From: Candidatus Eisenbergiella stercoravium
GTDB taxonomy: Bacteria; Bacillota; Clostridia; Lachnospirales; Lachnospiraceae
Direction of reading: 5' to 3'
Assembly (NCBI GenBank): GCA_019113175.1
Contig: DXHY01000059.1
Span: 62,001 to 126,000, forward strand
Length of the DNA stretch: 64,000 nt
In this document: in pieces, positions 1 to 64,000 of the stretch
Layout of the letters: each line of letters begins with the position of its first letter
Numbering within the stretch: the first letter of the stretch is position 1
Translations under genes and position numbers: made by a program
Notes under the pieces: model-generated
What the model was told of the DNA's origin: nothing
The model's input: only the letters and a program-made list of their open reading frames with translations
Databases searched by the model: none

Positions 1-973
1 CATCCAGCAGAAGGCGCACCATCCGGTCCGTATCCGCCACCTCCATGCAGCCCATGCCCCAGAGTGCGAAATAGGCCTCCAGAGTATTGGAGCTGTTCAG
101 ATATCTTTTCCTCGCTTCGGCGTCCGTCAGACAGTCATACGCCAGAGCCGCGCATTTTTTCACCGCTCTGCCGTCCGCGTCCCCGTAGCCCAGGCCGGTC
201 CAGGTATCGAAGGCCCTGGTGACGCTGCTGTACCGGAAAAGATCCTCGTCGATGCAGAGCTTCAAAATCCGGGTCAGAGTCTGCACGCTTCCCGCGTCAG
301 CATTTTCCAGGATCTGCTGCCTCAGCCCTTCCTGCAGCCGGGCCGCCAGCAGAAGCTTCAGAAGCTGATCCACAAGCTCTTCTCTGCCGCTGATGATCAC
401 CGCGCGGATGATCGGGGTGGACAGAATCACCTCCGTATTTTCTCCCGTCATGGCATCCCAGACCAGAGCGCAGATTTCCTCATTTCCCCTTCTCAGCTCC
501 AGCGCCAGACGCACGTCAAAGCCCCTCACCCAGTCGTGGGCACAGGTCAGAAGCTCCTTCACGTCCTGATCATATGTCTCAAGGTGCAGACAGCCCGCCA
601 GATCCGCCACAGCCCGGGCGGCATGATAGCCGAAGTCCGAAGAGCGATAGCTTCTGCGCCACATGGAAGAGGAAAACTGTCCCTCCATCCGCATCCGGGT
701 GATTTCCTCCATATCCTGCGAAAACTGCCTGTCCGTCAGCGCGGCCACAGCCCGCTTCAGTCCGGAATTCCAGAATTCCTCCACGGTTTTCAGATCCTGC
801 AGCGCCTTCCCGTACAGCCCGGTCAGTTCCGCATCAAGCTTTCTCCATCTGTCTCCTCCATAGGGATAAGAGGCATAATCCCACAGGGCCTTTGTCAGCG
901 CTCCGTTCTTTGCCGCACGCCGCTCCATCGCTTCCTGCTTTCCTTTATTCAGACTCGCGTTTTTTCGTTCCAT
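1..973 (-). CDS. Large uncharacterised protein, N-terminal 324 residues (cut by window edge)
   Basis: An open frame runs leftward from an ATG at 973 to the window edge without a stop, so the ORF track misses it. The start has AAGGAG close upstream and a stronger GGAGGG further up. The visible part is Lys/Arg-rich at the N-terminus and then mostly helical, with Leu/Ala-rich stretches (for example QLLKLLLAAR) that look like HEAT-type helical repeats. No signal peptide, membrane segment or catalytic motif is visible. It lies 80 bp downstream of the 165-codon gene on the same strand and probably shares its promoter. It resembles large Firmicute proteins of the DUF5724/DUF4132 type, but that is recall rather than a search. 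Function unknown. Confidence 0.75.
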   Translation of the reverse strand, partial: MERKNASLNKGKQEAMERRAAKNGALTKALWDYASYPYGGDRWRKLDAELTGLYGKALQDLKTVEEFWNSGLKRAVAALTDRQFSQDMEEITRMRMEGQFSSSMWRRSYRSSDFGYHAARAVADLAGCLHLETYDQDVKELLTCAHDWVRGFDVRLALELRRGNEEICALVWDAMTGENTEVILSTPIIRAVIISGREELVDQLLKLLLAARLQEGLRQQILENADAGSVQTLTRILKLCIDEDLFRYSSVTRAFDTWTGLGYGDADGRAVKKCAALAYDCLTDAEARKRYLNSSNTLEAYFALWGMGCMEVADTDRMVRLLLD

Positions 974-1053
974 CGCTCCTTATGTTCCCTCCTTTATGCT
1001 TTTCCCCGGTCGCTTTTTTATATTTTTCCCATATCCTTTCCGGCACCCGCGCC

Positions 1054-1551
1054 TCACCACAGCCGTCCGCTCAAAAAGGTCAGACGGATCAATGTGAGGC
1101 AGTCTCCCTCCCAAAGCCTGACCGGTCCGTCCAGCTCCGTCAGCTCCTCTTCATTCCGAAACACCCGAACCAGGCCGTCCGAAAAGCACTGGCAGGCGTT
1201 CTCCACTGCCTTCTTCTCATCCGCCTTCCTGTCAGAATAGATGCGGCCAAAGCCCACCTTTCCTGTCTCCGCCTGCTCTTTGATCTCCTCTCCCGTCAGG
1301 AAGGGGATCAGCTGCCTGTCAGTTCCCTTTTCGTTGTACCGGCCAACCTCGATTTTCACAAGCTCCGTCAGAAGCTCCCGCAGGGTGGATATCCCGTCGG
1401 GAAGGTCATAGGGAACCCGGTTCAGGGCCGTTTCCTTTTCTTCGCCCGAAGCGCCTTCGGTTCCCTGCATGTGTTTTCGCCGGAAGGGATTGTCCGCTGT
1501 GCGGGATGACTTCCTGACACCCGCTGATTTGATTTGTACGTAGATTCTCAT
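1054..1551 (-). CDS. Hypothetical protein, 165 aa
   Basis: I do not recognise this family. The start ATG at 1551 has GAGGGG seven bases upstream and a TTTACG-17-TATAAT promoter about 55 bp further up. The protein is soluble and charged, with no signal peptide or membrane helix. A mixed alpha/beta pattern is suggested by the central ISTLRELLTELVKIEVGRYN stretch, and the C-terminus is hydrophobic (LTLIRLTFLSGRLW). It is the first gene of a leftward operon whose second gene is the large protein running off the window. The pairing suggests a shared but unknown role. Confidence 0.7.
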   Translation of the reverse strand: MRIYVQIKSAGVRKSSRTADNPFRRKHMQGTEGASGEEKETALNRVPYDLPDGISTLRELLTELVKIEVGRYNEKGTDRQLIPFLTGEEIKEQAETGKVGFGRIYSDRKADEKKAVENACQCFSDGLVRVFRNEEELTELDGPVRLWEGDCLTLIRLTFLSGRLW

Positions 1552-1603
1552 GGTTTCCCCTCTTATATCATTTCATGCTGTTCTGTCTTTCTGCCATGTC
1601 TCC

Positions 1604-1632
1604 ATTATAAGGGCATATGCCGCCCGCGTAAA
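1604..1632 (-). promoter_or_regulatory. Probable sigma-A promoter for the leftward 165-aa gene operon
   Basis: On the minus strand TTTACG is followed by a 17-base spacer and a perfect TATAAT. The -10 box ends about 53 bp before the start codon at 1551. Confidence 0.6.
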
Positions 1633-1755
1633 CAGAAAACAACACGTTGCTTTCCGGTTGCCTTTTTGATTGTTTTTCTCATTTCCTACTATTTCAGTAT
1701 AAAATCGCTTGCATTTTTTCAGTTCCATGTGTTAGACTGCGGAATATGCATTTCA

Positions 1756-1771
1756 GTTAGTCTTATCTAAC
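1756..1771. promoter_or_regulatory. Palindromic operator candidate (DtxR/IdeR-like) upstream of the siderophore importer
   Basis: GTTAG-N6-CTAAC is a 5-bp inverted repeat about 100 bp before the first importer gene, with a related GTTAGAC at 1731. Iron-responsive DtxR-family boxes share the GTTAG/CTAAC core (family knowledge). A weak promoter, TTGCAT (1709-1714) with TTAGAC or TAGACT about 17 bases on, lies just upstream. The position fits iron repression of yclNOPQ, by inference. Confidence 0.45.
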
Positions 1772-1873
1772 ATTTTACAGAAAGAATGCCCTGCCATTCT
1801 TTCACACCTGATACGCCGCCCGCAGGCGGCCGCACGGGCCAAAGCTTCGTGCCTGAAGGAAGGAGGAAATTTC

Positions 1874-2917
1874 ATCAAAAACTGGACCTTAACCGTAATT
1901 CTCGCCGTTGTTCTGGCGATTCTGTCCGTTCTTTCCCTGTTCGTCGGGGTGATCGACATCCAATTATCCGCCCTGCTCGCAGGGGATCTGGAGCAGCTGG
2001 AGATCTTTCTGATTTCCCGGCTTCCGAGGCTTCTTGCCATTCTCTGCACCGGAGTGGGAATGAGCGTGGCGGGGCTGATCATGCAGCAGCTGTGCATGAA
2101 CAAATTCGTTTCTCCCACCACGGGAGCCACCATCTCCTCGGCGCAGTTCGGCATCCTGCTGGCTCTGCTGTTCATGCCAGGCTCCACACTCATGGGAAGA
2201 GCCGTTTTCGCCTTCGTTTTCGCGGTCCTGGGAACCTGGATCTTCGTCTGGTTCATCCAGCACATCCGCTTTAAGGACGTGGTGATGGTGCCCCTCGTGG
2301 GAATCATGTTCGGCAACGTCATCGGCGGCGTCACCAATTACCTCGCCTATAAATATGAGATGACGCAGGCGCTCTCCTCCTGGCTGGTGGGACATTTTTC
2401 CCTGGTGCTGCGGGGCCGCTACGAAATCGTCTGGCTGGTCGTCCCTCTGGTGATTCTGGCATTCGTCTTCGCCAATCACTTCAACATCGTCGGGATGGGC
2501 CGGGATTTTTCCAAAAATCTGGGCGTTCCCTACAACCTGGTGCTTTTCATGGGACTTACCATCGCGGCAATGATCACCGCATCCGTGGTGGTGGTCGTGG
2601 GCTCCATCTCCTACATCGGCCTGATCGTTCCCAACCTGGTTTCCATGTTCAAGGGGGACAAAATCCGGGGCACGCTGGTGGACACCGCCCTGTTCGGGGC
2701 CATTTTCGTGCTGGTCTGCGACATGATCGGCCGCGTCGTTATCTTCCCCTATGAACTCCCCATCGAGCTGATCGTGGGAATTCTGGGAAGCATCCTGTTC
2801 GTCGGCCTGCTTTTATACCGGCTGAAAAGCGGAAGGCGAGCGGTCCGTTTCTTCGCAGCCGGAAGCTCCCCCTGTGAAAACACCCTCAACGCAGTCAGAA
2901 AAGGAGAAAAACATTGA
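1874..2917 (+). CDS. yclN: Siderophore ABC transporter permease, FecCD family (YclN-like)
   Basis: Polytopic inner-membrane permease of an iron-siderophore importer. The motifs SRLPRL, GLIMQQ and NKFVSPTT near the N-terminus, and the late FPYE region, are those of YclN-type FecCD permeases, which pair with YclO, YclP and YclQ. The ORF track starts at GTG 1949, but the upstream frame is open and encodes the expected first membrane segment (KNWTLTVILAVVLAILSVL). AGGAGG at 1861-1866 sits seven bases before an ATC codon at 1874, one substitution away from ATG. I therefore take 1874 as the likely start, as a rare ATC start or a sequence error. The stop overlaps the TTG start of the next gene. The substrate is unknown; petrobactin is known only for the Bacillus homologue. 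Confidence 0.88.
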   Translation: MKNWTLTVILAVVLAILSVLSLFVGVIDIQLSALLAGDLEQLEIFLISRLPRLLAILCTGVGMSVAGLIMQQLCMNKFVSPTTGATISSAQFGILLALLFMPGSTLMGRAVFAFVFAVLGTWIFVWFIQHIRFKDVVMVPLVGIMFGNVIGGVTNYLAYKYEMTQALSSWLVGHFSLVLRGRYEIVWLVVPLVILAFVFANHFNIVGMGRDFSKNLGVPYNLVLFMGLTIAAMITASVVVVVGSISYIGLIVPNLVSMFKGDKIRGTLVDTALFGAIFVLVCDMIGRVVIFPYELPIELIVGILGSILFVGLLLYRLKSGRRAVRFFAAGSSPCENTLNAVRKGEKH

Positions 2918-3888
2918 ACCATTCCATTTTGCGCCGAAACCATAAAAAGCTGCTGATCCTGGCTCTGCTTGTACTGCTTGCGGCAGCGGCTTACATGCTG
3001 GTGGAGGTGAACTTTGAAAATCAAAAGCTGTTCCGCTATGCGATGCGGCTGCGCACGCCGAAGCTCATCGTCATGCTCATCACGGCGTTTGCCATCGGCG
3101 GAGCGTCCATCGTGTTCCAGTCCATCATCAACAACACCATCGTGACGCCCTGTCTGCTGGGAATGAATTCCCTGTATACCCTGATCCACACCGCCGTGGT
3201 CTTCTTCGCGAGCACCGGAAGCTTTCTGGCGCTGAACGCCAACGCTTCCTTCGCCGTCGATGTGGTGCTGATGGGGCTGACAGCCACAGTGGTTTACAGC
3301 TGGCTCTTTCAGAAAACCAGACATAACGTCCTGTATGTGCTCCTGATCGGAACCGTGCTGAGCTCCTTTTTTTCCAGCATCCAGACCACGCTGACCAGGA
3401 TCATGGATCCCAATGAGTACGATACCCTGCTCGCCACGCTGGTCGCCAGCTTCAGCAACATCAATTCGGAAATCATCCTGCTTTCCGTTCTGCTCCTGGC
3501 TGCCGTCGTCTTCGTTCTCAGAAAGGACCTGATGCTTCTCGACGTGCTGACGCTGGGAAAGGAACAGGCCGTCAATCTGGGCGTGGATTATGACCGCTCC
3601 ATCCGGAGGCTGCTTCTGGGCGTAACCCTGTGCATCGCCGTCGCCACCGCCATGGTGGGCCCCATCTCCTTTCTCGGGCTCATCATCGCGAACCTGGCGC
3701 GCCAGCTTTTAAAGACCTACCGTCACACCCAGCTCATCTTCGGCTCCGCCCTGTTCGGAATGATCGTGCTGGTGGGCGGCCAGCTCCTCGTGGAGCATGT
3801 ATTCACCTATTCCATCCCGGTCAGCGTTTTCATCACAGTGGGCGGAGGCATTTACTTCCTCTATCTGCTGCTGACCGCGAAAAAATAA
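2914..3888 (+). CDS. yclO: Siderophore ABC transporter permease, FecCD family (YclO-like)
   Basis: Second membrane subunit of the importer, 324 aa with about eight or nine hydrophobic helices. It starts at TTG 2914, inside the ATTGA junction with yclN, preceded by AAAGGAG, so the two permeases are translationally coupled. The GPISFLGLIIANLAR stretch near residue 245 is the cytoplasmic coupling helix region that contacts the ATPase in this family. The Asn-rich segment (FQSIINNTIVTPCLLGMNS) matches the family GAIxQ..xNPLxxP..LG region in degenerate form. A perfect 10-bp hairpin overlaps the stop codon. The ATPase follows 62 bp on. Confidence 0.88.
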   Translation: MNHSILRRNHKKLLILALLVLLAAAAYMLVEVNFENQKLFRYAMRLRTPKLIVMLITAFAIGGASIVFQSIINNTIVTPCLLGMNSLYTLIHTAVVFFASTGSFLALNANASFAVDVVLMGLTATVVYSWLFQKTRHNVLYVLLIGTVLSSFFSSIQTTLTRIMDPNEYDTLLATLVASFSNINSEIILLSVLLLAAVVFVLRKDLMLLDVLTLGKEQAVNLGVDYDRSIRRLLLGVTLCIAVATAMVGPISFLGLIIANLARQLLKTYRHTQLIFGSALFGMIVLVGGQLLVEHVFTYSIPVSVFITVGGGIYFLYLLLTAKK

Positions 3889-3908
3889 CGGTTTTCATAA
3901 ACCGTTAT
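3885..3908 (+). other. Operon-internal hairpin at the yclO stop
   Basis: ATAACGGTTT, loop TCAT, AAACCGTTAT gives a perfect 10-bp stem that includes the yclO stop codon. No T-run follows. It is probably an mRNA-stabilising or processing hairpin between the permease and ATPase genes rather than a terminator. Confidence 0.5.
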
Positions 3909-3950
3909 CCGAAGAGAGCCTGAAATTGAGAAAAGAAAAACGAGGTAACC

Positions 3951-4703
3951 ATGCAGGTAAAAGAATTAACGAAAAAATATGACGGAAAGGCAGTCGTGGA
4001 TTCCGTCAGCTTCCAGATTCCGAAGGGAAAGGTCATTTCCATGATCGGCCCCAACGGAGCGGGAAAATCCACGGTCATGGGCATCCTGTCCCGGCTGATC
4101 GCCAGAGACAGCGGCCTTGTGGATTTTGACGGGACGGATATCTCCCGCTGGAAAAGCAAAGAGCTTTCCAAACGTCTGGCCATCCTGACGCAGACCAACA
4201 ACATCCAGATGAAGCTCACCGTCCGGGAACTCGTGGCCTTCGGCCGCTTCCCCTATTCCGGCGGGCGGCTGACGCCGGAGGATCACCGGAAAGTGGACCA
4301 GGCCATTCAGTATATGGAGCTGGAGGAATTTCAGGATCGATTCATCGACGAGCTGTCCGGCGGCCAGCGCCAGAGAGCCTATATTGCCATGGTCATCGCC
4401 CAGGACACGGAATATGTCCTTCTGGACGAACCCACCAACAATCTGGATATCTATCACGCCACCAACATGATGAAAATCGTCCGCCGGCTGTGCGACGAGC
4501 TTGGAAAAACCGTCCTGCTGGTGCTGCATGAGATCAACTATGCCGCCTTTTACTCGGACTATATCTGCGCGTTCAAGGACGGAAGGATCGCCAGCTTCGG
4601 CACTGTAAAGGAGGTGATGACCAAAGAAACGCTTTCTGAAATCTACGGAGTGGATTTCGAGATTCTGGAAATCTCCGGAAAGCCCCTGTCCATCTACTAT
4701 TAA
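3951..4703 (+). CDS. yclP: Siderophore ABC transporter ATP-binding protein (YclP-like)
   Basis: Cytoplasmic ATPase, 250 aa, usual length for the FepC/YclP group. Walker A is GPNGAGKST (about residues 33-41), the Q-loop follows in AILTQTNNI, the signature is LSGGQRQRAYIAM, Walker B plus catalytic Glu is YVLLDEPTNNLD, and the switch His is in LLVLHEINYA. All catalytic elements are present, so the subunit should be active. It starts at ATG 3951 with GAGG upstream. It follows the two permeases and precedes the binding lipoprotein, the yclNOPQ order. Confidence 0.93.
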   Translation: MQVKELTKKYDGKAVVDSVSFQIPKGKVISMIGPNGAGKSTVMGILSRLIARDSGLVDFDGTDISRWKSKELSKRLAILTQTNNIQMKLTVRELVAFGRFPYSGGRLTPEDHRKVDQAIQYMELEEFQDRFIDELSGGQRQRAYIAMVIAQDTEYVLLDEPTNNLDIYHATNMMKIVRRLCDELGKTVLLVLHEINYAAFYSDYICAFKDGRIASFGTVKEVMTKETLSEIYGVDFEILEISGKPLSIYY

Positions 4704-4785
4704 CGGGAACTGTCTGTCCCCTGCCGCAGCAGCCCGACGGACATATCCCCGGGCTGCCTGCAAGAATAAACCAAAGGAGAACATT

Positions 4786-5922
4786 ATGAAAAAAAGAAAT
4801 CTGAAAAACCGCTTCCACAGACCGGCCTTTACAGCACTGGCGGGCGCGCTTCTGCTGTCCCTGTCTCTTACGGCCTGCTCTTCTGCCGCACAGACGGAAT
4901 CCTCTTCCGCTCAGGCCGGGTCCGTTTCCGCCGAATCCGAAGCGGAAACACAGACGGAATCTGCCGATGCCGAAAGCACAGCAGCTGAAACGACAGCCGC
5001 CGGAACCGCTTCTTCTGAAACGGAAGCCGCATCCGATGCCGCACAGGCTCCCGACACTGTTACGATCACGAGTCTGAACGCAAACCAGGAGGAGGCCGAA
5101 CTGACGGTTCCCTATGATCCCCAGAGAATCGCCATCCTGGATATGGCCTGTCTGGACATCCTGGACCGTCTCGGCGTCGGCGACCGGGTGGTTGGCTCCG
5201 CTTCCACCTCCCTGGATTACCTGCAGGCTTATGTGACCGATGAAAATGTATCCAGCCTGGGCACCATCAAGGAAGCCGACCTGGAGGCTGTCATGGCCTG
5301 TGAGCCGGATGTGATCTTCATCGGCGGCCGTCTCTCCTCCTCCTATGACGCGCTCAGCGAGATCGCTCCCGTCATCTATCTTTCCACCGACACGGAGCTC
5401 GGCGTGGTGGAGAGCGTCCGCAAAAACGCCGTAACCATCGCCTCCCTGTTCGGCCTGGAAGATCAGGTGGACGAACTGATGGCTGATTTTGATTCCCGGA
5501 TCGAGGCTCTCGCCGCATTCGCGGAAGGAAAAACCGCAGTCATCGGCATGTGCACCAGCGGAAGCTTCAACGTGCTCGGCAATGACGGCCGCTGCTCCCT
5601 CATCGGTGTGGAAATCGGCTTCGACAACCTGGGGGCAGGGGAGGTAACCGCTACCCATGGAAATGAAACCTCCTTTGAACTGATCGTGGACCTGAATCCC
5701 GATTACATGTTCGTTCTGGACCGTGACGCGGCCATCGGCACCGACGGCGCACAGCTCGCGCAGGACATCGTGGAAAATGAGCTGATCATGGGAACGGACG
5801 CCTACAAGAACGGCAACATCGTCTATCTGGAGCATCCCGCCGTATGGTACACGGCAGAAGGCGGCATCACCGCTCTGGACCTGATGCTTGCCGATCTGGA
5901 AACGGAGCTGTTCGCGGAGTAA
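4786..5922 (+). CDS. yclQ: Siderophore-binding lipoprotein (YclQ/CeuE-like)
   Basis: Extracellular lipid-anchored receptor that hands ferric-siderophore to the permeases. A signal peptide ends in lipobox LTAC (Cys near residue 31). A low-complexity Ser/Glu/Ala/Thr linker of about 55 residues then lifts the domain off the membrane. The class III (helical-backbone) binding fold starts near VPYDPQRIAILD, followed by LDILDRLGVGDRVVG, typical of this family. CEPDVIFIGGR and LNPDYMFVLDRD mark the two lobes. Start ATG 4786 has AAGGAG upstream. It is last in the operon and followed by a strong terminator. Confidence 0.93.
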   Translation: MKKRNLKNRFHRPAFTALAGALLLSLSLTACSSAAQTESSSAQAGSVSAESEAETQTESADAESTAAETTAAGTASSETEAASDAAQAPDTVTITSLNANQEEAELTVPYDPQRIAILDMACLDILDRLGVGDRVVGSASTSLDYLQAYVTDENVSSLGTIKEADLEAVMACEPDVIFIGGRLSSSYDALSEIAPVIYLSTDTELGVVESVRKNAVTIASLFGLEDQVDELMADFDSRIEALAAFAEGKTAVIGMCTSGSFNVLGNDGRCSLIGVEIGFDNLGAGEVTATHGNETSFELIVDLNPDYMFVLDRDAAIGTDGAQLAQDIVENELIMGTDAYKNGNIVYLEHPAVWYTAEGGITALDLMLADLETELFAE

Positions 5923-6017
5923 AATACTCCGCCACAGAAATCCGAAGATAAGTCCCGCGGCATTGCGGGACATACTGGCTGAGATACAGGCTGAAGCTTT
6001 ACGGAGACTGAAACTTT

Positions 6018-6058
6018 ACGGAGGCCGGAATCCACTGCGGGTTCCGGCCTCCGTTTTC
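6018..6058 (+). terminator. Rho-independent terminator after yclNOPQ
   Basis: ACGGAGGCCGGAA and TTCCGGCCTCCGT form a perfect 13-bp stem with an 11-base loop, followed by TTTC. It lies between the convergent ends of yclQ and the GH115 gene and may serve both. Confidence 0.85.
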
Positions 6059-6090
6059 ATGCGCCCGGCGGGCTCACATTCTCCTGCTCC

Positions 6091-9000
6091 TCATTCCGGA
6101 GCATCACACAACTTCCATTCCAGATCCGCGGGCGGCAGATCCTCGCCCTTCACCAGGCATATCCGTTCAAACCGCATTCCTGAGGTCATGCAAAAGATCT
6201 GCAGCGTATGCTCTCCCGGCGCGGCCTCTGTTTTTGCCAGCGGAACCCACCGGTAAACCTGCTCCGCCTCATATCTCCAAAGAAAACCGTCTCTGTGTCC
6301 GGGCAGAGGCGCAAGCGCTTTTCCGTCCATACCCGCAAGAGCCCGGGATTCCTCCTTCAGCCCGAAACGGCACAGCAGCCAGATATAATAACTTCCGCCC
6401 TCCATCCGGATGCGATAGTTCAGGCAGGGGGCTTCCTTTTCATCCTCCCATGATGTTCCCGCATTGCGGATGTACATGGCAAGCCCGCTTCTTCCAAAGG
6501 TTTCTCCGGCACAGTACTGCCACCTGTCATCCGAGAGCCAGGCGGATTCGCTGTTCGAAAGGGCTGCTGCGGCATCAATCCGGATCTGGCCCTTCTTTTC
6601 TTCAAAGGGCGTTTTTCCCGCTTCAAAATAGTACTCCGGGCTCACAGGATCCGCATACCGCTCCGGCAGTCTCACCAGATCTCCCGCTTCCAGATTGTCC
6701 GAAGATACCCTGACAGGTTCCCAGAGCTCCGCTCTGGGTTTCAATTCAATCCTTCCGTAAAAGCCTTCAAGCCATTGATCCACATTCCATTCCTTCGGAA
6801 GGGCCTGACAGCCCGTCACACCGGCCAGGTTGTTCTCCCTGCGTTCCTGCGTATAGATCACAAACCGGGAAAAGGCAAAATACCGGTCTATTCCGTGGAG
6901 GCAGATTTCATGCACGCCGGCTTCCAGGTAAGGGAGCCTCAGATAGAGACGGTCCACATTATTCAGCACATTTTTCTTCCAGTTTCCGCACCATTCATCT
7001 GTCGAGGGCGTTTCCACGATCTGTATGCCGCCTCCGTCCACGGATACTCCGATACGGATCCGGCCGGTGGAATTCAGAGAAGGAAAACGATGAATTTCCA
7101 TAAGGAATTCTCCTTCGCTCACCAGACAGACCAGATAATTCAGAGGCTCGTTCCATTCCCCCGCTTCCTTTTCGGAAAGGAAGCATTCCACCAGATTTCC
7201 CCGACAGCGGCCTGCTCTTTTGATAACACGGAACTGGGGAGACATTTTTTCCGCCGAGTCCGCTTCCACGCAGACCAGACCGCCATCCTCTGTCGGGACG
7301 GCTCTGCCCGCACCGTAAGCCGCTCCGAAAGAAACGGCTTCCCCCATGGCGGAAACGCTCCCGGAAGAAACAGCTTCCTCCATGACAGAAGCGGTTCCGG
7401 AAGGAACGGCTCCGCTCAGATCCGGAGCCACCATCCGTACCGGGATCTCCAGCGTTCCGCCATCGGTCAGATTTTTCACCCGGATGACTCCTGTCCTGTT
7501 TCTTGCCGCATCCTCCGCCGTTACCAGAATGCGCACCTCCGTCCGCACCGAGCCCCGCTTCTGAGACAGGCCGATCCAGTCTGGAGCCTCCACTTCAAAG
7601 TCTAATGCTTCCAGGGAATCGAAACCTCCTGTGGAGCCGAAACCTCCCGTCTCTTCCCCTGCTCCGTTTCCGATTTCCAGCCATTTCACGCTCCTGCCGG
7701 AAAAGACGAGCTCCCTTCCTTCATTCCAGAGACTCAGGATCATCCGTCCATTCACAAAGACCTCCGGCTGTCCGGTCCGTTCCGCCGCGCCTGCTCCTTC
7801 TCCAGCAGCTTCTCCGGCTGTCTCTCCCGTAACCTTTTCCGTCCCCGGCCATTTCCGTATACGCAGCCTTTCGGGAAGCGGAGGGGTACAGCCTGGCAGC
7901 ATTGCCGCACGCGGCGGCGGAAAGCCCTCCGGATCCAGAATGCCGTCCCATTTTCCCTGAGCCATCCGTTTGTTGTAATAAACCAGCAGCTTCCGCCTGG
8001 CGTCGTCAAATTTTCTGGTCTTTCGGACATACTCCGCGGCAGCGGCAAATTTCCCCTGGCGGCAGGCAAGCGTGCTTCTGTCCCCGTAATAATAAGCCAG
8101 ATTGGTAAAATAAGCCGCATGAATCCGCATCAGCACCAGCTGGAAAAAGGCGTCCCGCTCCTTTTCGGGCAGTCCTGCATAGATGGCATTTCCCCTTTCA
8201 AACAGCTCCTCATATTTATGAATACGCACAGCGGCCTCGTCCCCATAGGCGGTCTGGGAGAAGGCATCGTCATCCATGTTTTCTATTTTCCGGACATTTG
8301 TAAGCTGGGAAAAATCGTTGAGCAGCTCCGATACCTGCGTACCGATGCCGCCGGAAACATCCCCGGAACCTGAAATTTTTCCGGAACTTGAAAAGTTTCC
8401 GAAACTTGAAAAGTTTCGTGTGATCCAGTCCGCCACATAAGCGTCCACATCCTGACTGAGAGGCCTCTCTCTCTTTCCGGAAAGGGCGCCGAAGCGGGGC
8501 GCGCTCTCCTTTCCTGCTTCCCAGGCCAGGCGCAGGAAAAATTCGATCTCCTGCTCCAGAGGCTTCATGGCCCCCACATTCATCACCCAGAGCTTCCGGA
8601 TGCCCTCACGCCAGGCTTTTCCCAGCTCGTAAGCGGTATGAGCCAGCGGAATGGAACAGAGGAACACATAGGTCATGCTCGGCGGCGCCCAGTAGGAATT
8701 GTGATAATAAAGGCCGTTTCCGCCGCTGCGCTTTTTCTCCTTCTCTGAAGGGTAACGGCGGACATAGCCATAGTTGTCGTTGGCCCACACCAGTGTCATG
8801 TCCTCCGGTACCTCGAGCCCCGCGTCATACAGCTCCAGCACCTCCTTATAGGGGATGAAGGTCATCATGGTGTCGTGCCCCAGCGTCTCCTTCAGGATTT
8901 TCCGCTGATCCCGGATGACCGTTTCCAGCAGCTTCACCTTGGCAGCCTTCCGCTCTTCCTCCGGAAGCTGCATGATAGCCTCCGTCTCAAAGCCGGAATC

Positions 9001-9867
9001 GTGGATGCCCCGCATGCCCAGAGTATAGCAGACCTCAAAATCCCTGTTCTGCTCCACGCTCTCCCTCCAGTATTCCTGCAGAATTTCCCGGTTTCTTCCG
9101 GGGATGGAATAATCATATACCGCATCGGTATATCCCTTTTTCGCAATCCAGGGCTTCCACTCCCGGTTGTTGGAGCGCATCAGCATGTCACAGTGAGAGG
9201 TTCCCACCACGATACCCATCCGGTCGGCCAGCGCTCCGTTTTCCTTTTTCATGTTAAAGGAGTTGACGTGCATGGCCGGCCAGATATAATTGGCCTTCAG
9301 GCGCAGCAGCAGCTCAAATATCTTTTCATAGGTTTTTACCCCGATGGTGTCCTCTCCCATGTGCTTCTGCACCCAACGGTCCAGCTCTTCCTCGTCGTTG
9401 ATGAAAATGCCCCGGTACTCCACGGAAGGCCAGTCCGCCTTTTCAAAATCCTCCGGAAGAATAAACGTCTCCTTCTCCTTCACCGGCACATCCGCCCAGA
9501 AATACCAGGGGGAAACACCCAGCATGCCGCAGAACTCGTAAATGCCGTATACGGTTCCCCGCCGGTCCGTCCCCGCGATGACGAGGCGTCCCTCCTGCAC
9601 ATACATCACATACCCTTCCCTGCGAAGCTTTCCGCTTTCCTCATACAGCCCGCAGTGTGAAAGCCGTTCCGTTCCTACCAGCGCGTCAAAATCCGGCGAA
9701 ACGCCCAGGGTGCCCGCAAGGATTTCCGCCGTCTGACGGCCGGAAGGCGCTCCAAATACCTTTGTCAGGTCCGTACGCAGATTCCCGGCCGCGATTTTTA
9801 CCGCGTCCGTTTCCTGATCGCTCACCCGGACCGGACATTCCTGTCCCCGTTTCAGATAAAATTTCAT
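6091..9867 (-). CDS. Glycoside hydrolase family 115 protein, probable alpha-glucuronidase
   Basis: A 1258-aa enzyme recognised by the GH115 core: SVEYRGIFINDEEEL, LLRLKANYIWPAMH, and the GTSHCDMLMRSNNREW block. GH115 enzymes remove (4-O-methyl)glucuronic acid from xylan side chains (family knowledge). The C-terminal half contains the accessory beta-sandwich region expected for GH115C. There is no signal peptide, so it acts on imported oligosaccharides. The track starts at 9933, but ATG 9867 (MKFYLKRG) has AGGAG seven bases upstream and is the better start. Three interior stretches are low-complexity Gly/Ser/Glu/Ala-rich (for example SSGKISGSGDVSGG) and look like linker expansions. It is divergent from the AraC regulator, its likely activator. 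Confidence 0.88.
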   Translation of the reverse strand: MKFYLKRGQECPVRVSDQETDAVKIAAGNLRTDLTKVFGAPSGRQTAEILAGTLGVSPDFDALVGTERLSHCGLYEESGKLRREGYVMYVQEGRLVIAGTDRRGTVYGIYEFCGMLGVSPWYFWADVPVKEKETFILPEDFEKADWPSVEYRGIFINDEEELDRWVQKHMGEDTIGVKTYEKIFELLLRLKANYIWPAMHVNSFNMKKENGALADRMGIVVGTSHCDMLMRSNNREWKPWIAKKGYTDAVYDYSIPGRNREILQEYWRESVEQNRDFEVCYTLGMRGIHDSGFETEAIMQLPEEERKAAKVKLLETVIRDQRKILKETLGHDTMMTFIPYKEVLELYDAGLEVPEDMTLVWANDNYGYVRRYPSEKEKKRSGGNGLYYHNSYWAPPSMTYVFLCSIPLAHTAYELGKAWREGIRKLWVMNVGAMKPLEQEIEFFLRLAWEAGKESAPRFGALSGKRERPLSQDVDAYVADWITRNFSSFGNFSSSGKISGSGDVSGGIGTQVSELLNDFSQLTNVRKIENMDDDAFSQTAYGDEAAVRIHKYEELFERGNAIYAGLPEKERDAFFQLVLMRIHAAYFTNLAYYYGDRSTLACRQGKFAAAAEYVRKTRKFDDARRKLLVYYNKRMAQGKWDGILDPEGFPPPRAAMLPGCTPPLPERLRIRKWPGTEKVTGETAGEAAGEGAGAAERTGQPEVFVNGRMILSLWNEGRELVFSGRSVKWLEIGNGAGEETGGFGSTGGFDSLEALDFEVEAPDWIGLSQKRGSVRTEVRILVTAEDAARNRTGVIRVKNLTDGGTLEIPVRMVAPDLSGAVPSGTASVMEEAVSSGSVSAMGEAVSFGAAYGAGRAVPTEDGGLVCVEADSAEKMSPQFRVIKRAGRCRGNLVECFLSEKEAGEWNEPLNYLVCLVSEGEFLMEIHRFPSLNSTGRIRIGVSVDGGGIQIVETPSTDEWCGNWKKNVLNNVDRLYLRLPYLEAGVHEICLHGIDRYFAFSRFVIYTQERRENNLAGVTGCQALPKEWNVDQWLEGFYGRIELKPRAELWEPVRVSSDNLEAGDLVRLPERYADPVSPEYYFEAGKTPFEEKKGQIRIDAAAALSNSESAWLSDDRWQYCAGETFGRSGLAMYIRNAGTSWEDEKEAPCLNYRIRMEGGSYYIWLLCRFGLKEESRALAGMDGKALAPLPGHRDGFLWRYEAEQVYRWVPLAKTEAAPGEHTLQIFCMTSGMRFERICLVKGEDLPPADLEWKLCDAPE

Positions 9868-9978
9868 ATGCTGTCTCCTTCTCTTATTTCTGCTGCTCTC
9901 CATGGAATTTTTCTGATTCCATATTACGCACATATCGGTGAGTTTTCTTTGATTTTGTTAGCAGAAACATTACGGATC

Positions 9979-10006
9979 TTGACTTTTCGAACTGCAATTA
10001 TAAAAT
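9979..10006 (+). promoter_or_regulatory. Promoter for the AraC regulator
   Basis: TTGACT, 16-base spacer, TAAAAT, ending 50 bp before the araC-type start. It sits in the 189-bp divergent region shared with the GH115 gene. Confidence 0.55.
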
Positions 10007-10056
10007 GAAATAAGGATTACGAAAACAGGCCGGGAAACGGCAGAAAGGCGCCGGAA

Positions 10057-10968
10057 ATGGTTGATCAGTATCTTACGGCATTTTATGGAAGGGATATGGA
10101 GGATGAAAATGCAGGCTGGGAATTCGTTTATTCCATAAATAATGAGCCGCATAATGACCGGGAATTCTGTCTGCATAACCACAATGATCTGTATGAGATC
10201 TATCTCTTTCTGGAGGGAGAGCTGGAATTTCACATCGAAGGCAGTATCTACCGGGCGCATCCCAATGACATTTTCATCGCCAGGCCCAATGAAATGCACC
10301 ACAACTTCTTTTTATCGTCCTCGCGCTACAGGCGGATTGTGGTATTCGTTCCAGTAAAATTTTTCCGGCAGAACCGCTGCGAAGAGCTGGAAGGCTTCCT
10401 GCTCCGCCGTTCCCTGGGCGCGGACTGCCAGATTCCGGCAGCCATAACAGAACGCGAACTGGTCCCTCTGCTTCTGAAAATCAACCGATATCTGCAGGAA
10501 GGCACTCTGAGGATTGCCAAATGTGTGCTTCTGGAATTTCTCTACCAGCTGAACCAGGTCCGGGAGCCGCTGGCTGAACCGGTTGTAGAGGATCAGCGGA
10601 TCAGGGATGTCCTGCTGTGGCTGAATGAACATCTGACGGAACGGGTCACGCTGGACGGCCTCGCTGACGCTTTTTTTCTCAACAAGTACCATCTGTGCCG
10701 GATTTTCCGTTCCGTCACCGGCATGTCCATCAATCAGTATCTCAATTATAAACGGCTTCTTCTCGCCCGCTCCCTTCATCAGAACGGTCAGACCCTGTTG
10801 GAGGCCAGCGTCAACGCGGGTTTCAACAGCTACGCCCATTTTTACCGGATGCATAAGAAGGTATTTGGAACAGGCCCCAGAGAAGAAAGCTGCCGCACGG
10901 GCCTGACGGCGGACGGCCGAAATGACATACGGGATGTCAGTCCACCAGCAGCACCGCCACGTCGTTGA
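10057..10968 (+). CDS. AraC-family transcriptional regulator with N-terminal cupin
   Basis: A 303-aa DNA-binding protein. Residues about 25-110 form a cupin sugar-sensing domain (LHNHNDLYEIYLFLEGELEF, HPNDIFIARPNEMHH). Residues about 185-285 hold the double helix-turn-helix: VTLDGLADAFFLNKYHLCRIF then LEASVNAGFNSYAHFYRMHKKVFGTGP, the AraC signature. It is divergent from the GH115 gene, so it most likely activates that gene in response to a glucuronoxylan-derived ligand (inference). Its 3' end overlaps the convergent glycerate kinase gene by 32 bp. Confidence 0.9.
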   Translation: MVDQYLTAFYGRDMEDENAGWEFVYSINNEPHNDREFCLHNHNDLYEIYLFLEGELEFHIEGSIYRAHPNDIFIARPNEMHHNFFLSSSRYRRIVVFVPVKFFRQNRCEELEGFLLRRSLGADCQIPAAITERELVPLLLKINRYLQEGTLRIAKCVLLEFLYQLNQVREPLAEPVVEDQRIRDVLLWLNEHLTERVTLDGLADAFFLNKYHLCRIFRSVTGMSINQYLNYKRLLLARSLHQNGQTLLEASVNAGFNSYAHFYRMHKKVFGTGPREESCRTGLTADGRNDIRDVSPPAAPPRR

Positions 10969-12238
10969 CATTGGTTCCGGTAGCGCCTGTGATGATCAGA
11001 CCGTCCACGGCCTGCAGCGCATGATATGCGTCATTTTTCCGCAGCACCTCTTCGATCCGGATGCCAAGCGCACGGAGCCTTTCCGCCGTTTTTCCATCCA
11101 CCATGCCCCCGGCCGCATCCGTCGGCCCGTCCGTGCCGTCCGAGCCCAGGGAAAACAGCAGAACATCTTCCTTTCCCTCCAGAAAACGGGCGGCGCTTAA
11201 GGCAAGCTCCTGGTTTCTTCCGCCCAGCCCCTTTCCCGTCACCTTCACCACCGTCTCCCCTCCTGCAATCAACGCGAAGGGGCGTTCATAATCCGGACTG
11301 TCCGTCAGGGACGCCAGCCACTTCCCCTCTTCCTTCGCCTCTCCCTGCATGGAGTCTGTAAGGATACAGGGATGATAGCCCAGCTCTCCGGCATGCCTGG
11401 CAGCGGCCCGACACAGCTCCCGGACGCTTCCCACCACATGATTTTCCACCCGACCGTTTTCCCTCCGGAATTTGTCCCCGGAGTTCTCCGACGCCTCAGC
11501 CCGCGCCAGGACGTTTTCCACTGACTCCGAAAGCTTCAACCCATACTTTTCCACAATGCAGCGGGCATCCTGCAGGCTGCTGCCGTCCGGATAGGTGAGG
11601 CCGGAAGCGATCATATCCTCGCTGCCACCCACCACATCGGAAAGGATGATGGAGTACGCCTTCTTTGTTTTCAGAAATCCGGCCAGCTTTCCTCCCTTGA
11701 CTGCCGACAGCTTCTTGCGGATCAGATTGATCTCAGTAATATCCGCCCCGCAGCGAAGTAACTGCCCCGTCACTTCCTGAATATCCGGGAGGGCAAGCCC
11801 CTCCTCCGGCAGCTCCAGAAGCGCAGAACCGCCGCCGGATAAGAGAAACAGAACCGTATCCTTCTCACCTGCCTCCTGCACAAAACGGACAGCCACCTGT
11901 CCCGCTTTTACGGAATTTTCATCCGGGACGGGATGGCCGGACTCCATTATCGCAAACCCGGGAAGTTCTCCCTTTCCATGGCCGTACTTTGTCACCACCA
12001 GTCCCTTTTCCAGCTGCGCCTCCTCCTGTCTTCCAAACCATTTTCCGGCAGCCTCTGCCATCACCCAGGCAGCCTTTCCGACGGCGAGGACGAATACTCT
12101 TCCCCGCAGATTCAGCTTTTCCAGCGCTTCCTGTACCGCTTTGTCCGGAAGGACGTCCGCCAGGGTTTTCCGAATGACAGTTTCCGCGTGACGGCGGAGT
12201 ATGCTTTCTTTTGACTGATTTTTTTTCTGTTCCTCCAA
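10937..12238 (-). CDS. Glycerate 2-kinase, DUF4147/MOFRL family
   Basis: About 433 aa. It phosphorylates glycerate at C2, feeding 2-phosphoglycerate into glycolysis (family knowledge). The N-terminal DUF4147 part has VLAVGKAAWVM, SGGGSALLELP and ILSDVVGG. The C-terminal MOFRL part has GGRNQELALSAAR and SLGSDGTDGPTDAAGG. The track begins at 12331, but TTG 12238 with GAGAGGAG seven bases upstream is more plausible; the extra N-terminus is basic and unlike the family. A TATAAT on the minus strand near 12300 could be its promoter. It may process glycerate from sugar-acid catabolism, though the window does not show the upstream steps. Confidence 0.9.
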   Translation of the reverse strand: MEEQKKNQSKESILRRHAETVIRKTLADVLPDKAVQEALEKLNLRGRVFVLAVGKAAWVMAEAAGKWFGRQEEAQLEKGLVVTKYGHGKGELPGFAIMESGHPVPDENSVKAGQVAVRFVQEAGEKDTVLFLLSGGGSALLELPEEGLALPDIQEVTGQLLRCGADITEINLIRKKLSAVKGGKLAGFLKTKKAYSIILSDVVGGSEDMIASGLTYPDGSSLQDARCIVEKYGLKLSESVENVLARAEASENSGDKFRRENGRVENHVVGSVRELCRAAARHAGELGYHPCILTDSMQGEAKEEGKWLASLTDSPDYERPFALIAGGETVVKVTGKGLGGRNQELALSAARFLEGKEDVLLFSLGSDGTDGPTDAAGGMVDGKTAERLRALGIRIEEVLRKNDAYHALQAVDGLIITGATGTNVNDVAVLLVD

Positions 12239-12460
12239 GGTTTTTCTCCTCTCTGTACTTCCATTTCGTTTTTCTTTCCGGTGAAATCCGTCTGATGGTT
12301 CTATTATAACCTTCTTATGCGGAAAGACCATGCATATTTTTCCTGCCTTACAGTAAAATCTGCATCAGAACATCCTTTTCACTGTTCAGGCAGGCTTTTG
12401 TCCGCCTGGTGCCAGTCACCCCATTTTTTATCCTTTTGCCCGTTTCGCCAGATGCCTCCC

Positions 12461-12489
12461 TTGTGTTTTCCGTTTTTCAAGGATAGAAT
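12461..12489 (+). promoter_or_regulatory. Promoter for the 5'-nucleotidase gene
   Basis: TTGTGT, 17-base spacer, TAGAAT, about 70 bp before the start codon. The remaining intergenic DNA from 12239 shows only the divergent glycerate kinase leader. Confidence 0.55.
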
Positions 12490-12562
12490 TAAGCATATAT
12501 CCGGGAGCCGCAGATACACGGCAAGCCTTGACTGATTCCCGGGGATTGGAGGTTTTATTTAC

Positions 12563-14239
12563 ATGAAGAAAAGGAAACTGACCGGCCTGGTGCTCAGCTT
12601 CGTCCTTTCCGTATCCATGTCGGCTACGGCCTTTGCCGCACCGGCCGTTACGGACGAAACAGCCAATACGGAGCCGATCGTCATTCTGCACACCAACGAT
12701 GTGCACTGCAGTATTGACGATTCCATCGGCTATGCGGGTCTTGCCGCCTATAAGGCGGAAATGGAAGCCCAGTACGGCGCGGACCGCGTCACGCTGGTGG
12801 ATGCCGGAGATGCCATTCAGGGAGGCGCCATCGGCACATTGAGTGATGGCGCATTCCTGGTGGACATCATGAACCAGCTCGGATATGACATCGCCGTACC
12901 CGGAAATCATGAATTTGACTACGGAACCGAAAATTTCCTTGAGTTCGCACAGGAGAGGGCCGATTACCCCTATCTCAGCTGCAACTTCCTGGATCTCAGA
13001 ACGGGCGCTTCCGTATTGCCCCCTTACCTGATTCTGGATTATGACGGCGTACAAGTTGCTTATGTGGGAATCTCCACTCCGGAAAGCCTGTCCAAGACGA
13101 CGCCGGCCTATTTCCAGGATGAAAACGGCAGCTTCATCTACGGCTTCTGCCAGGGTGCGGACGGCGAGCTTCTCTACACGGCCGTTCAGACCGCTGTGGA
13201 CGCGGCGAAGGCAGAGGGCGCGGATTATGTGGTGGCGGTAGGCCATCTGGGAAATGGCGGAATCACTCCGGAATATACCTCTGAAGCTGTTATTTCTCAT
13301 ACCACCGGAATCGATGTGTTTATCGACGGCCACTCCCATGAAACCTATGAGCGCACCGTCTCAGATGCCGCCGGAGAAGACGTCCTTCTGGCACAGACGG
13401 GAACCAGGCTCGCTGCCATCGGCAAGATCGTAATCGATCCCGCCACCGGCGAAATCAGCACGGAGCTTGTAACAGATTATGACAAAAAGGATCCTGTAAC
13501 AGAGGTGTTCATTCAGGCACTGGAGGAAGGCTTCAGCGATATCCTGAACCAGGTTGTTGCGACTTCTGAGGTAACCCTTACCACAAGCGATCCCGCCACC
13601 GGCGAAAGACGTATCCGCAATGGGGAAACCAATCTTGGAGATCTGGTTGCCGATGCATACCGCGTTGTAATGAATGCTGATATCGGAATGGTCAACGGCG
13701 GCGGTATCCGCGCTGATATTGAAATCGGAGACGTGACCTATGAAGATATCATTAACGTACACCCCTACGGCAATGAGATGTGTGTTGCTGAAGCAACCGG
13801 ACAGGAAATTCTGGACGCTCTTGAGCTTGGCGCAATGAATTATCCTCTTGAGGACGGCGGTTTTCAGCATGTTTCCGGTCTTACCTATTCCATCGACGTT
13901 TCCATTCCTTCCTCCGTGGTTCTGGATGACACCGGAGCTTTCGTGGGAGTAAACGGCGCATACCGTGTAACTGACGTGATGGTAAACGGCGAGCCTCTGG
14001 ATCTGAACAGAACCTATACCGTCGCTTCCCATAACTACATGATCAAGGAAGGCGGCAGCGGCTTCAACATGTTTATGGACAACACGCTGATTCAGGACTG
14101 CACCATGCTGGATAACCAGCTTCTGATCGATTACATCACCGATTATCTCGGCGGCACCATCGGAAGCGGATATGAGAACCCTTACGGAGAGGGCCGTATC
14201 CAGATCATCAATTCCGCAGAAGCGCAGGCAGCAGCCTGA
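12563..14239 (+). CDS. Secreted 5'-nucleotidase / UshA-type metallophosphatase
   Basis: A 558-aa exported enzyme that dephosphorylates nucleotides or related phosphoesters outside the cell. A Sec signal peptide covers about residues 1-26 (AFAAPA cleavage region). Metallophosphatase motifs occur in order: ILHTNDVH (about 41-48), DAGDAIQGG, GNHEFDYG, GHLGNGG and GHSHETY. The C-terminal 5'-nucleotidase domain has RNGETNLGDLVADA and NGGGIRADI, the substrate-binding region. No lipobox, LPXTG or surface-binding domain is seen, so the protein is free or retained by unknown means. It stands alone between two terminators, with GGAGG ten bases before ATG. Probable role: phosphate or nucleoside scavenging. 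Confidence 0.93.
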   Translation: MKKRKLTGLVLSFVLSVSMSATAFAAPAVTDETANTEPIVILHTNDVHCSIDDSIGYAGLAAYKAEMEAQYGADRVTLVDAGDAIQGGAIGTLSDGAFLVDIMNQLGYDIAVPGNHEFDYGTENFLEFAQERADYPYLSCNFLDLRTGASVLPPYLILDYDGVQVAYVGISTPESLSKTTPAYFQDENGSFIYGFCQGADGELLYTAVQTAVDAAKAEGADYVVAVGHLGNGGITPEYTSEAVISHTTGIDVFIDGHSHETYERTVSDAAGEDVLLAQTGTRLAAIGKIVIDPATGEISTELVTDYDKKDPVTEVFIQALEEGFSDILNQVVATSEVTLTTSDPATGERRIRNGETNLGDLVADAYRVVMNADIGMVNGGGIRADIEIGDVTYEDIINVHPYGNEMCVAEATGQEILDALELGAMNYPLEDGGFQHVSGLTYSIDVSIPSSVVLDDTGAFVGVNGAYRVTDVMVNGEPLDLNRTYTVASHNYMIKEGGSGFNMFMDNTLIQDCTMLDNQLLIDYITDYLGGTIGSGYENPYGEGRIQIINSAEAQAAA

Positions 14240-14291
14240 CGGCAGCTGTATTGAAAGCAATCTTCCGAAAGCTATAGACGGAGATATCAGG

Positions 14292-14325
14292 AAGGAGGCG
14301 GACCAGGTCCGCCTCCTTTTTCCGT
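14292..14325 (+). terminator. Terminator after the 5'-nucleotidase gene
   Basis: AAGGAGGCGGAC, loop CAG, GTCCGCCTCCTT followed by TTTTC; the 12-bp stem is perfect. Confidence 0.88.
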
Positions 14326-14408
14326 CAACTCTGCATATTGATACAGATTCCCGTTTATTTACTTTTAAAAGGGACTTTTCACCACGTCTTGCAGACGTCG
14401 GAATTGAC

Positions 14409-15284
14409 TTATTCTTTTACCGCTCCCACAGATACGCCCTTTACAAAATATTTCTGAATAAAAGGATAGATAAACAGAATCGGCAGAACTGATACGATGA
14501 TTGCCGCATACTTCAGCTGTTCCATCTGGGCCGTCCTGCTGATGCCGATCTGCGCGCTCGCTCCTCCCACATCCTGCTTGAGAATCAAAAGACTCCGCAG
14601 AAAGACCTGGAGCGGCTGATACTGCGGATTCGGCACGAGCACCATGGGCCAGAAATAATTGTTCCAGTGGCCTACCGCATAATACAAAAGCAGGACGGAC
14701 AGGATCGGTTTGGAAAGCGGCAGCATGATCTTCACAAGAACCGTCAGATGGCTCGCCCCGTCAATCTGCGCCGCTTCCGCCAGCGCCTCCGGAATTTCTT
14801 CATAAAAGCTCCTTGCGATAATGATATTCCAGGCGCTCACCGCAAAGGGAAGAATCACCGCCAGCGGCGTATTGTACAGCCCCAGATTGGTAACAACGAT
14901 GAAAAATGGAATCATTCCTCCGCTGACATACATGGTGATCGTAATCAGAATGGAGACCGGCCGTCTCAGGACAAATTTTTCCCGTGAAAGCGGATAGGCG
15001 GCCAAAACGGTCAGCACCATGTTCAAAGCGGTTCCAAACACCGTATACAGAATGGTGTTCCGATAGGATCTCCACACGGTAGGGTTTTCAAATACCAGCT
15101 TATATCCTTCCAGGGAAAAACCTTTCGGAAGAAACGTCACGTCTTTGCGGATCACATGCTCCGGGGCGCTGATTGACATGGAAAATACGTATAGAAAAGG
15201 ATACACGCAGAGAATCCCGGCGATGATGAGCACTGCGGCCAGAATTCCTCTGACCGCCAGCGCGCTTATTTTTTTCTGTCTCAT
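14409..15284 (-). CDS. Carbohydrate ABC transporter permease, LplC/YtcP type
   Basis: A 291-aa inner-membrane permease with six predicted helices. The coupling motif EALAEAAQIDGASHLTVLVKIMLPLSKP is the EAA loop that contacts the ATPase. The end FIQKYFVKGVSVGAVKE is characteristic of LplC/YtcP proteins, which work with LplB and an LplA-type binding protein on complex oligosaccharides or uronides. No ATPase gene is in the operon; such importers commonly share an MsmK-type ATPase encoded elsewhere. It is the last gene of the leftward sugar operon and ends near the nucleotidase terminator. Confidence 0.92.
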   Translation of the reverse strand: MRQKKISALAVRGILAAVLIIAGILCVYPFLYVFSMSISAPEHVIRKDVTFLPKGFSLEGYKLVFENPTVWRSYRNTILYTVFGTALNMVLTVLAAYPLSREKFVLRRPVSILITITMYVSGGMIPFFIVVTNLGLYNTPLAVILPFAVSAWNIIIARSFYEEIPEALAEAAQIDGASHLTVLVKIMLPLSKPILSVLLLYYAVGHWNNYFWPMVLVPNPQYQPLQVFLRSLLILKQDVGGASAQIGISRTAQMEQLKYAAIIVSVLPILFIYPFIQKYFVKGVSVGAVKE

Positions 15285-15351
15285 TCACATCTGCTCCCAT
15301 GCCGGAGCCGGAAACGTTCCGGCTCCGGCCATATTTTTTCAAGCTTCACAT

Positions 15352-16263
15352 TTACCAGATTCCGACTCCGAACAGCTTCTTCCCCGCAAAATTGCACAGT
15401 ACCAGGATGGCGATGTTAATTGCGGAATTGAACAGTCCGACCGCGCCTGCATAGCTGTACTGCTGGCTTAACAGTCCTGTCCGGTATACATAAGTGGAAA
15501 TCACATCCGCCGTCTCATAGGTAGTCGGACTGTAAAGCAGGATGATTTTTTCATATCCCACACTCATGATATTTCCCAGATTCAGGATCAGCAGTGTCAG
15601 GATGGTGGGCTTGATGCCCGGCAGCGTAACGTGCCAGATCTGTCTGAGCCGTCCGGCCCCGTCGATTCTCGCGGCCTCGTACAGGTCCGGATTGATACCT
15701 GTGATTGCCGCGAGATAAATGATGCTGTTCCAGCCGAATTCCTGCCAGACGCCGCTTCCCACGTACATGGTGCGGAACCATTCCGGTTCTCCGAAAAAAT
15801 TGATCCGTTTTCCTGTCAGGCTGTAAAGAAGGGAATTTACCACTCCGCCCTGCGGGGAAAAAATATCGATCAGAATTCCGCAGATCACAACCAGAGAAAT
15901 GAAGTGCGGCAGGTAGGATACCGTCTGGATTACCCGTTTAAACTTTCCATCCTTAAACTCGTTCAAAAGCAGCGCGAAGAGAATCGGAATCGGGAAGCCC
16001 CACAGCAGGCTGTATACGCTGATCAGAACCGTATTGCGCAGAAGTCTGCCGAAATAGGGGCTGGAAAAAAACTGTCTGAAATACCGCAGCCCGGCCCATG
16101 GGCTTCCCAGAATCCCCCTGCTGATGGAATAGTCCTTGAAAGCGATCAGGATTCCATACAGAGGATAGTAGGAAAACACCGCGAAGAAAATCACCACCGG
16201 TATCAGCATGAACACAAGCTGGCGGTCTCTGCGCAGACTTTTCCAGAATGCCTTTCTTTTCAT
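15352..16263 (-). CDS. Carbohydrate ABC transporter permease, LplB/YteP type
   Basis: A 303-aa membrane subunit, partner of the LplC-type permease. YYPLYGILIAFKDYS at the first periplasmic loop and LYEAARIDGAGRLRQIWHVTLPGI as the EAA loop are diagnostic of LplB-type proteins. SYLPHFISLVVICGI is also conserved in this group. It starts at ATG 16263, three bases after the stop of the solute-binding protein gene, with GGGGGG upstream, so the two are coupled. Confidence 0.92.
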   Translation of the reverse strand: MKRKAFWKSLRRDRQLVFMLIPVVIFFAVFSYYPLYGILIAFKDYSISRGILGSPWAGLRYFRQFFSSPYFGRLLRNTVLISVYSLLWGFPIPILFALLLNEFKDGKFKRVIQTVSYLPHFISLVVICGILIDIFSPQGGVVNSLLYSLTGKRINFFGEPEWFRTMYVGSGVWQEFGWNSIIYLAAITGINPDLYEAARIDGAGRLRQIWHVTLPGIKPTILTLLILNLGNIMSVGYEKIILLYSPTTYETADVISTYVYRTGLLSQQYSYAGAVGLFNSAINIAILVLCNFAGKKLFGVGIW

Positions 16264-16266
16264 GGC

Positions 16267-17958
16267 TTACGCCCCCCTTGAACGGTCATACTGGGCCTGC
16301 TTCACCGTTCTCAGTTCTTCCAGCCCGATATTGTTTAAGGTATCCACAAAGGACTGCCATTCTCCCAGATCCGTCGCCCCCGTAATGAAGCTCAGAATGC
16401 TTTCCGAGCAGTAGGTATCGAAATCCGTACTGTACATGTCCAGAATATCCTGCTCCTCCGCCGTGGACATCATGTTGGGGAAGGGCTCTATCATATTGGT
16501 GCTTTCCGCATAGGGAATCGCGTTTCCCTGACCGTTCAGCGCCACATAGGATTCCGCGGGTGTCCGCACCAGAATGGTATTGCTCGCGCCAAGGCTTCTG
16601 AGCGCGTTATAGGGATCCAGGCCATCCGGATTATTCAATACAAAATCCGTATACTGCTTTTTACCATCCACTTCCTCCCAGGTCTTTCCCTCAATTCCCC
16701 ACTCAGTCAAGGTAACGCCCTCGTCGCTTCCCCAGACAAAATTCATCCATTTAACTGCCAGTTCCGCCTTATCGCTGGAGGCAGGGATTGCATAATGGTT
16801 CCAGGTAGGGTCGCGCTTCACCACCTGTACCTCCTTCGTTCCGGCAGGATGATGGATCAGTGAATGAACCGCCTCCGGATAGCCGGATGTGGCGAGCAGG
16901 TTATTATACTGTGTCTCTCTTTCTGAAAGATGGGAAAAAGCTCCCACCGTATTGGTAGCGCACAGAGCCTGGAAGTTCGCTTCATCTCTCGTAAGTTCCA
17001 TATCGATCAGCCCTTCTGCGTACCAACGGTTCATCTCCGTCACAAAATTCTTATATTCTTCCGTCGTATAAACACAGAACACCTCTCCGTTCTCATCATA
17101 CCACCAGGGGCCCACACCCGCAGGCAGATCATAGGCGGACAAAAGATAACTGAACAGCCCGCTGGCAAGATCAATGCCGCTCAGCGGAATCTCATCCTGG
17201 ATTCCATTGCCGTTCGGATCCTCATTCTTAAACGCGGTCAGAACCTCATACCAGTCCTCAATGGTCTCAGGCTGCTCCAGTCCAAGCGTATCCAGCCAAT
17301 CCTGGCGTATAAAAAGTGCATTGGCAACCACCATGTCGTTCACATACTTTGGCGTGTCCGCAATGGTATAGATATGTCCGTCCGGTGCAGTCAACAGATT
17401 TTTCAGTTCCGGGTCTTCATCCAGAACCTTCTGGATATCCGGCGCATACTGACTGATCAGATCATCCAGAGGCTGGATCAGTCCCTCCTGCGCCAGATTA
17501 TATACTCCAGTATTGGTCATGGACGGCGGCACTACAAAAATATCCGGCAGATCGCTTCCCGCCGCAATTCTCGGCTGCATGACCGTATCGTAATCCGCGC
17601 TTGCCTCCCAGTTGATTTTCACGCCTGTCCTGTTCTCAATTTCCTGCCAGATTTCCAGGTTATCGTTGATGGATACCGCCGTGTACCAGCCCTCCAGACA
17701 GGCCACCGTCAGGTTATCCGTTTCCCCGTCCCCGATCGGAAGCGTGTAAGCGTCTCCGGATGCCGAAGCCGCGCCGCCCGTTTCACTTTCCGCTGTGCTC
17801 TGCACAGAACCGTCTGTCGTTTCCGCCGCAGCCGCCTGCTCCGACGACGCGGAAGTCTCTTCTGATGCGCCGCCTCCGGAACAGCCCGCAAGAAGCGCTG
17901 CTGTCAATACCAGACCGATGATTCTGCTTCCCATCTTTTCTATGCTTTTCTTCCTCAT
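16267..17958 (-). CDS. Extracellular solute-binding lipoprotein, LplA/YtcQ type
   Basis: A 563-aa lipid-anchored sugar receptor. The signal peptide ends with lipobox LLAGCSGGG (Cys about 26), followed by a Ser/Glu/Ala-rich linker. The periplasmic-binding-protein fold has INWEASADYDTVMQPRIAAGSDLPDI near the start, FIRQDWLDTLGLEQPETIEDWYEVLTAFK in the centre and MNFVWGSDEGVTLTEWGIEGKTWEEV in the second lobe; this last block is typical of large LplA-type proteins. GGAGGG precedes ATG 17958. Upstream hydrolase genes suggest the ligand is a branched oligosaccharide, identity unknown. Confidence 0.93.
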   Translation of the reverse strand: MRKKSIEKMGSRIIGLVLTAALLAGCSGGGASEETSASSEQAAAAETTDGSVQSTAESETGGAASASGDAYTLPIGDGETDNLTVACLEGWYTAVSINDNLEIWQEIENRTGVKINWEASADYDTVMQPRIAAGSDLPDIFVVPPSMTNTGVYNLAQEGLIQPLDDLISQYAPDIQKVLDEDPELKNLLTAPDGHIYTIADTPKYVNDMVVANALFIRQDWLDTLGLEQPETIEDWYEVLTAFKNEDPNGNGIQDEIPLSGIDLASGLFSYLLSAYDLPAGVGPWWYDENGEVFCVYTTEEYKNFVTEMNRWYAEGLIDMELTRDEANFQALCATNTVGAFSHLSERETQYNNLLATSGYPEAVHSLIHHPAGTKEVQVVKRDPTWNHYAIPASSDKAELAVKWMNFVWGSDEGVTLTEWGIEGKTWEEVDGKKQYTDFVLNNPDGLDPYNALRSLGASNTILVRTPAESYVALNGQGNAIPYAESTNMIEPFPNMMSTAEEQDILDMYSTDFDTYCSESILSFITGATDLGEWQSFVDTLNNIGLEELRTVKQAQYDRSRGA

Positions 17959-18017
17959 TTTTTCCCTCCATCCGAAGCCATAACAGCCCCGGCTTCTTCT
18001 TTTTCTGATTTCTTTTT

Positions 18018-19559
18018 CTACAATGCAATCTTCAGTTTTCCAGGCTCCGGCCGTCCGGCCAGAACTTCGCCGTCCGCCTCCACCCAGAACCCTTTTCTCC
18101 TTCCATACCGGGAACCGTCCCTGTCGTATGCGATGGTGATCCTGCGTCCCTTATATGGCAGATCCTCCAGCGAAAAAAAGTCCCATTTCCCTTCAGGGAG
18201 GAGCGGATTTATGATCAGGCTTTTCCCTTCCTGCGGACACACCCCGCAGATTCCCCTGATCACCAGATCACAGAACGCGGAATGGTTGTAATCCTTGCCT
18301 CTCTCATACCCTCCTTTCTCTTCCGGCCATCCCCATCCCTTTAGAATTTCCCTCGCAAGCCAGACTCCCGTTTCCGGGTCCATATTTTCATCCAGCCAGT
18401 TCAGCCTTTTTCCATCCTCTGTCATCCGGTAGTGGCTATGCGCATACAGAGACAGCTGTTCATAAAAATCCTCTTTATTCACGGTTTCCGGTTCCCTTTC
18501 CTGCAGGAGCCGGATCATGCCATTCAGCGTCTGGGTGGTTGCAAAGGGACATACCGGGCCGTTCCACTGGCATTCATGCGGCGAACGGGTATTTCGGTAC
18601 AGGGGAGAGCTGCGCTGCGCTGTCGTAATTCCCCAGGGCGCCCGGAAGCAGTCCTCCCGCTTCAGATAGCTCCACGCTGCATCATGCCTCTCGTCCGGAA
18701 TGGAAAAGCTCCAGGGAATATAACCGATCTCTTCCATCACATTCCGTCCCTCCGCAAACCGTTCAAAACAGAATTCCGTGATCTCATCATTTCTTTTATT
18801 CTGCGGAATTACCTTAAAAAATTTTTGTTTTTCATCCCATAATACTTTTAAAATTTTGTCTCTCAGGCATTTTGCTTTCCGATTGTAAAGCTCTCTGATA
18901 TCTTCTTTTCCTGCCCATTCCGCGATGGCGGCAATGGCCGCCGCGTTTCCATACATATAACTGTTCAGCGTAGGGCGCAGTCCGCTTCCGCTGATGGAAA
19001 GCTCCATCGCGTCCCTGTCGTCATAGGACCAGAACAGACCGTATTTTGTCAGATTGGAAGCTTCCACCGATTCGTAAAAGGAAACCAGTTCCGGCAGAAA
19101 ATCCACGGCCAGCGCTTCTTCCCCGGAAACCAGTGCATACTGATAAACGGTATCTGCCAGCCAGGAAGAATAAGAGGTCTCCTGCCCCTCTCCCCGAAGC
19201 CAGAATGCAAGATACTCCCGGACAAGGCTTCTATCCTGCTTCAGCCACCTCGCCTCCGCAATGTGATGCCCGTTGGCTCCGTTGATGGAATTATACGGCC
19301 CCGCCCAGGGCACCCGGGGAAGAAATTCCGTGATAATCCGGCCCCGTCCGGTATCTTTGATATGCTTTCGGAACACCCACCAGCGAAAATACCAGGTTTC
19401 CTCCAGCACCGGATCCGGGCAATCGAAATAAGGCACCTCCCGTTCGACCCATTCCTCTGCCTTTTCATTGGGAACGGCCTGAACAGTCGTTTCTTCGTCA
19501 TTTTCGTTAAATCTGCGAATGTATTCCCGCCAGTTTTCTCTGTTAAACCTCCCTCCCAC
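18018..19559 (-). CDS. MGH1-like (alpha/alpha)6 glycoside hydrolase
   Basis: A 513-aa cytoplasmic enzyme with a helical-barrel pattern and aromatic clusters. Motifs include ETWYFRWWVFRKHI, NGANGHHIAEARWL, GLFWSYDDRDAMELSISG, the late QWNGPVCPFATTQTLNG, and GKDYNHSAFCDLVIRGICG. These resemble the MGH1/GH63-like clan of trehalase- and glucosidase-type hydrolases, in which an Asp and a Glu are catalytic. Exact specificity cannot be read. Start is GTG 19559 with GAGGGGGG seven bases upstream. It lies 14 bp after the beta-propeller gene, and the two probably act together on oligosaccharides imported by the same operon's transporter. Confidence 0.78.
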   Translation of the reverse strand: MGGRFNRENWREYIRRFNENDEETTVQAVPNEKAEEWVEREVPYFDCPDPVLEETWYFRWWVFRKHIKDTGRGRIITEFLPRVPWAGPYNSINGANGHHIAEARWLKQDRSLVREYLAFWLRGEGQETSYSSWLADTVYQYALVSGEEALAVDFLPELVSFYESVEASNLTKYGLFWSYDDRDAMELSISGSGLRPTLNSYMYGNAAAIAAIAEWAGKEDIRELYNRKAKCLRDKILKVLWDEKQKFFKVIPQNKRNDEITEFCFERFAEGRNVMEEIGYIPWSFSIPDERHDAAWSYLKREDCFRAPWGITTAQRSSPLYRNTRSPHECQWNGPVCPFATTQTLNGMIRLLQEREPETVNKEDFYEQLSLYAHSHYRMTEDGKRLNWLDENMDPETGVWLAREILKGWGWPEEKGGYERGKDYNHSAFCDLVIRGICGVCPQEGKSLIINPLLPEGKWDFFSLEDLPYKGRRITIAYDRDGSRYGRRKGFWVEADGEVLAGRPEPGKLKIAL

Positions 19560-19573
19560 TTTTGTTCCCCCCT

Positions 19574-20503
19574 CTATCTGCTTTTTTCAAAACCCAGATC
19601 GCGTCCTCTGTGCACCGCGACGCCGATCTGTTCCACGGCCCCCTGCCGTCCGTTGTACCAGAGGAGCCATTTCTCCCCGTCGTAAATCACAAAGGGCTTA
19701 TAACAGGCTTCCCCATCCCAGCGTCCCGGATCGGGCGCGATGATCGGATTCTCCGGATGGCGCTCCCAGCCCGTTACTCCATCTCTGGATCTTGCCATGC
19801 CGATCTGCGCATAATCCTCATTCTGATAGCCAATATAGAACATCAGATAAGAGCCGTTCTCTTTTACCACATGGCAGCCGGCTGCCTTATGTCTTTCCCA
19901 GAGATGTGCCGGTTCCGCCTGAAAAACAGGATTTTTCTCCGCCTTTTCCCAGTGGATTCCATCCCGGCTCACCGCATAGCCGATGGCGTTCGGTTCATAC
20001 TGCTCTCCACCCGAATACCACATTTTGTACAGTCCTTCCTCTTCCTCCCACATCACGTCAGGACACATGAGAGAGGACTTCTCCCAGTCTTCTTCCGGAA
20101 GCAGAACCGGATCATCCTGTTTTCTCTGAAAATGGACGCCGTCTTCGCTCGTCGCATAAAAAATGTGTGAGGTTCCGTCCGCATTTCCCGGATGAAACTG
20201 TCCGGTATACCACATGTGGTAAAGTCCGTCCCGGTAAACAACCGCCGGGCGGTTCAGATCATCCTCCCATCCCTGCGGTGTGGGCCTCGGAGCAATGCAG
20301 ATTTCCGACTCTGACCAGGAGAATCCGTCCCTGCTGTCCGTAACCGCGATGCTTTTTCTGGTTCTCCAGCTGAAGTACATCCGGTAGCCTCCGTCCTTTT
20401 CCAGAACGCAGATGTCAAAGCAGACCCCATATCTGCCTCCCAGAACCGGATTTTCTTCGTATTTTTCCCATCCGGCCCTGGTTCCTGTGCAAAATCCCTC
20501 CAT
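19574..20503 (-). CDS. Five-bladed beta-propeller glycoside hydrolase-like protein (GH43/GH32/GH130-type fold)
   Basis: A 309-aa protein built of repeats of about 60 residues, each with a Trp/Asp-rich blade: YRMYFSWRTRKSIAVTDSRDG, YHMWYTGQFHPG, YKMWYSGGEQY, YLMFYIGYQNEDY, WLLWYNGRQG. The recurring W-Y-(T/S/N)-G and S-x-DG motifs are those of five-bladed propeller hydrolases and phosphorylases. Acidic residues in NRPAVVY, CPDVMW and GEACYKP could serve catalysis. No signal peptide, so cytoplasmic. It is the promoter-proximal gene of the leftward sugar operon, behind a palindrome-covered promoter. Family choice among GH43, GH32-like and GH130 is uncertain. Confidence 0.75.
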   Translation of the reverse strand: MEGFCTGTRAGWEKYEENPVLGGRYGVCFDICVLEKDGGYRMYFSWRTRKSIAVTDSRDGFSWSESEICIAPRPTPQGWEDDLNRPAVVYRDGLYHMWYTGQFHPGNADGTSHIFYATSEDGVHFQRKQDDPVLLPEEDWEKSSLMCPDVMWEEEEGLYKMWYSGGEQYEPNAIGYAVSRDGIHWEKAEKNPVFQAEPAHLWERHKAAGCHVVKENGSYLMFYIGYQNEDYAQIGMARSRDGVTGWERHPENPIIAPDPGRWDGEACYKPFVIYDGEKWLLWYNGRQGAVEQIGVAVHRGRDLGFEKSR

Positions 20504-20575
20504 TTTGCGCCTCCCTTTTTGTTATGTATGGTAAATGTTAACAGTTGCCACCTCTTTTTTAGCTCCAATAAGGTC

Positions 20576-20604
20576 ATGTTACCATAATGTAACACAAATT
20601 TCAA
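20576..20604 (-). promoter_or_regulatory. Promoter of the leftward sugar operon with overlapping palindromic operator
   Basis: On the minus strand TTGAAA (20604-20599), a 17-base spacer and TAACAT (20581-20576) form the promoter. TGTTAC-N6-GTAACA (20577-20594) is a perfect 6-bp inverted repeat covering the -10 box and much of the spacer, the layout of a repressor site. A TTGTGTTAC half-site overlaps it. Confidence 0.65.
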
Positions 20605-20629
20605 TCACTTTTAATATCTTTTTGTGTTA

Positions 20630-20659
20630 TTGATGCTGATGCTGATACGAATCTATAAT
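20630..20659 (+). promoter_or_regulatory. Promoter candidate for the first RHH gene
   Basis: TTGATG, 18-base spacer, perfect TATAAT, 28 bp before the start at 20687. A TTGTGTTAT box (20622-20630) abuts the -35 element. Confidence 0.5.
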
Positions 20660-20686
20660 GAACTCAAAGCGGAGGCAAAATGTATT

Positions 20687-20869
20687 ATGGATAAACTGGT
20701 AATTACACCTAAAGAAAGTAAAACAATTACAATGACAATCAGAATTGATAAATCATTACAGGATAAATATAACGATCTGGCAGCCAAAACCAATCGCTCC
20801 AGAAACGAACTTATTTCCATGGCGCTTCAGTATGCTTTAGAACATATGGAAATTAAGGATCTGACATAA
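20687..20869 (+). CDS. Small ribbon-helix-helix (CopG/Arc-like) protein, copy 1
   Basis: A 60-aa protein. The N-terminal strand TITMTIRIDKSL supplies the DNA-contacting ribbon, followed by two helices (QDKYNDLAAKT and SRNELISMALQYALEHME), the RHH fold of small repressors and antitoxins. The track begins at 20624, but the paralogue downstream begins with MEKLIITPKE, matching MDKLVITPKE here, which fixes the start at ATG 20687 (GGAGG 11 bases upstream). Codon use is strikingly AT-rich compared with copy 2. No toxin gene lies next to it. It is divergent from the sugar operon and may repress it or itself (inference). Confidence 0.8.
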   Translation: MDKLVITPKESKTITMTIRIDKSLQDKYNDLAAKTNRSRNELISMALQYALEHMEIKDLT

Positions 20870-20907
20870 GCGAATCAGCTCACTTTGTATTCACTTTTAG
20901 TTTCATA

Positions 20908-20936
20908 TTGTGTTATAGATTTCTTTCATTTATAGA
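20908..20936 (+). promoter_or_regulatory. Promoter candidate for the second RHH gene
   Basis: TTGTGT, 17-base spacer, TATAGA, 42 bp before the start at 20979. The -35 lies inside a TTGTGTTAT box identical to the one in front of copy 1. The two genes therefore seem to have separate, similarly marked promoters. Confidence 0.5.
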
Positions 20937-20978
20937 TTATATAATAAGTACATCAATGAAAGGAAATCCTGTTACATT

Positions 20979-21155
20979 ATGGAAAAACTCATCATCACCC
21001 CAAAAGAAGACAAAGCCGTCACCATGACGATCCGGATTGATAAAACGCTTCAGGATAAATACAACGAGCTTTCCGCCAGAACCAACCGTTCCAGAAACGA
21101 GCTGATCTGCATCGCTCTACAATACGCCCTGGAGCACATGGAGCTGCAGCTGTAG
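20979..21155 (+). CDS. Small ribbon-helix-helix protein, copy 2 (58 aa, absent from ORF track)
   Basis: ATG 20979 to TAG 21155, read directly; it falls below the track's length cutoff. The protein aligns without gaps to copy 1 over nearly its whole length: MTIRIDKTLQDKYNEL against MTIRIDKSLQDKYNDL, and NRSRNELICIALQYALEHME against NRSRNELISMALQYALEHME. Yet the codons are GC-rich where copy 1 is AT-rich, so the duplication is old or one copy arrived by transfer. AAAGGAAA lies upstream. Same RHH fold, presumably DNA-binding, possibly forming heterodimers with copy 1. Confidence 0.8.
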   Translation: MEKLIITPKEDKAVTMTIRIDKTLQDKYNELSARTNRSRNELICIALQYALEHMELQL

Positions 21156-21221
21156 ATGTGGAAAGAGAAATGCATGCTGCCGGAATCTCTTATGGTTCCT
21201 CAGAATTTTTTCAGAAAGGAA

Positions 21222-21265
21222 CAGCGTATTCATGCCGCTTTGAAAGACATGAATACGCTGTTTTT
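21222..21265. terminator. Hairpin terminator beyond Rpn copy 1, conserved with Rpn copy 2
   Basis: CAGCGTATTCATG and CATGAATACGCTG form a perfect 13-bp stem followed by TTTTT on the plus strand. It lies between the converging RHH copy 2 and Rpn genes. A homologous hairpin with a compensatory base pair lies in the same position beyond the second Rpn copy (28587-28624). Confidence 0.78.
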
Positions 21266-21294
21266 GATTTGGCAGTATTCTTTGGGGAAAGAGA

Positions 21295-22269
21295 TCATTT
21301 ATTTTCCGGGACCTTCAGGCCTGTTTTTTCCAGGAAGTCTTCTATTGAAGCCGTCGTCACTGCAGCCTTCATCCATGTTTCCACAAGCTCCGGGGCCGTT
21401 TCCTCCGTAATCCGCTTTTTCAGCCATTCTGGCACAGCCCCATGACTTTCCAGTACAAATAAGCAGGATCTGGCAAAACCTTTAGCCCTGCCTTTTATTT
21501 CTCCTTTTATTTCTCCTTTTACTTCTCCTCTTTTTTCCCCAATCTCCTGCTCTCCCTTTCTGAGCTTTCTCATTACCTCCTCTTCGTTATACTCGAAAAT
21601 CGACATGGCAATCACCTCCGCTCTCTGACCTCGTAAAAAGTCTGCAAGAATCCCTTCCGCAATGCATTCCGTCACGGCCCTGTCTACCGCTTCCCCAACT
21701 GCTGTTTTACCGCCCGTGTATTTCCTGATCCGGGCCACGAATTCGCTGTATTCCCGCAGAGTTCTGCACCTTTCCATCAGTTCCTGATTATATCCCTGAT
21801 TGATGTTCAGATACCGGACCTTCAATTCCAGCTCCGGTTCCTCCTCCTTCTGAATAAAGGCATCTGACAGCCTCAGAGTGACGTCCTCAGGTGCCTCCTT
21901 TGCACCGTTATAGAACACCACAAAATGAGGCGCCGGAATCTTTACCGGTTCGGACAGGTACAGTAAATCCTTATCCACATTCTTTTCCATAAGCCGCGCG
22001 ATATAAAGCAGATCGCGCAGGGGCATGTTCGGATTCCACGTGGACTGGTGCTCGTACAGGGTCATCCTTGCATCCAGAAGAAAGGATACATCGTTCTTCA
22101 TGGCCATGTAAACCGCGTTTTCCAGCGTGGTAACCGTCAGGTCGTCCGGGTTCTGATAGTCTGTCCCGTTCAGGGCGTTGTACAGTTCCAGAATGACCTT
22201 TTTGTCGCTGTAGAGCATCCGGAATACCGTGTCCTTATGCTTCCTGTTGGCATGCAGTTCTTCGTTCAT
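21295..22269 (-). CDS. Rpn-family PD-(D/E)XK nuclease / putative transposase, intact copy
   Basis: A 324-aa protein of the recombination-promoting nuclease type. The N-terminal nuclease core shows HKDTVFRMLY, then FLLDARMTLYEHQSTWNPN (Asp and the E-x-Q catalytic pair) and NMPLRDLLYIARLM. A central PEDVTLRLSDAF block and a C-terminal low-complexity GEIKGEIKGRAKG linker are typical of Firmicute Rpn proteins. Start M28 of the track ORF (ATG 22269) has GGAGG four bases upstream. Rpn proteins are linked to RecA-independent recombination and, more recently, phage defence (family knowledge). The long leader is nearly identical to that of a decayed second copy at 28.7-29.5 kb. Confidence 0.85.
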   Translation of the reverse strand: MNEELHANRKHKDTVFRMLYSDKKVILELYNALNGTDYQNPDDLTVTTLENAVYMAMKNDVSFLLDARMTLYEHQSTWNPNMPLRDLLYIARLMEKNVDKDLLYLSEPVKIPAPHFVVFYNGAKEAPEDVTLRLSDAFIQKEEEPELELKVRYLNINQGYNQELMERCRTLREYSEFVARIRKYTGGKTAVGEAVDRAVTECIAEGILADFLRGQRAEVIAMSIFEYNEEEVMRKLRKGEQEIGEKRGEVKGEIKGEIKGRAKGFARSCLFVLESHGAVPEWLKKRITEETAPELVETWMKAAVTTASIEDFLEKTGLKVPENK

Positions 22270-22304
22270 CGTACCTCCGTTTCCGCGAAGGCTTCCTTTT
22301 CTGA

Positions 22305-22523
22305 TTTTTATTAAAAAGGAAAGTCTTCGCCTGTGCGGCGGGTACGGCACTCCCTTCGTCCGCTCCCGCCTGTTCTTTTGGTTGCATTTGTTCTGGAATC
22401 AAGCATAGAAGTTTCTGAATGGAATGTCAGAATAGACATGCGGCGGAGAATCCGCCGGCAGCCGAACGGCTTACAGAATTTTATGCTTAGCTGTATTTTA
22501 TCATCCCGGTTCGTGGGTTTCAA
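22305..22523 (-). repeat. Conserved Rpn leader, copy 1, with promoter
   Basis: About 205 bp here match 29333-29549 almost base for base, with a few substitutions and one indel. At the distal end TTGAAA (22523-22518), a 17-base spacer and TAAAAT (22500-22495) form a promoter, giving a 5' leader of about 220 nt before the Rpn start. Internal pairings such as GCGGCGG/CCGCCG are present. The frames differ between the copies, so the leader is not conserved as protein. Confidence 0.8.
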
Positions 22524-22809
22524 TACCATTCTTCTGTCTTTCCAGATATTCTGTCTGAACATTACTATTCACAGCCACCCCCTCATTCACACCCGTCGCC
22601 TTGCGGCGTTAAGGCTGCTCATGATAAATGTAAGATTTCATAAAACATTGATTCGATAATTTCCGGGATTTTCAATTAATTACGTGTCAAAGATGAGATA
22701 TCTGAATTATAGTTTTCCTTTGCGCTGATGCCTGTATGCACTTTGGGGTACTTTTACAAAGAATTTACACGACACACTCTGCCTGAGATGGTTTTTGGGG
22801 CGTCACGAT

Positions 22810-22846
22810 GGTATAATGATTGCGCACAGCTCAATCCGGCACGACT
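22810..22846 (+). repeat. 37-bp direct repeat, unit A (contains TATAAT)
   Basis: It begins GGTATAATGATTGCGC and matches unit B at 22942-22978 in 36 of 37 positions. Here the -10 is an extended TGGTATAAT. It may be a promoter for rpiR or its leader. Hairpins GGCACGAC/GTCGTGCC and CCCCGC/GCGGGG follow immediately. The surrounding 22524-22995 region has no gene that I can support. Confidence 0.75.
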
Positions 22847-22897
22847 ACGTCGTGCCGCCCCGCTCCGCGGGGATTATACCTGCAACCCGTGACTTGT

Positions 22898-22930
22898 GAA
22901 GAAAATGCCGCCTGCGGCGGCGCTTTCTTC
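22898..22930 (+). other. Strong hairpin between the two 37-bp repeats
   Basis: GAAGAAA pairs with TTTCTTC, and inside it GCCGCC-TGC-GGCGGC forms a second perfect stem. Transcripts from the unit A promoter would have to cross this structure before reaching rpiR. It could be an attenuator or a relic terminator. Confidence 0.55.
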
Positions 22931-22941
22931 CCTGCGTACAC

Positions 22942-22978
22942 GGTATAATGATTGCGCACAGCTCAATCCGGCTCGACT
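22942..22978 (+). repeat. 37-bp direct repeat, unit B (proximal promoter candidate for rpiR)
   Basis: Second copy of the TATAAT-bearing repeat, 132 bp downstream of unit A and ending 17 bp before the rpiR start codon. No good -35 is visible in front of it. Confidence 0.7.
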
Positions 22979-22995
22979 TATAATAAGGAGATTTC

Positions 22996-23835
22996 ATGTT
23001 TTCCGATATTTTTTTTCATCAGACCGTCACCTACACCAGAACCGAACAGGAAATCATTGATTTTATCTGCAAAAACCCCGGTGTGTTCCTGACCGCTTCC
23101 ATTTCCCAGCTTGCGGAAAGGCTTGGCATCTCCGATGCCTCCCTTTCCCGTCTGGCGAAACATGCGGGATACCCGGACTATAAAGGGCTGAAGGCCGCCG
23201 TGACCGGAGCTCTCAGCGGAGCAGGACCTGCCCAAAAGCTGCAGGGCTCCCTTCAGAATCGGAAGGAGGGCGGGCTGTATGCCTTCCTTTCTCAGCAGCA
23301 GGTCTGTCTGCAGAAAACGCTGGAGCTGATCGATCGGGCCGCCTTTGATCAGGCCGCCGGGCTGATCGCTTCCGCGCACCGGATTTTTCTGCACGGGAAG
23401 GGGGCTTCCCGCTGTCTGGCCCAGCTCCTTCATTTCCGTCTGAACCGCTTTAGGAAGGATGTGTTTCTCATGCCCTCCGGCGGAACGGAGCTGTTTGAAG
23501 ACCTGAACCGTCTTTCCGACAGGGACCTGGTCATCTGCTTCGGCTTTCAGAAGCTGCCGCGGGAGGACAGCGTGCTTCTGTCCCATGCCAGGCAGATCGG
23601 CTGTAAAAGCATTCTGTTCAGCAGCCGGGTCTATGCTGCGGAAACCTCTCAGGCTGACATCAGCCTGCTCATCTACCGGGGCGAACCCGAAGAATATCAT
23701 TCCATGACCGCTCCCATGGCCGTCATCGACGCGTTGATCGTCCAGGTAGCCGCCGCGATGGGAGATGAAGCGGTAGAGCCGCTCGAACGGCTTCATGCCC
23801 TGAAACAGAAATACTACCGGGAGCTTCCAGGTTGA
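22996..23835 (+). CDS. RpiR/MurR-family transcriptional regulator
   Basis: A 279-aa regulator. N-terminal HTH: YTRTEQEIIDFICKNP, then ISQLAERLGISDASLSRLAKHAGYPDYKGLK. The C-terminal SIS domain (about 105-250) binds phosphosugars: IFLHGKGASRCLAQLLHFRL, RDLVICFGFQKLPREDSVLLSHARQIGCKSILF. Start ATG 22996 has AAGGAG upstream. It is convergent with the PHP gene and next to the ECF transporter operon, which it may control, but no shared operator was identified. Duplicated 37-bp promoter-like repeats lie directly upstream. Confidence 0.93.
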   Translation: MFSDIFFHQTVTYTRTEQEIIDFICKNPGVFLTASISQLAERLGISDASLSRLAKHAGYPDYKGLKAAVTGALSGAGPAQKLQGSLQNRKEGGLYAFLSQQQVCLQKTLELIDRAAFDQAAGLIASAHRIFLHGKGASRCLAQLLHFRLNRFRKDVFLMPSGGTELFEDLNRLSDRDLVICFGFQKLPREDSVLLSHARQIGCKSILFSSRVYAAETSQADISLLIYRGEPEEYHSMTAPMAVIDALIVQVAAAMGDEAVEPLERLHALKQKYYRELPG

Positions 23836-23896
23836 CGCTGCAGAAAAGGCCATCCCCATCCGGGTTTGGCCTCTCTGTCTTTTGGTATTTCAATTA

Positions 23897-24694
23897 TCAC
23901 TCCGATACCAGCACCTGCACATAATCCCCGCCCAGGCTGTGAATCTGCTTCAGCGCCTTTTTCAGCACGGAAGCCGTCCGCACCTGGAAGGGCAGGGTGG
24001 CTTCGATATGGATCGTATAGGCTCCTGCGTCCATTTCCTCCTTCAGCCGGGAGAATGTACAGAAATCGGCTGAAAAATCCGTATGCACGCAGCCGTACTG
24101 AAACGCCTGGTGGGTATCGCTTCCCGTGACCACCGGCTTTCCCAGCTTCCTTCCGAATTCTTTTGTCCGTTCTATCGTCTTCTCCGCGTCCTCCGCCAGA
24201 TCCTTTCCGTTCAGGTCAACGAAATCAAAGCCCGTAAGGAGCGAATCGGGAAGGCGCGTAATGTTTCCCGTCCCCTCTTCCATTCCCCGGAACGGATGGC
24301 CCGCGCCCACCAGCACCGGATACTCCCGAAACAGGGCGAGCAGCTGCGCAAAGGACAGAAAACTCCCCTTCTCCTTATGCGGCTCCAGTCTCCGGTTCAG
24401 CTCCAGGATGGCCTCCGCCGGCCCGATGGAAAGGATGTGGCCGCCCTCCGCAATATCCGTCTCCATGCCCGGAAAAATCCGCAGCCCGTCCGCCACAAAA
24501 GTATCCCCCTCCCTGTCACAGCTGTTTTTGATGTGGCCGTAAATCCTGTCAAATCCCAGCGTATTGAAATGCTCGGTCAGGCAGATGGCATCCAGTCCCG
24601 CCCTTTTCGCCTCCGCAAACAGCCAGTTCGTGTAAACCTCGGAAAACGGCAGCTTCTTCGCCAGCTTTCCGTGGGTGTGAAAATCCATTTTCAT
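23897..24694 (-). CDS. PHP-domain metal-dependent phosphoesterase
   Basis: A 265-aa protein with the PHP metal-binding pattern: MDFHTHGK at the N-terminus, LTEHFNTLG, FPGMETDIAEGGHIL, LVGAGHPFR and VTGSDTHQAFQYG. These His/Asp/Glu residues would hold two or three metals for phosphoester hydrolysis. The length suits a small phosphoesterase rather than a polymerase PHP domain. The start is M47 of the track ORF: ATG 24694 with AGGAGG five bases upstream. It is the last gene after the ECF transporter genes, but a 200-bp structured leader separates it from ecfT. Substrate unknown; the neighbours hint at a phosphorylated vitamin or cofactor precursor. Confidence 0.88.
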   Translation of the reverse strand: MKMDFHTHGKLAKKLPFSEVYTNWLFAEAKRAGLDAICLTEHFNTLGFDRIYGHIKNSCDREGDTFVADGLRIFPGMETDIAEGGHILSIGPAEAILELNRRLEPHKEKGSFLSFAQLLALFREYPVLVGAGHPFRGMEEGTGNITRLPDSLLTGFDFVDLNGKDLAEDAEKTIERTKEFGRKLGKPVVTGSDTHQAFQYGCVHTDFSADFCTFSRLKEEMDAGAYTIHIEATLPFQVRTASVLKKALKQIHSLGGDYVQVLVSE

Positions 24695-24706
24695 AGTTAC
24701 CTCCTG

Positions 24707-24787
24707 CCGAAGCGTTTTACGCTGAGGCTCGCGCGCCGAATCTCCCATTCGGCGCACAGGATTTGTGACGCTTCGGCACAAATCCTG
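24707..24787 (-). promoter_or_regulatory. Structured leader of the PHP gene: hairpin loop complementary to a site next to the Shine-Dalgarno
   Basis: In minus-strand order: an 11-bp hairpin CAGGATTTGTG/CACAAATCCTG with 9-nt loop CCGAAGCGT, a second hairpin CGCCGAAT/ATTCGGCG, then ACGCTTCGG, which is perfectly complementary to the loop and directly precedes AGGAGG of the PHP gene. Loop pairing would create a pseudoknot beside the ribosome site. The same architecture precedes the HD gene at 38681-38757. No described class was recognised. Confidence 0.6.
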
Positions 24788-24821
24788 GTTGAAAAATGCG
24801 CTATCGAGCGCATTTTTCAAC
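24788..24821. other. Perfect 15-bp inverted repeat between ecfT and the PHP leader
   Basis: GTTGAAAAATGCGCT, loop of 4, AGCGCATTTTTCAAC. No T-run follows on either strand. It abuts the structured PHP leader and may end the ecfT message or be part of the same element. Confidence 0.65.
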
Positions 24822-24895
24822 CTCCCCTCCATTACTGATTCTGCTTACCGCTCACTCCGCGCCATCCGCGAAGCCGCGCTTTACGCTCTTTCCCG

Positions 24896-25726
24896 TTATG
24901 CAAACATGCCGGGCAGAAGAAAGGCGGCCGCCGTCCAGACGACGGATACGGCGAGAAATATCCCGTCCGCCCTGCCAAGACGCAGGGAAGAAAGATGCAT
25001 CCGCTTCACTTTTTTGTTCTGCGAGGCGTAGCGATAGCCGCGCAGTTCCAGGGCCTCCACGGTGGTCCGGGATTTTTTTGCCATGTTCAGCATCAGCGGA
25101 TAAAAGGCGAGCATGATGATCTTCACCTGGTAGATGAGCCACCGGACCTTTCCCTTCAGGCAGTCTGCGGCGGGCGGATTTCCCCGCAGCCGGTAGGAAA
25201 GAAGAATGCTCTGAAACTCTTCCATCAGTGTAGGAAGGAGCCGATAGGCGAAGGAGATGGAAAAGGACAGGCGTTCCGGGCAGCCGAACCATTCCAGGCC
25301 GCTTGCCAGCCGGTCCGGCTCCAGGCCGGAAAACACGGTGATGGAGGCCAGCGATACGGCGGCCACCTTCAGCGTCATCACCAGAAGGGCGACAACCGTT
25401 TCGCCGTTTCCGCCGAACAGGAGCGATACCAGAAGCAGGTATCCGGTCTGTGTAAACACGCCGATGCCGAACAGGAAAAGAACCAGCGGCGCGATTTTTG
25501 CCAGGGAAGCGGTAATGAGCAGAAAGAGAAACAGCCCGAGCAGCACGCGCACATCCTGCAGAAACCAGGGAACCACGCCGAAGAACAGATACCACAGGAT
25601 CAGCAGCCTGGGGTCCAGCCTGGCTATCACGGTATCGCTGTTTCCATACGCATTTTTCAGCACCTGATTGCGCAGAAAATCTATGGTAAGCTTGTCAAAA
25701 ATGTTTTCCGAAAGTTTTTCCAGCAT
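24896..25726 (-). CDS. ecfT: ECF transporter transmembrane (T) component, EcfT
   Basis: About 276 aa, with five or six hydrophobic segments. The coupling motifs near the C-terminus, LRGNPPAADCLKG and then EALELRGYRY, correspond to the two short Ala-Arg-Gly-type motifs through which EcfT grips the ATPases. DPRLLILWYLFFG near the N-terminus is typical of EcfT. I prefer ATG 25726 (MLEKLSEN), six bases after GGAGG; ATG 25732 would overlap the upstream stop as ATGA. It follows the ATPase and S-component genes, completing the transporter. Confidence 0.88.
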   Translation of the reverse strand: MLEKLSENIFDKLTIDFLRNQVLKNAYGNSDTVIARLDPRLLILWYLFFGVVPWFLQDVRVLLGLFLFLLITASLAKIAPLVLFLFGIGVFTQTGYLLLVSLLFGGNGETVVALLVMTLKVAAVSLASITVFSGLEPDRLASGLEWFGCPERLSFSISFAYRLLPTLMEEFQSILLSYRLRGNPPAADCLKGKVRWLIYQVKIIMLAFYPLMLNMAKKSRTTVEALELRGYRYASQNKKVKRMHLSSLRLGRADGIFLAVSVVWTAAAFLLPGMFA

Positions 25727-25728
25727 AA

Positions 25729-27474
25729 TCATCCTCCCGCACATACAGCGAACGCTTCCTTCTCCGGCCGGACGTTTACCGATGCGTTTCCGAAGCATTC
25801 CACAAATTCATCCACCGTATAGCACCTGGCCCGCTCATCCAGCGCGCGTCCCATGGCAAAAATCTCCGGCGGACGGATTCCCACAAGCCGGGCGAGCCGC
25901 TCATCCGCAAAGATCTCATCCCGGGTGCCGTCCGCGATCAGGTTCCCCTGATGCAGCACCAGAATCCTCTCCGCCCACTGGCAGACGAGCTGCATGTCAT
26001 GGGTGGCGATCAGCACCGTTTCCGTCACGTTCTTCAGCCTTTCCAGCGTATCCAGAATCTCCGCCCGCGTGGCAATGTCCAGATTGGCTGTGGGCTCGTC
26101 CAGCAGAAGCACAGAAGGGTTCAGGGCAACGCCGATAGCGAGGGAGGCCCTACGCATCTGCCCGCCTGAGAGCAGGCGCCCGTCCCTCTCCTGAAGCTGC
26201 GTCAGGCCGAACTGGGAAAGGAGAAGCCGGGTCTGTTCCTCCCAGTCCTTCACTCCGCGCGCCTTCATGGCGTACGCGATGTCCGCGCCGATGGAATCCT
26301 TGATGAACATTTCCTCCGGATTCTGATACACATAGGAAAGACAGTCCGCCAGCTTTTCCGGCTTCGTTTTCCCCGCGTCACGGCCGCAGACGGTCACACG
26401 GCCCTCCGCCGCCTTCAGCGTTCCGGTCAGAAGCTTCATCATGGTGGATTTTCCGGCCCCGTTGGAGCCGATCACCGCCACCTTTTGTCCTCTTTTCACA
26501 TCCAGGAAAAAATGGTTCAGACTTCTGGTGTTCTCTCCCTTCACTGCCCGGTATTCCACACTCACATCCTCAAAGGACAGGACCGTTTCCCGCCCGTCCG
26601 CCGGTACGGCACTTCTCCTCCCCGGCAGGGGACGATGGTAGCGGCAGGAAGCAAAAGCCTGTCCGCCCTCCTCCACGGTAACGGGAAGCCGGACATCGTC
26701 TGGCAGGCAGTCCTGTTCCTTCAGCCGCATGGCGGCCAGCGCTGTCTGCGGCGGGAAAATGCTGCTCTCCTGCAGATCCTTTATGCGCCGCAGGGCTTCC
26801 TTCGCCTCCAGCTTCCAGAGAATCCGGCCATCCCGCATCAGCACCGCATGCCTGCAATACCGGGCGATGTACTCCGTATGATGCTCGATCACGATGATGG
26901 TCTTTCCGTAGTCCTCGTTCAGCCGTTTCAATATTTCATAGGTCTGTCCGGCATGAAGGGGATCCAGCTGGGCGATGGGCTCATCCAGAATCAGCACCTC
27001 CGGGCACAGGGCCGCCGCCCCTGCAAGAGCGAGCAGATGCTTCTGACCGCCGGAAAGCTGCCAGACAAAATCCTCTTCCCTGCCTTCCAGGCCGCACATT
27101 TTCAGGGCTTCTCTTCCTTTTTCCAGATAGTCCTCGCAGCTGTAATTCAGACAGGAAAAGGAGGCATCGTCCAGCACCGTGGGGCGGACGATCTGATTTT
27201 CAAAATCCTGATATACATATCCCACCTTTTCCGCCAGCCTGCCCACATCCTGTTCTGCGGTATCCTGCCCGTCTATCCACACCCGCCCGGTCATATCGCC
27301 CGCAATGAAATGGGGAATCAGTCCGTTCAGCGCCTTGCAGAGCGTGGATTTCCCGCAGCCATTGTTTCCGATGACTGCAAGAAAATCCCCTTTTTCCACA
27401 TGCAGGCTGATATTTTTCAGCGTTTCCTTCTCCGCTCCCGGATAGGTAAATGTCAAATCTTCAATTCGTATCAT
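25729..27474 (-). CDS. ECF transporter ATPase, tandem double-ABC protein
   Basis: A 581-aa cytoplasmic protein carrying both ATPase halves in one chain. First domain: GNNGCGKST, LSGGQKHLLALAGAA, VLILDEPIAQLD, and switch His in VIEHHTEY. Second domain: GSNGAGKST, LSGGQMRRASLAIGV, VLLLDEPTANLD, THDMQL. Both sites have intact catalytic Glu. Fused EcfA1-EcfA2 proteins of this size usually belong to dedicated ECF systems, here with the S and T genes in the same operon. ATG 27474 follows AGGAG; the stop overlaps the ecfT start region. Confidence 0.93.
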   Translation of the reverse strand: MIRIEDLTFTYPGAEKETLKNISLHVEKGDFLAVIGNNGCGKSTLCKALNGLIPHFIAGDMTGRVWIDGQDTAEQDVGRLAEKVGYVYQDFENQIVRPTVLDDASFSCLNYSCEDYLEKGREALKMCGLEGREEDFVWQLSGGQKHLLALAGAAALCPEVLILDEPIAQLDPLHAGQTYEILKRLNEDYGKTIIVIEHHTEYIARYCRHAVLMRDGRILWKLEAKEALRRIKDLQESSIFPPQTALAAMRLKEQDCLPDDVRLPVTVEEGGQAFASCRYHRPLPGRRSAVPADGRETVLSFEDVSVEYRAVKGENTRSLNHFFLDVKRGQKVAVIGSNGAGKSTMMKLLTGTLKAAEGRVTVCGRDAGKTKPEKLADCLSYVYQNPEEMFIKDSIGADIAYAMKARGVKDWEEQTRLLLSQFGLTQLQERDGRLLSGGQMRRASLAIGVALNPSVLLLDEPTANLDIATRAEILDTLERLKNVTETVLIATHDMQLVCQWAERILVLHQGNLIADGTRDEIFADERLARLVGIRPPEIFAMGRALDERARCYTVDEFVECFGNASVNVRPEKEAFAVCAGG

Positions 27475-27515
27475 ACTTCCGCTCCTGCGGCCGGACGGCC
27501 GCTTTTATTCCGCCT

Positions 27516-28370
27516 TTATTCCGCTTCTTTCAGGCTCGCGTTTCTGCGCATCCAGAAAAGGACGATTCCTGCAACAACCGCAGCGATGACGATTCCGGTA
27601 AACAGCGCTCCCGTGCTCTCCGCCCAGGATGCCTCCCAGTCGATCAGGCTCAGGCCGCTTTCCGCAAGACATTCCGCGCCAATTGCAGCCGCGAAGAACA
27701 CCACGCAGATCACGATATTGCGGATGGACAGCGCACCGCCCTGCGGCATGTTTTCAGCCGTTCGGGGCTTCATGCCGAGCAGCGGCTCAATCTTTCCATA
27801 GAGCCTGGGAACCAGAAACATGGTGGGAAGCATGCAGAACAGGATGCCGGAGAAAAGCACGTCGTTCAGGCAGGCAAAGCCCTCGGTCGCAAACACACTT
27901 TCCGGGAGTCCGGGAACCGCTTCAAATTCTGTAAAAGACGCCTGAACCTTCACGATATCCACAATCGTTCCCATCAGCTGCTGCACTGCCACGCCGAAGA
28001 TGGAGGCAGCTGCAACGGCTCCCCGGTTCTTCGGGTTCTTCACCAGGCGGCCAGCCAAATATACGCCGATGGTTACGGTGATGAATTTTTCCAGCTCTCC
28101 CAGCCCGCCGAACTGTCCCAGCATGATCTCGCTGAAAACAAGCTCTCCTGTCGCCGCTCCCAGCGCCGCGGACAGCGGGTCAAAAAGGATCGACAGAGTG
28201 AGCGGGATGAACAGGAAATACTCCACGGAAAACTCCACAATTCCTACCTGGAAGGATGGGATCAGCTCCGTGATCAGAGTTGCCAGACCATACAGAGACA
28301 TGGTCAGAACGAACACCATCAGCTTCTGTGACTGGGTGATGCCATATGCTTTGCTGTTTGCCGGATTCAT
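27516..28370 (-). CDS. ECF transporter substrate-binding S component, ligand unknown
   Basis: About 284 aa, with six or more hydrophobic helices. Family-like features are the N-terminal cytoplasmic stretch and first helix (QSQKLMVFVLTMSLYGLATL), then FLFIPLTLSILFDPLSAALGAATGELVF, resembling the conserved S-component loop. The C-terminus ends in a charged tail after a last helix. ATG 28370 (MNPANSKAY) with GGAGG eight bases upstream is preferred over the track start. It heads the operon S, A-A, T, PHP. The ligand cannot be inferred from sequence: no riboswitch upstream was recognised that would name a vitamin. Confidence 0.85.
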   Translation of the reverse strand: MNPANSKAYGITQSQKLMVFVLTMSLYGLATLITELIPSFQVGIVEFSVEYFLFIPLTLSILFDPLSAALGAATGELVFSEIMLGQFGGLGELEKFITVTIGVYLAGRLVKNPKNRGAVAAASIFGVAVQQLMGTIVDIVKVQASFTEFEAVPGLPESVFATEGFACLNDVLFSGILFCMLPTMFLVPRLYGKIEPLLGMKPRTAENMPQGGALSIRNIVICVVFFAAAIGAECLAESGLSLIDWEASWAESTGALFTGIVIAAVVAGIVLFWMRRNASLKEAE

Positions 28371-28586
28371 GATGATAACCTCCATTGTTTTCTCATGTTT
28401 TCTTTCAGGCCCTTACCGCCAGGCGGCTCAGAGCCGTTCCTTATTGATACAATTTTATTATAAAGGAAGAATGTAAATTTATATATCAAACGAATTTAAA
28501 ATGTAAGTAAATTTTCATTTTCTTGTAAGTTGTAACAAAAGCACACATGAGTTCCTCAGGAAGACTGCTCCATATATATAAAGAAA

Positions 28587-28630
28587 CAGCGTATCCATGC
28601 CTCCTTGAAAACATGGTTACGCTGCTTTTT
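28587..28630. terminator. Hairpin terminator beyond Rpn copy 2, homologous to 21222-21265
   Basis: CAGCGTATCCATG and CATGGTTACGCTG pair with a single T-T mismatch, followed by CTTTTT. Relative to copy 1, one T-A pair has become C-G on both sides, supporting a selected structure. Confidence 0.72.
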
Positions 28631-28661
28631 AATTTTCCGGTATTTTCTTTTCCGGAAGACG

Positions 28662-29332
28662 TTATCCGTTTTGGGATTCCTTCAAACCTGTGTTTTCCAG
28701 AAAATCCTCCACGGATTCTGCTTTTGCTGCCTCCTTCAGCCAAGCAGAGAGTATCTCGATATCCTTTTCCCCTAATATACGCCTTTCCACGTATTCCGGC
28801 ACCTGTCCATACACTTCAAGGACTTCCAGCACCGATTCTGCTTTCCCTTCCGCTTTTCCTTCTGCTTTTCCTCTTCTTTGCCAGATCTCCCGTTCTCCTT
28901 CTCTCAGCTTTTTCATTTCCTCTTCTTCGTTATACTCAAAAATTGACATGGCGATCACCTCCGCTCTCTGGCCGCGCAGAAAATCTGAAAGAATTCCTTC
29001 TTCTATGCATTCCGTCACAGCCCTGTCCACCGCTTCCTCAATCGCTGCTTTCCCGTCCGCATATCTCCTGATCCGGGTCACGAATTCACTGTATTCTCTC
29101 AGTGTCCTGCACCTTTTCATCAGTTCCTGATTGCATCCCTGATTGATATTCAGATACCGGACCTTCAGTTCCAGCTCCGGTTCCTCTTCCTTCTGCAAAA
29201 AGGCATCCGACAGCTTTATGGTTGTGTCCTCCGGTTTTTTCTCCTTCCCGTTGTAGAATACCACAAAATGGGGGGGCAGGGAGCTTTATCATTTCGGACT
29301 GATACAGCGATTTTTTATTCACACTCTTTTCC
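28662..29332 (-). pseudogene. Rpn-family nuclease, copy 2: catalytic core deleted and frameshifted
   Basis: The 200-aa track ORF (29264-28662) aligns with the C-terminal two thirds of copy 1: EEEPELELKVRYLNINQG, CRTLREYSEFV, FLRGQRAEVIAMSIFEYNEEE. Upstream, the other frame continues the homology (VNKKSLYQSEMIKLPAP against VDKDLLYLSEPVKIPAP). The two frames are separated by a run of seven C (minus strand) where six would keep the frame. Before that, the leader joins directly to codon ~92 of copy 1, so about 90 codons including the Asp and E-x-Q residues are gone. A short A-rich GAAAAG-like stretch occurs at both deletion ends. Almost certainly non-functional as a nuclease; a C-terminal peptide could still be made. 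Confidence 0.85.
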
Positions 29333-29551
29333 TTTTTATTAAAAAGGAAAATCTTCGCCTGTGCGGCGGGTACGGCACTCCCTTCGTCCGCTCCCGCCTG
29401 TTCTTTTGGTTGCATTTGTTCTGGAATCAAGCATAGAGCTTCTGAATGGAATGTCAGAATAGACATGCGGCGGGGAATCCGCCAGTTGCCGAACGGCTTA
29501 CAGAATTTTTATGCTTACCTGTATTGTAGCATTTCATCCGCCCCGGTTCAA
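29333..29551 (-). repeat. Conserved Rpn leader, copy 2, with promoter
   Basis: Near-identical to 22305-22523. The promoter is likewise conserved: TTGAAC (29551-29546), 17-base spacer, TACAAT (29528-29523). Conservation outlasted the gene it served. Confidence 0.8.
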
Positions 29552-29572
29552 TAAATTTTTAATGGTGAAGGG

Positions 29573-30307
29573 TCAGACCTTCCGCGCCGTCACGATCAGC
29601 ATCATGGGCCGCCGCAGTTCGTCCGCCATGCCGGGAATTTCCCGCACCATCTCTTCCGTGGGCGCAGGCTCCGCCACATGGAGAAGCTGGAAGCCCTTCT
29701 TCATAAGCGTTTCCAGATAGGCTGCGAGGGTGCGGTGATACTTTACCACCTTTTCTCCTAAGAATACCTCTTCCCGTTTTCCTTCCTGAAAATAGTGATC
29801 CACCGGAAAATGCAGGATTTCCCCATTCTGTCCATAGTACCAGTCCTGACTGCCCTCTGCCGTGAAAATGGGGTGCTCCACCGTGTAGGCAAGAACGCCG
29901 TCCGGTTTCAGCCATCTGTGGATCTTCTCAAGGAATTCGTCATAGGAGGCCAGATAATGGAGCATCAGGGAACAGATCACCACATCAAAACTGTTTTCCG
30001 GAAATTCCGTGTCCTCAAAGGCTTCCCGCCTGTATTCGATGCCCTCTCTTCCGTTGATCTGCCGCGCCTTCTCCAGCATTTTTTCGGAAATATCGATTCC
30101 GGTCACATGCGCCGCCCCGTGTTCTATAGCATAGGCCGCGTGCCACCCCAGCCCGCAGCCTAAGTCCAGGACGTTTTTTCCGGCGAAATCCGGCAGCAGA
30201 GGCTCCAGGGTGGGCCACTCGCCCGCCCCGGCAAGTCCCTTTATGCTGCGGGACATCTGATTATATTTTTCAAAAAAAATGGGATCGTCGTATTTGTTTT
30301 CCTTCAT
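29573..30307 (-). CDS. Class I SAM-dependent methyltransferase
   Basis: A 244-aa cytoplasmic methyltransferase. Motif I is NVLDLGCGLGWHAAYA (about residues 44-59), motif II acidic end is VTGIDISEKML, motif III is the EDTEFPENSFDVVICSLMLHYL region and the post-motif is WLKPDGVLAYTVEHP. This arrangement is the UbiE/Methyltransf_11 type; the FxxEGKREE middle and the C-terminal LMKKGFQLLHVAEP fit small-molecule methyltransferases of Firmicutes. Substrate unknown. It stands alone between the Rpn relic and the FtsX gene on the same strand. Confidence 0.9.
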   Translation of the reverse strand: MKENKYDDPIFFEKYNQMSRSIKGLAGAGEWPTLEPLLPDFAGKNVLDLGCGLGWHAAYAIEHGAAHVTGIDISEKMLEKARQINGREGIEYRREAFEDTEFPENSFDVVICSLMLHYLASYDEFLEKIHRWLKPDGVLAYTVEHPIFTAEGSQDWYYGQNGEILHFPVDHYFQEGKREEVFLGEKVVKYHRTLAAYLETLMKKGFQLLHVAEPAPTEEMVREIPGMADELRRPMMLIVTARKV

Positions 30308-30355
30308 TCTGCATTTTCCGCCTTTCTCTGCTTTTATTTATAGAAGGCATTTTTC

Positions 30356-32344
30356 CTATCCCTGCCGTCTGTTGATCACATCCACCACAGACATCCGCAT
30401 CAGGCTGCGGAATGGCAGGACCACAGCGAGCAGGGAGGATGCCAGCACAATGCCCGTGATTCCGGCAAGAGGCAGAAGCGGAAGGCTCCAGGCATCCTGC
30501 CAGAAGCTGGTGATCAGGCTCAAAAAGAGGACGCGCTGGACGGGGATGCCAAGCAGCCAGCCCATCAGGCAGCCGCCTGCCGCATAGGAGAGTGCCTGCG
30601 CTGCCAACATGCCGAAAAGCTGTCCGCTGTCGAGCCCCATCGCCCGCAGAATTCCATACTGCCGCTTTCCGGATTCCGCATTCATACGGATTGTATTGGC
30701 GACATGGAGCACCGTGATCCCCACAATGACGGCAAGAAAGCCCCAGGCCAGAATGGCCATGGCCCGGTACAGCCGCTTCTGGGCCTGCATCCGGTCAAAG
30801 GAATCCTCAAAGGTCACGCCTTCCGTAAAATATGCCTTTATGGCTTCCACATTTTCCCGATCCGCACCGTTTTCAAACTGGATGTCCAGAATATTATAGC
30901 CTTCCTCTCCCGTCAGCTCCAGGAAGGTACGTTCGGAAACAAGCAGAGTCGCCGTCCCCTCCTGCCTCGCGAGCGGGCTTTCCGACAGAATCCCAGCCAC
31001 GGTCACGGTCTGCTCTCTGCCTCCGATTGCAAGCGTCAGTCTGTCTCCCACTGAAATCTGCGGGGCGGAAGCTTTTTCCGCTTTTTCTCCGCCGTTCGTT
31101 TCTGCTGCGGCTCCGCCCCCTTCTTCAGTCCCCGTTTCTGCTGCGCCTGCGGCCCCTTCTTCGGCTCCCGTTTCCTCCGGCGGGGCCACATACAGAACCT
31201 GTCCCGGATTTTCAGAAACGTCCTTCACCGATCCCTCCGCCAGACTCTCCTCCGCCCAGGCAAACTGATTTTTTTCATAGGAAATGAGGTTCGCCATTTT
31301 CCGGCCAGACGGCGTCCGGCCTGCCTCCGCCGTCTTCTCCGCTGTCATGGAAATATTGTAGACGAACATGCGTCCGTATACCCGCTTCACACCGTCCATC
31401 TGAAGAACAGCATCCGCCGCCGAATGGGGAATGGAGCAGGTATTGTCCGAGCTGACCACGGAAAGCTCCGGCGTCCACGGAGGAGGAAAGAGGGCGTGCG
31501 CCAGGAAATCCGCGACGGTGGTAAATGCCAGAAACAGCACGATGCAGAGGGCAAACGCGCCGCTCATCAACACATAGCCTTTTTTCACCAGAAAGGCCTG
31601 CCGGATGCCCAGCGCAGCTTCCGGATTCAGACGATACAGGCGGGAAAGCCCTCTCTCCTTCCACGGCGTCGAATATCTCTTTTCCCGCTGCGCCATGACA
31701 GCGTGCCTTCCTCTCCCGGCTGTCCGGCCTGCCGTTCGCACCGCCTCCATGGGAGAGACCCGCATGGCTCTTTTTGCCGGAGCGCGTGACGCAAGGAGCA
31801 CGGTCAGCACGCCCAGCGCCGCCCCAGCGCAGGTGCCCGGAAGGCTGACTCCCCAGACCGGCATACAGGAAAGCCGTTCCGGCCCGGCCGTTTTCATCAG
31901 CGCCGACACCAGACAGACCGCCGCGGCCGCGGCAAGAAGCCCCGCCGGAACCGCCGTCCGGCACCAGCAGAGAGCCTCCAGGCGCACATAGCGCAGGATC
32001 TGCCTTCTGGTCGCGCCCAGACTCCGGAGCATGCCGAAAAATTCCGTCCTCTGGAGCACATTTCCGTTCAGGCTCCCGGAAATCATCAGAACGGCGGCTG
32101 CCATCACAAGCAGCGCGAGAAACAGCGCCACAGCATAGATTTGGGAAGCATCGCTGTTCCCGGTAAACTGCCAGCTTCCATAGGTGCGGATCTGCCACGC
32201 CCGCTCTCCCTGCAGATACCGCTCCGCCATGCCGAACAGCGCCGCCATCAGAAAGACCGCCAGCGCGATGCAGGTCCGCGTCATCCTGCTGCCCCTTTTG
32301 TGTACCCGTGCGGAAATGGGAATCAGTTCCAGCCAGTTTTTCAT
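30356..32344 (-). CDS. ABC transporter permease, FtsX/MacB-like, without neighbouring ATPase
   Basis: A 662-aa membrane protein. One helix follows the N-terminus (TCIALAVFLMAALFGM), then two FtsX-type domains of three or four helices each separated by a large extracellular region with a low-complexity EEGAAGAAETGTEEGG segment. GSLNGNVLQRTEFFGMLRSLGATRRQILRYVRLEAL and KRQYGILRAMGLDSGQLFGMLAAQAL are the two copies of the conserved FtsX cytoplasmic loop. The start is M34 of the track ORF (ATG 32344) with AGGAGG eight bases upstream. Such permeases normally follow a LolD-type ATPase gene; none is here. Confidence 0.88.
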   Translation of the reverse strand: MKNWLELIPISARVHKRGSRMTRTCIALAVFLMAALFGMAERYLQGERAWQIRTYGSWQFTGNSDASQIYAVALFLALLVMAAAVLMISGSLNGNVLQRTEFFGMLRSLGATRRQILRYVRLEALCWCRTAVPAGLLAAAAAVCLVSALMKTAGPERLSCMPVWGVSLPGTCAGAALGVLTVLLASRAPAKRAMRVSPMEAVRTAGRTAGRGRHAVMAQREKRYSTPWKERGLSRLYRLNPEAALGIRQAFLVKKGYVLMSGAFALCIVLFLAFTTVADFLAHALFPPPWTPELSVVSSDNTCSIPHSAADAVLQMDGVKRVYGRMFVYNISMTAEKTAEAGRTPSGRKMANLISYEKNQFAWAEESLAEGSVKDVSENPGQVLYVAPPEETGAEEGAAGAAETGTEEGGGAAAETNGGEKAEKASAPQISVGDRLTLAIGGREQTVTVAGILSESPLARQEGTATLLVSERTFLELTGEEGYNILDIQFENGADRENVEAIKAYFTEGVTFEDSFDRMQAQKRLYRAMAILAWGFLAVIVGITVLHVANTIRMNAESGKRQYGILRAMGLDSGQLFGMLAAQALSYAAGGCLMGWLLGIPVQRVLFLSLITSFWQDAWSLPLLPLAGITGIVLASSLLAVVLPFRSLMRMSVVDVINRRQG

Positions 32345-32515
32345 TGCAGTATCCTCCTGTTTTGCCGCCGCAGAGCGGCCTACAATCATAAAAGAATGGC
32401 GTGAGTCATTCTTTGCCTTCTTTTTTACGGATACCACAAGCATATCAGGTTCTTCTTACAGATGGATGAACGGAAGCTTACAATTTTGCAATGTTCTTAC
32501 TCCTGGAAACGCCTG

Positions 32516-33097
32516 TCACTGATTAAAATAGAATGCGCTTCCCAGGTACGGTTCGTCCGCCGGAAAGGTATCTACGGGATTCAGACCGGTCATCTTCAGT
32601 TCCGCGCCTCCGTCCATCGTATAATAAACTTCCGTCACATCCAGATTTTCCGTAAGGGTGCGCCACAGGCTGTCCAGCATAAACCAGCGCAGAGATTCTT
32701 CATCGAAAAAGAAAAAGTCCTCCTTCTGTTCTCTGTCATCCAGACCGGCAATCAACGTAGAATCCGGGGACCAGTCTGCATGAACCGTCGTCCCGTCAAC
32801 AACCGCGCTGTTCAGCGTGAAATCCAGCCCGGTCCACTGTGACAGACATTCTGCCAGCGTCTGGCCGGTCACCTCCGTGACTGTCATCGTCATGCTCCTG
32901 ATCAGACCATCCTCCTGCGCCGTTTCGCTTCCTCCTGAAAAATCCGCGTAAATCGTCGCTTCCACCTCTGCCTTACCGCTCTGGCCGCTCCCTTCCTCCG
33001 CTCCATGGCAGGCGGGCAGAAGCAGCATCAGTACAGACAGAAGCACGCACATCGTCCGGTTTCGTTTTCTTCCGGCCATTTCTTTTCTGGCTCTCAC
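32516..33097 (-). CDS. Lipoprotein with GerMN-like domain
   Basis: A 193-aa exported protein. The signal peptide has a basic N-terminus, a Leu-rich core and lipobox LLPAC. The mature part has a strand-helix pattern ([18 protein letters not shown] and [29 protein letters not shown]) that resembles the GerMN domain of spore germination and sporulation lipoproteins. It starts at GTG 33097, overlapping the recQ stop as GTGA, so it is coupled to recQ translation; a later ATG at 33079 is possible. A role in the cell envelope is likely; the link to RecQ is probably only positional. Confidence 0.7.
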
Positions 33098-35052
33098 ATC
33101 CCGTCCTCTCCCTCATAATCCTGGACCACATCATAATCCAGGCTGGAAAAATCCACCGCGCCAAGGCTGTCCGGCCCCTCGTTTTTTCTGTAGTTTCTGG
33201 TGAAATCCCGCACAGCTTCCAGAAACTGCTCGCCGTATTTTTCATATTTGAAAACGCCCACGCCGGAGACGGTAAGCATCTGCTCCCGGTCCACAGGGCG
33301 CACAATGCACATATGGGCCAGGGTTTTGTCCGAAAATACGATATAGGACGGCACGCCCTCCGCGTTGGCGATTCTGCCGCGCAGGCGGCGCAGCACCTCG
33401 AACAGCTGCTCTTCTTCCTCGTCCAGCACAAACCCGCCCGGCGTACGGGCCGCTTTCTTCTTTCCGGCCGTTTTGCCCGCCGCGCTTCTTTTCTCCGAAG
33501 GCTCCTGTTCCCTGGCCATTTTCATGATGACCCGTTCGCCCTCCTCCAGAATCCGCGCCGATTTTTCCGTGAGCTTCACGACGGCGTAATCGTCCGGCGT
33601 GACGGCGAGATACTCCTGCAGCATGAGATAGTTCATCACCTGGCGCAGCCGGTGGGTGGGAACTTTGGCAAGGCTGGCATAATAGACGTTTTCATCCATC
33701 CGGTACTGCCGGATTTTGGCCGTATTCGCGCCATGAACCGTATCGATGATCACGTTGGTTCCATACCTCTGACGGCACTGGCGCACGCAGCCCATCAGCT
33801 TCTGCGCGATTTCCGTCACGTCCGTTTCCTCGAACTGGCTCAGGCAGTTGGAGCAGTTCCCGCAGTAATTGGAGCCGTATTCTCCGAAATAGCGAAGGAT
33901 GTAATCCCGCAGGCATTCGTTTGTGAAGCAGTAAAAGGTCATTTTCCGAAGCCTCTGGCGGTCCCGCTCCTGCACCACCTGGCGGGTCAGCTCGTCCAGC
34001 TCCTCATTTTCCGTGTTATGGTCGATGAAAAACTGGTTCGTCACCACATCCTGTCCGCCGTAGAGCAGAATGCACTGGGCCGGCTGGCCGTCCCGCCCGG
34101 CGCGCCCCGCCTCCTGGTAATAGCTTTCCATGTTTTTGGGCATGTTGTAATGGACCACAAAACGCACGTTGGACTTATCGATTCCCATGCCGAAAGCGTT
34201 GGTGGCCACCATGATGGGATACCGGTCATAGATGAAATCGTCCTGGTTCTGTCTGCGCTCCTCGTCGCTTAAGCCCGCGTGATACCGGGTCGCAGGAAAG
34301 CCATCATTACGGAGTCTGGCGCAGACCTCCTCCACCACCTTTCTGGTCAGGCAGTAGATGATGCCGCTCTCTCCCTCATGAAGCTCCAGATATTTTCTGG
34401 TTGCCGCATACTTATCCTTCGGGGACTGCACGGCAAAATAGAGATTGGGCCGGTCAAAGCCCGTGGTGGAGATCACCGGATCGCGCAGCTGGAGAAGGTC
34501 CACGATGTCCTCCCGGACCTCCTTCGTCGCAGTTGCCGTAAACGCGCTGACGACAGGCCGCCGGGGCAGCCTGTCGATAAATTCCGCAATTTTCAGATAA
34601 CCCGGCCGGAAATCCTGTCCCCACTGGGAAACGCAGTGAGCCTCATCCACCGCCACCATGACGATCGGCGCCTGAAGCGCGAACTGGAGAAAATCATCGG
34701 TAAGCAGCCGCTCCGGCGCCACATAAATGAGAGTATAGCGGCCCTGTGCCGCAAGGGCGAGGGCCTTTTTATACTGGGCCCAGGTGAGAGAGCTGTTCAG
34801 ATAGGCCGCATGTACCCCGGCCTGATTCAGCGCCGATACCTGATCCTTCATGAGGGAGATCAGCGGAGAAACCACAAGAGTGATCTTTCCCATCACCAGG
34901 GCGGGCACCTGATAACAGATGGATTTTCCCGCCCCGGTTGGCATGACGCCGAAGGTATCTCTTCCAGCGAGAATGCCGTCGATCAGCGTCTCCTGTCCTT
35001 CCCGAAAGCTGTCATAGCCGAAATACTGTTTTAACACCTCATATTTATCCAT
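33094..35052 (-). CDS. recQ: ATP-dependent DNA helicase RecQ
   Basis: A 652-aa 3'-5' DNA helicase for recombination and repair. Superfamily 2 motifs: [16 protein letters not shown] (motif I, about residue 38), [10 protein letters not shown] (Ia), [16 protein letters not shown] (II plus the RecQ aromatic loop), FTATAT (III), and [20 protein letters not shown] with [10 protein letters not shown] (V/VI). The zinc module uses Cys in [26 protein letters not shown]. The winged-helix domain follows, and an HRDC domain occupies about 545-630. Full family length and all key residues present. It is followed by the GerMN-like lipoprotein gene with a 4-bp overlap. Confidence 0.96.
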
Positions 35053-35132
35053 GAATTTCTGTATACTCCTGATGCAGACGGATGTGCTCCGGGCTTTCTG
35101 CCCGAAGAACGGCTGCCTCCAGTCCGGACAGC

Positions 35133-37208
35133 CTATCCCACCTGGGTCAGATAACTGCTCACTGCGTACACCGTCTGTCCGTTGTAGATCAGTTTCGTCC
35201 AGCCCCGGTCCTTATCCTCCGCGATCCGCTCTGCCGTAGCGTCCCCGGTAAGCTGTGCTACCACCTGAGAGGGCGCATTCGTTGTAGGAAGGGTGCGCAG
35301 GTTGGTCTGTCCGCTCTTCGCCATCATGATTCCGGAAGCCGCCGTAAAGTGCATGCCGGCCTCCGGATTTTCATCCGTAATTTTTTCCTGTTCCTTATAA
35401 TCCATGCTGGTGGCAAGCAGCCGGGAAGAGGCATAGACCACCTGACCGTTCACCTCCAGCCTGGACCAGCCGGAATCGCTGATACCGGTGCGCACCACGG
35501 CCTCGCCGTAGTTCAGGGTGCCAACCACATTTCCCGTGACGGTGCTGGGCTGATCCCTCAGGTTCACCCGATCCCTCGCCGTCACCGCCTCGCTCACGTC
35601 CCGGAAAACCACGCCCGCGGATTCGCTGGTCCCATCGTCCGCCTGCGCGCTTCCGGAGACTGCCGTCTCTCCTGAGGAATCATCCTCCGCTGCCTCACTC
35701 TGAGAAGCACTGTCCCCGGCATTGCCGGTCTCCGCCGTTCCGCTCTGGGAAGCGCTATCTGCCGCATTGCCGCCTTCCCCGCTTCCCGATGCGCTTCCGC
35801 TCAAATCCGTGGTCAGGAAATTATGCACCGCATACAGCTTCTGCCCATTGTAGATCACCCGGTCCCAGCCGTTGCTTCCGATTCCTGTCCGCTGTACCGT
35901 CTCCCCGCTCCGAAGCTGGTAGACCACCTCGCTGTCCAGCGTACTGGGAAGGGTGCGCAGGTTGGTCAGTTCCTTCGCCGTCACTGTATCGTTCACTTCC
36001 GTAAAATTTATGCCAAGCTCCGGATTGGCCGCCACCTCTTCCGCCGGCGTCTGATCCTTCGCCTCAGCCGCCTGACTGTAGCCGAAATAAGCCAGATTCA
36101 CATCCACGCTTCCCCGGATGCCTGCCACCTTTCCCTGGCTGGTATACTGCCACATCGCATGGCTTCCGCTGTAGGTGGAAGCGGGCGTCTCCGGATAAGG
36201 CTGCTCCGGATACTGGGACACCCATACCCGGTACCTGCTCCCCAGAGTATCCATGTTCCACTGAGCGTTTCCTTCCATTTCATTTCGGGGAGCATAAAAC
36301 ATGGGGGTATAGCCCGCCGCTGAAATGGTATCCAGAAAGGCGCAGGCGATCGTTGTCCTCTCTTCCGACCCCAGCCCGTACTGCCTGCTGTCCGGCGACT
36401 GAAAATCCTCACAGTTATAAGCCACCGGATAGGTAATCTGATATCTGGAAATAAAATCCGCCACCCATGCAGCTTCCTCTCGCGCCTCCTCTTCCGTCAC
36501 CGCGGAAGAGAAAAAATAGGCTCCCACAAGAAGCCCGTTCTTTGTGGCCTCCTGCAGATTGTAACGGGCGCCCGGATCCTCATAGATGATTCCCGTCACT
36601 TTCGTCCGGTAGCCCACACGGATCATGGCGAACTCCACGCCGGACTGCGCCACCTGCTCCCAGTCGATGGAACCCTGATACTTGGACACATCGATGCCCA
36701 GCGTTACCTCGTCGGTCTCGCCCTCCGCCTTTGCCGCGGCATTCAGATCCACAGAAGCACCGCCGCCCGTTCCGGCTGCGTTGGCTCCGCCCTGAGGATC
36801 CTCCTCATCGTCCACGCTGCCCACCTCAGCCGCCACGGTAGACTTTACCATGCTCTCTTCCTGTATCTCACCGGAAGCCGCCGTTTCCAGACCGCTTCCC
36901 GTCTCTTCCGCCCGGCCTTCCGAAGCTGTGCCCGTACCGTTTTCTTCAGGTTGTGCGTCAGCACCAACCTGTTGTGCGTCAGCACCAACCTGTTGTGCGT
37001 CAGCATCAATCTGTTGCGCGTCAGCATCGGTCTCCTGTGCACCGGCCTGCCCTGATACAGCGCCCGCAGTTCCACCGCAGCCCCGCAGCGTCAGAATCAC
37101 CGCTGTAACAACAGCGATCACCAGTACGGCGGCTCCCGCCGGAACAGCCACGCTGATCCAGTCCGTTCTTCTCCTTCTGTGCCGTCCATGCCTTCTTCTT
37201 TTCGTCAT
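35133..37208 (-). CDS. Membrane-anchored GH25 lysozyme with three SH3 domains
   Basis: A 691-aa cell-wall hydrolase cleaving between MurNAc and GlcNAc. A basic cytoplasmic tail and one helix (about 18-40) anchor the protein. A repetitive linker with QQVGADA units follows, encoded by a 21-bp tandem repeat. The GH25 domain starts at [15 protein letters not shown], includes FAMIRVGYR and [14 protein letters not shown], and ends near [12 protein letters not shown]. Where many GH25 enzymes have an Asp-x-Glu catalytic pair this one reads NCED, with Asn in place of the Asp. Three bacterial SH3 repeats ([24 protein letters not shown]) probably bind peptidoglycan. Promoter TTGCGC-18-TATAAT lies upstream. 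Confidence 0.93.
36950..37040. repeat. 21-bp in-frame tandem repeat in the GH25 linker
   Basis: About four copies of a 21-bp unit (GTTGTGCGTCAGCACCAACC plus one base), the first two nearly identical and the rest drifting. Each adds seven residues, so copy number could change linker length without a frameshift. Confidence 0.85.
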
Positions 37209-37351
37209 TCCCGCCCCTTCTTTCGCAGCTTATAAAGCTCATATTCCACAGAAAATTTTGTTTTTTCGACTTCGCTTCTATTATAAAACCGCCTGTCCAA
37301 AGGGCGCAATGGCTCCCTGCGGGAATTAAAAAATTATTAAGAAGTGGGGAG

Positions 37352-37385
37352 GTTACTGTTCGCCGGCTTGCCGTTGAACAGTAAC
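37352..37385. other. Inverted repeat between the YbaK-like and GH25 genes
   Basis: GTTACTGTTC and GAACAGTAAC form a perfect 10-bp stem around a GC-rich 14-base loop that can itself fold. No T-run is seen on the plus side; on the minus strand A/T-rich sequence follows 15 bases later. It may terminate the YbaK-like gene message. Confidence 0.55.
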
Positions 37386-37417
37386 GTATGGGGCAAACAG
37401 ATCTGCCGGGAACGGTC

Positions 37418-37918
37418 TCAGCCCGCCTTCGCCTGCTCCTCTTCCCAGCCCTTGCATACATCCACCCATTCCGCGCTTCCGGAATATTCCTCCAGCTCCT
37501 GCATGGTCAGCTCGATAGCGCTGTTGCTGCTGCCACAGGCGGGAAATACGGTGGAAAACCGCTTCAGGGATTCATCCAGATAGATTTTCACCCCGTCGTT
37601 CACCGCAAAGGGGCACACTCCGCCCACCGCATGGCCGATTTTTTCCTCTACCTCTGCAGCCGGGATCATCTTCGCCTTCATGCCGAAGCGCGCCTTATAC
37701 TTGGCGTTATCCACCTTCGCATCCCCTGCCGCGACGATCAATACACATTCCTCTCCCTGATAGAAGGACAGGGTCTTTGCGATCCGCTTTCCTTCACAGT
37801 GCAGAGCCTGCGCCGCCAGCTCCACCGTAGCGCTGGAGACCTCAAACTCCTGAATCCGGTCCTGTGCATTCCACTGCTTTAAATATTCTCTCACTCTTTC
37901 GATTGCCATTTCATCCAT
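37418..37918 (-). CDS. YbaK/EbsC-family aminoacyl-tRNA deacylase
   Basis: A 166-aa cytoplasmic editing protein of the Cys-tRNA(Pro)/Ala-tRNA(Pro) deacylase family. Key motifs are GKRIAKTLSF, CVLIVAAGDAKVD, and IGHAVGGVCPFAV, the last being the YbaK substrate loop (GG-x-x-PFG type). The gene overlaps the 3' end of the HD hydrolase gene by 28 bp, and its start ATG 37918 sits five bases after GGAGG within that gene. Tight coupling suggests one transcript starting at the HD gene. Confidence 0.9.
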   Translation of the reverse strand: MDEMAIERVREYLKQWNAQDRIQEFEVSSATVELAAQALHCEGKRIAKTLSFYQGEECVLIVAAGDAKVDNAKYKARFGMKAKMIPAAEVEEKIGHAVGGVCPFAVNDGVKIYLDESLKRFSTVFPACGSSNSAIELTMQELEEYSGSAEWVDVCKGWEEEQAKAG

Positions 37919-38667
37919 TCCTCCATGTGCTTCCTGACTGCCGCGAACTGCTCCATCGTTATGGGATTGTCCGAGGAGAAGGAAAGCATCTTTTCCAAGT
38001 ATCCCTGTTCCCGCACGATCCGGAGACTGACAGGAAACACCAGCTCATACACCAGGGAAATATGACCGATCACATGATCAGCAGCCGTCCTTTTCAGGCT
38101 CCGAAGCACCGCCTTATCCTCATAAAAGGCGGCAAGTACCTCGGGAGATACCTGACAGCTTCGCAGCTCCTGCGTGGAAACATTATAGATTTCCTCCAGC
38201 GGAAAATCCACGTTTACCTTCAGGATATCGATCTTGTCCGCATCCCTCAGTATATTGCAGAAACGGGCTGTCCGCCCGTCCAGTCCCTCCGGAATCCGGT
38301 AGGCGCTGTGCCAGGCCACGGCCGTACGCAACAGTTCGTCCTCCCCGGAATCGCTGACATAATCCCGGATTCTGTCTGAAGAAAACAGAATCTCCGCCCC
38401 GTACCGGGCATGGTCGATGGACTCCGCGTCGATGAAGGTTCCATACCTCCTCAGCTGTTCAAAACGTCCCACATCATGCAGAAGTCCTGCAAGCCAGGCC
38501 AGATCCTGCTCCTCCCCGGTCATCTCAAGAGACCGCGCGATTTTTTCACAAAGCTGCGCAACCCGCCAGGTATGTTCGATTTTCAGCCGTACCTTATCGT
38601 CCTGCACGTCATAATGCGACGTATATTCCCGGAACGCGTCCGAAGCTTTCTTTCTGTCTATTTTCAT
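37891..38667 (-). CDS. HD-domain phosphohydrolase
   Basis: About 258 aa. The HD metal-binding residues are visible as KIEHTWRVAQLCEKIA (first His), LAGLLHDVGRFEQ (His-Asp pair), and DADKIDILKV (last Asp). This order matches predicted HD phosphohydrolases acting on nucleotides or signalling nucleotides; the true substrate is unknown. The track ORF starts at 38793, but ATG 38667 (MKIDRKKAS) with GAGGA about six bases upstream is the clear start, placing the structured leader entirely in the untranslated region. It is followed by the overlapping YbaK-like gene. Confidence 0.88.
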   Translation of the reverse strand: MKIDRKKASDAFREYTSHYDVQDDKVRLKIEHTWRVAQLCEKIARSLEMTGEEQDLAWLAGLLHDVGRFEQLRRYGTFIDAESIDHARYGAEILFSSDRIRDYVSDSGEDELLRTAVAWHSAYRIPEGLDGRTARFCNILRDADKIDILKVNVDFPLEEIYNVSTQELRSCQVSPEVLAAFYEDKAVLRSLKRTAADHVIGHISLVYELVFPVSLRIVREQGYLEKMLSFSSDNPITMEQFAAVRKHMEEWMKWQSKE

Positions 38668-38680
38668 TTTAATCCTCATT

Positions 38681-38757
38681 CCGGAGCGTAGCAAAGCTTT
38701 GCTTTGCCGTGACGGGGCGATGCCTAAGAGCAATTTGTGACGCTCCGGCACAAATTG
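38681..38757 (-). promoter_or_regulatory. Structured leader of the HD gene, same architecture as the PHP leader
   Basis: Minus strand: 9-bp hairpin CAATTTGTG/CACAAATTG with 9-nt loop CCGGAGCGT, about 50 nt of spacer containing the palindrome AGCAAAGCTTTGCT, then ACGCTCCGG, fully complementary to the loop, four bases before the GAGGA ribosome site. Compared with the PHP leader, one A-U loop pair is replaced by G-C on both sides, and the hairpin stem also covaries. Confidence 0.6.
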
Positions 38758-38799
38758 CCACCGAACCTGTCCGGCTGTGAAACAATAAGCCATCCGGCT

Positions 38800-39474
38800 T
38801 CACCGGATCACAAGCCCCATCAGCCTGGCCAGCTCCGCCGCCTGGTACAGATCCACCACAGCCCCGGCCAGTTCCTTTTTTTCATCGGATATCAGAATGC
38901 CCTCGATCTCACAGCTGCGCAGGTCCAGACCGCGCAGAGCGGTTCCGAACAGATTGGCCCGGTTCAGCTTCACCCGGTTCAGCCCCGTTTTCTTCAGCCG
39001 GCATTCCTCCAGATAGCTCTCCTGCAGATCGCAGCCGTTCAGCAGAGCCGACTCCCAGGATGTACCGCTGAAATTGGCATAGGAAAACACGCAGTCCTCC
39101 ATCCGGACTTCCTTAAGCAGACTTTCATGAAAATCCGCTCCCACACCCTTTACGGAAAGGAAGGCACACCTGTGAAAATAACAGTCTGTCAGCCTGCTTC
39201 CGGAAAAGTCGCAGCCACGAAATAAAACGTCCACAAAGGACGCCTTTTCAAAATCGCAGTCATGGAAGCTGCAGCCGGATAATTCCACACTTTTCAGGCT
39301 TCCCCTGTAAAAGCTCTCACCCTCCGCCGCAATTCCCTTCAGCAGACATTCCTCTGCCTGCCGCTCCTGTTCGATGCAGTCGAGCAGCCACTGAAGGGGA
39401 TTTTCAGGCACAACGGGAGCATTGTGAAGAATGGGAGCCATCACTCCGCCCCGTATTCCTGCTTTTTTGTTCAT
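38800..39474 (-). CDS. Pentapeptide repeat protein
   Basis: A 224-aa protein whose residues about 55-205 consist of A(D/N)Lxx-type pentapeptides: LSGCSFHDCDFEKASFVDV, CDFSGSRLTDCYFHRC, NFSGTSWESALLNGCDLQES, NRANLFGTALRGLDLRSCEIEG. These coil into a quadrilateral beta-helix. Some relatives mimic DNA and protect gyrase; others have no known role, and nothing here decides. No membrane segment or signal peptide is seen. It stands alone upstream of the HD gene on the same strand. Confidence 0.88.
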   Translation of the reverse strand: MNKKAGIRGGVMAPILHNAPVVPENPLQWLLDCIEQERQAEECLLKGIAAEGESFYRGSLKSVELSGCSFHDCDFEKASFVDVLFRGCDFSGSRLTDCYFHRCAFLSVKGVGADFHESLLKEVRMEDCVFSYANFSGTSWESALLNGCDLQESYLEECRLKKTGLNRVKLNRANLFGTALRGLDLRSCEIEGILISDEKKELAGAVVDLYQAAELARLMGLVIR

Positions 39475-39695
39475 CCGCCTTCCCCCTTTTCCTGTGCAGA
39501 TGCCGGAAGCTGCCCGCTTCCTGTCCGAACCGTCCGTTTCTTACTATATAATAAGAAAGGATTTCCGTCAATCCCGCCGCGGCCGTATCACGCTTCTGTA
39601 AAAAGCTTTACATTTCTTTATCTTTTCTTCTGCTTCTCTTTAGTAATGCCATTTATAATAATCTCAAAATAACACAGAAAGGAAAAATCTATCTC

Positions 39696-40061
39696 ATGGC
39701 AATCGGAATTCTGATGCTCTTATTCATTATCATAAGTCTGCTCAGCCTGATCGGCATTCTGCTCCTGTTTTTATGGAAGGAGAGCCCCAAAAGAGAAATC
39801 CTGTTTCATCTTCTCGCTGTATGGGGCCTTCTGATCGCGGCCTGCGGCATCTTAAGCCTTCCGTCTAACTTTATTGCTTCCCGGATCATAAGTTTCTCTA
39901 TCGGGCTGCTCGCCGCAATCGGTCTGTTCTGGTACAGAAATATTGAGAAAAGAAGTGATGAAGCGGAAATGGAAACGATCAAATCTCATCATGCCGTCTC
40001 CTTCCTTCTCGTTACATCCTCCATTGTTCTCGGCATTCTGAAGCTGTACGGACTGGTCTGA
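39696..40061 (+). CDS. Small hypothetical membrane protein, 121 aa
   Basis: I do not recognise the family. Four hydrophobic segments are visible: about 3-26, 38-54, 62-80 and 98-118, the third separated from the fourth by a charged loop (RNIEKRSDEAEMETIKSHH). AAAGG lies upstream of ATG 39696 and a TATAAT about 45 bp before it. It is followed by its own terminator and then the ABC exporter pair, so co-transcription is unlikely although a functional link is possible. Confidence 0.65.
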   Translation: MAIGILMLLFIIISLLSLIGILLLFLWKESPKREILFHLLAVWGLLIAACGILSLPSNFIASRIISFSIGLLAAIGLFWYRNIEKRSDEAEMETIKSHHAVSFLLVTSSIVLGILKLYGLV

Positions 40062-40093
40062 GGGGATATCGTCATCCTTCCCTCTTCTTTCCC

Positions 40094-40126
40094 GGCCGGC
40101 CGCCGTTTCCTGCGGCCGGTCTTTTT
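40094..40126 (+). terminator. Terminator after the small membrane protein gene
   Basis: GGCCGGCCGC and GCGGCCGGTC pair over 10 bp (one G-T wobble) around an 8-base loop, followed by TTTTT. Confidence 0.8.
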
Positions 40127-40261
40127 CTACGCCAAAATAATACAAAAATAAAGCAAGAAAATACATTTTATTTTCTCCCCGATTTTCTATGATAAAAAGA
40201 CAGGAAGGGATTCCGGACTGAAGTTTTCCCGGAAAAACAGCTCAGGGAGGAAAGATAACTC

Positions 40262-42091
40262 ATGACACCTATGAAATGGTTCTACTCGTTCATCAAGCCG
40301 TACCGCCCACGAATTTTTCTCGGACTGGTACTGGTCACATTTCTGGCTGCTCTCGCCATCATCAACCCCGTTGTCAGCGGTCATGTGGTTGACGATGTCA
40401 TCAGCGGAGGACAGTATGAAAAGCTTCCGCTTCTGATCACCATACTGCTCCTTGTTACAGCCGCCAGAAGCGTGCTGCGTTTCTTCGTTCCCTATAATTT
40501 TGAAATCTGTTCTCAGGGTGTTCTCTTTCAAATGAGAGACGCGGTATTCCGAAAATTTCTGATGGAGGATTTCGCTTTTTACAACCGTAACCGCACCGGT
40601 GATCTGATGAGCCGCCAGACGGGCGATATGGACGCGATCCGCAACTTCGTTGCGAGCATCATCTCTTCCATTTATGAAAATGTGCTTTACTTCTGCTTCG
40701 CCCTGGTCATGGTATTTACCATCAATACAAAGCTGGCGCTGTGCATGCTGTGCATCCTGCCGTTTACGGTACTGTGCACCATTTCACAGTTCTTCCGCGT
40801 AAAGCCCGCCTTTCAGAACATCCGGAACCGTTTCTCCAGCCTGAATGCCTTCGTGCAGGAAAATATCAGCGGAAACCGGGTTGTCAAGGCCTTTGCAAAG
40901 GAAGATTTTGAAAAGGAAAAATTCGACCGGGAAAATGACGCCTATCGGGACGCGGAGCTGGGCGCGGCGGCCATCTGGTCCAAATATGTTCCTATCTTCG
41001 AATTCTTTTCCAATATTCTCACCGTCGTCCTCATCCTGCTTGGCGGTCTGATGGCGATCCGGGGAGAGCTTTCGCTGGGAAATCTGGTAACCGTCAACGG
41101 CTATCTGTGGATGCTGAACAACCCTCTGCGTATGGCAGGCTGGTTCATCAACGATGTCCAGCGCTTCATCACCTCAGTGGAAAAAATATACGCTACCTTC
41201 TCCGAAGATCCGCATATTTTCAAACCGAAGAATGCGGTGGAGAAAAAGCATCTGAAGGGAAGCGTGGAGTTCCGTCATGTTTCCTATCAGGCGGAGGACG
41301 CGCGCGACGTGGACATCATACGGGATGTCAGCTTTTCCGTTCATCCCGGTCAGACCATCGGCATTCTGGGGCCGACGGGCTCCGGAAAATCCACCATCAT
41401 GAACCTGCTCTGCCGCTTCTATGACGCGACAGAGGGCGAAGTGCTGGTGGACGGCATCAATGTAAAGGACATGGACCTGTACGATCTGCGTGACAATATC
41501 GGAATGGCCATGCAGGATGTCTTTCTCTTCTCCGATACCATCGAGGGAAATATCGCCTACGGCCGCCCCGACTGTTCCTTTGAGAAGGTGAAAAAGGCGG
41601 CAATCGCCGCGGACGCCAACCATTTCATCCAGGCCATGCCGGACGGCTATGACACAATCGTGGGAGAACGCGGCGTCGGTCTTTCCGGAGGCCAGAAGCA
41701 GAGAATCTCGCTTGCGAGAGCGCTGTTAAAGGATCCTGCCATTCTGATTCTGGATGATACCACGTCGGCCGTGGATATGGAAACGGAAACCTACATACAG
41801 AAGCAGCTGAAGAATCTGGAAGGAGCGCATACGATTTTCATCATTGCCTACCGCATCTCTTCTCTGAAAGACGCGGATCAGATTCTGGTCCTCGATCACG
41901 GACGGATTGCCGAGCGCGGCACCCATGAGGAGCTTCTGAAAAAGGACGGCTATTATGCCCGCGTATTTGAGCATCAGTATCACACGGACGCCAGAAAGGC
42001 GGCCGAAGCATATGAACGCGCAGCCTCACATACGGCGGCGGCTTCCGGCATACAGCATACCGCGGGAAACGCGGCAGGAAAGGAGGGATGA
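40262..42091 (+). CDS. ABC exporter half-transporter, degenerate-site subunit
   Basis: A 609-aa membrane-fused ABC protein with six helices in residues about 20-310 and an NBD from about 345. Walker A is GPTGSGKST and the signature is canonical LSGGQKQRISLARALL. The residue after Walker B is Asp, not Glu (ILILDDTTSAVD), and the switch His is Tyr (IIAYRISSL). Those two losses mark the degenerate ATP site of heterodimeric exporters such as TM287/288 (family knowledge). The partner follows three bases later and has the opposite set of intact motifs. The substrate is unknown; multidrug, lipid or peptide export are options. Confidence 0.94.
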   Translation: MTPMKWFYSFIKPYRPRIFLGLVLVTFLAALAIINPVVSGHVVDDVISGGQYEKLPLLITILLLVTAARSVLRFFVPYNFEICSQGVLFQMRDAVFRKFLMEDFAFYNRNRTGDLMSRQTGDMDAIRNFVASIISSIYENVLYFCFALVMVFTINTKLALCMLCILPFTVLCTISQFFRVKPAFQNIRNRFSSLNAFVQENISGNRVVKAFAKEDFEKEKFDRENDAYRDAELGAAAIWSKYVPIFEFFSNILTVVLILLGGLMAIRGELSLGNLVTVNGYLWMLNNPLRMAGWFINDVQRFITSVEKIYATFSEDPHIFKPKNAVEKKHLKGSVEFRHVSYQAEDARDVDIIRDVSFSVHPGQTIGILGPTGSGKSTIMNLLCRFYDATEGEVLVDGINVKDMDLYDLRDNIGMAMQDVFLFSDTIEGNIAYGRPDCSFEKVKKAAIAADANHFIQAMPDGYDTIVGERGVGLSGGQKQRISLARALLKDPAILILDDTTSAVDMETETYIQKQLKNLEGAHTIFIIAYRISSLKDADQILVLDHGRIAERGTHEELLKKDGYYARVFEHQYHTDARKAAEAYERAASHTAAASGIQHTAGNAAGKEG

Positions 42092-42094
42092 TAA

Positions 42095-43954
42095 ATGGCA
42101 CGCAATAAATACGATGTGGACGAAATCTATGAAGAGCATTTTGACCTCGGCCAGTTAAAACGTCTCGGCCGGTATGTCATTCCCTATAAAAAGGATATGT
42201 TCATCGCGGCAGTGCTCATGCTCTCCTCCAGTGCCGCCACCATGCTGATTCCCCGTTTCTTCATGACGGTCATGAATGAAACCATCCCCAATAAGGATGT
42301 TGCGGGGCTTGTCCGGATCAGCCTGCTGACGCTTCTGGTTATCCTGTATTCCGTGATCGCTCTGAAAATCAAGATCAAAATCACCAACCGGGTAGGGCAG
42401 ACAGTCATCCACGAACTGAGGAACGACATTTTCTGGCATCTGCAGGAGCTGCCCTTCTCCTATTATGATGACCGGCCGCACGGCAAAATCCAGGTACGCG
42501 TGGTCAACTATGTCAACAACTTAAGCGATCTGCTCTCCAACGGCCTGCTTAATACCATTACGGATCTGTGCAGCCTGATTTTCATCATCTTCTTCATGCT
42601 TTCCATCAATGTGAAGCTGACGCTGATGTGTATGTGCGGTCTGCCTGTCCTGGCTGTTTTTGCCGCCATCATCAAAAAACGGCAGCACAGAGCATGGCAG
42701 ATTCAGAGCAACAAGCAGTCCAACCTGAACGCCTATATCGCGGAAAGCATTAACGGCATCCGGGTAACCCAGTCCTTTGTCCGTGAAAATGAAAACAGGG
42801 GTATTTTCAACCGTTTAAGCGACGGCTACCGCCAGTCCTGGATGAAGGCGGTCCGTTTTAACTTCATGATGGGGCCCACGGTGGATATTATTTCCGCTGT
42901 GACAACCGCCTTTCTGTATGTGGCAATCGTAAATATGGCGATGAACGGAGGCGCGGCTTCCGTGGGCGTGCTGGTGGCCTTCACCGGCTATATCAGCCGG
43001 TTCTGGTCCCCCATCACCACGCTGGCGAATTTCTACAATTCCCTGCTCACCGCCATCTCCTATATGGAGCGTATTTTTGAAACAATCGATACGCCGGTGG
43101 CTGTCAAGGACGCTCCCGACGCAACGGAAATGCCTCCCATTACCGGAAAGGTCTGCTTCGAGCACGTTTCTTTCTCCTATGAGGAAGGTGTCAAAACTCT
43201 GGATGATGTGAGCTTTACGGCAATGCCGGGCGAATCCTTCGCCATCGTCGGCCCGACCGGCGCCGGCAAATCCACCATCGTCAATCTGCTGAGCCGTTTC
43301 TACAACGTGGGAAGCGGCCGGATCACCATAGACGGCGTGGATATTTCCAAAGTAACCCTGCATTCCCTGCGCACCCAGATGGGCGTCATGATGCAGGACA
43401 GCTTCATCTTTTCCGGAACCATTATGGATAACATCCGTTATGGAAACCGTACCGCCACGGATGAGGATGTGGTCCGTGCGGCCAAGACCGTCTGTGCTCA
43501 TGATTTCATCATGCAGATGGAAAACGGCTATTATACGGAAGTGAACGAACGGGGAAGCCGCCTGTCCGCCGGTCAGCGGCAGCTCATCTCCTTCGCCCGC
43601 GCTCTGCTCGCCGATCCGAAGATTCTGATTCTGGATGAGGCAACCTCCAGCATTGATACGGAAACGGAAATCATTCTTCAGAAGGGCCTGAATGAGCTGC
43701 TGAAGGGACGTACCTCCTTCATCATCGCCCACAGGCTTTCCACCATCCAGAACTGTACCCGCATCCTGTATGTGGATAAAGGACGGATCCAGGAAAGCGG
43801 AAGCCATGACGAGCTTCTGAAGAAGAAAGGCGCCTACTACCATCTGTACATGTCACAGTACAGCTTTATGAGGGATGCCGACGAACTTGCTGAAGAAGAA
43901 AAAAACGCGGCAAATAACCCGGATGACCGCGCCGTGGCTCCGGCATACAGCTGA
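42095..43954 (+). CDS. ABC exporter half-transporter, catalytic-site subunit
   Basis: A 619-aa partner of the preceding protein. Six helices precede an NBD with Walker A GPTGAGKST, Walker B plus catalytic Glu ILILDEATSSID and switch His IIAHRLSTI, all canonical. Its signature is LSAGQRQLISFARALL, with Ala in place of the first Gly. The complete site is therefore built from this subunit's Walker motifs and the partner's LSGGQ, while the other interface is degenerate. GGAGGG and a three-base gap couple it to the first gene; a strong terminator ends the operon. Confidence 0.95.
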   Translation: MARNKYDVDEIYEEHFDLGQLKRLGRYVIPYKKDMFIAAVLMLSSSAATMLIPRFFMTVMNETIPNKDVAGLVRISLLTLLVILYSVIALKIKIKITNRVGQTVIHELRNDIFWHLQELPFSYYDDRPHGKIQVRVVNYVNNLSDLLSNGLLNTITDLCSLIFIIFFMLSINVKLTLMCMCGLPVLAVFAAIIKKRQHRAWQIQSNKQSNLNAYIAESINGIRVTQSFVRENENRGIFNRLSDGYRQSWMKAVRFNFMMGPTVDIISAVTTAFLYVAIVNMAMNGGAASVGVLVAFTGYISRFWSPITTLANFYNSLLTAISYMERIFETIDTPVAVKDAPDATEMPPITGKVCFEHVSFSYEEGVKTLDDVSFTAMPGESFAIVGPTGAGKSTIVNLLSRFYNVGSGRITIDGVDISKVTLHSLRTQMGVMMQDSFIFSGTIMDNIRYGNRTATDEDVVRAAKTVCAHDFIMQMENGYYTEVNERGSRLSAGQRQLISFARALLADPKILILDEATSSIDTETEIILQKGLNELLKGRTSFIIAHRLSTIQNCTRILYVDKGRIQESGSHDELLKKKGAYYHLYMSQYSFMRDADELAEEEKNAANNPDDRAVAPAYS

Positions 43955-43992
43955 CGGAAGCAGCTGCTGCAAGCTCATACATTTTTTCAGTT

Positions 43993-44049
43993 CACCCGCC
44001 CGGAAGGCCCCTTTCCTTCCGGGCGGGTGCTTTTGCCGTTTTTTTTCAA
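43993..44049 (+). terminator. Strong terminator after the ABC exporter operon
   Basis: CACCCGCCCGGAAGG and CCTTCCGGGCGGGTG form a perfect 15-bp stem, followed by CTTTTGCCG and an eight-base T-run. Confidence 0.92.
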
Positions 44050-44403
44050 AAATTTCTTTCCTTTTTCCAAAAATTTCTTTTTCTATTGACTTCCCTTTTT
44101 CCATCGGTTACAATTTTCTCATCTGAAGGGAATCCCGATGCATGGCATCTTGAAAAGTCTGAAACAGGCTTTTTCATTGTGTCGGTCATTTTCCGTAAAT
44201 CTGTTGTTTCTTAATATGTGCATCAGCACATTCCGGCAGTTTCTGCCGTATTTCTTTTCTATTCCATTCATCATTTCATATTGGCAGGAACTGCCTGCAG
44301 ACAGTACAGATATTCTCTGTTCCTTTTGCACAGGGAGCTTCTCCTGCCGGAAGGAGGCAGCTTGGGAGCAAAACATGATGAAATCAGGAAGGAGCTGGTG
44401 AGC

Positions 44404-44667
44404 ATGTGTAATTTGGGAGAAGCCATTGAAGAAAACGCTTTGAGGAAAGGTAGAAGCCAGGGGCGGAAAGAAGGCCTGAGTCTGGGAAGAAGGGAAGGCA
44501 AGAGTGCCGGCAAAAAAGAAGGCCAGAAAATCGGCCGGGCCGAAAGGCTCGTGCAGAACGTGGAAGCGGCCATGAAAAGCTTCCATCTGGATCTGCGGAC
44601 AGCCTGCGAGGGGCTTGGCTCCTCGCTGAAGGAATACGAGCAGGCAAAAAAGCTTTTGAAGGGCTGA
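44404..44667 (+). pseudogene. C-terminal relic of a third Rpn-type protein
   Basis: The 87-codon stretch begins MCNLGEAIEENALRKG and continues with repeated GRKEG/GRREG/GKKEG units, the C-terminal tail typical of Rpn-family nucleases (compare the GEIKGRAKG linker in copy 1). The frame extends upstream (AKHDEIRKELVS), but no nuclease core can be found between 44050 and 44404. GGAAGGAG precedes ATG 44404, so a short peptide might be translated. This relic lacks the conserved leader and is from a different Rpn subtype than the 21-29 kb pair. Confidence 0.65.
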
Positions 44668-44691
44668 ATGCGGTACGCCCTTCAAAAGCTT
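44650..44691 (-). terminator. Terminator of the M18 aminopeptidase gene, overlapping the Rpn relic's end
   Basis: AAGCTTTTGAAGGGC and GCCCTTCAAAAGCTT form a perfect 15-bp stem. On the minus strand it is followed by TTTT, ending the leftward aminopeptidase message; its other arm encodes the last residues of the Rpn relic. Confidence 0.82.
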
Positions 44692-44767
44692 TCCAACTTA
44701 CTTATATATCGGACAAGGTATCCGGGGAATATCTGCGCTCCGGAATGGAGAATATCAGGTTGCCAGA

Positions 44768-46087
44768 TTATGCATAATACTCCCTGCATAACGCGATCAG
44801 ATATCCGGTGTCCAACGTTCCCGCCGTTTCAAATGCGGAATGCATGGCGAGCTGGGCCAGGCCGATGTCTGCCGCAGGAATGGATACGTGGGCGGAAGAA
44901 ATATTTCCCAGAGTGCTTCCTCCTGCAATATCTGCCCGGTTCGCAAAGTTCTGGCAGGGAACCCCCGCCTGCCTGCAGAGGCTGCGCACCTGGGCAGCCG
45001 ACCAGGCGTCGGTGGTATATTTCTGGCTTCCCTGGAACTTGAGAACGATTCCGCCGTTCAGATAAGGACGGTTTGTAGGATCAGACTTCTCCGGATGGTT
45101 GGGATGTACGCCATGGGCATTGTCAGCGGAAAGCAGGAAGCTCTCAGAAAGAATATCACGCCGCTTTGCTCTGGAAATATTCAGTGCGTCGCAGACGCAG
45201 TCCAGCACATCCGACAGGAAGGTGGAATCCGCTCCCTGTTTGGTTCCGCTCCCGATTTCCTCATTGTCAAAAAGGGCATAGACCGCACAGCTGCCCGTTT
45301 CCGTTTCAGACTCCGTCTGTCCTGCCTGCAGGAATCCCTCCATTACACCGAAGGCACACTGCAGATCGTCCAGTCTGGGAGAACCGATGAATTCGCCCTT
45401 TGCTCCCATACGGCGTCCCTTCTCCCGGTTATACAGAAACAGGTCAGAGGCCAGAATCTTCTCTTCTTCGATTTCCAGTTCCTGCGCGCACAGACCTGCC
45501 AGAGTGACCTCCTTCTCCGTTCCGTTCTCCTTTGCCTCACCTGCCGCTCCGGCAAACAGGGGCAGCAGATCCACCTGAGGATTATAGGCGAAGCCCTTGT
45601 TGATTTCCCGGTTGAAATGAATGGCCACATTAGGGATCACGCACAGATCCCGGTCCAGATTGACGAGCCGGGTTTCGGGACCATTTTCCGTATCCACAAT
45701 CACCCTTCCCGCCACGGAGAGAGGCCGGTCCAGCCACGTGGACTGGATCATTCCGCCGTAGCCTTCCGTATTCAGCCTGACGTAATGTCCTTCCACTCCC
45801 ATCTCCGGCGTTTCCTTGATCTTAAAGGATGGGGAGTCGCTGTGAGCCGCTCCGATCCGGAAGCGCCGCACCTCTCCCTTTGGAATCCGAAACGCGATCA
45901 GGGAGGAATCGTTGCGGGTCATGTAATAACGTCCGCCGGGCACGATTCCGACTCCCGCTTCTTTTTCCAGCTTCTTATATCCGGCTGCCTCCAGCCGGAC
46001 CGCCGCTTCCGCCACAGCATGGAAGGCGGTGGGACTGGCATCAATATAGGCAAACAGCTCCTGCGTGACTTTTTCCGTATCCAGCAT
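44768..46087 (-). CDS. apeB: M18-family aminopeptidase
   Basis: A 439-aa zinc aminopeptidase of the aspartyl/DNPEP group, removing N-terminal residues from cytoplasmic peptides. Metal and catalytic motifs appear in order: IGAAHSDSPSFKI (His-x-Asp), LFDNEEIGSGTKQGADS (the Asp, and Glu-Glu pair), SADNAHGVHPNHPEKSD, and SSAHVSIPAADIGLAQLAMHSAFE (late His). Length is normal for M18. ATG 46087 has AAGGAG upstream. It stands as a single gene with its own terminator. Confidence 0.94.
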   Translation of the reverse strand: MLDTEKVTQELFAYIDASPTAFHAVAEAAVRLEAAGYKKLEKEAGVGIVPGGRYYMTRNDSSLIAFRIPKGEVRRFRIGAAHSDSPSFKIKETPEMGVEGHYVRLNTEGYGGMIQSTWLDRPLSVAGRVIVDTENGPETRLVNLDRDLCVIPNVAIHFNREINKGFAYNPQVDLLPLFAGAAGEAKENGTEKEVTLAGLCAQELEIEEEKILASDLFLYNREKGRRMGAKGEFIGSPRLDDLQCAFGVMEGFLQAGQTESETETGSCAVYALFDNEEIGSGTKQGADSTFLSDVLDCVCDALNISRAKRRDILSESFLLSADNAHGVHPNHPEKSDPTNRPYLNGGIVLKFQGSQKYTTDAWSAAQVRSLCRQAGVPCQNFANRADIAGGSTLGNISSAHVSIPAADIGLAQLAMHSAFETAGTLDTGYLIALCREYYA

Positions 46088-46305
46088 ATCTTTGCTCTCC
46101 TTTTCTATAAATTTCTGCTTATAAATCTCTTTTTGAAGATCCGAATATCTACCTTGGGAAACAATGATATCCGGACATGCCCCATCTTAGCAGAAATCCT
46201 TCTGGAAAGCAATGCCCCGGGTGTGACAGTAACTTCTGCAGGCCATAGGGCATGATATAATGGTAACTCCAGGAGCAAAAGCATCCGCCGCCGTATTTTT
46301 CAGGA

Positions 46306-47076
46306 TTACAGGAAAGCTCCATTGCATACCTGCAGCACCTGTCCCTTCACATGCCGGCCCATCTTACTCGCCAGATACAGGCAGGCATATGCCTGATCCA
46401 TGGGATCACATTCCGGACCGGGGAAATAAACATAATGGCCGCTGTATTTGAGCATTTCCGCTCCGCCGGGCTGCTCTCCCGCCTTGTTGACCAGATGTGC
46501 CGGCGTCACCGTCGCACCCGGAGCCACCGCATTGCAGCGGATATTGGTATCGATCAGGCGCATGGCCACATTTTTCGTCAGAGTATTCAGCGCTCCCTTC
46601 GTGGAAGTATAGGTTGCGCCGCAGAATGGGCGGGTGCCGTTGACTGAGGACACGTTGATGATGACACCGTCATTTTTCGGCAGAAAAATCTTCAGCGCCT
46701 CCCTGATATACCGCATGGGGCCTCCCAGATTGGTGTTCATCACGAACATCATCCAGTCGTCATCCGTTTCATCAATCATCTTCTGTTCCCCAATGCCCGC
46801 GTTATTGATGAGGATGTCCACATCCCCAAACTCTTTTAATGCCGTTTCAAAAACCTTTTTCGTATCTTCGGTAGAGCATACGTCTGCGACCACGCCGATG
46901 GCCCTGCCGCCCTTTGCCCGAATTCCTTCCACCACGGCATCCAGCTTCTCCTGGTGCCGGGCCGTCAAAACCACTGCGGCGCCTTCCTCTGCAAACAGCT
47001 CCGCCATCGACTGGCCCATGCCATAGCTGGCGCCCGTAATAACTGCAACCTTATCTCTGAGCATCTGTGCTTCCAT
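46306..47076 (-). CDS. Short-chain dehydrogenase/reductase
   Basis: A 256-aa NAD(P)-dependent oxidoreductase with a Rossmann fold. The cofactor motif TGASYGMG is at about residues 14-21, NNAG near 92, catalytic Ser in INVSSVNG, and the Y-x-x-x-K pair in YTSTK. VAPGATVTPAHL follows, the usual SDR C-terminal region. The MEAQM start has GAGG seven bases upstream. Substrate unknown. It is on the same strand as the cyclophilin-like lipoprotein gene and near a divergent LysR regulator. Confidence 0.92.
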   Translation of the reverse strand: MEAQMLRDKVAVITGASYGMGQSMAELFAEEGAAVVLTARHQEKLDAVVEGIRAKGGRAIGVVADVCSTEDTKKVFETALKEFGDVDILINNAGIGEQKMIDETDDDWMMFVMNTNLGGPMRYIREALKIFLPKNDGVIINVSSVNGTRPFCGATYTSTKGALNTLTKNVAMRLIDTNIRCNAVAPGATVTPAHLVNKAGEQPGGAEMLKYSGHYVYFPGPECDPMDQAYACLYLASKMGRHVKGQVLQVCNGAFL

Positions 47077-47240
47077 TTTATAACCTCTTTTCTATCCTTT
47101 TCTATCCAGTGATGGTTGTCGGTATGGCTGCCCTCCATCAATTTTATTGCTTTTTCTGAAGCTGGTAAAACAGACGGTCCAGACAATCTATCCTTTTTTA
47201 CAGATGTACGGACTGTCGTTTAAATTCTGTATTATCACGT

Positions 47241-47714
47241 TTATTCCTCCAGGGAAAAGGTAACGGTCACATCGCCGCTGCCAAGAGCTTCTTCCCAGCC
47301 TGTCAGGTCATCAATATGCCCCAGTCTGGTATAACTCCAGGAATTGGAGCCATAAAACATCACAATCTGGTTTCCCTGATACAGCACGATGTCCCCGGCA
47401 TGCGTTGTCGTCTGTCTGTTGCTGGCAGGCAGGCCTGTTCCAAGCGGCCCTACCTTCTCGAAACCGGAATAGTCGCTCATCTCGATGGTTACCGGTCCGT
47501 TCTCCATCATTTCCACCAATGCGTCCGCCGCCGCGTTTTTCTCCAAAGAAGCTGTAAATCTGCTGTCGTTAACCTGTACAATCATGGTCATTTCTCTGTT
47601 TTCCTCCTGATCTGTTTCATTTTCTGACGGACGCTCAACCTGTCCGCCGCTTCCACATCCGGCCATCAGCAGCATGGAAAGAACAAAAACATGCATAAAC
47701 AAAACTTTTTTCAT
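47241..47714 (-). CDS. Cyclophilin-like-fold lipoprotein
   Basis: A 157-aa exported protein. The signal peptide ends at lipobox LLMAGCGSG. The mature domain, EMTMIVQVNDSRFTASLEKN through YQGNQIVMFYGSNSWSYTRLGHID, matches the cyclophil_like2 fold, a small beta-barrel found in Firmicute and Actinobacterial lipoproteins; family members have no proven peptidyl-prolyl isomerase activity. It is divergent from the LysR gene and upstream of the SDR gene on the same strand. The three may form one regulated unit; SDR/cyclophilin-like neighbours are common in such clusters, by recall. Confidence 0.85.
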   Translation of the reverse strand: MKKVLFMHVFVLSMLLMAGCGSGGQVERPSENETDQEENREMTMIVQVNDSRFTASLEKNAAADALVEMMENGPVTIEMSDYSGFEKVGPLGTGLPASNRQTTTHAGDIVLYQGNQIVMFYGSNSWSYTRLGHIDDLTGWEEALGSGDVTVTFSLEE

Positions 47715-47850
47715 ATTAATCTTTTTTCCTCACTGAAAATAAAGAAAAGAAGGGCCGCCTCCTGTCTGGTATTATTCTATATGATTTCAGTGTACTCATT
47801 TTTAAATTGCATTTCAAATATTTATTCTTTATCAGTTTCCATAATTGATT

Positions 47851-47884
47851 TTTATGAAATCTTTCAGTATACTATATTCATAAA
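47851..47884. promoter_or_regulatory. Inverted repeat in the divergent lysR/lipoprotein region
   Basis: TTTATGAA-N18-TTCATAAA is a perfect 8-bp dyad, located 54 bp before the LysR start. LysR-type regulators bind AT-rich dyads in such positions. Confidence 0.5.
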
Positions 47885-47937
47885 CCGCAAGGTGTAAATC
47901 GCGAAAATTCGTGAAATGCGAGGAGAAGAAATCATAT

Positions 47938-48840
47938 ATGGAATTAAGAGTTTTGGAATATTTTCTGACGGTGGCACGGGAACAGAGCATTACCGCAGCG
48001 GCGGAATCTCTGCACATTTCTCAGCCCGCCCTTTCCACCCAGCTGAAGGCTATGGAAACAGAGCTTGGAAAACAGCTTTTAATCCGGGGCGTAAAAGGCT
48101 CGCGCAAGGTTACCCTGACAGAGGAGGGCATGATCCTGCGCAAACGCGCGGAAGAAATCATCTCCCTTGTCAGGCGGACGGAAAATGAAATCACCCAGTC
48201 TGATGCGACAATCGCGGGAAATGTATTTATCGGTGCGGGTGAAACGGAAACCGTGCGCCTGTTTGCCATGGTCGCAAAAAAGCTGCAAAAAAAATATCCG
48301 GATATCCAGTATCACATCTCCAGCGGTAACGCGGAGCATGTACTGGAATATCTGGATAAGGGTCTGATTGATTTCGGCCTGCTTTTTACGGAGATCGATC
48401 CGCAGAAATATGAAGTGATGACGCTCCCTTTCAGGGACACCTGGGGCGTACTGATGCGCAGAGACTCTCCACTGGCCGAAAAGGAAACAATCTGCCCGGA
48501 GGATCTGTGGGATAAACCACTTATCGTTTCTCATCAAAAAGGAGACAATCTCTATCTGGAAAACTGGATTGGCCGGGAAGAGTCAGAGCTGCATATTGTT
48601 GCCACCTATAATCTCATTTTCAACGCCTCTCTGCTGGTGGATGAAGGACTTGGATATGCGTTATGCTATGACGGACTCATTAATACACAGGGAAGCAATC
48701 TCTGCTTCCGGCCCTTTTCTCCGCAGCTGAATGCTTCCGGTTATATTGTCTGGAAGAAATATCAGATGTTTTCCAAGGCAGCAGGCGTCTTCCTCCAAAG
48801 CTTAAAGGAACTGCTTGAGAAGGAAGCCGGGAGCATCTAA
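47938..48840 (+). CDS. LysR-family transcriptional regulator
   Basis: A 300-aa regulator. Winged HTH: ELRVLEYFLTVAREQSITAAAESLHISQPALSTQLKAMETELG. The effector-binding domain follows, with GNVFIGAGETETVRLFA and LDKGLIDFGLLFTEID, and GLGYALCYDGLIN near the end. The track starts at GTG 47911, but LysR proteins begin with MELRxLxYF, so ATG 47938 is chosen; the ribosome site GAGGAG is then 13 bases upstream, rather far. Divergent orientation suggests control of the lipoprotein and SDR genes, plus itself. Confidence 0.93.
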   Translation: MELRVLEYFLTVAREQSITAAAESLHISQPALSTQLKAMETELGKQLLIRGVKGSRKVTLTEEGMILRKRAEEIISLVRRTENEITQSDATIAGNVFIGAGETETVRLFAMVAKKLQKKYPDIQYHISSGNAEHVLEYLDKGLIDFGLLFTEIDPQKYEVMTLPFRDTWGVLMRRDSPLAEKETICPEDLWDKPLIVSHQKGDNLYLENWIGREESELHIVATYNLIFNASLLVDEGLGYALCYDGLINTQGSNLCFRPFSPQLNASGYIVWKKYQMFSKAAGVFLQSLKELLEKEAGSI

Positions 48841-48880
48841 ATAATATACTGAATATACTTACACTCCCGGCAGCGTCCCT

Positions 48881-50545
48881 CTACCCCAGCATCTTCCAGG
48901 ATACCCGGCAGCAGCTGCGGTACAGAAGCGTTCCGCAGGAAATGGTCAGAAGCAGAATCACCACTTTCACCACGAGCTCCGCCGTCTCCATCCATACAGT
49001 CTGTGGCAGAACATATTCCATGAAAAAGGCCGCTCCAGCAGCCGGAAGGATGGCAATGCTTCCGGCGAGCATGGACACAAGAAGAGATATGCTCTGTTTT
49101 ACCGCGGCAGTCTCCGATTCCCAGTCAAAGGAAGGCAGCTTCAGATTGATCCAGACACCGAGCGCGGAAAGCAGCCACAGGGATGCCGCCGGAAACGCTG
49201 CCGTCCAGATGCCGTCCGCCCATCCCCCAAGCGTCACCATCAGGGCGGAAAGAAGCACAGAAGGAACGCCCATAGTCAGGTTAACCAGTATTTTCCCCAG
49301 AAAAACCGACTGGGGTCTGATGGGAAGCGACTGCAGCAGCCAGAGCTGTTTTCCTTCCATGGAAAGAGAGATCGGCGCAGTATTTCCCATCGCGGCCAGA
49401 AGGGACATCAGAAAGGGAATCCCTGTCCGCAGCAGCCTTCCCGCCTCATCCTCTGACAGCTGCATTGCTGCCGCAATCCGGGCATTTCCCATCACCGCAA
49501 GAGCTGCTGCTGCAGCCGGTATCAGGAGATAGATCACGAGGGTGTTGGAGACATAAATGTGAGAAGCAAAATACCGGCGAAGCTCCCGGAAATATTCCGC
49601 CTTCCAGACCGGCTGCAGACGCTGGGTTCCCATCCGAAACCGTTTTCCCGCGCCGTGCTGGCCCAGCATTCCGGAAATTTCCCGAAAACGCGGCCCGGCT
49701 GCCGCAGTGAAAACGGCAAACATGCCCGCTGACAGACCGGCAAACAGCAGGAGGTCTGATATTCTTTGATCTGCCACCCCTGCCGCATACAGACCGGCAG
49801 GCGGATAGAAGCGGATTCCGGCAGCCACAGCCGATTCCAGCAGTCCGCCCAGATCTCCCACATCAGGCTCCCTTATCCCGAAGGAAAACGCAAAAGATCC
49901 CGCCACCACAAGCAGAGAAAAGCCAGTCGTAAGGATCATCCTCACCACTCCCCTGTGCTTCATGCCCGCTCCTGCCGCAAGGATGATCGTCCCCAGAGCA
50001 GCCGCCGTCGTCAGAGGCAGAAGCGGCTGAAAGGGAAGTGCGAGCAGGGTCATAAAAAGGGAACCGATGCCGGGCCGTTCCAGCATCAGGTATACCAGAG
50101 TAGCCGGAAGCACTATGGCCGCCGAAAACAGCAGCTCCTCCGCATATAAAATGAAAAAACGGCTGATAATCACAGAAACGGGGGACAGCGGAAGCGGGGA
50201 AAGACGTTCCAGATCCGCCGCATCAAACAGAATCGGCGCCGCCTTCAGAAAGGAAAAAATAAAAATCACCGCTCCGGAGATAAGAGCCGCAAACGCCGGA
50301 ACGCTCTCTCCCGCCCCGATCATACACAAAAGAACGGCGGCAGCCGCAAGGTAGAAGATCATCAATCCTGCCAGGAGCATATAAACCAGAAGCATTCCGG
50401 TCAGCCGGATGCTTTTTCTTCCATCTTTTCCGTGGATCACCTCATTTATGCCAAGACAGTTCCGCAGCTTCAGTCCGATCAAAAGAGCAGTCTGCCTGAA
50501 CAGGCCCTCGAAAGCCTGACTGCCCGCCTTTTCATTCCTTTTCAT
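48881..50545 (-). CDS. ABC exporter permease, ABC_export/ABC-2-like, 554 aa
   Basis: A polytopic membrane protein with about 12 to 14 hydrophobic segments. The conserved region AAPILFDAADLERLSPLPLSPVSVIISRF, a cytoplasmic loop that varies slightly in this group, marks the putative ABC exporter family. WKAEYFRELRRYFASHIYVSNTLV in the centre, and SMEGKQLWLLQSLPIRPQSVFLGKILVNL later, resemble the second half of duplicated ABC-2 permeases. It overlaps the ATPase gene by 14 bp, so the two are one unit. Substrate unknown. Confidence 0.85.
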   Translation of the reverse strand: MKRNEKAGSQAFEGLFRQTALLIGLKLRNCLGINEVIHGKDGRKSIRLTGMLLVYMLLAGLMIFYLAAAAVLLCMIGAGESVPAFAALISGAVIFIFSFLKAAPILFDAADLERLSPLPLSPVSVIISRFFILYAEELLFSAAIVLPATLVYLMLERPGIGSLFMTLLALPFQPLLPLTTAAALGTIILAAGAGMKHRGVVRMILTTGFSLLVVAGSFAFSFGIREPDVGDLGGLLESAVAAGIRFYPPAGLYAAGVADQRISDLLLFAGLSAGMFAVFTAAAGPRFREISGMLGQHGAGKRFRMGTQRLQPVWKAEYFRELRRYFASHIYVSNTLVIYLLIPAAAAALAVMGNARIAAAMQLSEDEAGRLLRTGIPFLMSLLAAMGNTAPISLSMEGKQLWLLQSLPIRPQSVFLGKILVNLTMGVPSVLLSALMVTLGGWADGIWTAAFPAASLWLLSALGVWINLKLPSFDWESETAAVKQSISLLVSMLAGSIAILPAAGAAFFMEYVLPQTVWMETAELVVKVVILLLTISCGTLLYRSCCRVSWKMLG

Positions 50546-51278
50546 TCCGGACCACCTCCATGAATACCTCTTCCAGACTTTTCCCGGCGGTCAGCGCTTC
50601 CATTTCTCCCTGAACCACGAGACGCCCTTCCCGAATGATGGCAATCCTGTTGCACAGCTTCTGCGCCACCTCAAGCACATGGGTGGAAAAGAAAATCGCG
50701 CTTCCCTCCCGGCAGAGCGCATGCATATTCTCCTTCAGCACTACTGACGCCTCCGGATCCAGCCCTACAAACGGTTCATCCAGAAGAAGCAGCCTGGGCC
50801 TGTGGAGAAATGCGGAAATCAGAGCCAGCTTCTGCTTCATTCCATGGGAATAAGTAGAAATCAGATCTCCAAGGTTCCTGGAGATGCCGAACCGCCCTGC
50901 CAGTTCACCGATCCGCTCTGTTCTGAGCGCTCCCGGGACACGGTAAACATCCCCGATAAAATTCAGATACTGGATTCCTGTCAGATATTCATACAGGTCA
51001 GGATTATCCGGCAGATAGGCCATCCGCTCCTTACACCATAACGGCTCCTCCTGAATGGAATGTCCACAGATGAGGATCTCACCCGCCTCAAAATCCAGGA
51101 TTCCGGAAACCGCCTTCAGCGTTGTGGTTTTCCCGGCCCCATTGTGGCCGATAAATCCGAAAATATCTCCTCCGCAGATATCCAGACTCAGCTCTTCAAC
51201 CGCCCGTTTCCCTCCCCGGTAGGTTTTGGAAAAATTCCGGATTGAAAGAACCGGTATGTCTGTTTTTTTCTCTTCCAT
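50532..51278 (-). CDS. ABC transporter ATP-binding protein, ABC-2 exporter type
   Basis: About 248 aa. Walker A GHNGAGKTT, Q-loop in MAYLPDNPDLYEYLT, signature as YSHGMKQKLALISAF, Walker B LLLLDEPFVGLD and switch His FFSTHVLEVA. This variant (GMKQKLALI signature, DEPFxGLD) is typical of CcmA/DrrA-type ATPases serving ABC-2 permeases. The start is M16 of the track ORF, ATG 51278, with GGAGGAG before it. A near-consensus promoter lies 67 bp further up. Confidence 0.93.
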   Translation of the reverse strand: MEEKKTDIPVLSIRNFSKTYRGGKRAVEELSLDICGGDIFGFIGHNGAGKTTTLKAVSGILDFEAGEILICGHSIQEEPLWCKERMAYLPDNPDLYEYLTGIQYLNFIGDVYRVPGALRTERIGELAGRFGISRNLGDLISTYSHGMKQKLALISAFLHRPRLLLLDEPFVGLDPEASVVLKENMHALCREGSAIFFSTHVLEVAQKLCNRIAIIREGRLVVQGEMEALTAGKSLEEVFMEVVRNEKE

Positions 51279-51344
51279 GGAATCTCCTCCATTCCGGAGC
51301 GTTTCGCCCCTTATTTCTGTCACGATTTCCTTTGAACTGCCATA

Positions 51345-51373
51345 AACATATCACTTTCTTTTTATTGTGTCAA
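51345..51373 (-). promoter_or_regulatory. Promoter of the ABC exporter pair
   Basis: On the minus strand, TTGACA, 17-base spacer, TATGTT. The -35 box is perfect. Confidence 0.7.
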
Positions 51374-51474
51374 GCACGTAATACAATAATACAATCTGCA
51401 TCATTAAAACCGATACAAAAAAATTGAAATTCCTCATCCATAACATTCGGCTTTTTTGAATGATCCGAAGAATC

Positions 51475-51503
51475 TTGACTACACTTTTGTTGTATGTTTT
51501 AAT
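51475..51503 (+). promoter_or_regulatory. Promoter candidate for the second sugar importer operon
   Basis: TTGACT, 17-base spacer, TTTAAT, about 258 bp before the binding-protein start. The leader up to 51760 is AT-rich and carries a long inverted repeat but no supported ORF. Confidence 0.5.
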
Positions 51504-51595
51504 GTAATCAGATCATATATCAGTTATTTTTTTGGTGAAAATATCCTATTCAAAAGGGAGCGCTACCATATTTTATAGGATAATAACACAAATTA

Positions 51596-51664
51596 GTGTT
51601 TCATATTTTCAAAAGTAATTTCACAAAATACGAATTAATGTATGCTCGCTAATTTATGAAACAC
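51596..51664. promoter_or_regulatory. Spaced inverted repeat in the leader of the second sugar operon
   Basis: GTGTTTCATA (51596-51605) and TATGAAACAC (51655-51664) are perfect 10-bp complements 49 bp apart. They could be two operators for the ArsR-type regulator encoded at the operon's end, or the arms of an RNA stem. Confidence 0.55.
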
Positions 51665-51760
51665 ATCAATGAATTGTATGATTTTTCGATCTCACAATTC
51701 AAAGTCCGGCCGGGCAGATTCCAGACAAATATGACGAAATTTAAAGGGAGGTAATTCTAC

Positions 51761-53455
51761 ATGGCAAAACGTAACAAGTGGCTGAGTATATTTCTTATGG
51801 CAACGATGTCATGTTCATTACTTGCGGGGTGTGGTTCCAATGGAAGCGACACCAGCAGTGAAAGTGTTGTTGTTGATGCAGATTCAGAAGCAGGTGAAAA
51901 CAACAGCGAAGCAGCGGCTGAAACTGACCTGCCTGAAATTATTGCCCAGGCACAGGCAGATACAAATTTTAACGCAGAAGGATATCCGCTCGTAAATGAA
52001 ACAGTGAAAAAGACAATCATGATCAGAAAGCCTGGAAATATCGGTGATGTTGAAGAAATGGAAACACTGAATTACATTGCTGATAAAATGAACATTGACA
52101 TTGAATGGATCGTGGTGGGTGCAGATGGCTGGAATGAGCGTATCAATCTCATGTTCGCGACCAATGACCTTCCGGATATCATCATGAAAGGGTCAATTCC
52201 AAATCTCTCTACAGTAATTGAAGATGGTCAGCTGACTGCAATCGATGATCTCATGGAGGCTTATTCTACCGGCTTGAAACCGCTTCTTGAGGAATACCCT
52301 GATGTAGCAGTTTCTGCCAGGGCTTCTGATGGAAAACTGTATACGCTGCCCGGTGTAAACACATTGCGTCCGAATCTGACAAGCCATCGAAATCTCTGGA
52401 TCAATCAGCAATGGCTGGATAATCTCGGACTGGAAATGCCTACTACCACCGATGAGCTTCTGGATGTACTCCGTGCTTTTCGTGATGAGGACGCAGACGG
52501 CGACGGAGATCCAAATAATGAAATTCCTTATGCAATAGAGGACTCCGGCGCAGGGCATACCGCACGTCCGGACATTATTGCAGGATTGTTCGGTCTTTAT
52601 TACAACATGGGATACGAAAACATACAGCTCGTTGATGGTACAGTCAGCTTCCTGAAAAACACCGACGACTGGAAGGAAGTTCTTCAGTATATGAATACCA
52701 TGTATACAGAAGGTCTTCTGGATAATGAAGTATATACGCAGACCGGCGATATGTCCATAGGAAAAATCTCCTCCGGTACATGCGGTGTGTTTGGGCTGTC
52801 ATCAGATGATCTTTTTACTACTGTAAGCGATCAATATGTTGCACTGGCGCCCGTACAGAGTCCCAATGGAAAAACGCCCGTTATTCAGCTGGAATCGAAC
52901 AGTATGGGCAGCAACACATTTATTACATCAGCAGATGAGTCTCCCTGGGTTTCCTTCCGTTTTCTTGATTATTTCTTTACTGAAGAAGGTTCCATGACGA
53001 TCGGCTGCTTCAATGAAGACCTGATCGGGATAACCTGCCAGCAGTATGACGATGGCACCTGGGATTATACTGATGAAATGCTGAATGACGAACGTGGCGT
53101 AGCAGTAGCGGTCGGAGATGCCTGTCCCCTTCCCGGAGGAGGTTTCGGTTACTGGCGCAATGAAAACAATTCAAACTATATCTATTCTGCCAAGGTACAG
53201 GAAAATGTTCCTGTATGGGAGCCATATTATCAGCAGGATACCGTTTATGGGACTCCTCTTTTTGATTCTGACACACAGGCCAAAGTTGATGAGATTCGAA
53301 CAGACCTCGATGTTTATGTGTCTGAATGTCAGGCGAAATTCATTACCGGAGAAATGAGTTTTGATGAATGGGATAATTACTGTTCTACACTGGAAACACT
53401 TGGGGTTGACGAACTCGTTTCCTATTATCAGGCTTATTATGATTCTCTCCAGTGA
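51761..53455 (+). CDS. Extracellular solute-binding lipoprotein, LplA/YtcQ type (second system)
   Basis: A 564-aa lipid-anchored receptor of a carbohydrate ABC importer. Lipobox LLAGCGSNG (Cys near 25) is followed by a short acidic Ser-rich linker. Body motifs match the first system's protein: MFATNDLPDIIMKG, IDDLMEAYS, INQQWLDNLGLEMPTTTDELLDVLRAF, and FVDDG-like FLDYFFTEEGSMTIGCFNEDLIG. A DEDADGDGDPNNEIPY Asp-rich loop (about 242-257) resembles a calcium-binding site seen in several large sugar-binding proteins, also present in the first system as NEDPNGNGIQDEIP. Codon use is AT-richer than flanking genes. GGGAGG precedes ATG. Confidence 0.93.
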   Translation: MAKRNKWLSIFLMATMSCSLLAGCGSNGSDTSSESVVVDADSEAGENNSEAAAETDLPEIIAQAQADTNFNAEGYPLVNETVKKTIMIRKPGNIGDVEEMETLNYIADKMNIDIEWIVVGADGWNERINLMFATNDLPDIIMKGSIPNLSTVIEDGQLTAIDDLMEAYSTGLKPLLEEYPDVAVSARASDGKLYTLPGVNTLRPNLTSHRNLWINQQWLDNLGLEMPTTTDELLDVLRAFRDEDADGDGDPNNEIPYAIEDSGAGHTARPDIIAGLFGLYYNMGYENIQLVDGTVSFLKNTDDWKEVLQYMNTMYTEGLLDNEVYTQTGDMSIGKISSGTCGVFGLSSDDLFTTVSDQYVALAPVQSPNGKTPVIQLESNSMGSNTFITSADESPWVSFRFLDYFFTEEGSMTIGCFNEDLIGITCQQYDDGTWDYTDEMLNDERGVAVAVGDACPLPGGGFGYWRNENNSNYIYSAKVQENVPVWEPYYQQDTVYGTPLFDSDTQAKVDEIRTDLDVYVSECQAKFITGEMSFDEWDNYCSTLETLGVDELVSYYQAYYDSLQ

Positions 53456-53536
53456 TAAGTCATTATTTCAGGAGTATTATCCTGTAAAAGCATCTCAGAT
53501 TTTTATTTACTTACAAAAACGTATCAGAGACACAGG

Positions 53537-53561
53537 CCGGGAAGGACAGTCTCCTTCCCGG
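53537..53561 (+). other. Hairpin between binding-protein and permease genes
   Basis: CCGGGAAGGA, loop of 5, TCCTTCCCGG; 10-bp perfect stem with only GCTTTG after it. It probably reduces read-through or protects the upstream mRNA, giving more binding protein than permease. Confidence 0.6.
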
Positions 53562-53676
53562 GCTTTGACCGGATTTCTCCTGATATCCCGTTGCTGCATT
53601 TTCAGGAAATTGATACGGTCATTATCTGTATTCTTGCGGCCATAAAAACGGGGGCTACAAACAGAAAGGGGGTTTT

Positions 53677-54609
53677 TTGAACGTGTCATCGTCCAGGAAT
53701 AACAAGGGGAAATTATGGAAACGTATGGCATCATGTAAAGAGCTGTATATCATGCTCCTGATTCCTGTCATATGGTATATTCTTTTTCTTTATACACCCA
53801 TGTACGGTATTATTATTGCTTTTAAGGATTATCGGGCTGCCAGAGGCATATGGGGAAGCGAATGGGTTGGACTGGAACATTTTAAGCGATTTTTCAGTGG
53901 TTTTTATTTTAGCAGAATTGTCGGAAATACGCTTGTCATTAATATCCTAATGCTTTTGTTTGGCTTTCCGTTTCCAATCTTTTTTGCCCTGCTGCTTGGA
54001 GAATTACGAAGTACGAGGTTTAGGAAGATTCTGCAGAATGTAGCTTACATTCCACATTTTCTTTCTGCCGTTATCGTGGTCAGTGTCATGCAGCTGATTT
54101 TAAATCCAAATACCGGCGTATACAATATTATCCGTCAGTTTTTTGGACTTTCCACAACAAATTATTTTGCTTCTGTGAGCGCCTTTAAGCCTATGTACAT
54201 TATATCCGGAATATGGCAGAATATGGGATGGGACGCCATACTTTATATCGCGGCTCTGGCCGGAATTGATCCAACTCTGTATGAAGCGGCCTCCATAGAC
54301 GGTGCCGGCAGACTACAGAAAATCTGGCATATTTCACTCCCGGGGATCAGCAGTACCATAACGATCATGCTGCTTCTCCGCTGTGGACAGATTATGAATA
54401 TCGGTTACGAAAAGGTTCTTCTGATGCAGAACAGTCTGAATCAGGCATCAAGCGATGTAATTTCCACGTATGTATATCGTGTTGGTATTCTGGAGGGCAA
54501 TTTTGACTATTCGACGGCAATCAGCCTTTTTAATTCCGTATGCAATATTGTACTTCTTTTGGTTGCAAACTTTATTGCCAAACGGGTAAACAATACGAGT
54601 CTATGGTAG
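53677..54609 (+). CDS. Carbohydrate ABC transporter permease, LplB type (second system)
   Basis: A 310-aa membrane protein. YTPMYGIIIAFKDYRAARGIWGS and LYEAASIDGAGRLQKIWHISLPGISS (EAA loop) identify it as LplB-type. Its start is TTG 53677, four bases after GGGGG, or GTG 53683. It pairs with the next gene; as in the first system, no ATPase is encoded nearby. Confidence 0.92.
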   Translation: MNVSSSRNNKGKLWKRMASCKELYIMLLIPVIWYILFLYTPMYGIIIAFKDYRAARGIWGSEWVGLEHFKRFFSGFYFSRIVGNTLVINILMLLFGFPFPIFFALLLGELRSTRFRKILQNVAYIPHFLSAVIVVSVMQLILNPNTGVYNIIRQFFGLSTTNYFASVSAFKPMYIISGIWQNMGWDAILYIAALAGIDPTLYEAASIDGAGRLQKIWHISLPGISSTITIMLLLRCGQIMNIGYEKVLLMQNSLNQASSDVISTYVYRVGILEGNFDYSTAISLFNSVCNIVLLLVANFIAKRVNNTSLW

Positions 54610-54619
54610 GAGGCGGATC

Positions 54620-55510
54620 ATGAAACAAAAAAGCAAACAGAAAAAAGAGCTTCCACAGGATAAAGCTGTCCGTATCTTTTTTGAAATTATGGGTCTTCTG
54701 ATTCTGGTTGTGGAAGCCTATCCCCTGATCTATGTACTCAGTGCTTCCTTCAGTTCCTCGGATGCCATATCTTTGGGAAAGGTTTTTCTGTGGCCGGTAG
54801 AATTCAGTCTGGAAGGTTATAAAATGCTCTTTGAGGATTCCCAGATTTTAACCGGCTTTAAGAACAGTTTAATTTACCTTTTTGTAGGCGTTACTATTAA
54901 TATGGCACTTACTATGCTTCTGGCCTTTCCTCTTTCAAGAAAGGAACTGCCCGGGAGGAATCTGCTTACCATTTTTATTGCCGCTACAATGTACATTAAC
55001 GGCGGTCTGATTCCTACCTATCTGCTTGTCAGCAGACTGGATATGGTCGATACCCTTTGGGGACTGATTCTTCCTACTGCCATTTCAACTACAAATATGA
55101 TCATAATGAGGACCTATTTTAACTCAACCATACCGGAAGATCTGCGGGAAGCCGCCTTTTTGGACGGATGCAGCTACACAAAATATTTTTTCAGAATTGT
55201 TATTCCACTGTCTGCTCCAATTTTGGCCGTTATTGCTTTGTATTATGCGGTTGATTCCTGGAACACCTATTTTAACGCACTGGTTTATCTGCGTTCATCA
55301 GAAAAGGCAAATCTGCAGCTGGTGCTGAGAGATATCCTTCTGGCAAATCAGGTGAATTCAGGAGATGGCTCCTATGCGGAAAATTCCAAGCTCGGAGTTA
55401 CAATAAAATATGCCGTCATCGTTGCCGGCTGTATTCCAATGCTGGCTATTTATCCGTTTGTACAGCGCTATTTTACCAAAGGGGTCATGATTGGCTCCAT
55501 CAAAGGCTGA
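54620..55510 (+). CDS. Carbohydrate ABC transporter permease, LplC type (second system)
   Basis: A 296-aa membrane protein with six predicted helices. EDLREAAFLDGCSYTKYFFRIVIPLSAPILAV is the EAA loop and FVQRYFTKGVMIGSIKG the LplC-type C-terminus. AGGAGG lies seven bases before ATG 54620. It ends the transport part of the operon; 51 bp later the enolase-superfamily gene begins. Confidence 0.93.
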   Translation: MKQKSKQKKELPQDKAVRIFFEIMGLLILVVEAYPLIYVLSASFSSSDAISLGKVFLWPVEFSLEGYKMLFEDSQILTGFKNSLIYLFVGVTINMALTMLLAFPLSRKELPGRNLLTIFIAATMYINGGLIPTYLLVSRLDMVDTLWGLILPTAISTTNMIIMRTYFNSTIPEDLREAAFLDGCSYTKYFFRIVIPLSAPILAVIALYYAVDSWNTYFNALVYLRSSEKANLQLVLRDILLANQVNSGDGSYAENSKLGVTIKYAVIVAGCIPMLAIYPFVQRYFTKGVMIGSIKG

Positions 55511-55561
55511 AGAGCGGAAATCTGACTTAATAAAATATAATCCTGGAGGAGGAAATGAACA

Positions 55562-56701
55562 ATGAAACCATCCTGTCATGAAACATGGAATGATATCCTG
55601 AAGGAACATCAGATCGAAAAGGTACAGTTTTACCGCTGCCGTGCAAGATATCCCCGGCTGCACGGAAAAAACGCAATCCGTGGTTATCACGGGTTTGGCG
55701 GAGAAATTGATATGGCAAAGCTGACAACCAAAAGCGGAATATCCGGTTGGGGACAGTTAAGTACAGATATCAATGAGGCAAAAAAATCCGCCGAATTGTT
55801 GAAGAATCATCCTGTTACTGAGCTTTTCCACTCAGAAACCGGTATAATGGATGAAAGGTTACAGGCGTTTGATATTCCGCTGCATGATCTGGCAGGCAGA
55901 ATTCTCAATATACCGGTATGCCAGATGATTAATCCTGCAGCTGTGCTTCAGGCTCCTGTTTATGATGGAGCCATCTATATGAATGATATTATACCGGAAG
56001 ATTCTCCGTTTGGCCCCAAACGTGTGATTCAGGAGAGCATTGATGACGTGCAGCTGGGACACACGATTCTGAAAGTAAAGATTGGAAGAAGCCATAAATG
56101 GATGAACCATGATGAAGGTCTGGCAAGAGATATTGAAATTGTCAGAGGAATTCATGAAGCTTTGCCAGGTACTGCAATTATGGTTGACGCAAATGATGGG
56201 TATACTCTGGAAGATTCCATAGCCTTTCTGGAAGGAATCGGGGATACGGAAATCTATTGGTTCGAAGAACCTTTCCGTGAGGAAGAAGAAAAAAACCGCG
56301 AATTGAAAAACTATCTTCTGAAAGAACGCCCCTTGACGTTACTCGCAGATGGAGAATCCATGACTGATATTCCTCTTTTGAGGGACCTGGCACAGAAAAA
56401 GCTCCTTGACGTATGGCAGCCTGATGTATGCGGATATGGATTTACTAAATGGAGAAATCTTATGAAAGAGATAAGTGAAAACGGATGGCTCGCTTCTCCA
56501 CATGCCTGGGGAACCGTGACCAAAACGCATTACTGCACCCATCTTGCCGCGGCTTATCCGCATCATATTCCCTGTGTGGAAGCTGTTCCGGGATCCATAG
56601 AGGGAGTAGATTTTGGCGGCTACCAGCTGAAGAATGGTATTATGCAGATTCCGGATACGCCCGGTTTTGGCATGGAGCTGATCTGGGCTCCTGAAATATG
56701 A
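55562..56701 (+). CDS. Enolase-superfamily enzyme (mandelate racemase/sugar-acid dehydratase-like)
   Basis: A 379-aa enzyme. The capping domain occupies the first ~120 residues and the barrel follows. Catalytic elements of the superfamily are visible: LKVKIGRSHKWM (K-x-K base), metal ligands in MVDANDGYTL, YWFEEPFRE and LADGES, and a late His in LASPHAWGTVTKTH with EAVPG after it. Members abstract a proton alpha to a carboxylate and then racemise, dehydrate or lactonise sugar acids. The exact reaction cannot be read; linkage to an oligosaccharide importer suggests a sugar-acid dehydratase. GGAGGAGG lies upstream of ATG 55562. Confidence 0.88.
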   Translation: MKPSCHETWNDILKEHQIEKVQFYRCRARYPRLHGKNAIRGYHGFGGEIDMAKLTTKSGISGWGQLSTDINEAKKSAELLKNHPVTELFHSETGIMDERLQAFDIPLHDLAGRILNIPVCQMINPAAVLQAPVYDGAIYMNDIIPEDSPFGPKRVIQESIDDVQLGHTILKVKIGRSHKWMNHDEGLARDIEIVRGIHEALPGTAIMVDANDGYTLEDSIAFLEGIGDTEIYWFEEPFREEEEKNRELKNYLLKERPLTLLADGESMTDIPLLRDLAQKKLLDVWQPDVCGYGFTKWRNLMKEISENGWLASPHAWGTVTKTHYCTHLAAAYPHHIPCVEAVPGSIEGVDFGGYQLKNGIMQIPDTPGFGMELIWAPEI

Positions 56702-56717
56702 AAATGGAGGGTTTGAA

Positions 56718-57677
56718 ATGGCTGATATTGGAAACAAAACGGCTGAATTTAATCTGGACGATATTCATGCACTGAGAATGGCAGCGCGCGCACTTTCATC
56801 TGAAACCAGACTCGCCATTCTAAAACTCCTGCAGTCCGGAAGCAAAAGCATAGGCGAGCTGTCTGAGGAACTGCAGATTCCCATGTCTACCATTTCAACT
56901 TCTGTCAGTATTCTGGCCGATGCCAAACTGATTATTACGGAAAATAAGCCTCAGGAACGAGGCATGCTCAAACTTTGCTCCCCCTTCCTGTCGCAGATTA
57001 TCTTTCATCTGAGCAGCGACACTTCTGTCGAAACAAGTGAAGCAAGTAAAACTCTCACTATGAATATGCCCGTTGGCTGTTATACTGATGCGGAATCAAT
57101 CACGCCCACCTGTGGTTTATGCAGCGAATACAGTGTCATAGGGGAAAAGGATGCCCCGCTCTCCTTTTTCCATCCGGACCGCTTTTCCGCCCAGAGAGTC
57201 TGGTTTCATTCCGGTTTTCTGGAATATCGATTTTCATTTGTATACATGAATAATATTATTTTTAAATGGATGGAAATCTCCTTTGAGACCTGTTCCGAAG
57301 CGCCGATGTATCGTGATCCCTGGAAAAGCGATATCAGCGTTTATGTCAACGGAAAAGAACTTGGTGTCTTTGAAAGTCCATGTGACTGCGGCGGTGTCCG
57401 AGGAGCTTTAACTCCCGCCTGGAACAGTATTCTCTCCACTCAGTATGGTTTTCTGAAAACATGGCGTCTGGACGAAAGCGGCACATATCTTGATGGTATC
57501 AGAATTAACGATCTGTGTATTTCCGATATTTCTTTTTCTGATTTACCATATATCAGCGTTAAAATCGGCGTTTCCGAGAATGCTGTTCACGTTGGCGGAA
57601 TTAATTTATTCGGAGACAAATTTGGAAATTATGCTCAGCCTCTGGTACTAAAACTGGGCTATCAGCTGGATAAGTAA
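56718..57677 (+). CDS. ArsR-type HTH regulator with a large C-terminal domain
   Basis: A 319-aa protein, three times the size of a plain ArsR repressor. Residues about 15-90 are a winged HTH (LSSETRLAILKLLQSGSKSIGELSEELQIPMSTISTSVSIL). Residues about 110-319 have a beta-rich character with Cys pairs (TPTCGLCSEYSV, ESPCDCGGVRGAL) and Trp/Phe-rich strands, resembling a carbohydrate-binding sandwich more than any metal sensor. It is the last gene of the sugar operon, 16 bp after the enolase-superfamily gene, with GGAGGG upstream, and presumably senses the substrate or product. The ligand domain was not recognised. Confidence 0.82.
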   Translation: MADIGNKTAEFNLDDIHALRMAARALSSETRLAILKLLQSGSKSIGELSEELQIPMSTISTSVSILADAKLIITENKPQERGMLKLCSPFLSQIIFHLSSDTSVETSEASKTLTMNMPVGCYTDAESITPTCGLCSEYSVIGEKDAPLSFFHPDRFSAQRVWFHSGFLEYRFSFVYMNNIIFKWMEISFETCSEAPMYRDPWKSDISVYVNGKELGVFESPCDCGGVRGALTPAWNSILSTQYGFLKTWRLDESGTYLDGIRINDLCISDISFSDLPYISVKIGVSENAVHVGGINLFGDKFGNYAQPLVLKLGYQLDK

Positions 57678-57821
57678 CGTTACATGCCAAAAAAGTTCGT
57701 GGCGGAAAGAACCTGAAAAACATCACCACATTTATACCTGCCAGGACAAAAGACTTCCCATGAAAGAAATTATACTTCAACGTTGGATAATATAATTATC
57801 ATTATGAGTTAATTTTTAAAC

Positions 57822-57862
57822 AAAAGGACCTTTGGCTCGCCATGGTCCTTTTATTGTTTTTA
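57822..57862 (+). terminator. Terminator of the second sugar operon
   Basis: AAAAGGACC and GGTCCTTTT form a 9-bp stem with a 13-base loop, followed by ATTGTTTTT. The 57678-57821 stretch before it is AT-rich with no supported gene. Confidence 0.82.
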
Positions 57863-57983
57863 GGCTATGCTTTTTCACATCACCTTTCTCTATCCCATTA
57901 TTTTCCAAGATATCCGTTAACCGTTGTGCCACAGAATCGTTCCACCGAGGGGGACAGAAATAATATCAGCGCTTCTATCCCAT

Positions 57984-58235
57984 CTACACATCCTCCAGCG
58001 TGCGCTTTCCGTCCCGCTTCCCGTTCAACTCCCGGCAGGTAAGCACAATCACCGTCGCCACCGCAGCTCCCATCATGCCCCAGTGAAAGTCGAAAATGAA
58101 CAGGGACTCCAGAATGACATTGGCCACAGCCTCTGCAAAGGTAGATACCATGGCAAAGTCCGGACTTCAGTCCGAACGGATGATGGGATTCATCGCCTTC
58201 CGGATTCCGCGCAACATCCCCTGTGCGGAACCGGT
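57984..58235 (-). pseudogene. Relic of a MATE-family efflux transporter
   Basis: Read on the minus strand from about 58235: GSAQGMLRGIRKAMNPII, then an in-frame TGA (58169-58167), then ANVILESLFIFDFHWGMMGAAVATVI, ending at TAG 57986-57984. QGMLRGIGKAM and NVILDPLFIF..WGMxGAAxATVI are conserved MATE sequences. About 77 codons remain of a ~450-codon gene, and the spacing between motifs is disturbed. It directly follows the MarR gene on the same strand, the normal position of a MarR-regulated MATE pump. Confidence 0.82.
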
Positions 58236-58261
58236 ATCCCTATGGATTGGACTGTTTTTCG

Positions 58262-58972
58262 TTACTCGTTCAGGTAATCCCCAACCGGGCTCTGATTGTA
58301 CTGCTTTTTGATCTTGATAATAATGGAGCCGTCCGGCTGTGTGGTTTCCTCCACAATTTTGTATTGGGTGCGGTTCCTTTCAAGGGTTTTCTTATAATGC
58401 GCTACTTCCTCGGTGACAAATTTGACAGCATCCTCATGTCCGATGTCTTCCTTCAGCATAAAATGCAGGGTCTGGCAGATACCTCCTCCATGACGCCGCG
58501 GGCCGTCCTGATAACGTTCCTTCCAGTCCGCCCGTACCGTCTCCAGCAGGGACAGGAGCGTGTTCTTTTCTTCTTCGGAAAGGCAGGAAAACATCTCCTC
58601 ATGGCGGCGTATCCGCTGCTGCCTGGCCTCCTGCGCAGCCTTCCTTCCCTCCTCCGTCAGTTCGATTTCCACCGTCCGGCGGTCCGTTTCATCCGGCGTC
58701 CGGCGGATATATCCCGCGCCCTCCAGCTTGGCGATCACCTCGCTGGCCGAGCCGGGTTTGATTTCCAGCCGTCTGGTCAGCTCCCGCTGGGTAATATGAC
58801 CGCCCTCCTCATGCAGAATGATCAATACCCTTTTCTGGCTTCCCTTCCCCTCGTACAGGGAACGCATCACATGACTCAGATCGCGCAGATTGATGATAAG
58901 CTTATCGTTGATTCCGGCTTCCCGATAATGCGCCCTGCGCCAGTCGTCCTGTCTTTCTCTTTTCTCTTTCAT
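58262..58972 (-). CDS. MarR-family regulator with C-terminal extension
   Basis: A 236-aa protein. The MarR winged HTH occupies about 30-140: SQKRVLIILHEEGGHITQRELTRRLEIKPGSASEVIAKLEGAGYIRRTPDETDRRTVEIELTEEG. An additional ~90 residues (from DWKERYQDG to the end) are not part of the standard MarR fold and include a helical then strand-rich segment (GSIIIKIKKQYN). The gene sits behind a consensus promoter bracketed by GGTACC boxes, pointing to autorepression. Its likely target, a MATE pump gene, survives only as a relic immediately downstream. Confidence 0.88.
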   Translation of the reverse strand: MKEKRERQDDWRRAHYREAGINDKLIINLRDLSHVMRSLYEGKGSQKRVLIILHEEGGHITQRELTRRLEIKPGSASEVIAKLEGAGYIRRTPDETDRRTVEIELTEEGRKAAQEARQQRIRRHEEMFSCLSEEEKNTLLSLLETVRADWKERYQDGPRRHGGGICQTLHFMLKEDIGHEDAVKFVTEEVAHYKKTLERNRTQYKIVEETTQPDGSIIIKIKKQYNQSPVGDYLNE

Positions 58973-59071
58973 CCTGGAGCGTCCTTTCTCCGGCAGAAAC
59001 CTGCGTTCCGGTTTGTAAAGCTCGCGCCTCCGGCCGGTGACATTTTTCCGCCGCTGCTTTCTGATTACTTC

Positions 59072-59121
59072 GGTACCTTATCATTATATTTCTCCTTCCA
59101 AGTATTGTCAAGGTACCTTAA
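59072..59121 (-). promoter_or_regulatory. Consensus sigma-A promoter of marR flanked by GGTACC operators
   Basis: On the minus strand TTGACA (59111-59106), 17-base spacer, TATAAT (59088-59083): a perfect promoter. The palindrome AAGGTACCTT (59110-59119) overlaps the -35 and GGTACC (59072-59077) lies just past the -10, as AAGGTACCG on the minus strand. Two identical cores around one promoter suggest MarR autorepression. Confidence 0.8.
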
Positions 59122-59344
59122 TATTTTTATCATTTTCCCCCGGAGGCCTCCTCTGTCAGCATTCTCTTATTCCGTTTTTATCCAGTCCTTTTCTCGCACA
59201 TCTCTTACAGAATCCGGAAATTTTCATAAAGAAAACCCAAAACTTTCTCCCGCCCCTTCTTCTCTCTCCCGCCGTATGATACAATCCCAGCGGAATGCCT
59301 TTTTCCGGCATTAGAAAAGCTTTTATCCTGGAGGACTGCATGTT

Positions 59345-60070
59345 ATGAACACCTTTACCCTGAAAATGATTGCTTTGATTCTGATGGTTCTGGACCACAT
59401 CGGATACTATTTTGACGGAGCGCCGGTATGGCTGAACTGGCTCGGAAGATTGAGCTATCCCCTGTTTCTGTTCTGCATGGTTCAGGGCTGCCGCCATACC
59501 CGAAGCAGGAAGCGTTATCTGCTGCGGCTGTACCTGATGAGCCTGTTCATGACCGGATTCAGCTGGTTTCTCGACAGCCGTTTTCCCACCCCGGAGGGCT
59601 ACGGCAACCATAACATTTTCCTTCCCCTGCTTCTGACCGGCGTTCTGATCAGCATCATTGAATGTTTTCAAAAAGACCGCCGGAAGGGATTCTTCCTCCT
59701 CGGCGGCCTTTTCGGGGTTCAGCTTCTCTATTATATTTTACCCTTTTCCAGACAGTTAAGCGGCGATCTGGCGACGGGCATCGTCCCCAACCTGGACGTG
59801 AACGAGTACGGCTTCTCCTTCATCGCGCTGGGCGTGCTGATGTACTTCCTGTGGGAGAAAAGGGAGCTTTTTACCGTTGTCTACCTGATCTTCTGCATCT
59901 GGCAGTTTTCCGCGGAAGGCGCCTCCGGCGCTCAGTGGCTGATGGCGGCGGCACTTCCACTGATGCTTCGCTACAACGATCAGAAGGGGCCCGGACTCAA
60001 GTACTTTTTCTATTTCTTTTACCCGGCCCATACGTTCCTTCTTTTCTGGCTCGCAAATTTCGTGTTCTGA
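59345..60070 (+). CDS. TraX-family membrane protein
   Basis: A 241-aa polytopic protein. LKMIALILMVLDHIGYYF at the start, GRLSYPLFLFCMVQGCRHTRSRKRYLLRL, and the last helix FYFFYPAHTFLLFWL are characteristic of TraX, which N-acetylates F pilin in enterobacteria. In Firmicutes TraX relatives are chromosomal and not tied to conjugation; they probably are membrane acyltransferases of unknown substrate. No transfer genes are near. It is followed by the promoter of the two-component system. Confidence 0.88.
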   Translation: MNTFTLKMIALILMVLDHIGYYFDGAPVWLNWLGRLSYPLFLFCMVQGCRHTRSRKRYLLRLYLMSLFMTGFSWFLDSRFPTPEGYGNHNIFLPLLLTGVLISIIECFQKDRRKGFFLLGGLFGVQLLYYILPFSRQLSGDLATGIVPNLDVNEYGFSFIALGVLMYFLWEKRELFTVVYLIFCIWQFSAEGASGAQWLMAAALPLMLRYNDQKGPGLKYFFYFFYPAHTFLLFWLANFVF

Positions 60071-60090
60071 GCTTTCTACCGCAAGCTTTT

Positions 60091-60119
60091 TTGACGTAAG
60101 GACAGTGCCGCGCTATAAT
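60091..60119 (+). promoter_or_regulatory. Promoter of the two-component system
   Basis: TTGACG, 17-base spacer, TATAAT, 33 bp before the response regulator start. Confidence 0.75.
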
Positions 60120-60152
60120 AAGCACATAAACCGTTCTTCAGGAGGTACGGCC

Positions 60153-60839
60153 ATGCGCCTTTTAGTTGCCGAAGATCAGAAGGATCTGAATGATATCATA
60201 ACGAAAACGCTCACCCGGAACCACTATACCGTGGATTTCTGCTTTGACGGGGAGGAGGCCCTGGATTATCTGGACATGACGGAATACGATGCCGTGATTC
60301 TGGACATCATGATGCCGAAAAAAAACGGCCTCGAGGTGCTCAAAACCCTCCGCGCTTCCGGGAACAGCGTCCCTGTGCTCCTGCTCACCGCCAGGGATTC
60401 CATCTCCGACCGGGTGACCGGACTGGATGCGGGAGCGGACGATTACCTGATCAAACCCTTCGCCTTTGAAGAGCTTCTCGCCCGCATCCGCGCCATGCTG
60501 CGCAAACGGGAGGGCAGGGCACAGAACCGCTGCCAGGTGGCAAACCTGACGGTGGATTTTGACACCCGCACCGTCATGCGGGATTCCGTTCCCATCACCC
60601 TCTCCTCCAAAGAGTTTTCCATTCTGGAATACCTCGTCAATAACCAGGGGATCGTGCTGTCCAGGGACCGGATCGAACAGCACATCTGGAATTATGACTA
60701 CGAAGGGGGCTCCAACGTTGTGGACGTGTACATCCGCTATCTGCGCAAAAAGATTGATGACGGCTTTGAGCCGAAGCTGATCCACACCGTGCGCGGCGCG
60801 GGATATGTGCTGAAGGTCCCGGAAAGGACAACACAGTGA
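60153..60839 (+). CDS. OmpR-family response regulator
   Basis: A 228-aa regulator. The receiver domain has acidic pocket VAEDQKDL, phospho-acceptor Asp in AVILDIMMPKKNG (about residue 51), Thr in LLTARDS and Lys in LIKPFAFEEL. The winged HTH output domain follows: VPITLSSKEFSILEYLVNNQGIVLSRDRIEQHIW and GSNVVDVYIRYLRKKID, ending with HTVRGAGYVL. The start is ATG 60153, seven bases after GGAGG, not the track start at 60105. It overlaps the kinase gene by four bases (GTGA). A PepSY lipoprotein gene, a frequent target of such systems, lies 2 kb downstream. Confidence 0.95.
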   Translation: MRLLVAEDQKDLNDIITKTLTRNHYTVDFCFDGEEALDYLDMTEYDAVILDIMMPKKNGLEVLKTLRASGNSVPVLLLTARDSISDRVTGLDAGADDYLIKPFAFEELLARIRAMLRKREGRAQNRCQVANLTVDFDTRTVMRDSVPITLSSKEFSILEYLVNNQGIVLSRDRIEQHIWNYDYEGGSNVVDVYIRYLRKKIDDGFEPKLIHTVRGAGYVLKVPERTTQ

Positions 60840-62215
60840 AAAATCTTTCCATCAAGCTGAAGATCACCCTCTGGTACACGGCCTTCATGGCGCTGCTCAT
60901 CATCCTGACCCTGATCGTGCTTTTCTCCATCAGCAGCGTCCGCGTCCTGTCCGATGCCAGAACCCGGCTGAAAAATACGGTGCTTCAGGCCTTCTCAGAA
61001 ATTGAGTATGAGGACGGACTGCTGACCTTTGACGATGATATCAACTACCTGGAGGAAGGCGTCTATATCTCCGTGTATGATACACAGGGCTATCTTCTCT
61101 ACGGACGCACTCCTGCCGGCTTTTCCGGTGCGTCCACACTGATCATGGATCAGATGCAGCAGATCGGAAGCGGACAGGACTTCTGGTATGTGTACGATTA
61201 CTGCCAGCCCGTGGACGGCTACGGCAATCTCTGGATCCGCGGCGTTGCCTCCCAGACCCGCTCCGATTCCATCCTGCGCATCATCACGAATGCGGCGCTG
61301 ATCCTTCTGCCCTTTTTCGTGGCGCTGATCGCGCTGGGAGGCTATCTGATCACTGCGAAGGCTCTGCGGCCCCTGTCCGGCATGACGGAAACCGCGCAGG
61401 CAATCTCGGAAGGAAATGATCTGACCCGCCGCATCCGTCTCGGCGGCGGCAGGGACGAGGTACACGTCCTCGCCCACACCTTTGACCAGATGATGGAACG
61501 GCTTCAGAGCACGTTCGAGAGAGAAAAGCAGTTCACCTCTGATGTTTCCCATGAGCTTCGCACCCCGGTGGCCGTCATTCTCTCCCAGTGCGAATACGCC
61601 TCACAGGAAGGCACGCCGCCGGAGGAGCTTCGGGGAAGCATCGGCGTGATCGGAAATCAGGCCCGGAAAATGTCCGCCCTGATCAGCCAGCTTCTCACCC
61701 TTGCACGGGCGGACAGCGGAAAGCAGAAGCTTCAATATGAGCTGGTAAACCTGAGCGAGCTTGCGGAAATCATCGTGGAGGAGCAGGGCATTTCCGCCGA
61801 AGAAAAGGGCATCACCCTGGAGACGGACATCCAGCCTGAGATCCTCCTGCGGGCGGACGAAACGATGATGATGCGCATGTTTATCAATCTGATCTCCAAC
61901 AGCATCACCTACGGGAAGCCGGGCGGACATACCCTCGTCACCCTTTCCGCGGATGAGACGGAAATCACCGGCTCGGTTCAGGATGATGGGATCGGCATTC
62001 CGGCGGATAAACTGGATAAAATCTGGCAACGCTTCTACCAGGTGGACCCCGCCCGGACCTCCAGAAGCGGCAGCGGCTCCGGTCTCGGACTTCCCATGGT
62101 CAAATGGATCGTGCAGGCGCATGGCGGCCGGATCGAGGTTGCCAGCCGTTTGGGAGAAGGCACCTGCTTCACCTTTCATTTTCCCCGGCAGACGGACAGA
62201 ACGGAGAATGGATGA
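60836..62215 (+). CDS. Sensor histidine kinase
   Basis: A 459-aa membrane kinase, partner of the preceding regulator. Two helices (about 10-34 and 150-175) flank an extracellular sensor region. A HAMP segment follows (ALRPLSGMTETAQAIS). The H-box is SDVSHELRTPVAVILSQCEY, the N-box MRMFINLISNSITYGK, and the ATP lid DDGIGIPADKLDKIWQRFYQVD with GSGLGLPMVKWIVQAHGG. All catalytic motifs are intact. It starts at GTG 60836, overlapping the regulator's stop. Signal unknown; the system resembles ArlS/CssS-like kinases by architecture only. Confidence 0.95.
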   Translation: MKNLSIKLKITLWYTAFMALLIILTLIVLFSISSVRVLSDARTRLKNTVLQAFSEIEYEDGLLTFDDDINYLEEGVYISVYDTQGYLLYGRTPAGFSGASTLIMDQMQQIGSGQDFWYVYDYCQPVDGYGNLWIRGVASQTRSDSILRIITNAALILLPFFVALIALGGYLITAKALRPLSGMTETAQAISEGNDLTRRIRLGGGRDEVHVLAHTFDQMMERLQSTFEREKQFTSDVSHELRTPVAVILSQCEYASQEGTPPEELRGSIGVIGNQARKMSALISQLLTLARADSGKQKLQYELVNLSELAEIIVEEQGISAEEKGITLETDIQPEILLRADETMMMRMFINLISNSITYGKPGGHTLVTLSADETEITGSVQDDGIGIPADKLDKIWQRFYQVDPARTSRSGSGSGLGLPMVKWIVQAHGGRIEVASRLGEGTCFTFHFPRQTDRTENG

Positions 62216-62251
62216 AAATCCGGTTTTTTCCTGAAACGAGTTTTCGGTCCA

Positions 62252-62303
62252 TTGATTTTTCATTATATCTTACGTATAATAAAAGTAGGGAAATTCCTAC
62301 TTT
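62252..62303 (+). promoter_or_regulatory. Promoter and palindromic operator of the AbrB/PIN module
   Basis: TTGATT, 17-base spacer and TATAAT (62275-62280), immediately followed by AAAGTAGG-N6-CCTACTTT (62282-62303), a perfect 8-bp dyad at the expected transcription start. It is suited to autorepression by the antitoxin. Confidence 0.75.
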
Positions 62304-62331
62304 CCAAATCTAAGAAAGGTGGTGCAAAATT

Positions 62332-62607
62332 ATGTCAGCAAATGCGTTTGTAGATAATGCCAAAGTCATGGCAAAGGGGCAAATCACAATTCCAAAGGAT
62401 GTCCGGGATGTGCTTGGCGTGTCAAGCGGTGACCGGGTTACTTTTATCGTTGAGGGGAATACTGTCCGCATTGTCAATTCTGCTGTTTACGCTATGCAGA
62501 TACTTCAGCAGGAAATGGCCGGAGAAGCAGAACGTGCCGGCCTCTCCACGGAAGATGACGTTATGGCCCTCGTCAGTGAATTGAGAAATGAGGACGAAAA
62601 AGTATGA
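62332..62607 (+). CDS. AbrB/MazE-type (SpoVT-AbrB) antitoxin
   Basis: A 91-aa DNA-binding protein. The swapped-hairpin domain is AKVMAKGQITIPKDVRDVLGVSSGDRVTFIVEGNTVRIVNSA (about 10-52), and the C-terminal tail (MAGEAERAGLSTEDDVMALVSELRNE) is the toxin-binding part. Antitoxins of this type are paired with PIN-domain RNases. The next gene begins within the stop (ATGA) and is such a PIN gene, but truncated. AAAGGTGG lies seven bases upstream. A dyad at the promoter is the likely autoregulatory site. Confidence 0.9.
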   Translation: MSANAFVDNAKVMAKGQITIPKDVRDVLGVSSGDRVTFIVEGNTVRIVNSAVYAMQILQQEMAGEAERAGLSTEDDVMALVSELRNEDEKV

Positions 62608-62735
62608 GGGTTCTGATTGATACCAATGTCCTTATCTCCGCCGCGTTAAGTGCAAATGGCACACCCTTTCAGGCGTATGTAAAAGCAGCCTCTTATCCTA
62701 ATCACGGCTTGATCTGCGAGCAAAATGTAGAATGA
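62604..62735 (+). pseudogene. Truncated PIN-domain toxin, 43 codons
   Basis: ATG 62604 overlaps the antitoxin stop. The frame reads MRVLIDTNVLISAAL, the first strand of a PIN domain with the first catalytic Asp, continues through FQAYVKAA and GLICEQNVE, and stops at TGA 62735. Complete PIN toxins are about 130-180 residues with three more acidic residues, all missing here. The following 200 bp show no continuation in any frame that I could identify, so the 3' part was deleted. Too short for the ORF track. Confidence 0.82.
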
Positions 62736-62948
62736 CACCAGCGGAGTTTTTGAATAACTGACCTGCACAAGGGCAGTTGGCCATGAAGCAGTTTTGTTTT
62801 TCGAATACTGGCCATATTATTCACCATACCTTTTCTCATGGCTGGCCTCCTGAAAAAATATTTGACTTTAATGTTTCTTTAATCTGCAGGAAATACAATG
62901 AAGCTACAAAAAAGAAAACTGCAATAAAGAAAAGGAGAGATTTCAGAT

Positions 62949-63899
62949 ATGAAAAAGAGATTCTATGCATGTACCGCAGCCCTGTTCCTGGCTGCCCTTA
63001 CCGTAACCGCCTGCTCCAACGGGCAGGCCGCCGTTCCGGAAACCCAGTCCATCGCCACCTCCCAGGAGGATCTTGCATCCGGTTCCCAGGGCACCACACT
63101 CAATGTAACGCAGGCCTCCACGGAAGAGACCACCCCTTCCGCAGGTGACAGCGTGGAAATCGCATCCCAGCCCTCCAGCGCGGCAAACGCCTTTATCAGC
63201 GAAACGGATGCGAAAAAGATCGCCTTCGACCATGCGGGCGTCTCTGAAGCCGATGTGACCGGGCTGCGCATCAAGCTCGATTATGACGACGGACGTCAGG
63301 TGTACGATGTGGAGTTCTATTCCGGAAATCAGGAGTACGATTACGAGATCAACGCCGTGGATGGGACCATCCTTTCCTATGACAATGAAATGGATTACCA
63401 TGGAGGCCAGGCACAGGCTTCCTCCCAGACAGGCAGCGCCGCCATCAGCGAAGATGAAGCAAAGCAGGCCGCCTTTGACCATGCGGGCGTTTCCGAGGCA
63501 GATGTGACCGGACTGCGCATCCGCCTGGATTATGACGACGGACGCCAGGTATACGATGTGGAATTCTATTCCGGAAGTAAGGAATATGACTATGAAATCG
63601 GCGCTTCCGATGGTTCCGTCCTTTCCTTCGATCAGGAGATGGATGAATGGGCTGCAAGACAGAATGCGGCCGGAACACAGAATACGGGCGGCCAGACCGC
63701 TTCCATCACGGAAGCGGATGCAAGAGCCCTGGCTCTGGAGCAGGTTCCTGGAGCGACAGAGGAAAATATCGTCAAATTCGCGCAGGATTACGATGACGGC
63801 AGAACCGTCTATGAAATCGAAATCATCTATAACCGGGCAGAATACGACATCGAAATCGACGCGTCAACAGGGAACATCCTGAAAATGGAGCAGGACTGA
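62949..63899 (+). CDS. Lipoprotein with three PepSY domains
   Basis: A 316-aa exported protein. The signal peptide ends with lipobox VTAC (Cys about 22), followed by a Ser/Thr/Glu-rich linker. Three PepSY units follow; the first two are near-identical repeats (AFDHAGVSEADVTGLRI, LDYDDGRQVYDVEFYSG, EYDYEI) and the third is more diverged (ALEQVPGATEENIVKF, DYDDGRTVYEIEI). PepSY domains are thought to inhibit or chaperone secreted proteases. Its position downstream of a two-component system fits an envelope stress role (inference). AAGGAGAG precedes ATG. Confidence 0.92.
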   Translation: MKKRFYACTAALFLAALTVTACSNGQAAVPETQSIATSQEDLASGSQGTTLNVTQASTEETTPSAGDSVEIASQPSSAANAFISETDAKKIAFDHAGVSEADVTGLRIKLDYDDGRQVYDVEFYSGNQEYDYEINAVDGTILSYDNEMDYHGGQAQASSQTGSAAISEDEAKQAAFDHAGVSEADVTGLRIRLDYDDGRQVYDVEFYSGSKEYDYEIGASDGSVLSFDQEMDEWAARQNAAGTQNTGGQTASITEADARALALEQVPGATEENIVKFAQDYDDGRTVYEIEIIYNRAEYDIEIDASTGNILKMEQD

Positions 63900-63928
63900 T
63901 CGAAACGGAATCAGGATAATATCGGGCA

Positions 63929-63955
63929 GGGGCGGCCGCAGGTCCGCCCCTTTCG
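63929..63955 (+). terminator. Terminator after the PepSY lipoprotein gene
   Basis: GGGGCGG and CCGCCCC pair over 7 bp with an 8-base loop, followed by TTTC. Confidence 0.7.
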
Positions 63956-64000
63956 CAGCTGTCCGGCCGTCTGTTTTCCAGCCGCCCGGCACAACGTTCT

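Follow-up and report, generated by a model that had tools for sequence, protein, structure and literature searches.

Among small bacterial repeats, BOX comes closest in spirit to the element described here. The BOX, RUP and SPRITE repeats of Streptococcus pneumoniae share with it small size, dispersal, modular build, RNA folding and a lack of autonomy; they can be transcribed in 5' regions and are able to carry start codons (PMC3049150). BOX differs, however, in its terminal inverted repeats resembling ISSpn2, in its varied orientations and in its capacity to encode gene ends, and it has not been reported between a Shine-Dalgarno sequence (SD) and an ATG, nor with a loop-to-SD pseudoknot (PMC3049150). 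REP/BIME palindromes, mobilised by the Y1 transposase RAYT, are also multi-copy hairpins without terminal inverted repeats, but copies of the present element stand before genes at the start codon, in the sense direction only, and several carriers have no Y1 transposase. MITEs resemble the element as short, non-coding, mobile sequences present in many near-identical copies (PMC10969869; PMC2229807); the element differs in having neither terminal inverted repeats nor a clear target duplication, and these two reviews of MITEs and short mobile sequences do not mention start codons, Shine-Dalgarno sequences or pseudoknots. Pseudoknotted translational riboswitches of the preQ1 type (PMC9410914) likewise set a pseudoknot strand beside or overlapping the SD, whereas the element is mobile, precedes unrelated host genes and has no known ligand. 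A literature search, with most subscription journals outside its coverage, found no description of an element that inserts between an SD and a start codon.

At the gathering score, Rfam 15 gave no match in the window (the whole 64,000-nt stretch analysed) or in 12 copy-bearing loci. TD-2 RNA (RF03162) produced sub-threshold full-length matches of 32-43 bits against a gathering score of 48.7, the best (43.3) in locus L064. This likeness derives mainly from a UGAAAA...UUUUCA stem like that of hairpin A described below; the TD-2 model contains neither a loop-target pseudoknot nor an SD, and the full-length matches are antisense. Membership of TD-2 was rejected on account of the scores below the curated threshold and of the orientation.

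The hairpin-pseudoknots upstream of the PHP and HD genes are members of a large family of small mobile elements found in gut Lachnospiraceae. The sequence-only reading had left the choice between a regulatory pseudoknot RNA and a mobile repeat; its pseudoknot geometry and its repeat family both stood, while a conserved leader of metal-dependent hydrolases did not. At the PHP gene (copy 1), the layout is as follows:

24821-24830, minus strand: SD1 (GGAGGGGAGG), now ahead of the element (sequence)
24787-24822, minus strand: hairpin A, 16-bp stem with CGAT loop (sequence; stem covariation, including the first base of the start codon)
24818-24820, minus strand: leader start codon TTG, in the 5' arm of hairpin A
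24757-24787, minus strand: hairpin B, 11-bp stem with 9-nt loop (sequence; stem covariation)
24768-24776, minus strand: loop CCGAAGCGT of hairpin B, which forms pseudoknot strand 1 (perfect complementarity with 24707-24715; covariation)
24731-24757, minus strand: hairpin C, a variable module between hairpin B and the target (sequence)
24711-24723, minus strand: hairpin D (AGCGT-AAA-ACGCT), rival of the pseudoknot for the target (stem counts against shuffles)
24707-24715, minus strand: target ACGCTTCGG, pseudoknot strand 2 (sequence; covariation)
24700-24705, minus strand: SD2 (AGGAGG), from the 3' end of the element (sequence)
23897-24694, minus strand: PHP-domain gene, host of copy 1, with its ATG at 24692-24694

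Read on the minus strand, hairpin A consists of GGTTGAAAAATGCGCT-CGAT-AGCGCATTTTTCAACC and hairpin B of CAGGATTTGTG-CCGAAGCGT-CACAAATCCTG. As the earlier reading had described, the 9-nt loop of the 11-bp hairpin is the exact reverse complement of ACGCTTCGG, which stops one base short of AGGAGG, and a second hairpin (CGCCGAAT-GGGAG-ATTCGGCG) lies between the two. From the target, the order is ACGCTTCGG, C, AGGAGG, TAACT and ATG. Three features had escaped that reading: the third, 5' hairpin (A, 24787-24822) with a start codon behind a second SD; the small hairpin D, which overlaps the target; and the leader frame of this copy, which continues in frame into the PHP gene. Judged from translations, an apparent energy-coupling-factor transporter cluster (24896-28385, minus strand) with an EcfT-like protein, a fused EcfA-like protein and a membrane component lies just upstream of the PHP gene. 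An RpiR-type regulator is at 22996-23835 on the plus strand.

The second copy precedes the HD gene and, as proposed earlier, shares the layout, with a loop-to-target spacing of 50 nt against 52 at PHP; the last line gives a separate solo 3' end elsewhere in the window:

38777-38800, minus strand: hairpin A remnant (CCGGATGGCTTATTGTTTCAC), without leader start (sequence)
38730-38759, minus strand: hairpin B, with loop CCGGAGCGT at 38740-38748 (sequence)
38681-38689, minus strand: target ACGCTCCGG (sequence)
38674-38677, minus strand: SD2, GAGG within AATGAGGATTAAA-ATG (sequence)
37891-38667, minus strand: HD-domain gene, host of copy 2
51287-51302, minus strand: solo 3' end ACGCTCCGGAATGGAG before another ATG, with no hairpins (sequence)

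The HD site keeps the core of hairpin B, target, SD and ATG but just a remnant of hairpin A. Between the PHP and HD copies, an A/G change in the loop is paired with a T/C change in the target. The hairpin sequence TTGTGCCGRAGCGTCACAA occurs exactly twice in the window, where dinucleotide shuffles yield 0.02 matches at up to 3 mismatches. Upstream, the reading frames of both host genes remain open across the element (PHP, 23897-24832, minus strand, 311 aa; HD, 37891-38793, minus strand, 300 aa), and gene callers may therefore annotate N-terminal extensions that are false and consist of element sequence.

Family size was gauged by pattern searches, which also supply the erosion counts given below. 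The genome of the window (G000, 95% complete) holds 44 matches to TTGTGCCGRAGCGTCACAA at up to 3 mismatches, with none for the reversed pattern; altogether, 44-47 hairpin copies and 114-188 matches to the 3' end were counted, against 0-2 in the control. Hairpin matches number 0 to 65 in relatives of the same genus and reach 16 in single genera elsewhere in the family and order. The covariance-model search of Lachnospiraceae that the sequence-only reading had called for was run with a model of hairpins A and B alone (R1). It matched both window copies (24753-24825, E 3.7e-17; 38725-38778, E 1.1e-7) and, among 397 Lachnospiraceae sampled, detected 46 carriers in 41 of 334 genera, while a 399-genome sample of the phylum gave no match beyond the window's own genome. 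Named carriers in the species collection include metagenome-assembled genomes of Eisenbergiella, Acetatifactor, Roseburia and Lachnospira, and the isolate Parablautia intestinalis D8-82 is also a carrier. The 3' motif is present in hairpin-bearing genomes and nearly absent from relatives without hairpins. The element also interrupts short-read assemblies: many contigs start or end within it, about 40-130 nt from the hairpin or the 3' end (L003, L005, L006 and L063 in G000; C3, C23, C25, C34 and C45 in G005).

In stem A, covariation is seen in the middle and at the outer pairs, one of which (7-41) contains the first base of the leader start codon and is GC in 23 copies, UA in 23 and AU in 5. 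Stem B covaries at four or five pairs. For the pseudoknot of the common type, loop position 4 and target position 6 combine as G-C in 44 copies, A-T in 22, G-T in 14 and A-C in none (n=81), so that a loop A never stands opposite a target C, where about 12 such cases would be expected. These counts are inflated by the relatedness of the copies, and an independent test across genera is therefore the better one. In copies recovered by R1 from other genera, loops differ and targets differ to match over the whole helix, as in the loop/target pairs CCGCAGGCGY/GCGTCTGCGG, CCGCAGGCAC/GTGCCTGCGG, CCGAGAACGT/ACGTTCTCGG, CCGGAGC/GCTCCGG and TTTCTGAGCA/TGCTCAGAAA of different subfamilies. A loop paired with its own target gives -16.5 kcal/mol on average (n=50), against -9.3 kcal/mol for loops and targets swapped between genomes whose loops differ; 2% of the swaps reach the median of the own duplexes. 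The proposed geometry is thereby borne out across genera, and on comparative grounds the loop-target pseudoknot is real. A loop that pairs with a strand beside the SD, the pairing being kept by covariation, is what pseudoknotted translational riboswitches also display. The 5' half of the target additionally pairs with the strand just upstream to form hairpin D, whose stem reaches at least 4 bp in 71 of 226 copies against 16 in shuffles; because this half of the target is shared, the two folds compete for it. Hairpin C, or its loop, is flipped between the orthologous proS copies of G000 (L011, GAATTGAAGATTC) and G008 (L153, GAATCTTCAATTC), which suggests inversion or template switching inside the palindrome.

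Placement was scored on the 109 exact hairpin matches of the species collection that had enough flank, as the presence, 20-180 nt downstream, of an SD with a start codon and an ORF. This arrangement was found in the sense direction at 99 of 109 sites and in the opposite direction at 9 of 109, so the matches do lie before start codons on one strand, as the earlier reading had asked, and are not randomly placed. Contig gaps or diverged SDs account for most misses, and two sites (L222 and L295) matched by chance. The start codon follows the end of the target at a distance of 13 nt in about 80% of copies (64 of 81 and 77 of 99) and of 12-15 nt in nearly all others, and SD1 lies 4-7 nt ahead of the element's own NTG in most copies. 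The host genes have no common function: they include PHP and HD genes, trpA, OTC, proS, murF, cytidine deaminase, response regulators, ABC transporters and others. These unrelated hosts rule out a regulon of metal-dependent hydrolases.

Orthologous sites with and without the element point to insertion. G000, G008 and G010 carry the element at trpA, where G004, G006, G007 and G009 have an empty site: that of G006 reads ...CGTGGAGAGGGGGATTTGT directly before the ATG, and the filled site of G000 reads ...CGTGGAGAAGGAGA, then the element ending in GGAATGGAGA, then TTTGT and the ATG. At L025 of G000, AAAAGAGGTATT is followed by the element, from AGTGTGAAAAAT to GGAATGGAGATT, and by AAG before ATGGACGAG; in the counterpart of G008 (L159), AAAAGAGGTATTGTAG directly adjoins ATGGACGAG. 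OTC has the element in G000 and an empty site in G006, G008 and G010, PHP orthologues of G004, G007, G009 and G010 have no element, and the HD orthologue of G006, 89% identical, has an empty site. In these pairs, the insertion is in sense, between SD and ATG and about 3-4 nt ahead of the latter. The host SD stays to the left of the insertion, facing the start codon in the element's 5' hairpin, and the element contributes AATGGAG as a new SD for the host gene. At several loci, a full element immediately follows an older 3' end and so separates the SD of the latter from the next start; such head-to-tail tandems, in which the later copy entered behind the SD of the earlier, would be expected if the start site is itself the target. 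Empty and filled orthologous sites, near-identical dispersed copies and nested or tandem insertions are the marks of a mobile element. Terminal inverted repeats were not found, the 5' end (AGTGTGAAAAAT) and the 3' end (AATGGAGATT) not being complementary, and the filled/empty pairs show no clear target-site duplication, with SD-like sequence on both sides blurring the ends. At the filled trpB-trpA junction (L125, L132, L133), the 5' arm of hairpin A is altered in such a way that TrpB still ends in ...GEG(D/E)LQE-stop; in G010, the 3' arm is altered too, which preserves the pairing.

Taken together, these observations favour, as the probable reading, a mobile, non-protein-coding structured element of about 100-200 nt that inserts in sense between SD and ATG, brings a new SD and carries a pseudoknot-protected initiation site. 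The element enters about 3-4 nt before the host ATG; the host SD then faces a start codon that belongs to the element (AG-N-NTG AAA AAT) and lies in hairpin A, and the 3' end of the element (target-AATGGAG-N6) provides the host gene with its new SD. Because copies that silence their host would be lost, this 3' end may have become, by evolution, an initiation site complete in itself. Hairpin B pairs, through its loop, with the target strand immediately 5' of the new SD; this strand could otherwise pair with the SD itself (CUYC/GGAG), and the pseudoknot would hold it off, with hairpin D as the competing fold. Keeping the target off the SD may be what makes the insertion tolerable. That the family represents a start-codon-targeting mobile element in the full sense, combining sense-only insertion, SD capture, a new SD and a co-evolving pseudoknot and perhaps moving by a ribosome- or mRNA-dependent route, is a tentative proposal.

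If the favoured reading is true, some gut Lachnospiraceae carry, in each genome, from dozens to well over a hundred genes with a rebuilt translation start, and the rebuilder is a parasite that respects gene expression. Gene calling would be affected, for instance by a false N-terminal extension in the 311-aa PHP ORF, as would leaders read as riboswitches and assembly, through contig breaks in the repeat. It would also raise the testable question of precise DNA or RNA insertion at start codons, and it might yield a tool for putting control elements ahead of genes.

A different reading, which we regard as unlikely, is a palindrome of the REP/MITE type whose hairpins and pseudoknot serve a single-stranded-DNA transposase and whose placement reflects target choice plus purifying selection. 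Hairpins without terminal inverted repeats do recall substrates of HUH transposases, and the structure is dispensable to the host. However, the Y1 transposase (PF01797) was not found in G000, G002 or G004-G007, all copy-rich, on which ground mobilisation by RAYT was rejected, and selection alone leaves unexplained both why no antisense or harmless intergenic copies were seen and why the distance to the start codon is fixed. The mobiliser may be another protein, a lost one or a host process. Carriage by plasmids or phages was set aside, as neither collection gave a BLAST match; a single viral-contig match was rejected for having no target or start codon.

The effect of the pseudoknot on initiation was approached by folding. 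Without it, most copies have the new SD paired, and the target is often its partner (CTY...GAG in 163 of 176). With loop and target held apart to mimic the pseudoknot, the probability that the SD is unpaired rises from 0.29 to 0.51, and the SD becomes more open in 51 of 90 copies and less open in 12 of 90, a modest effect from a nested model without pseudoknot loop energies. In silico, folding thus mildly favours exposure of the SD over masking. A ribosome translating the leader would unwind hairpins A and B and so break the pseudoknot, and leader and host translation are therefore probably linked. Leader translation is not universal, as some copies read NTG-TAA or have no hairpin A. The leader is open through hairpin B in 74 of 77 copies; this openness comes largely from the fixed 5' sequence and hence gives no evidence of coding selection. 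A conserved leader peptide was rejected, since fixed 5' letters (GTGA, AATAAG) close the other frames and three element types use three different frames. A gene-leader fusion was likewise rejected, the leader frame showing no clear preference relative to the gene frame (23/28/26).

Erosion of the copies indicates which part matters to the host. With 2 mismatches allowed, the 3' pattern ACGCTYCGG[AC]ATGGAG matches G000 at 188 places (control, 2), greatly outnumbering the B hairpins, and among 30 3'-end loci examined, roughly half retain hairpin B and the others hairpins C/D or just the target plus SD. As many copies have lost their hairpins and kept the SD, it is the new SD that the host must keep, the pseudoknot being dispensable in the long run. 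Such erosion argues against an essential regulator and for a structure that serves the element itself, or the host only at first. It bears on the reading of the family as a cis-regulatory RNA, a riboswitch or protein-binding leader of a dispersed regulon in which the pseudoknot masks or exposes the SD. The conserved three-hairpin architecture, the pseudoknot adjoining the SD, the sense placement before genes and the competing hairpin D, which resembles an expression platform, would all suit such an RNA. Yet no coherent regulon conserved at orthologues emerged, since the hosts share no function and the orthologues of sister species are empty; the family is patchy (41 of 334 genera), eroded copies retain just the SD, and outside the paired elements there is no sign of a long conserved ligand pocket, which together make this reading quite improbable.

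Equally improbable is an RNA-mediated element retro-inserted at initiating mRNAs, with the ribosome-bound start as target and 5'-eroded copies as truncated reverse-transcription products: sense-only, start-codon-anchored insertion with a constant 3' end and variable 5' loss fits this route, but 9 of the 20 carriers tested, among them the single-contig genome G440, had no match to reverse transcriptase (PF00078), and several eroded copies (L401, L384) are clear internal deletions rather than 5' truncations. At L384, L393, L397 and L143, the last being the HD orthologue of G010, one junction recurs in several unrelated host genes: the 5' arm of hairpin B runs straight into the target (GGATTTGCG joined to ACGCT).
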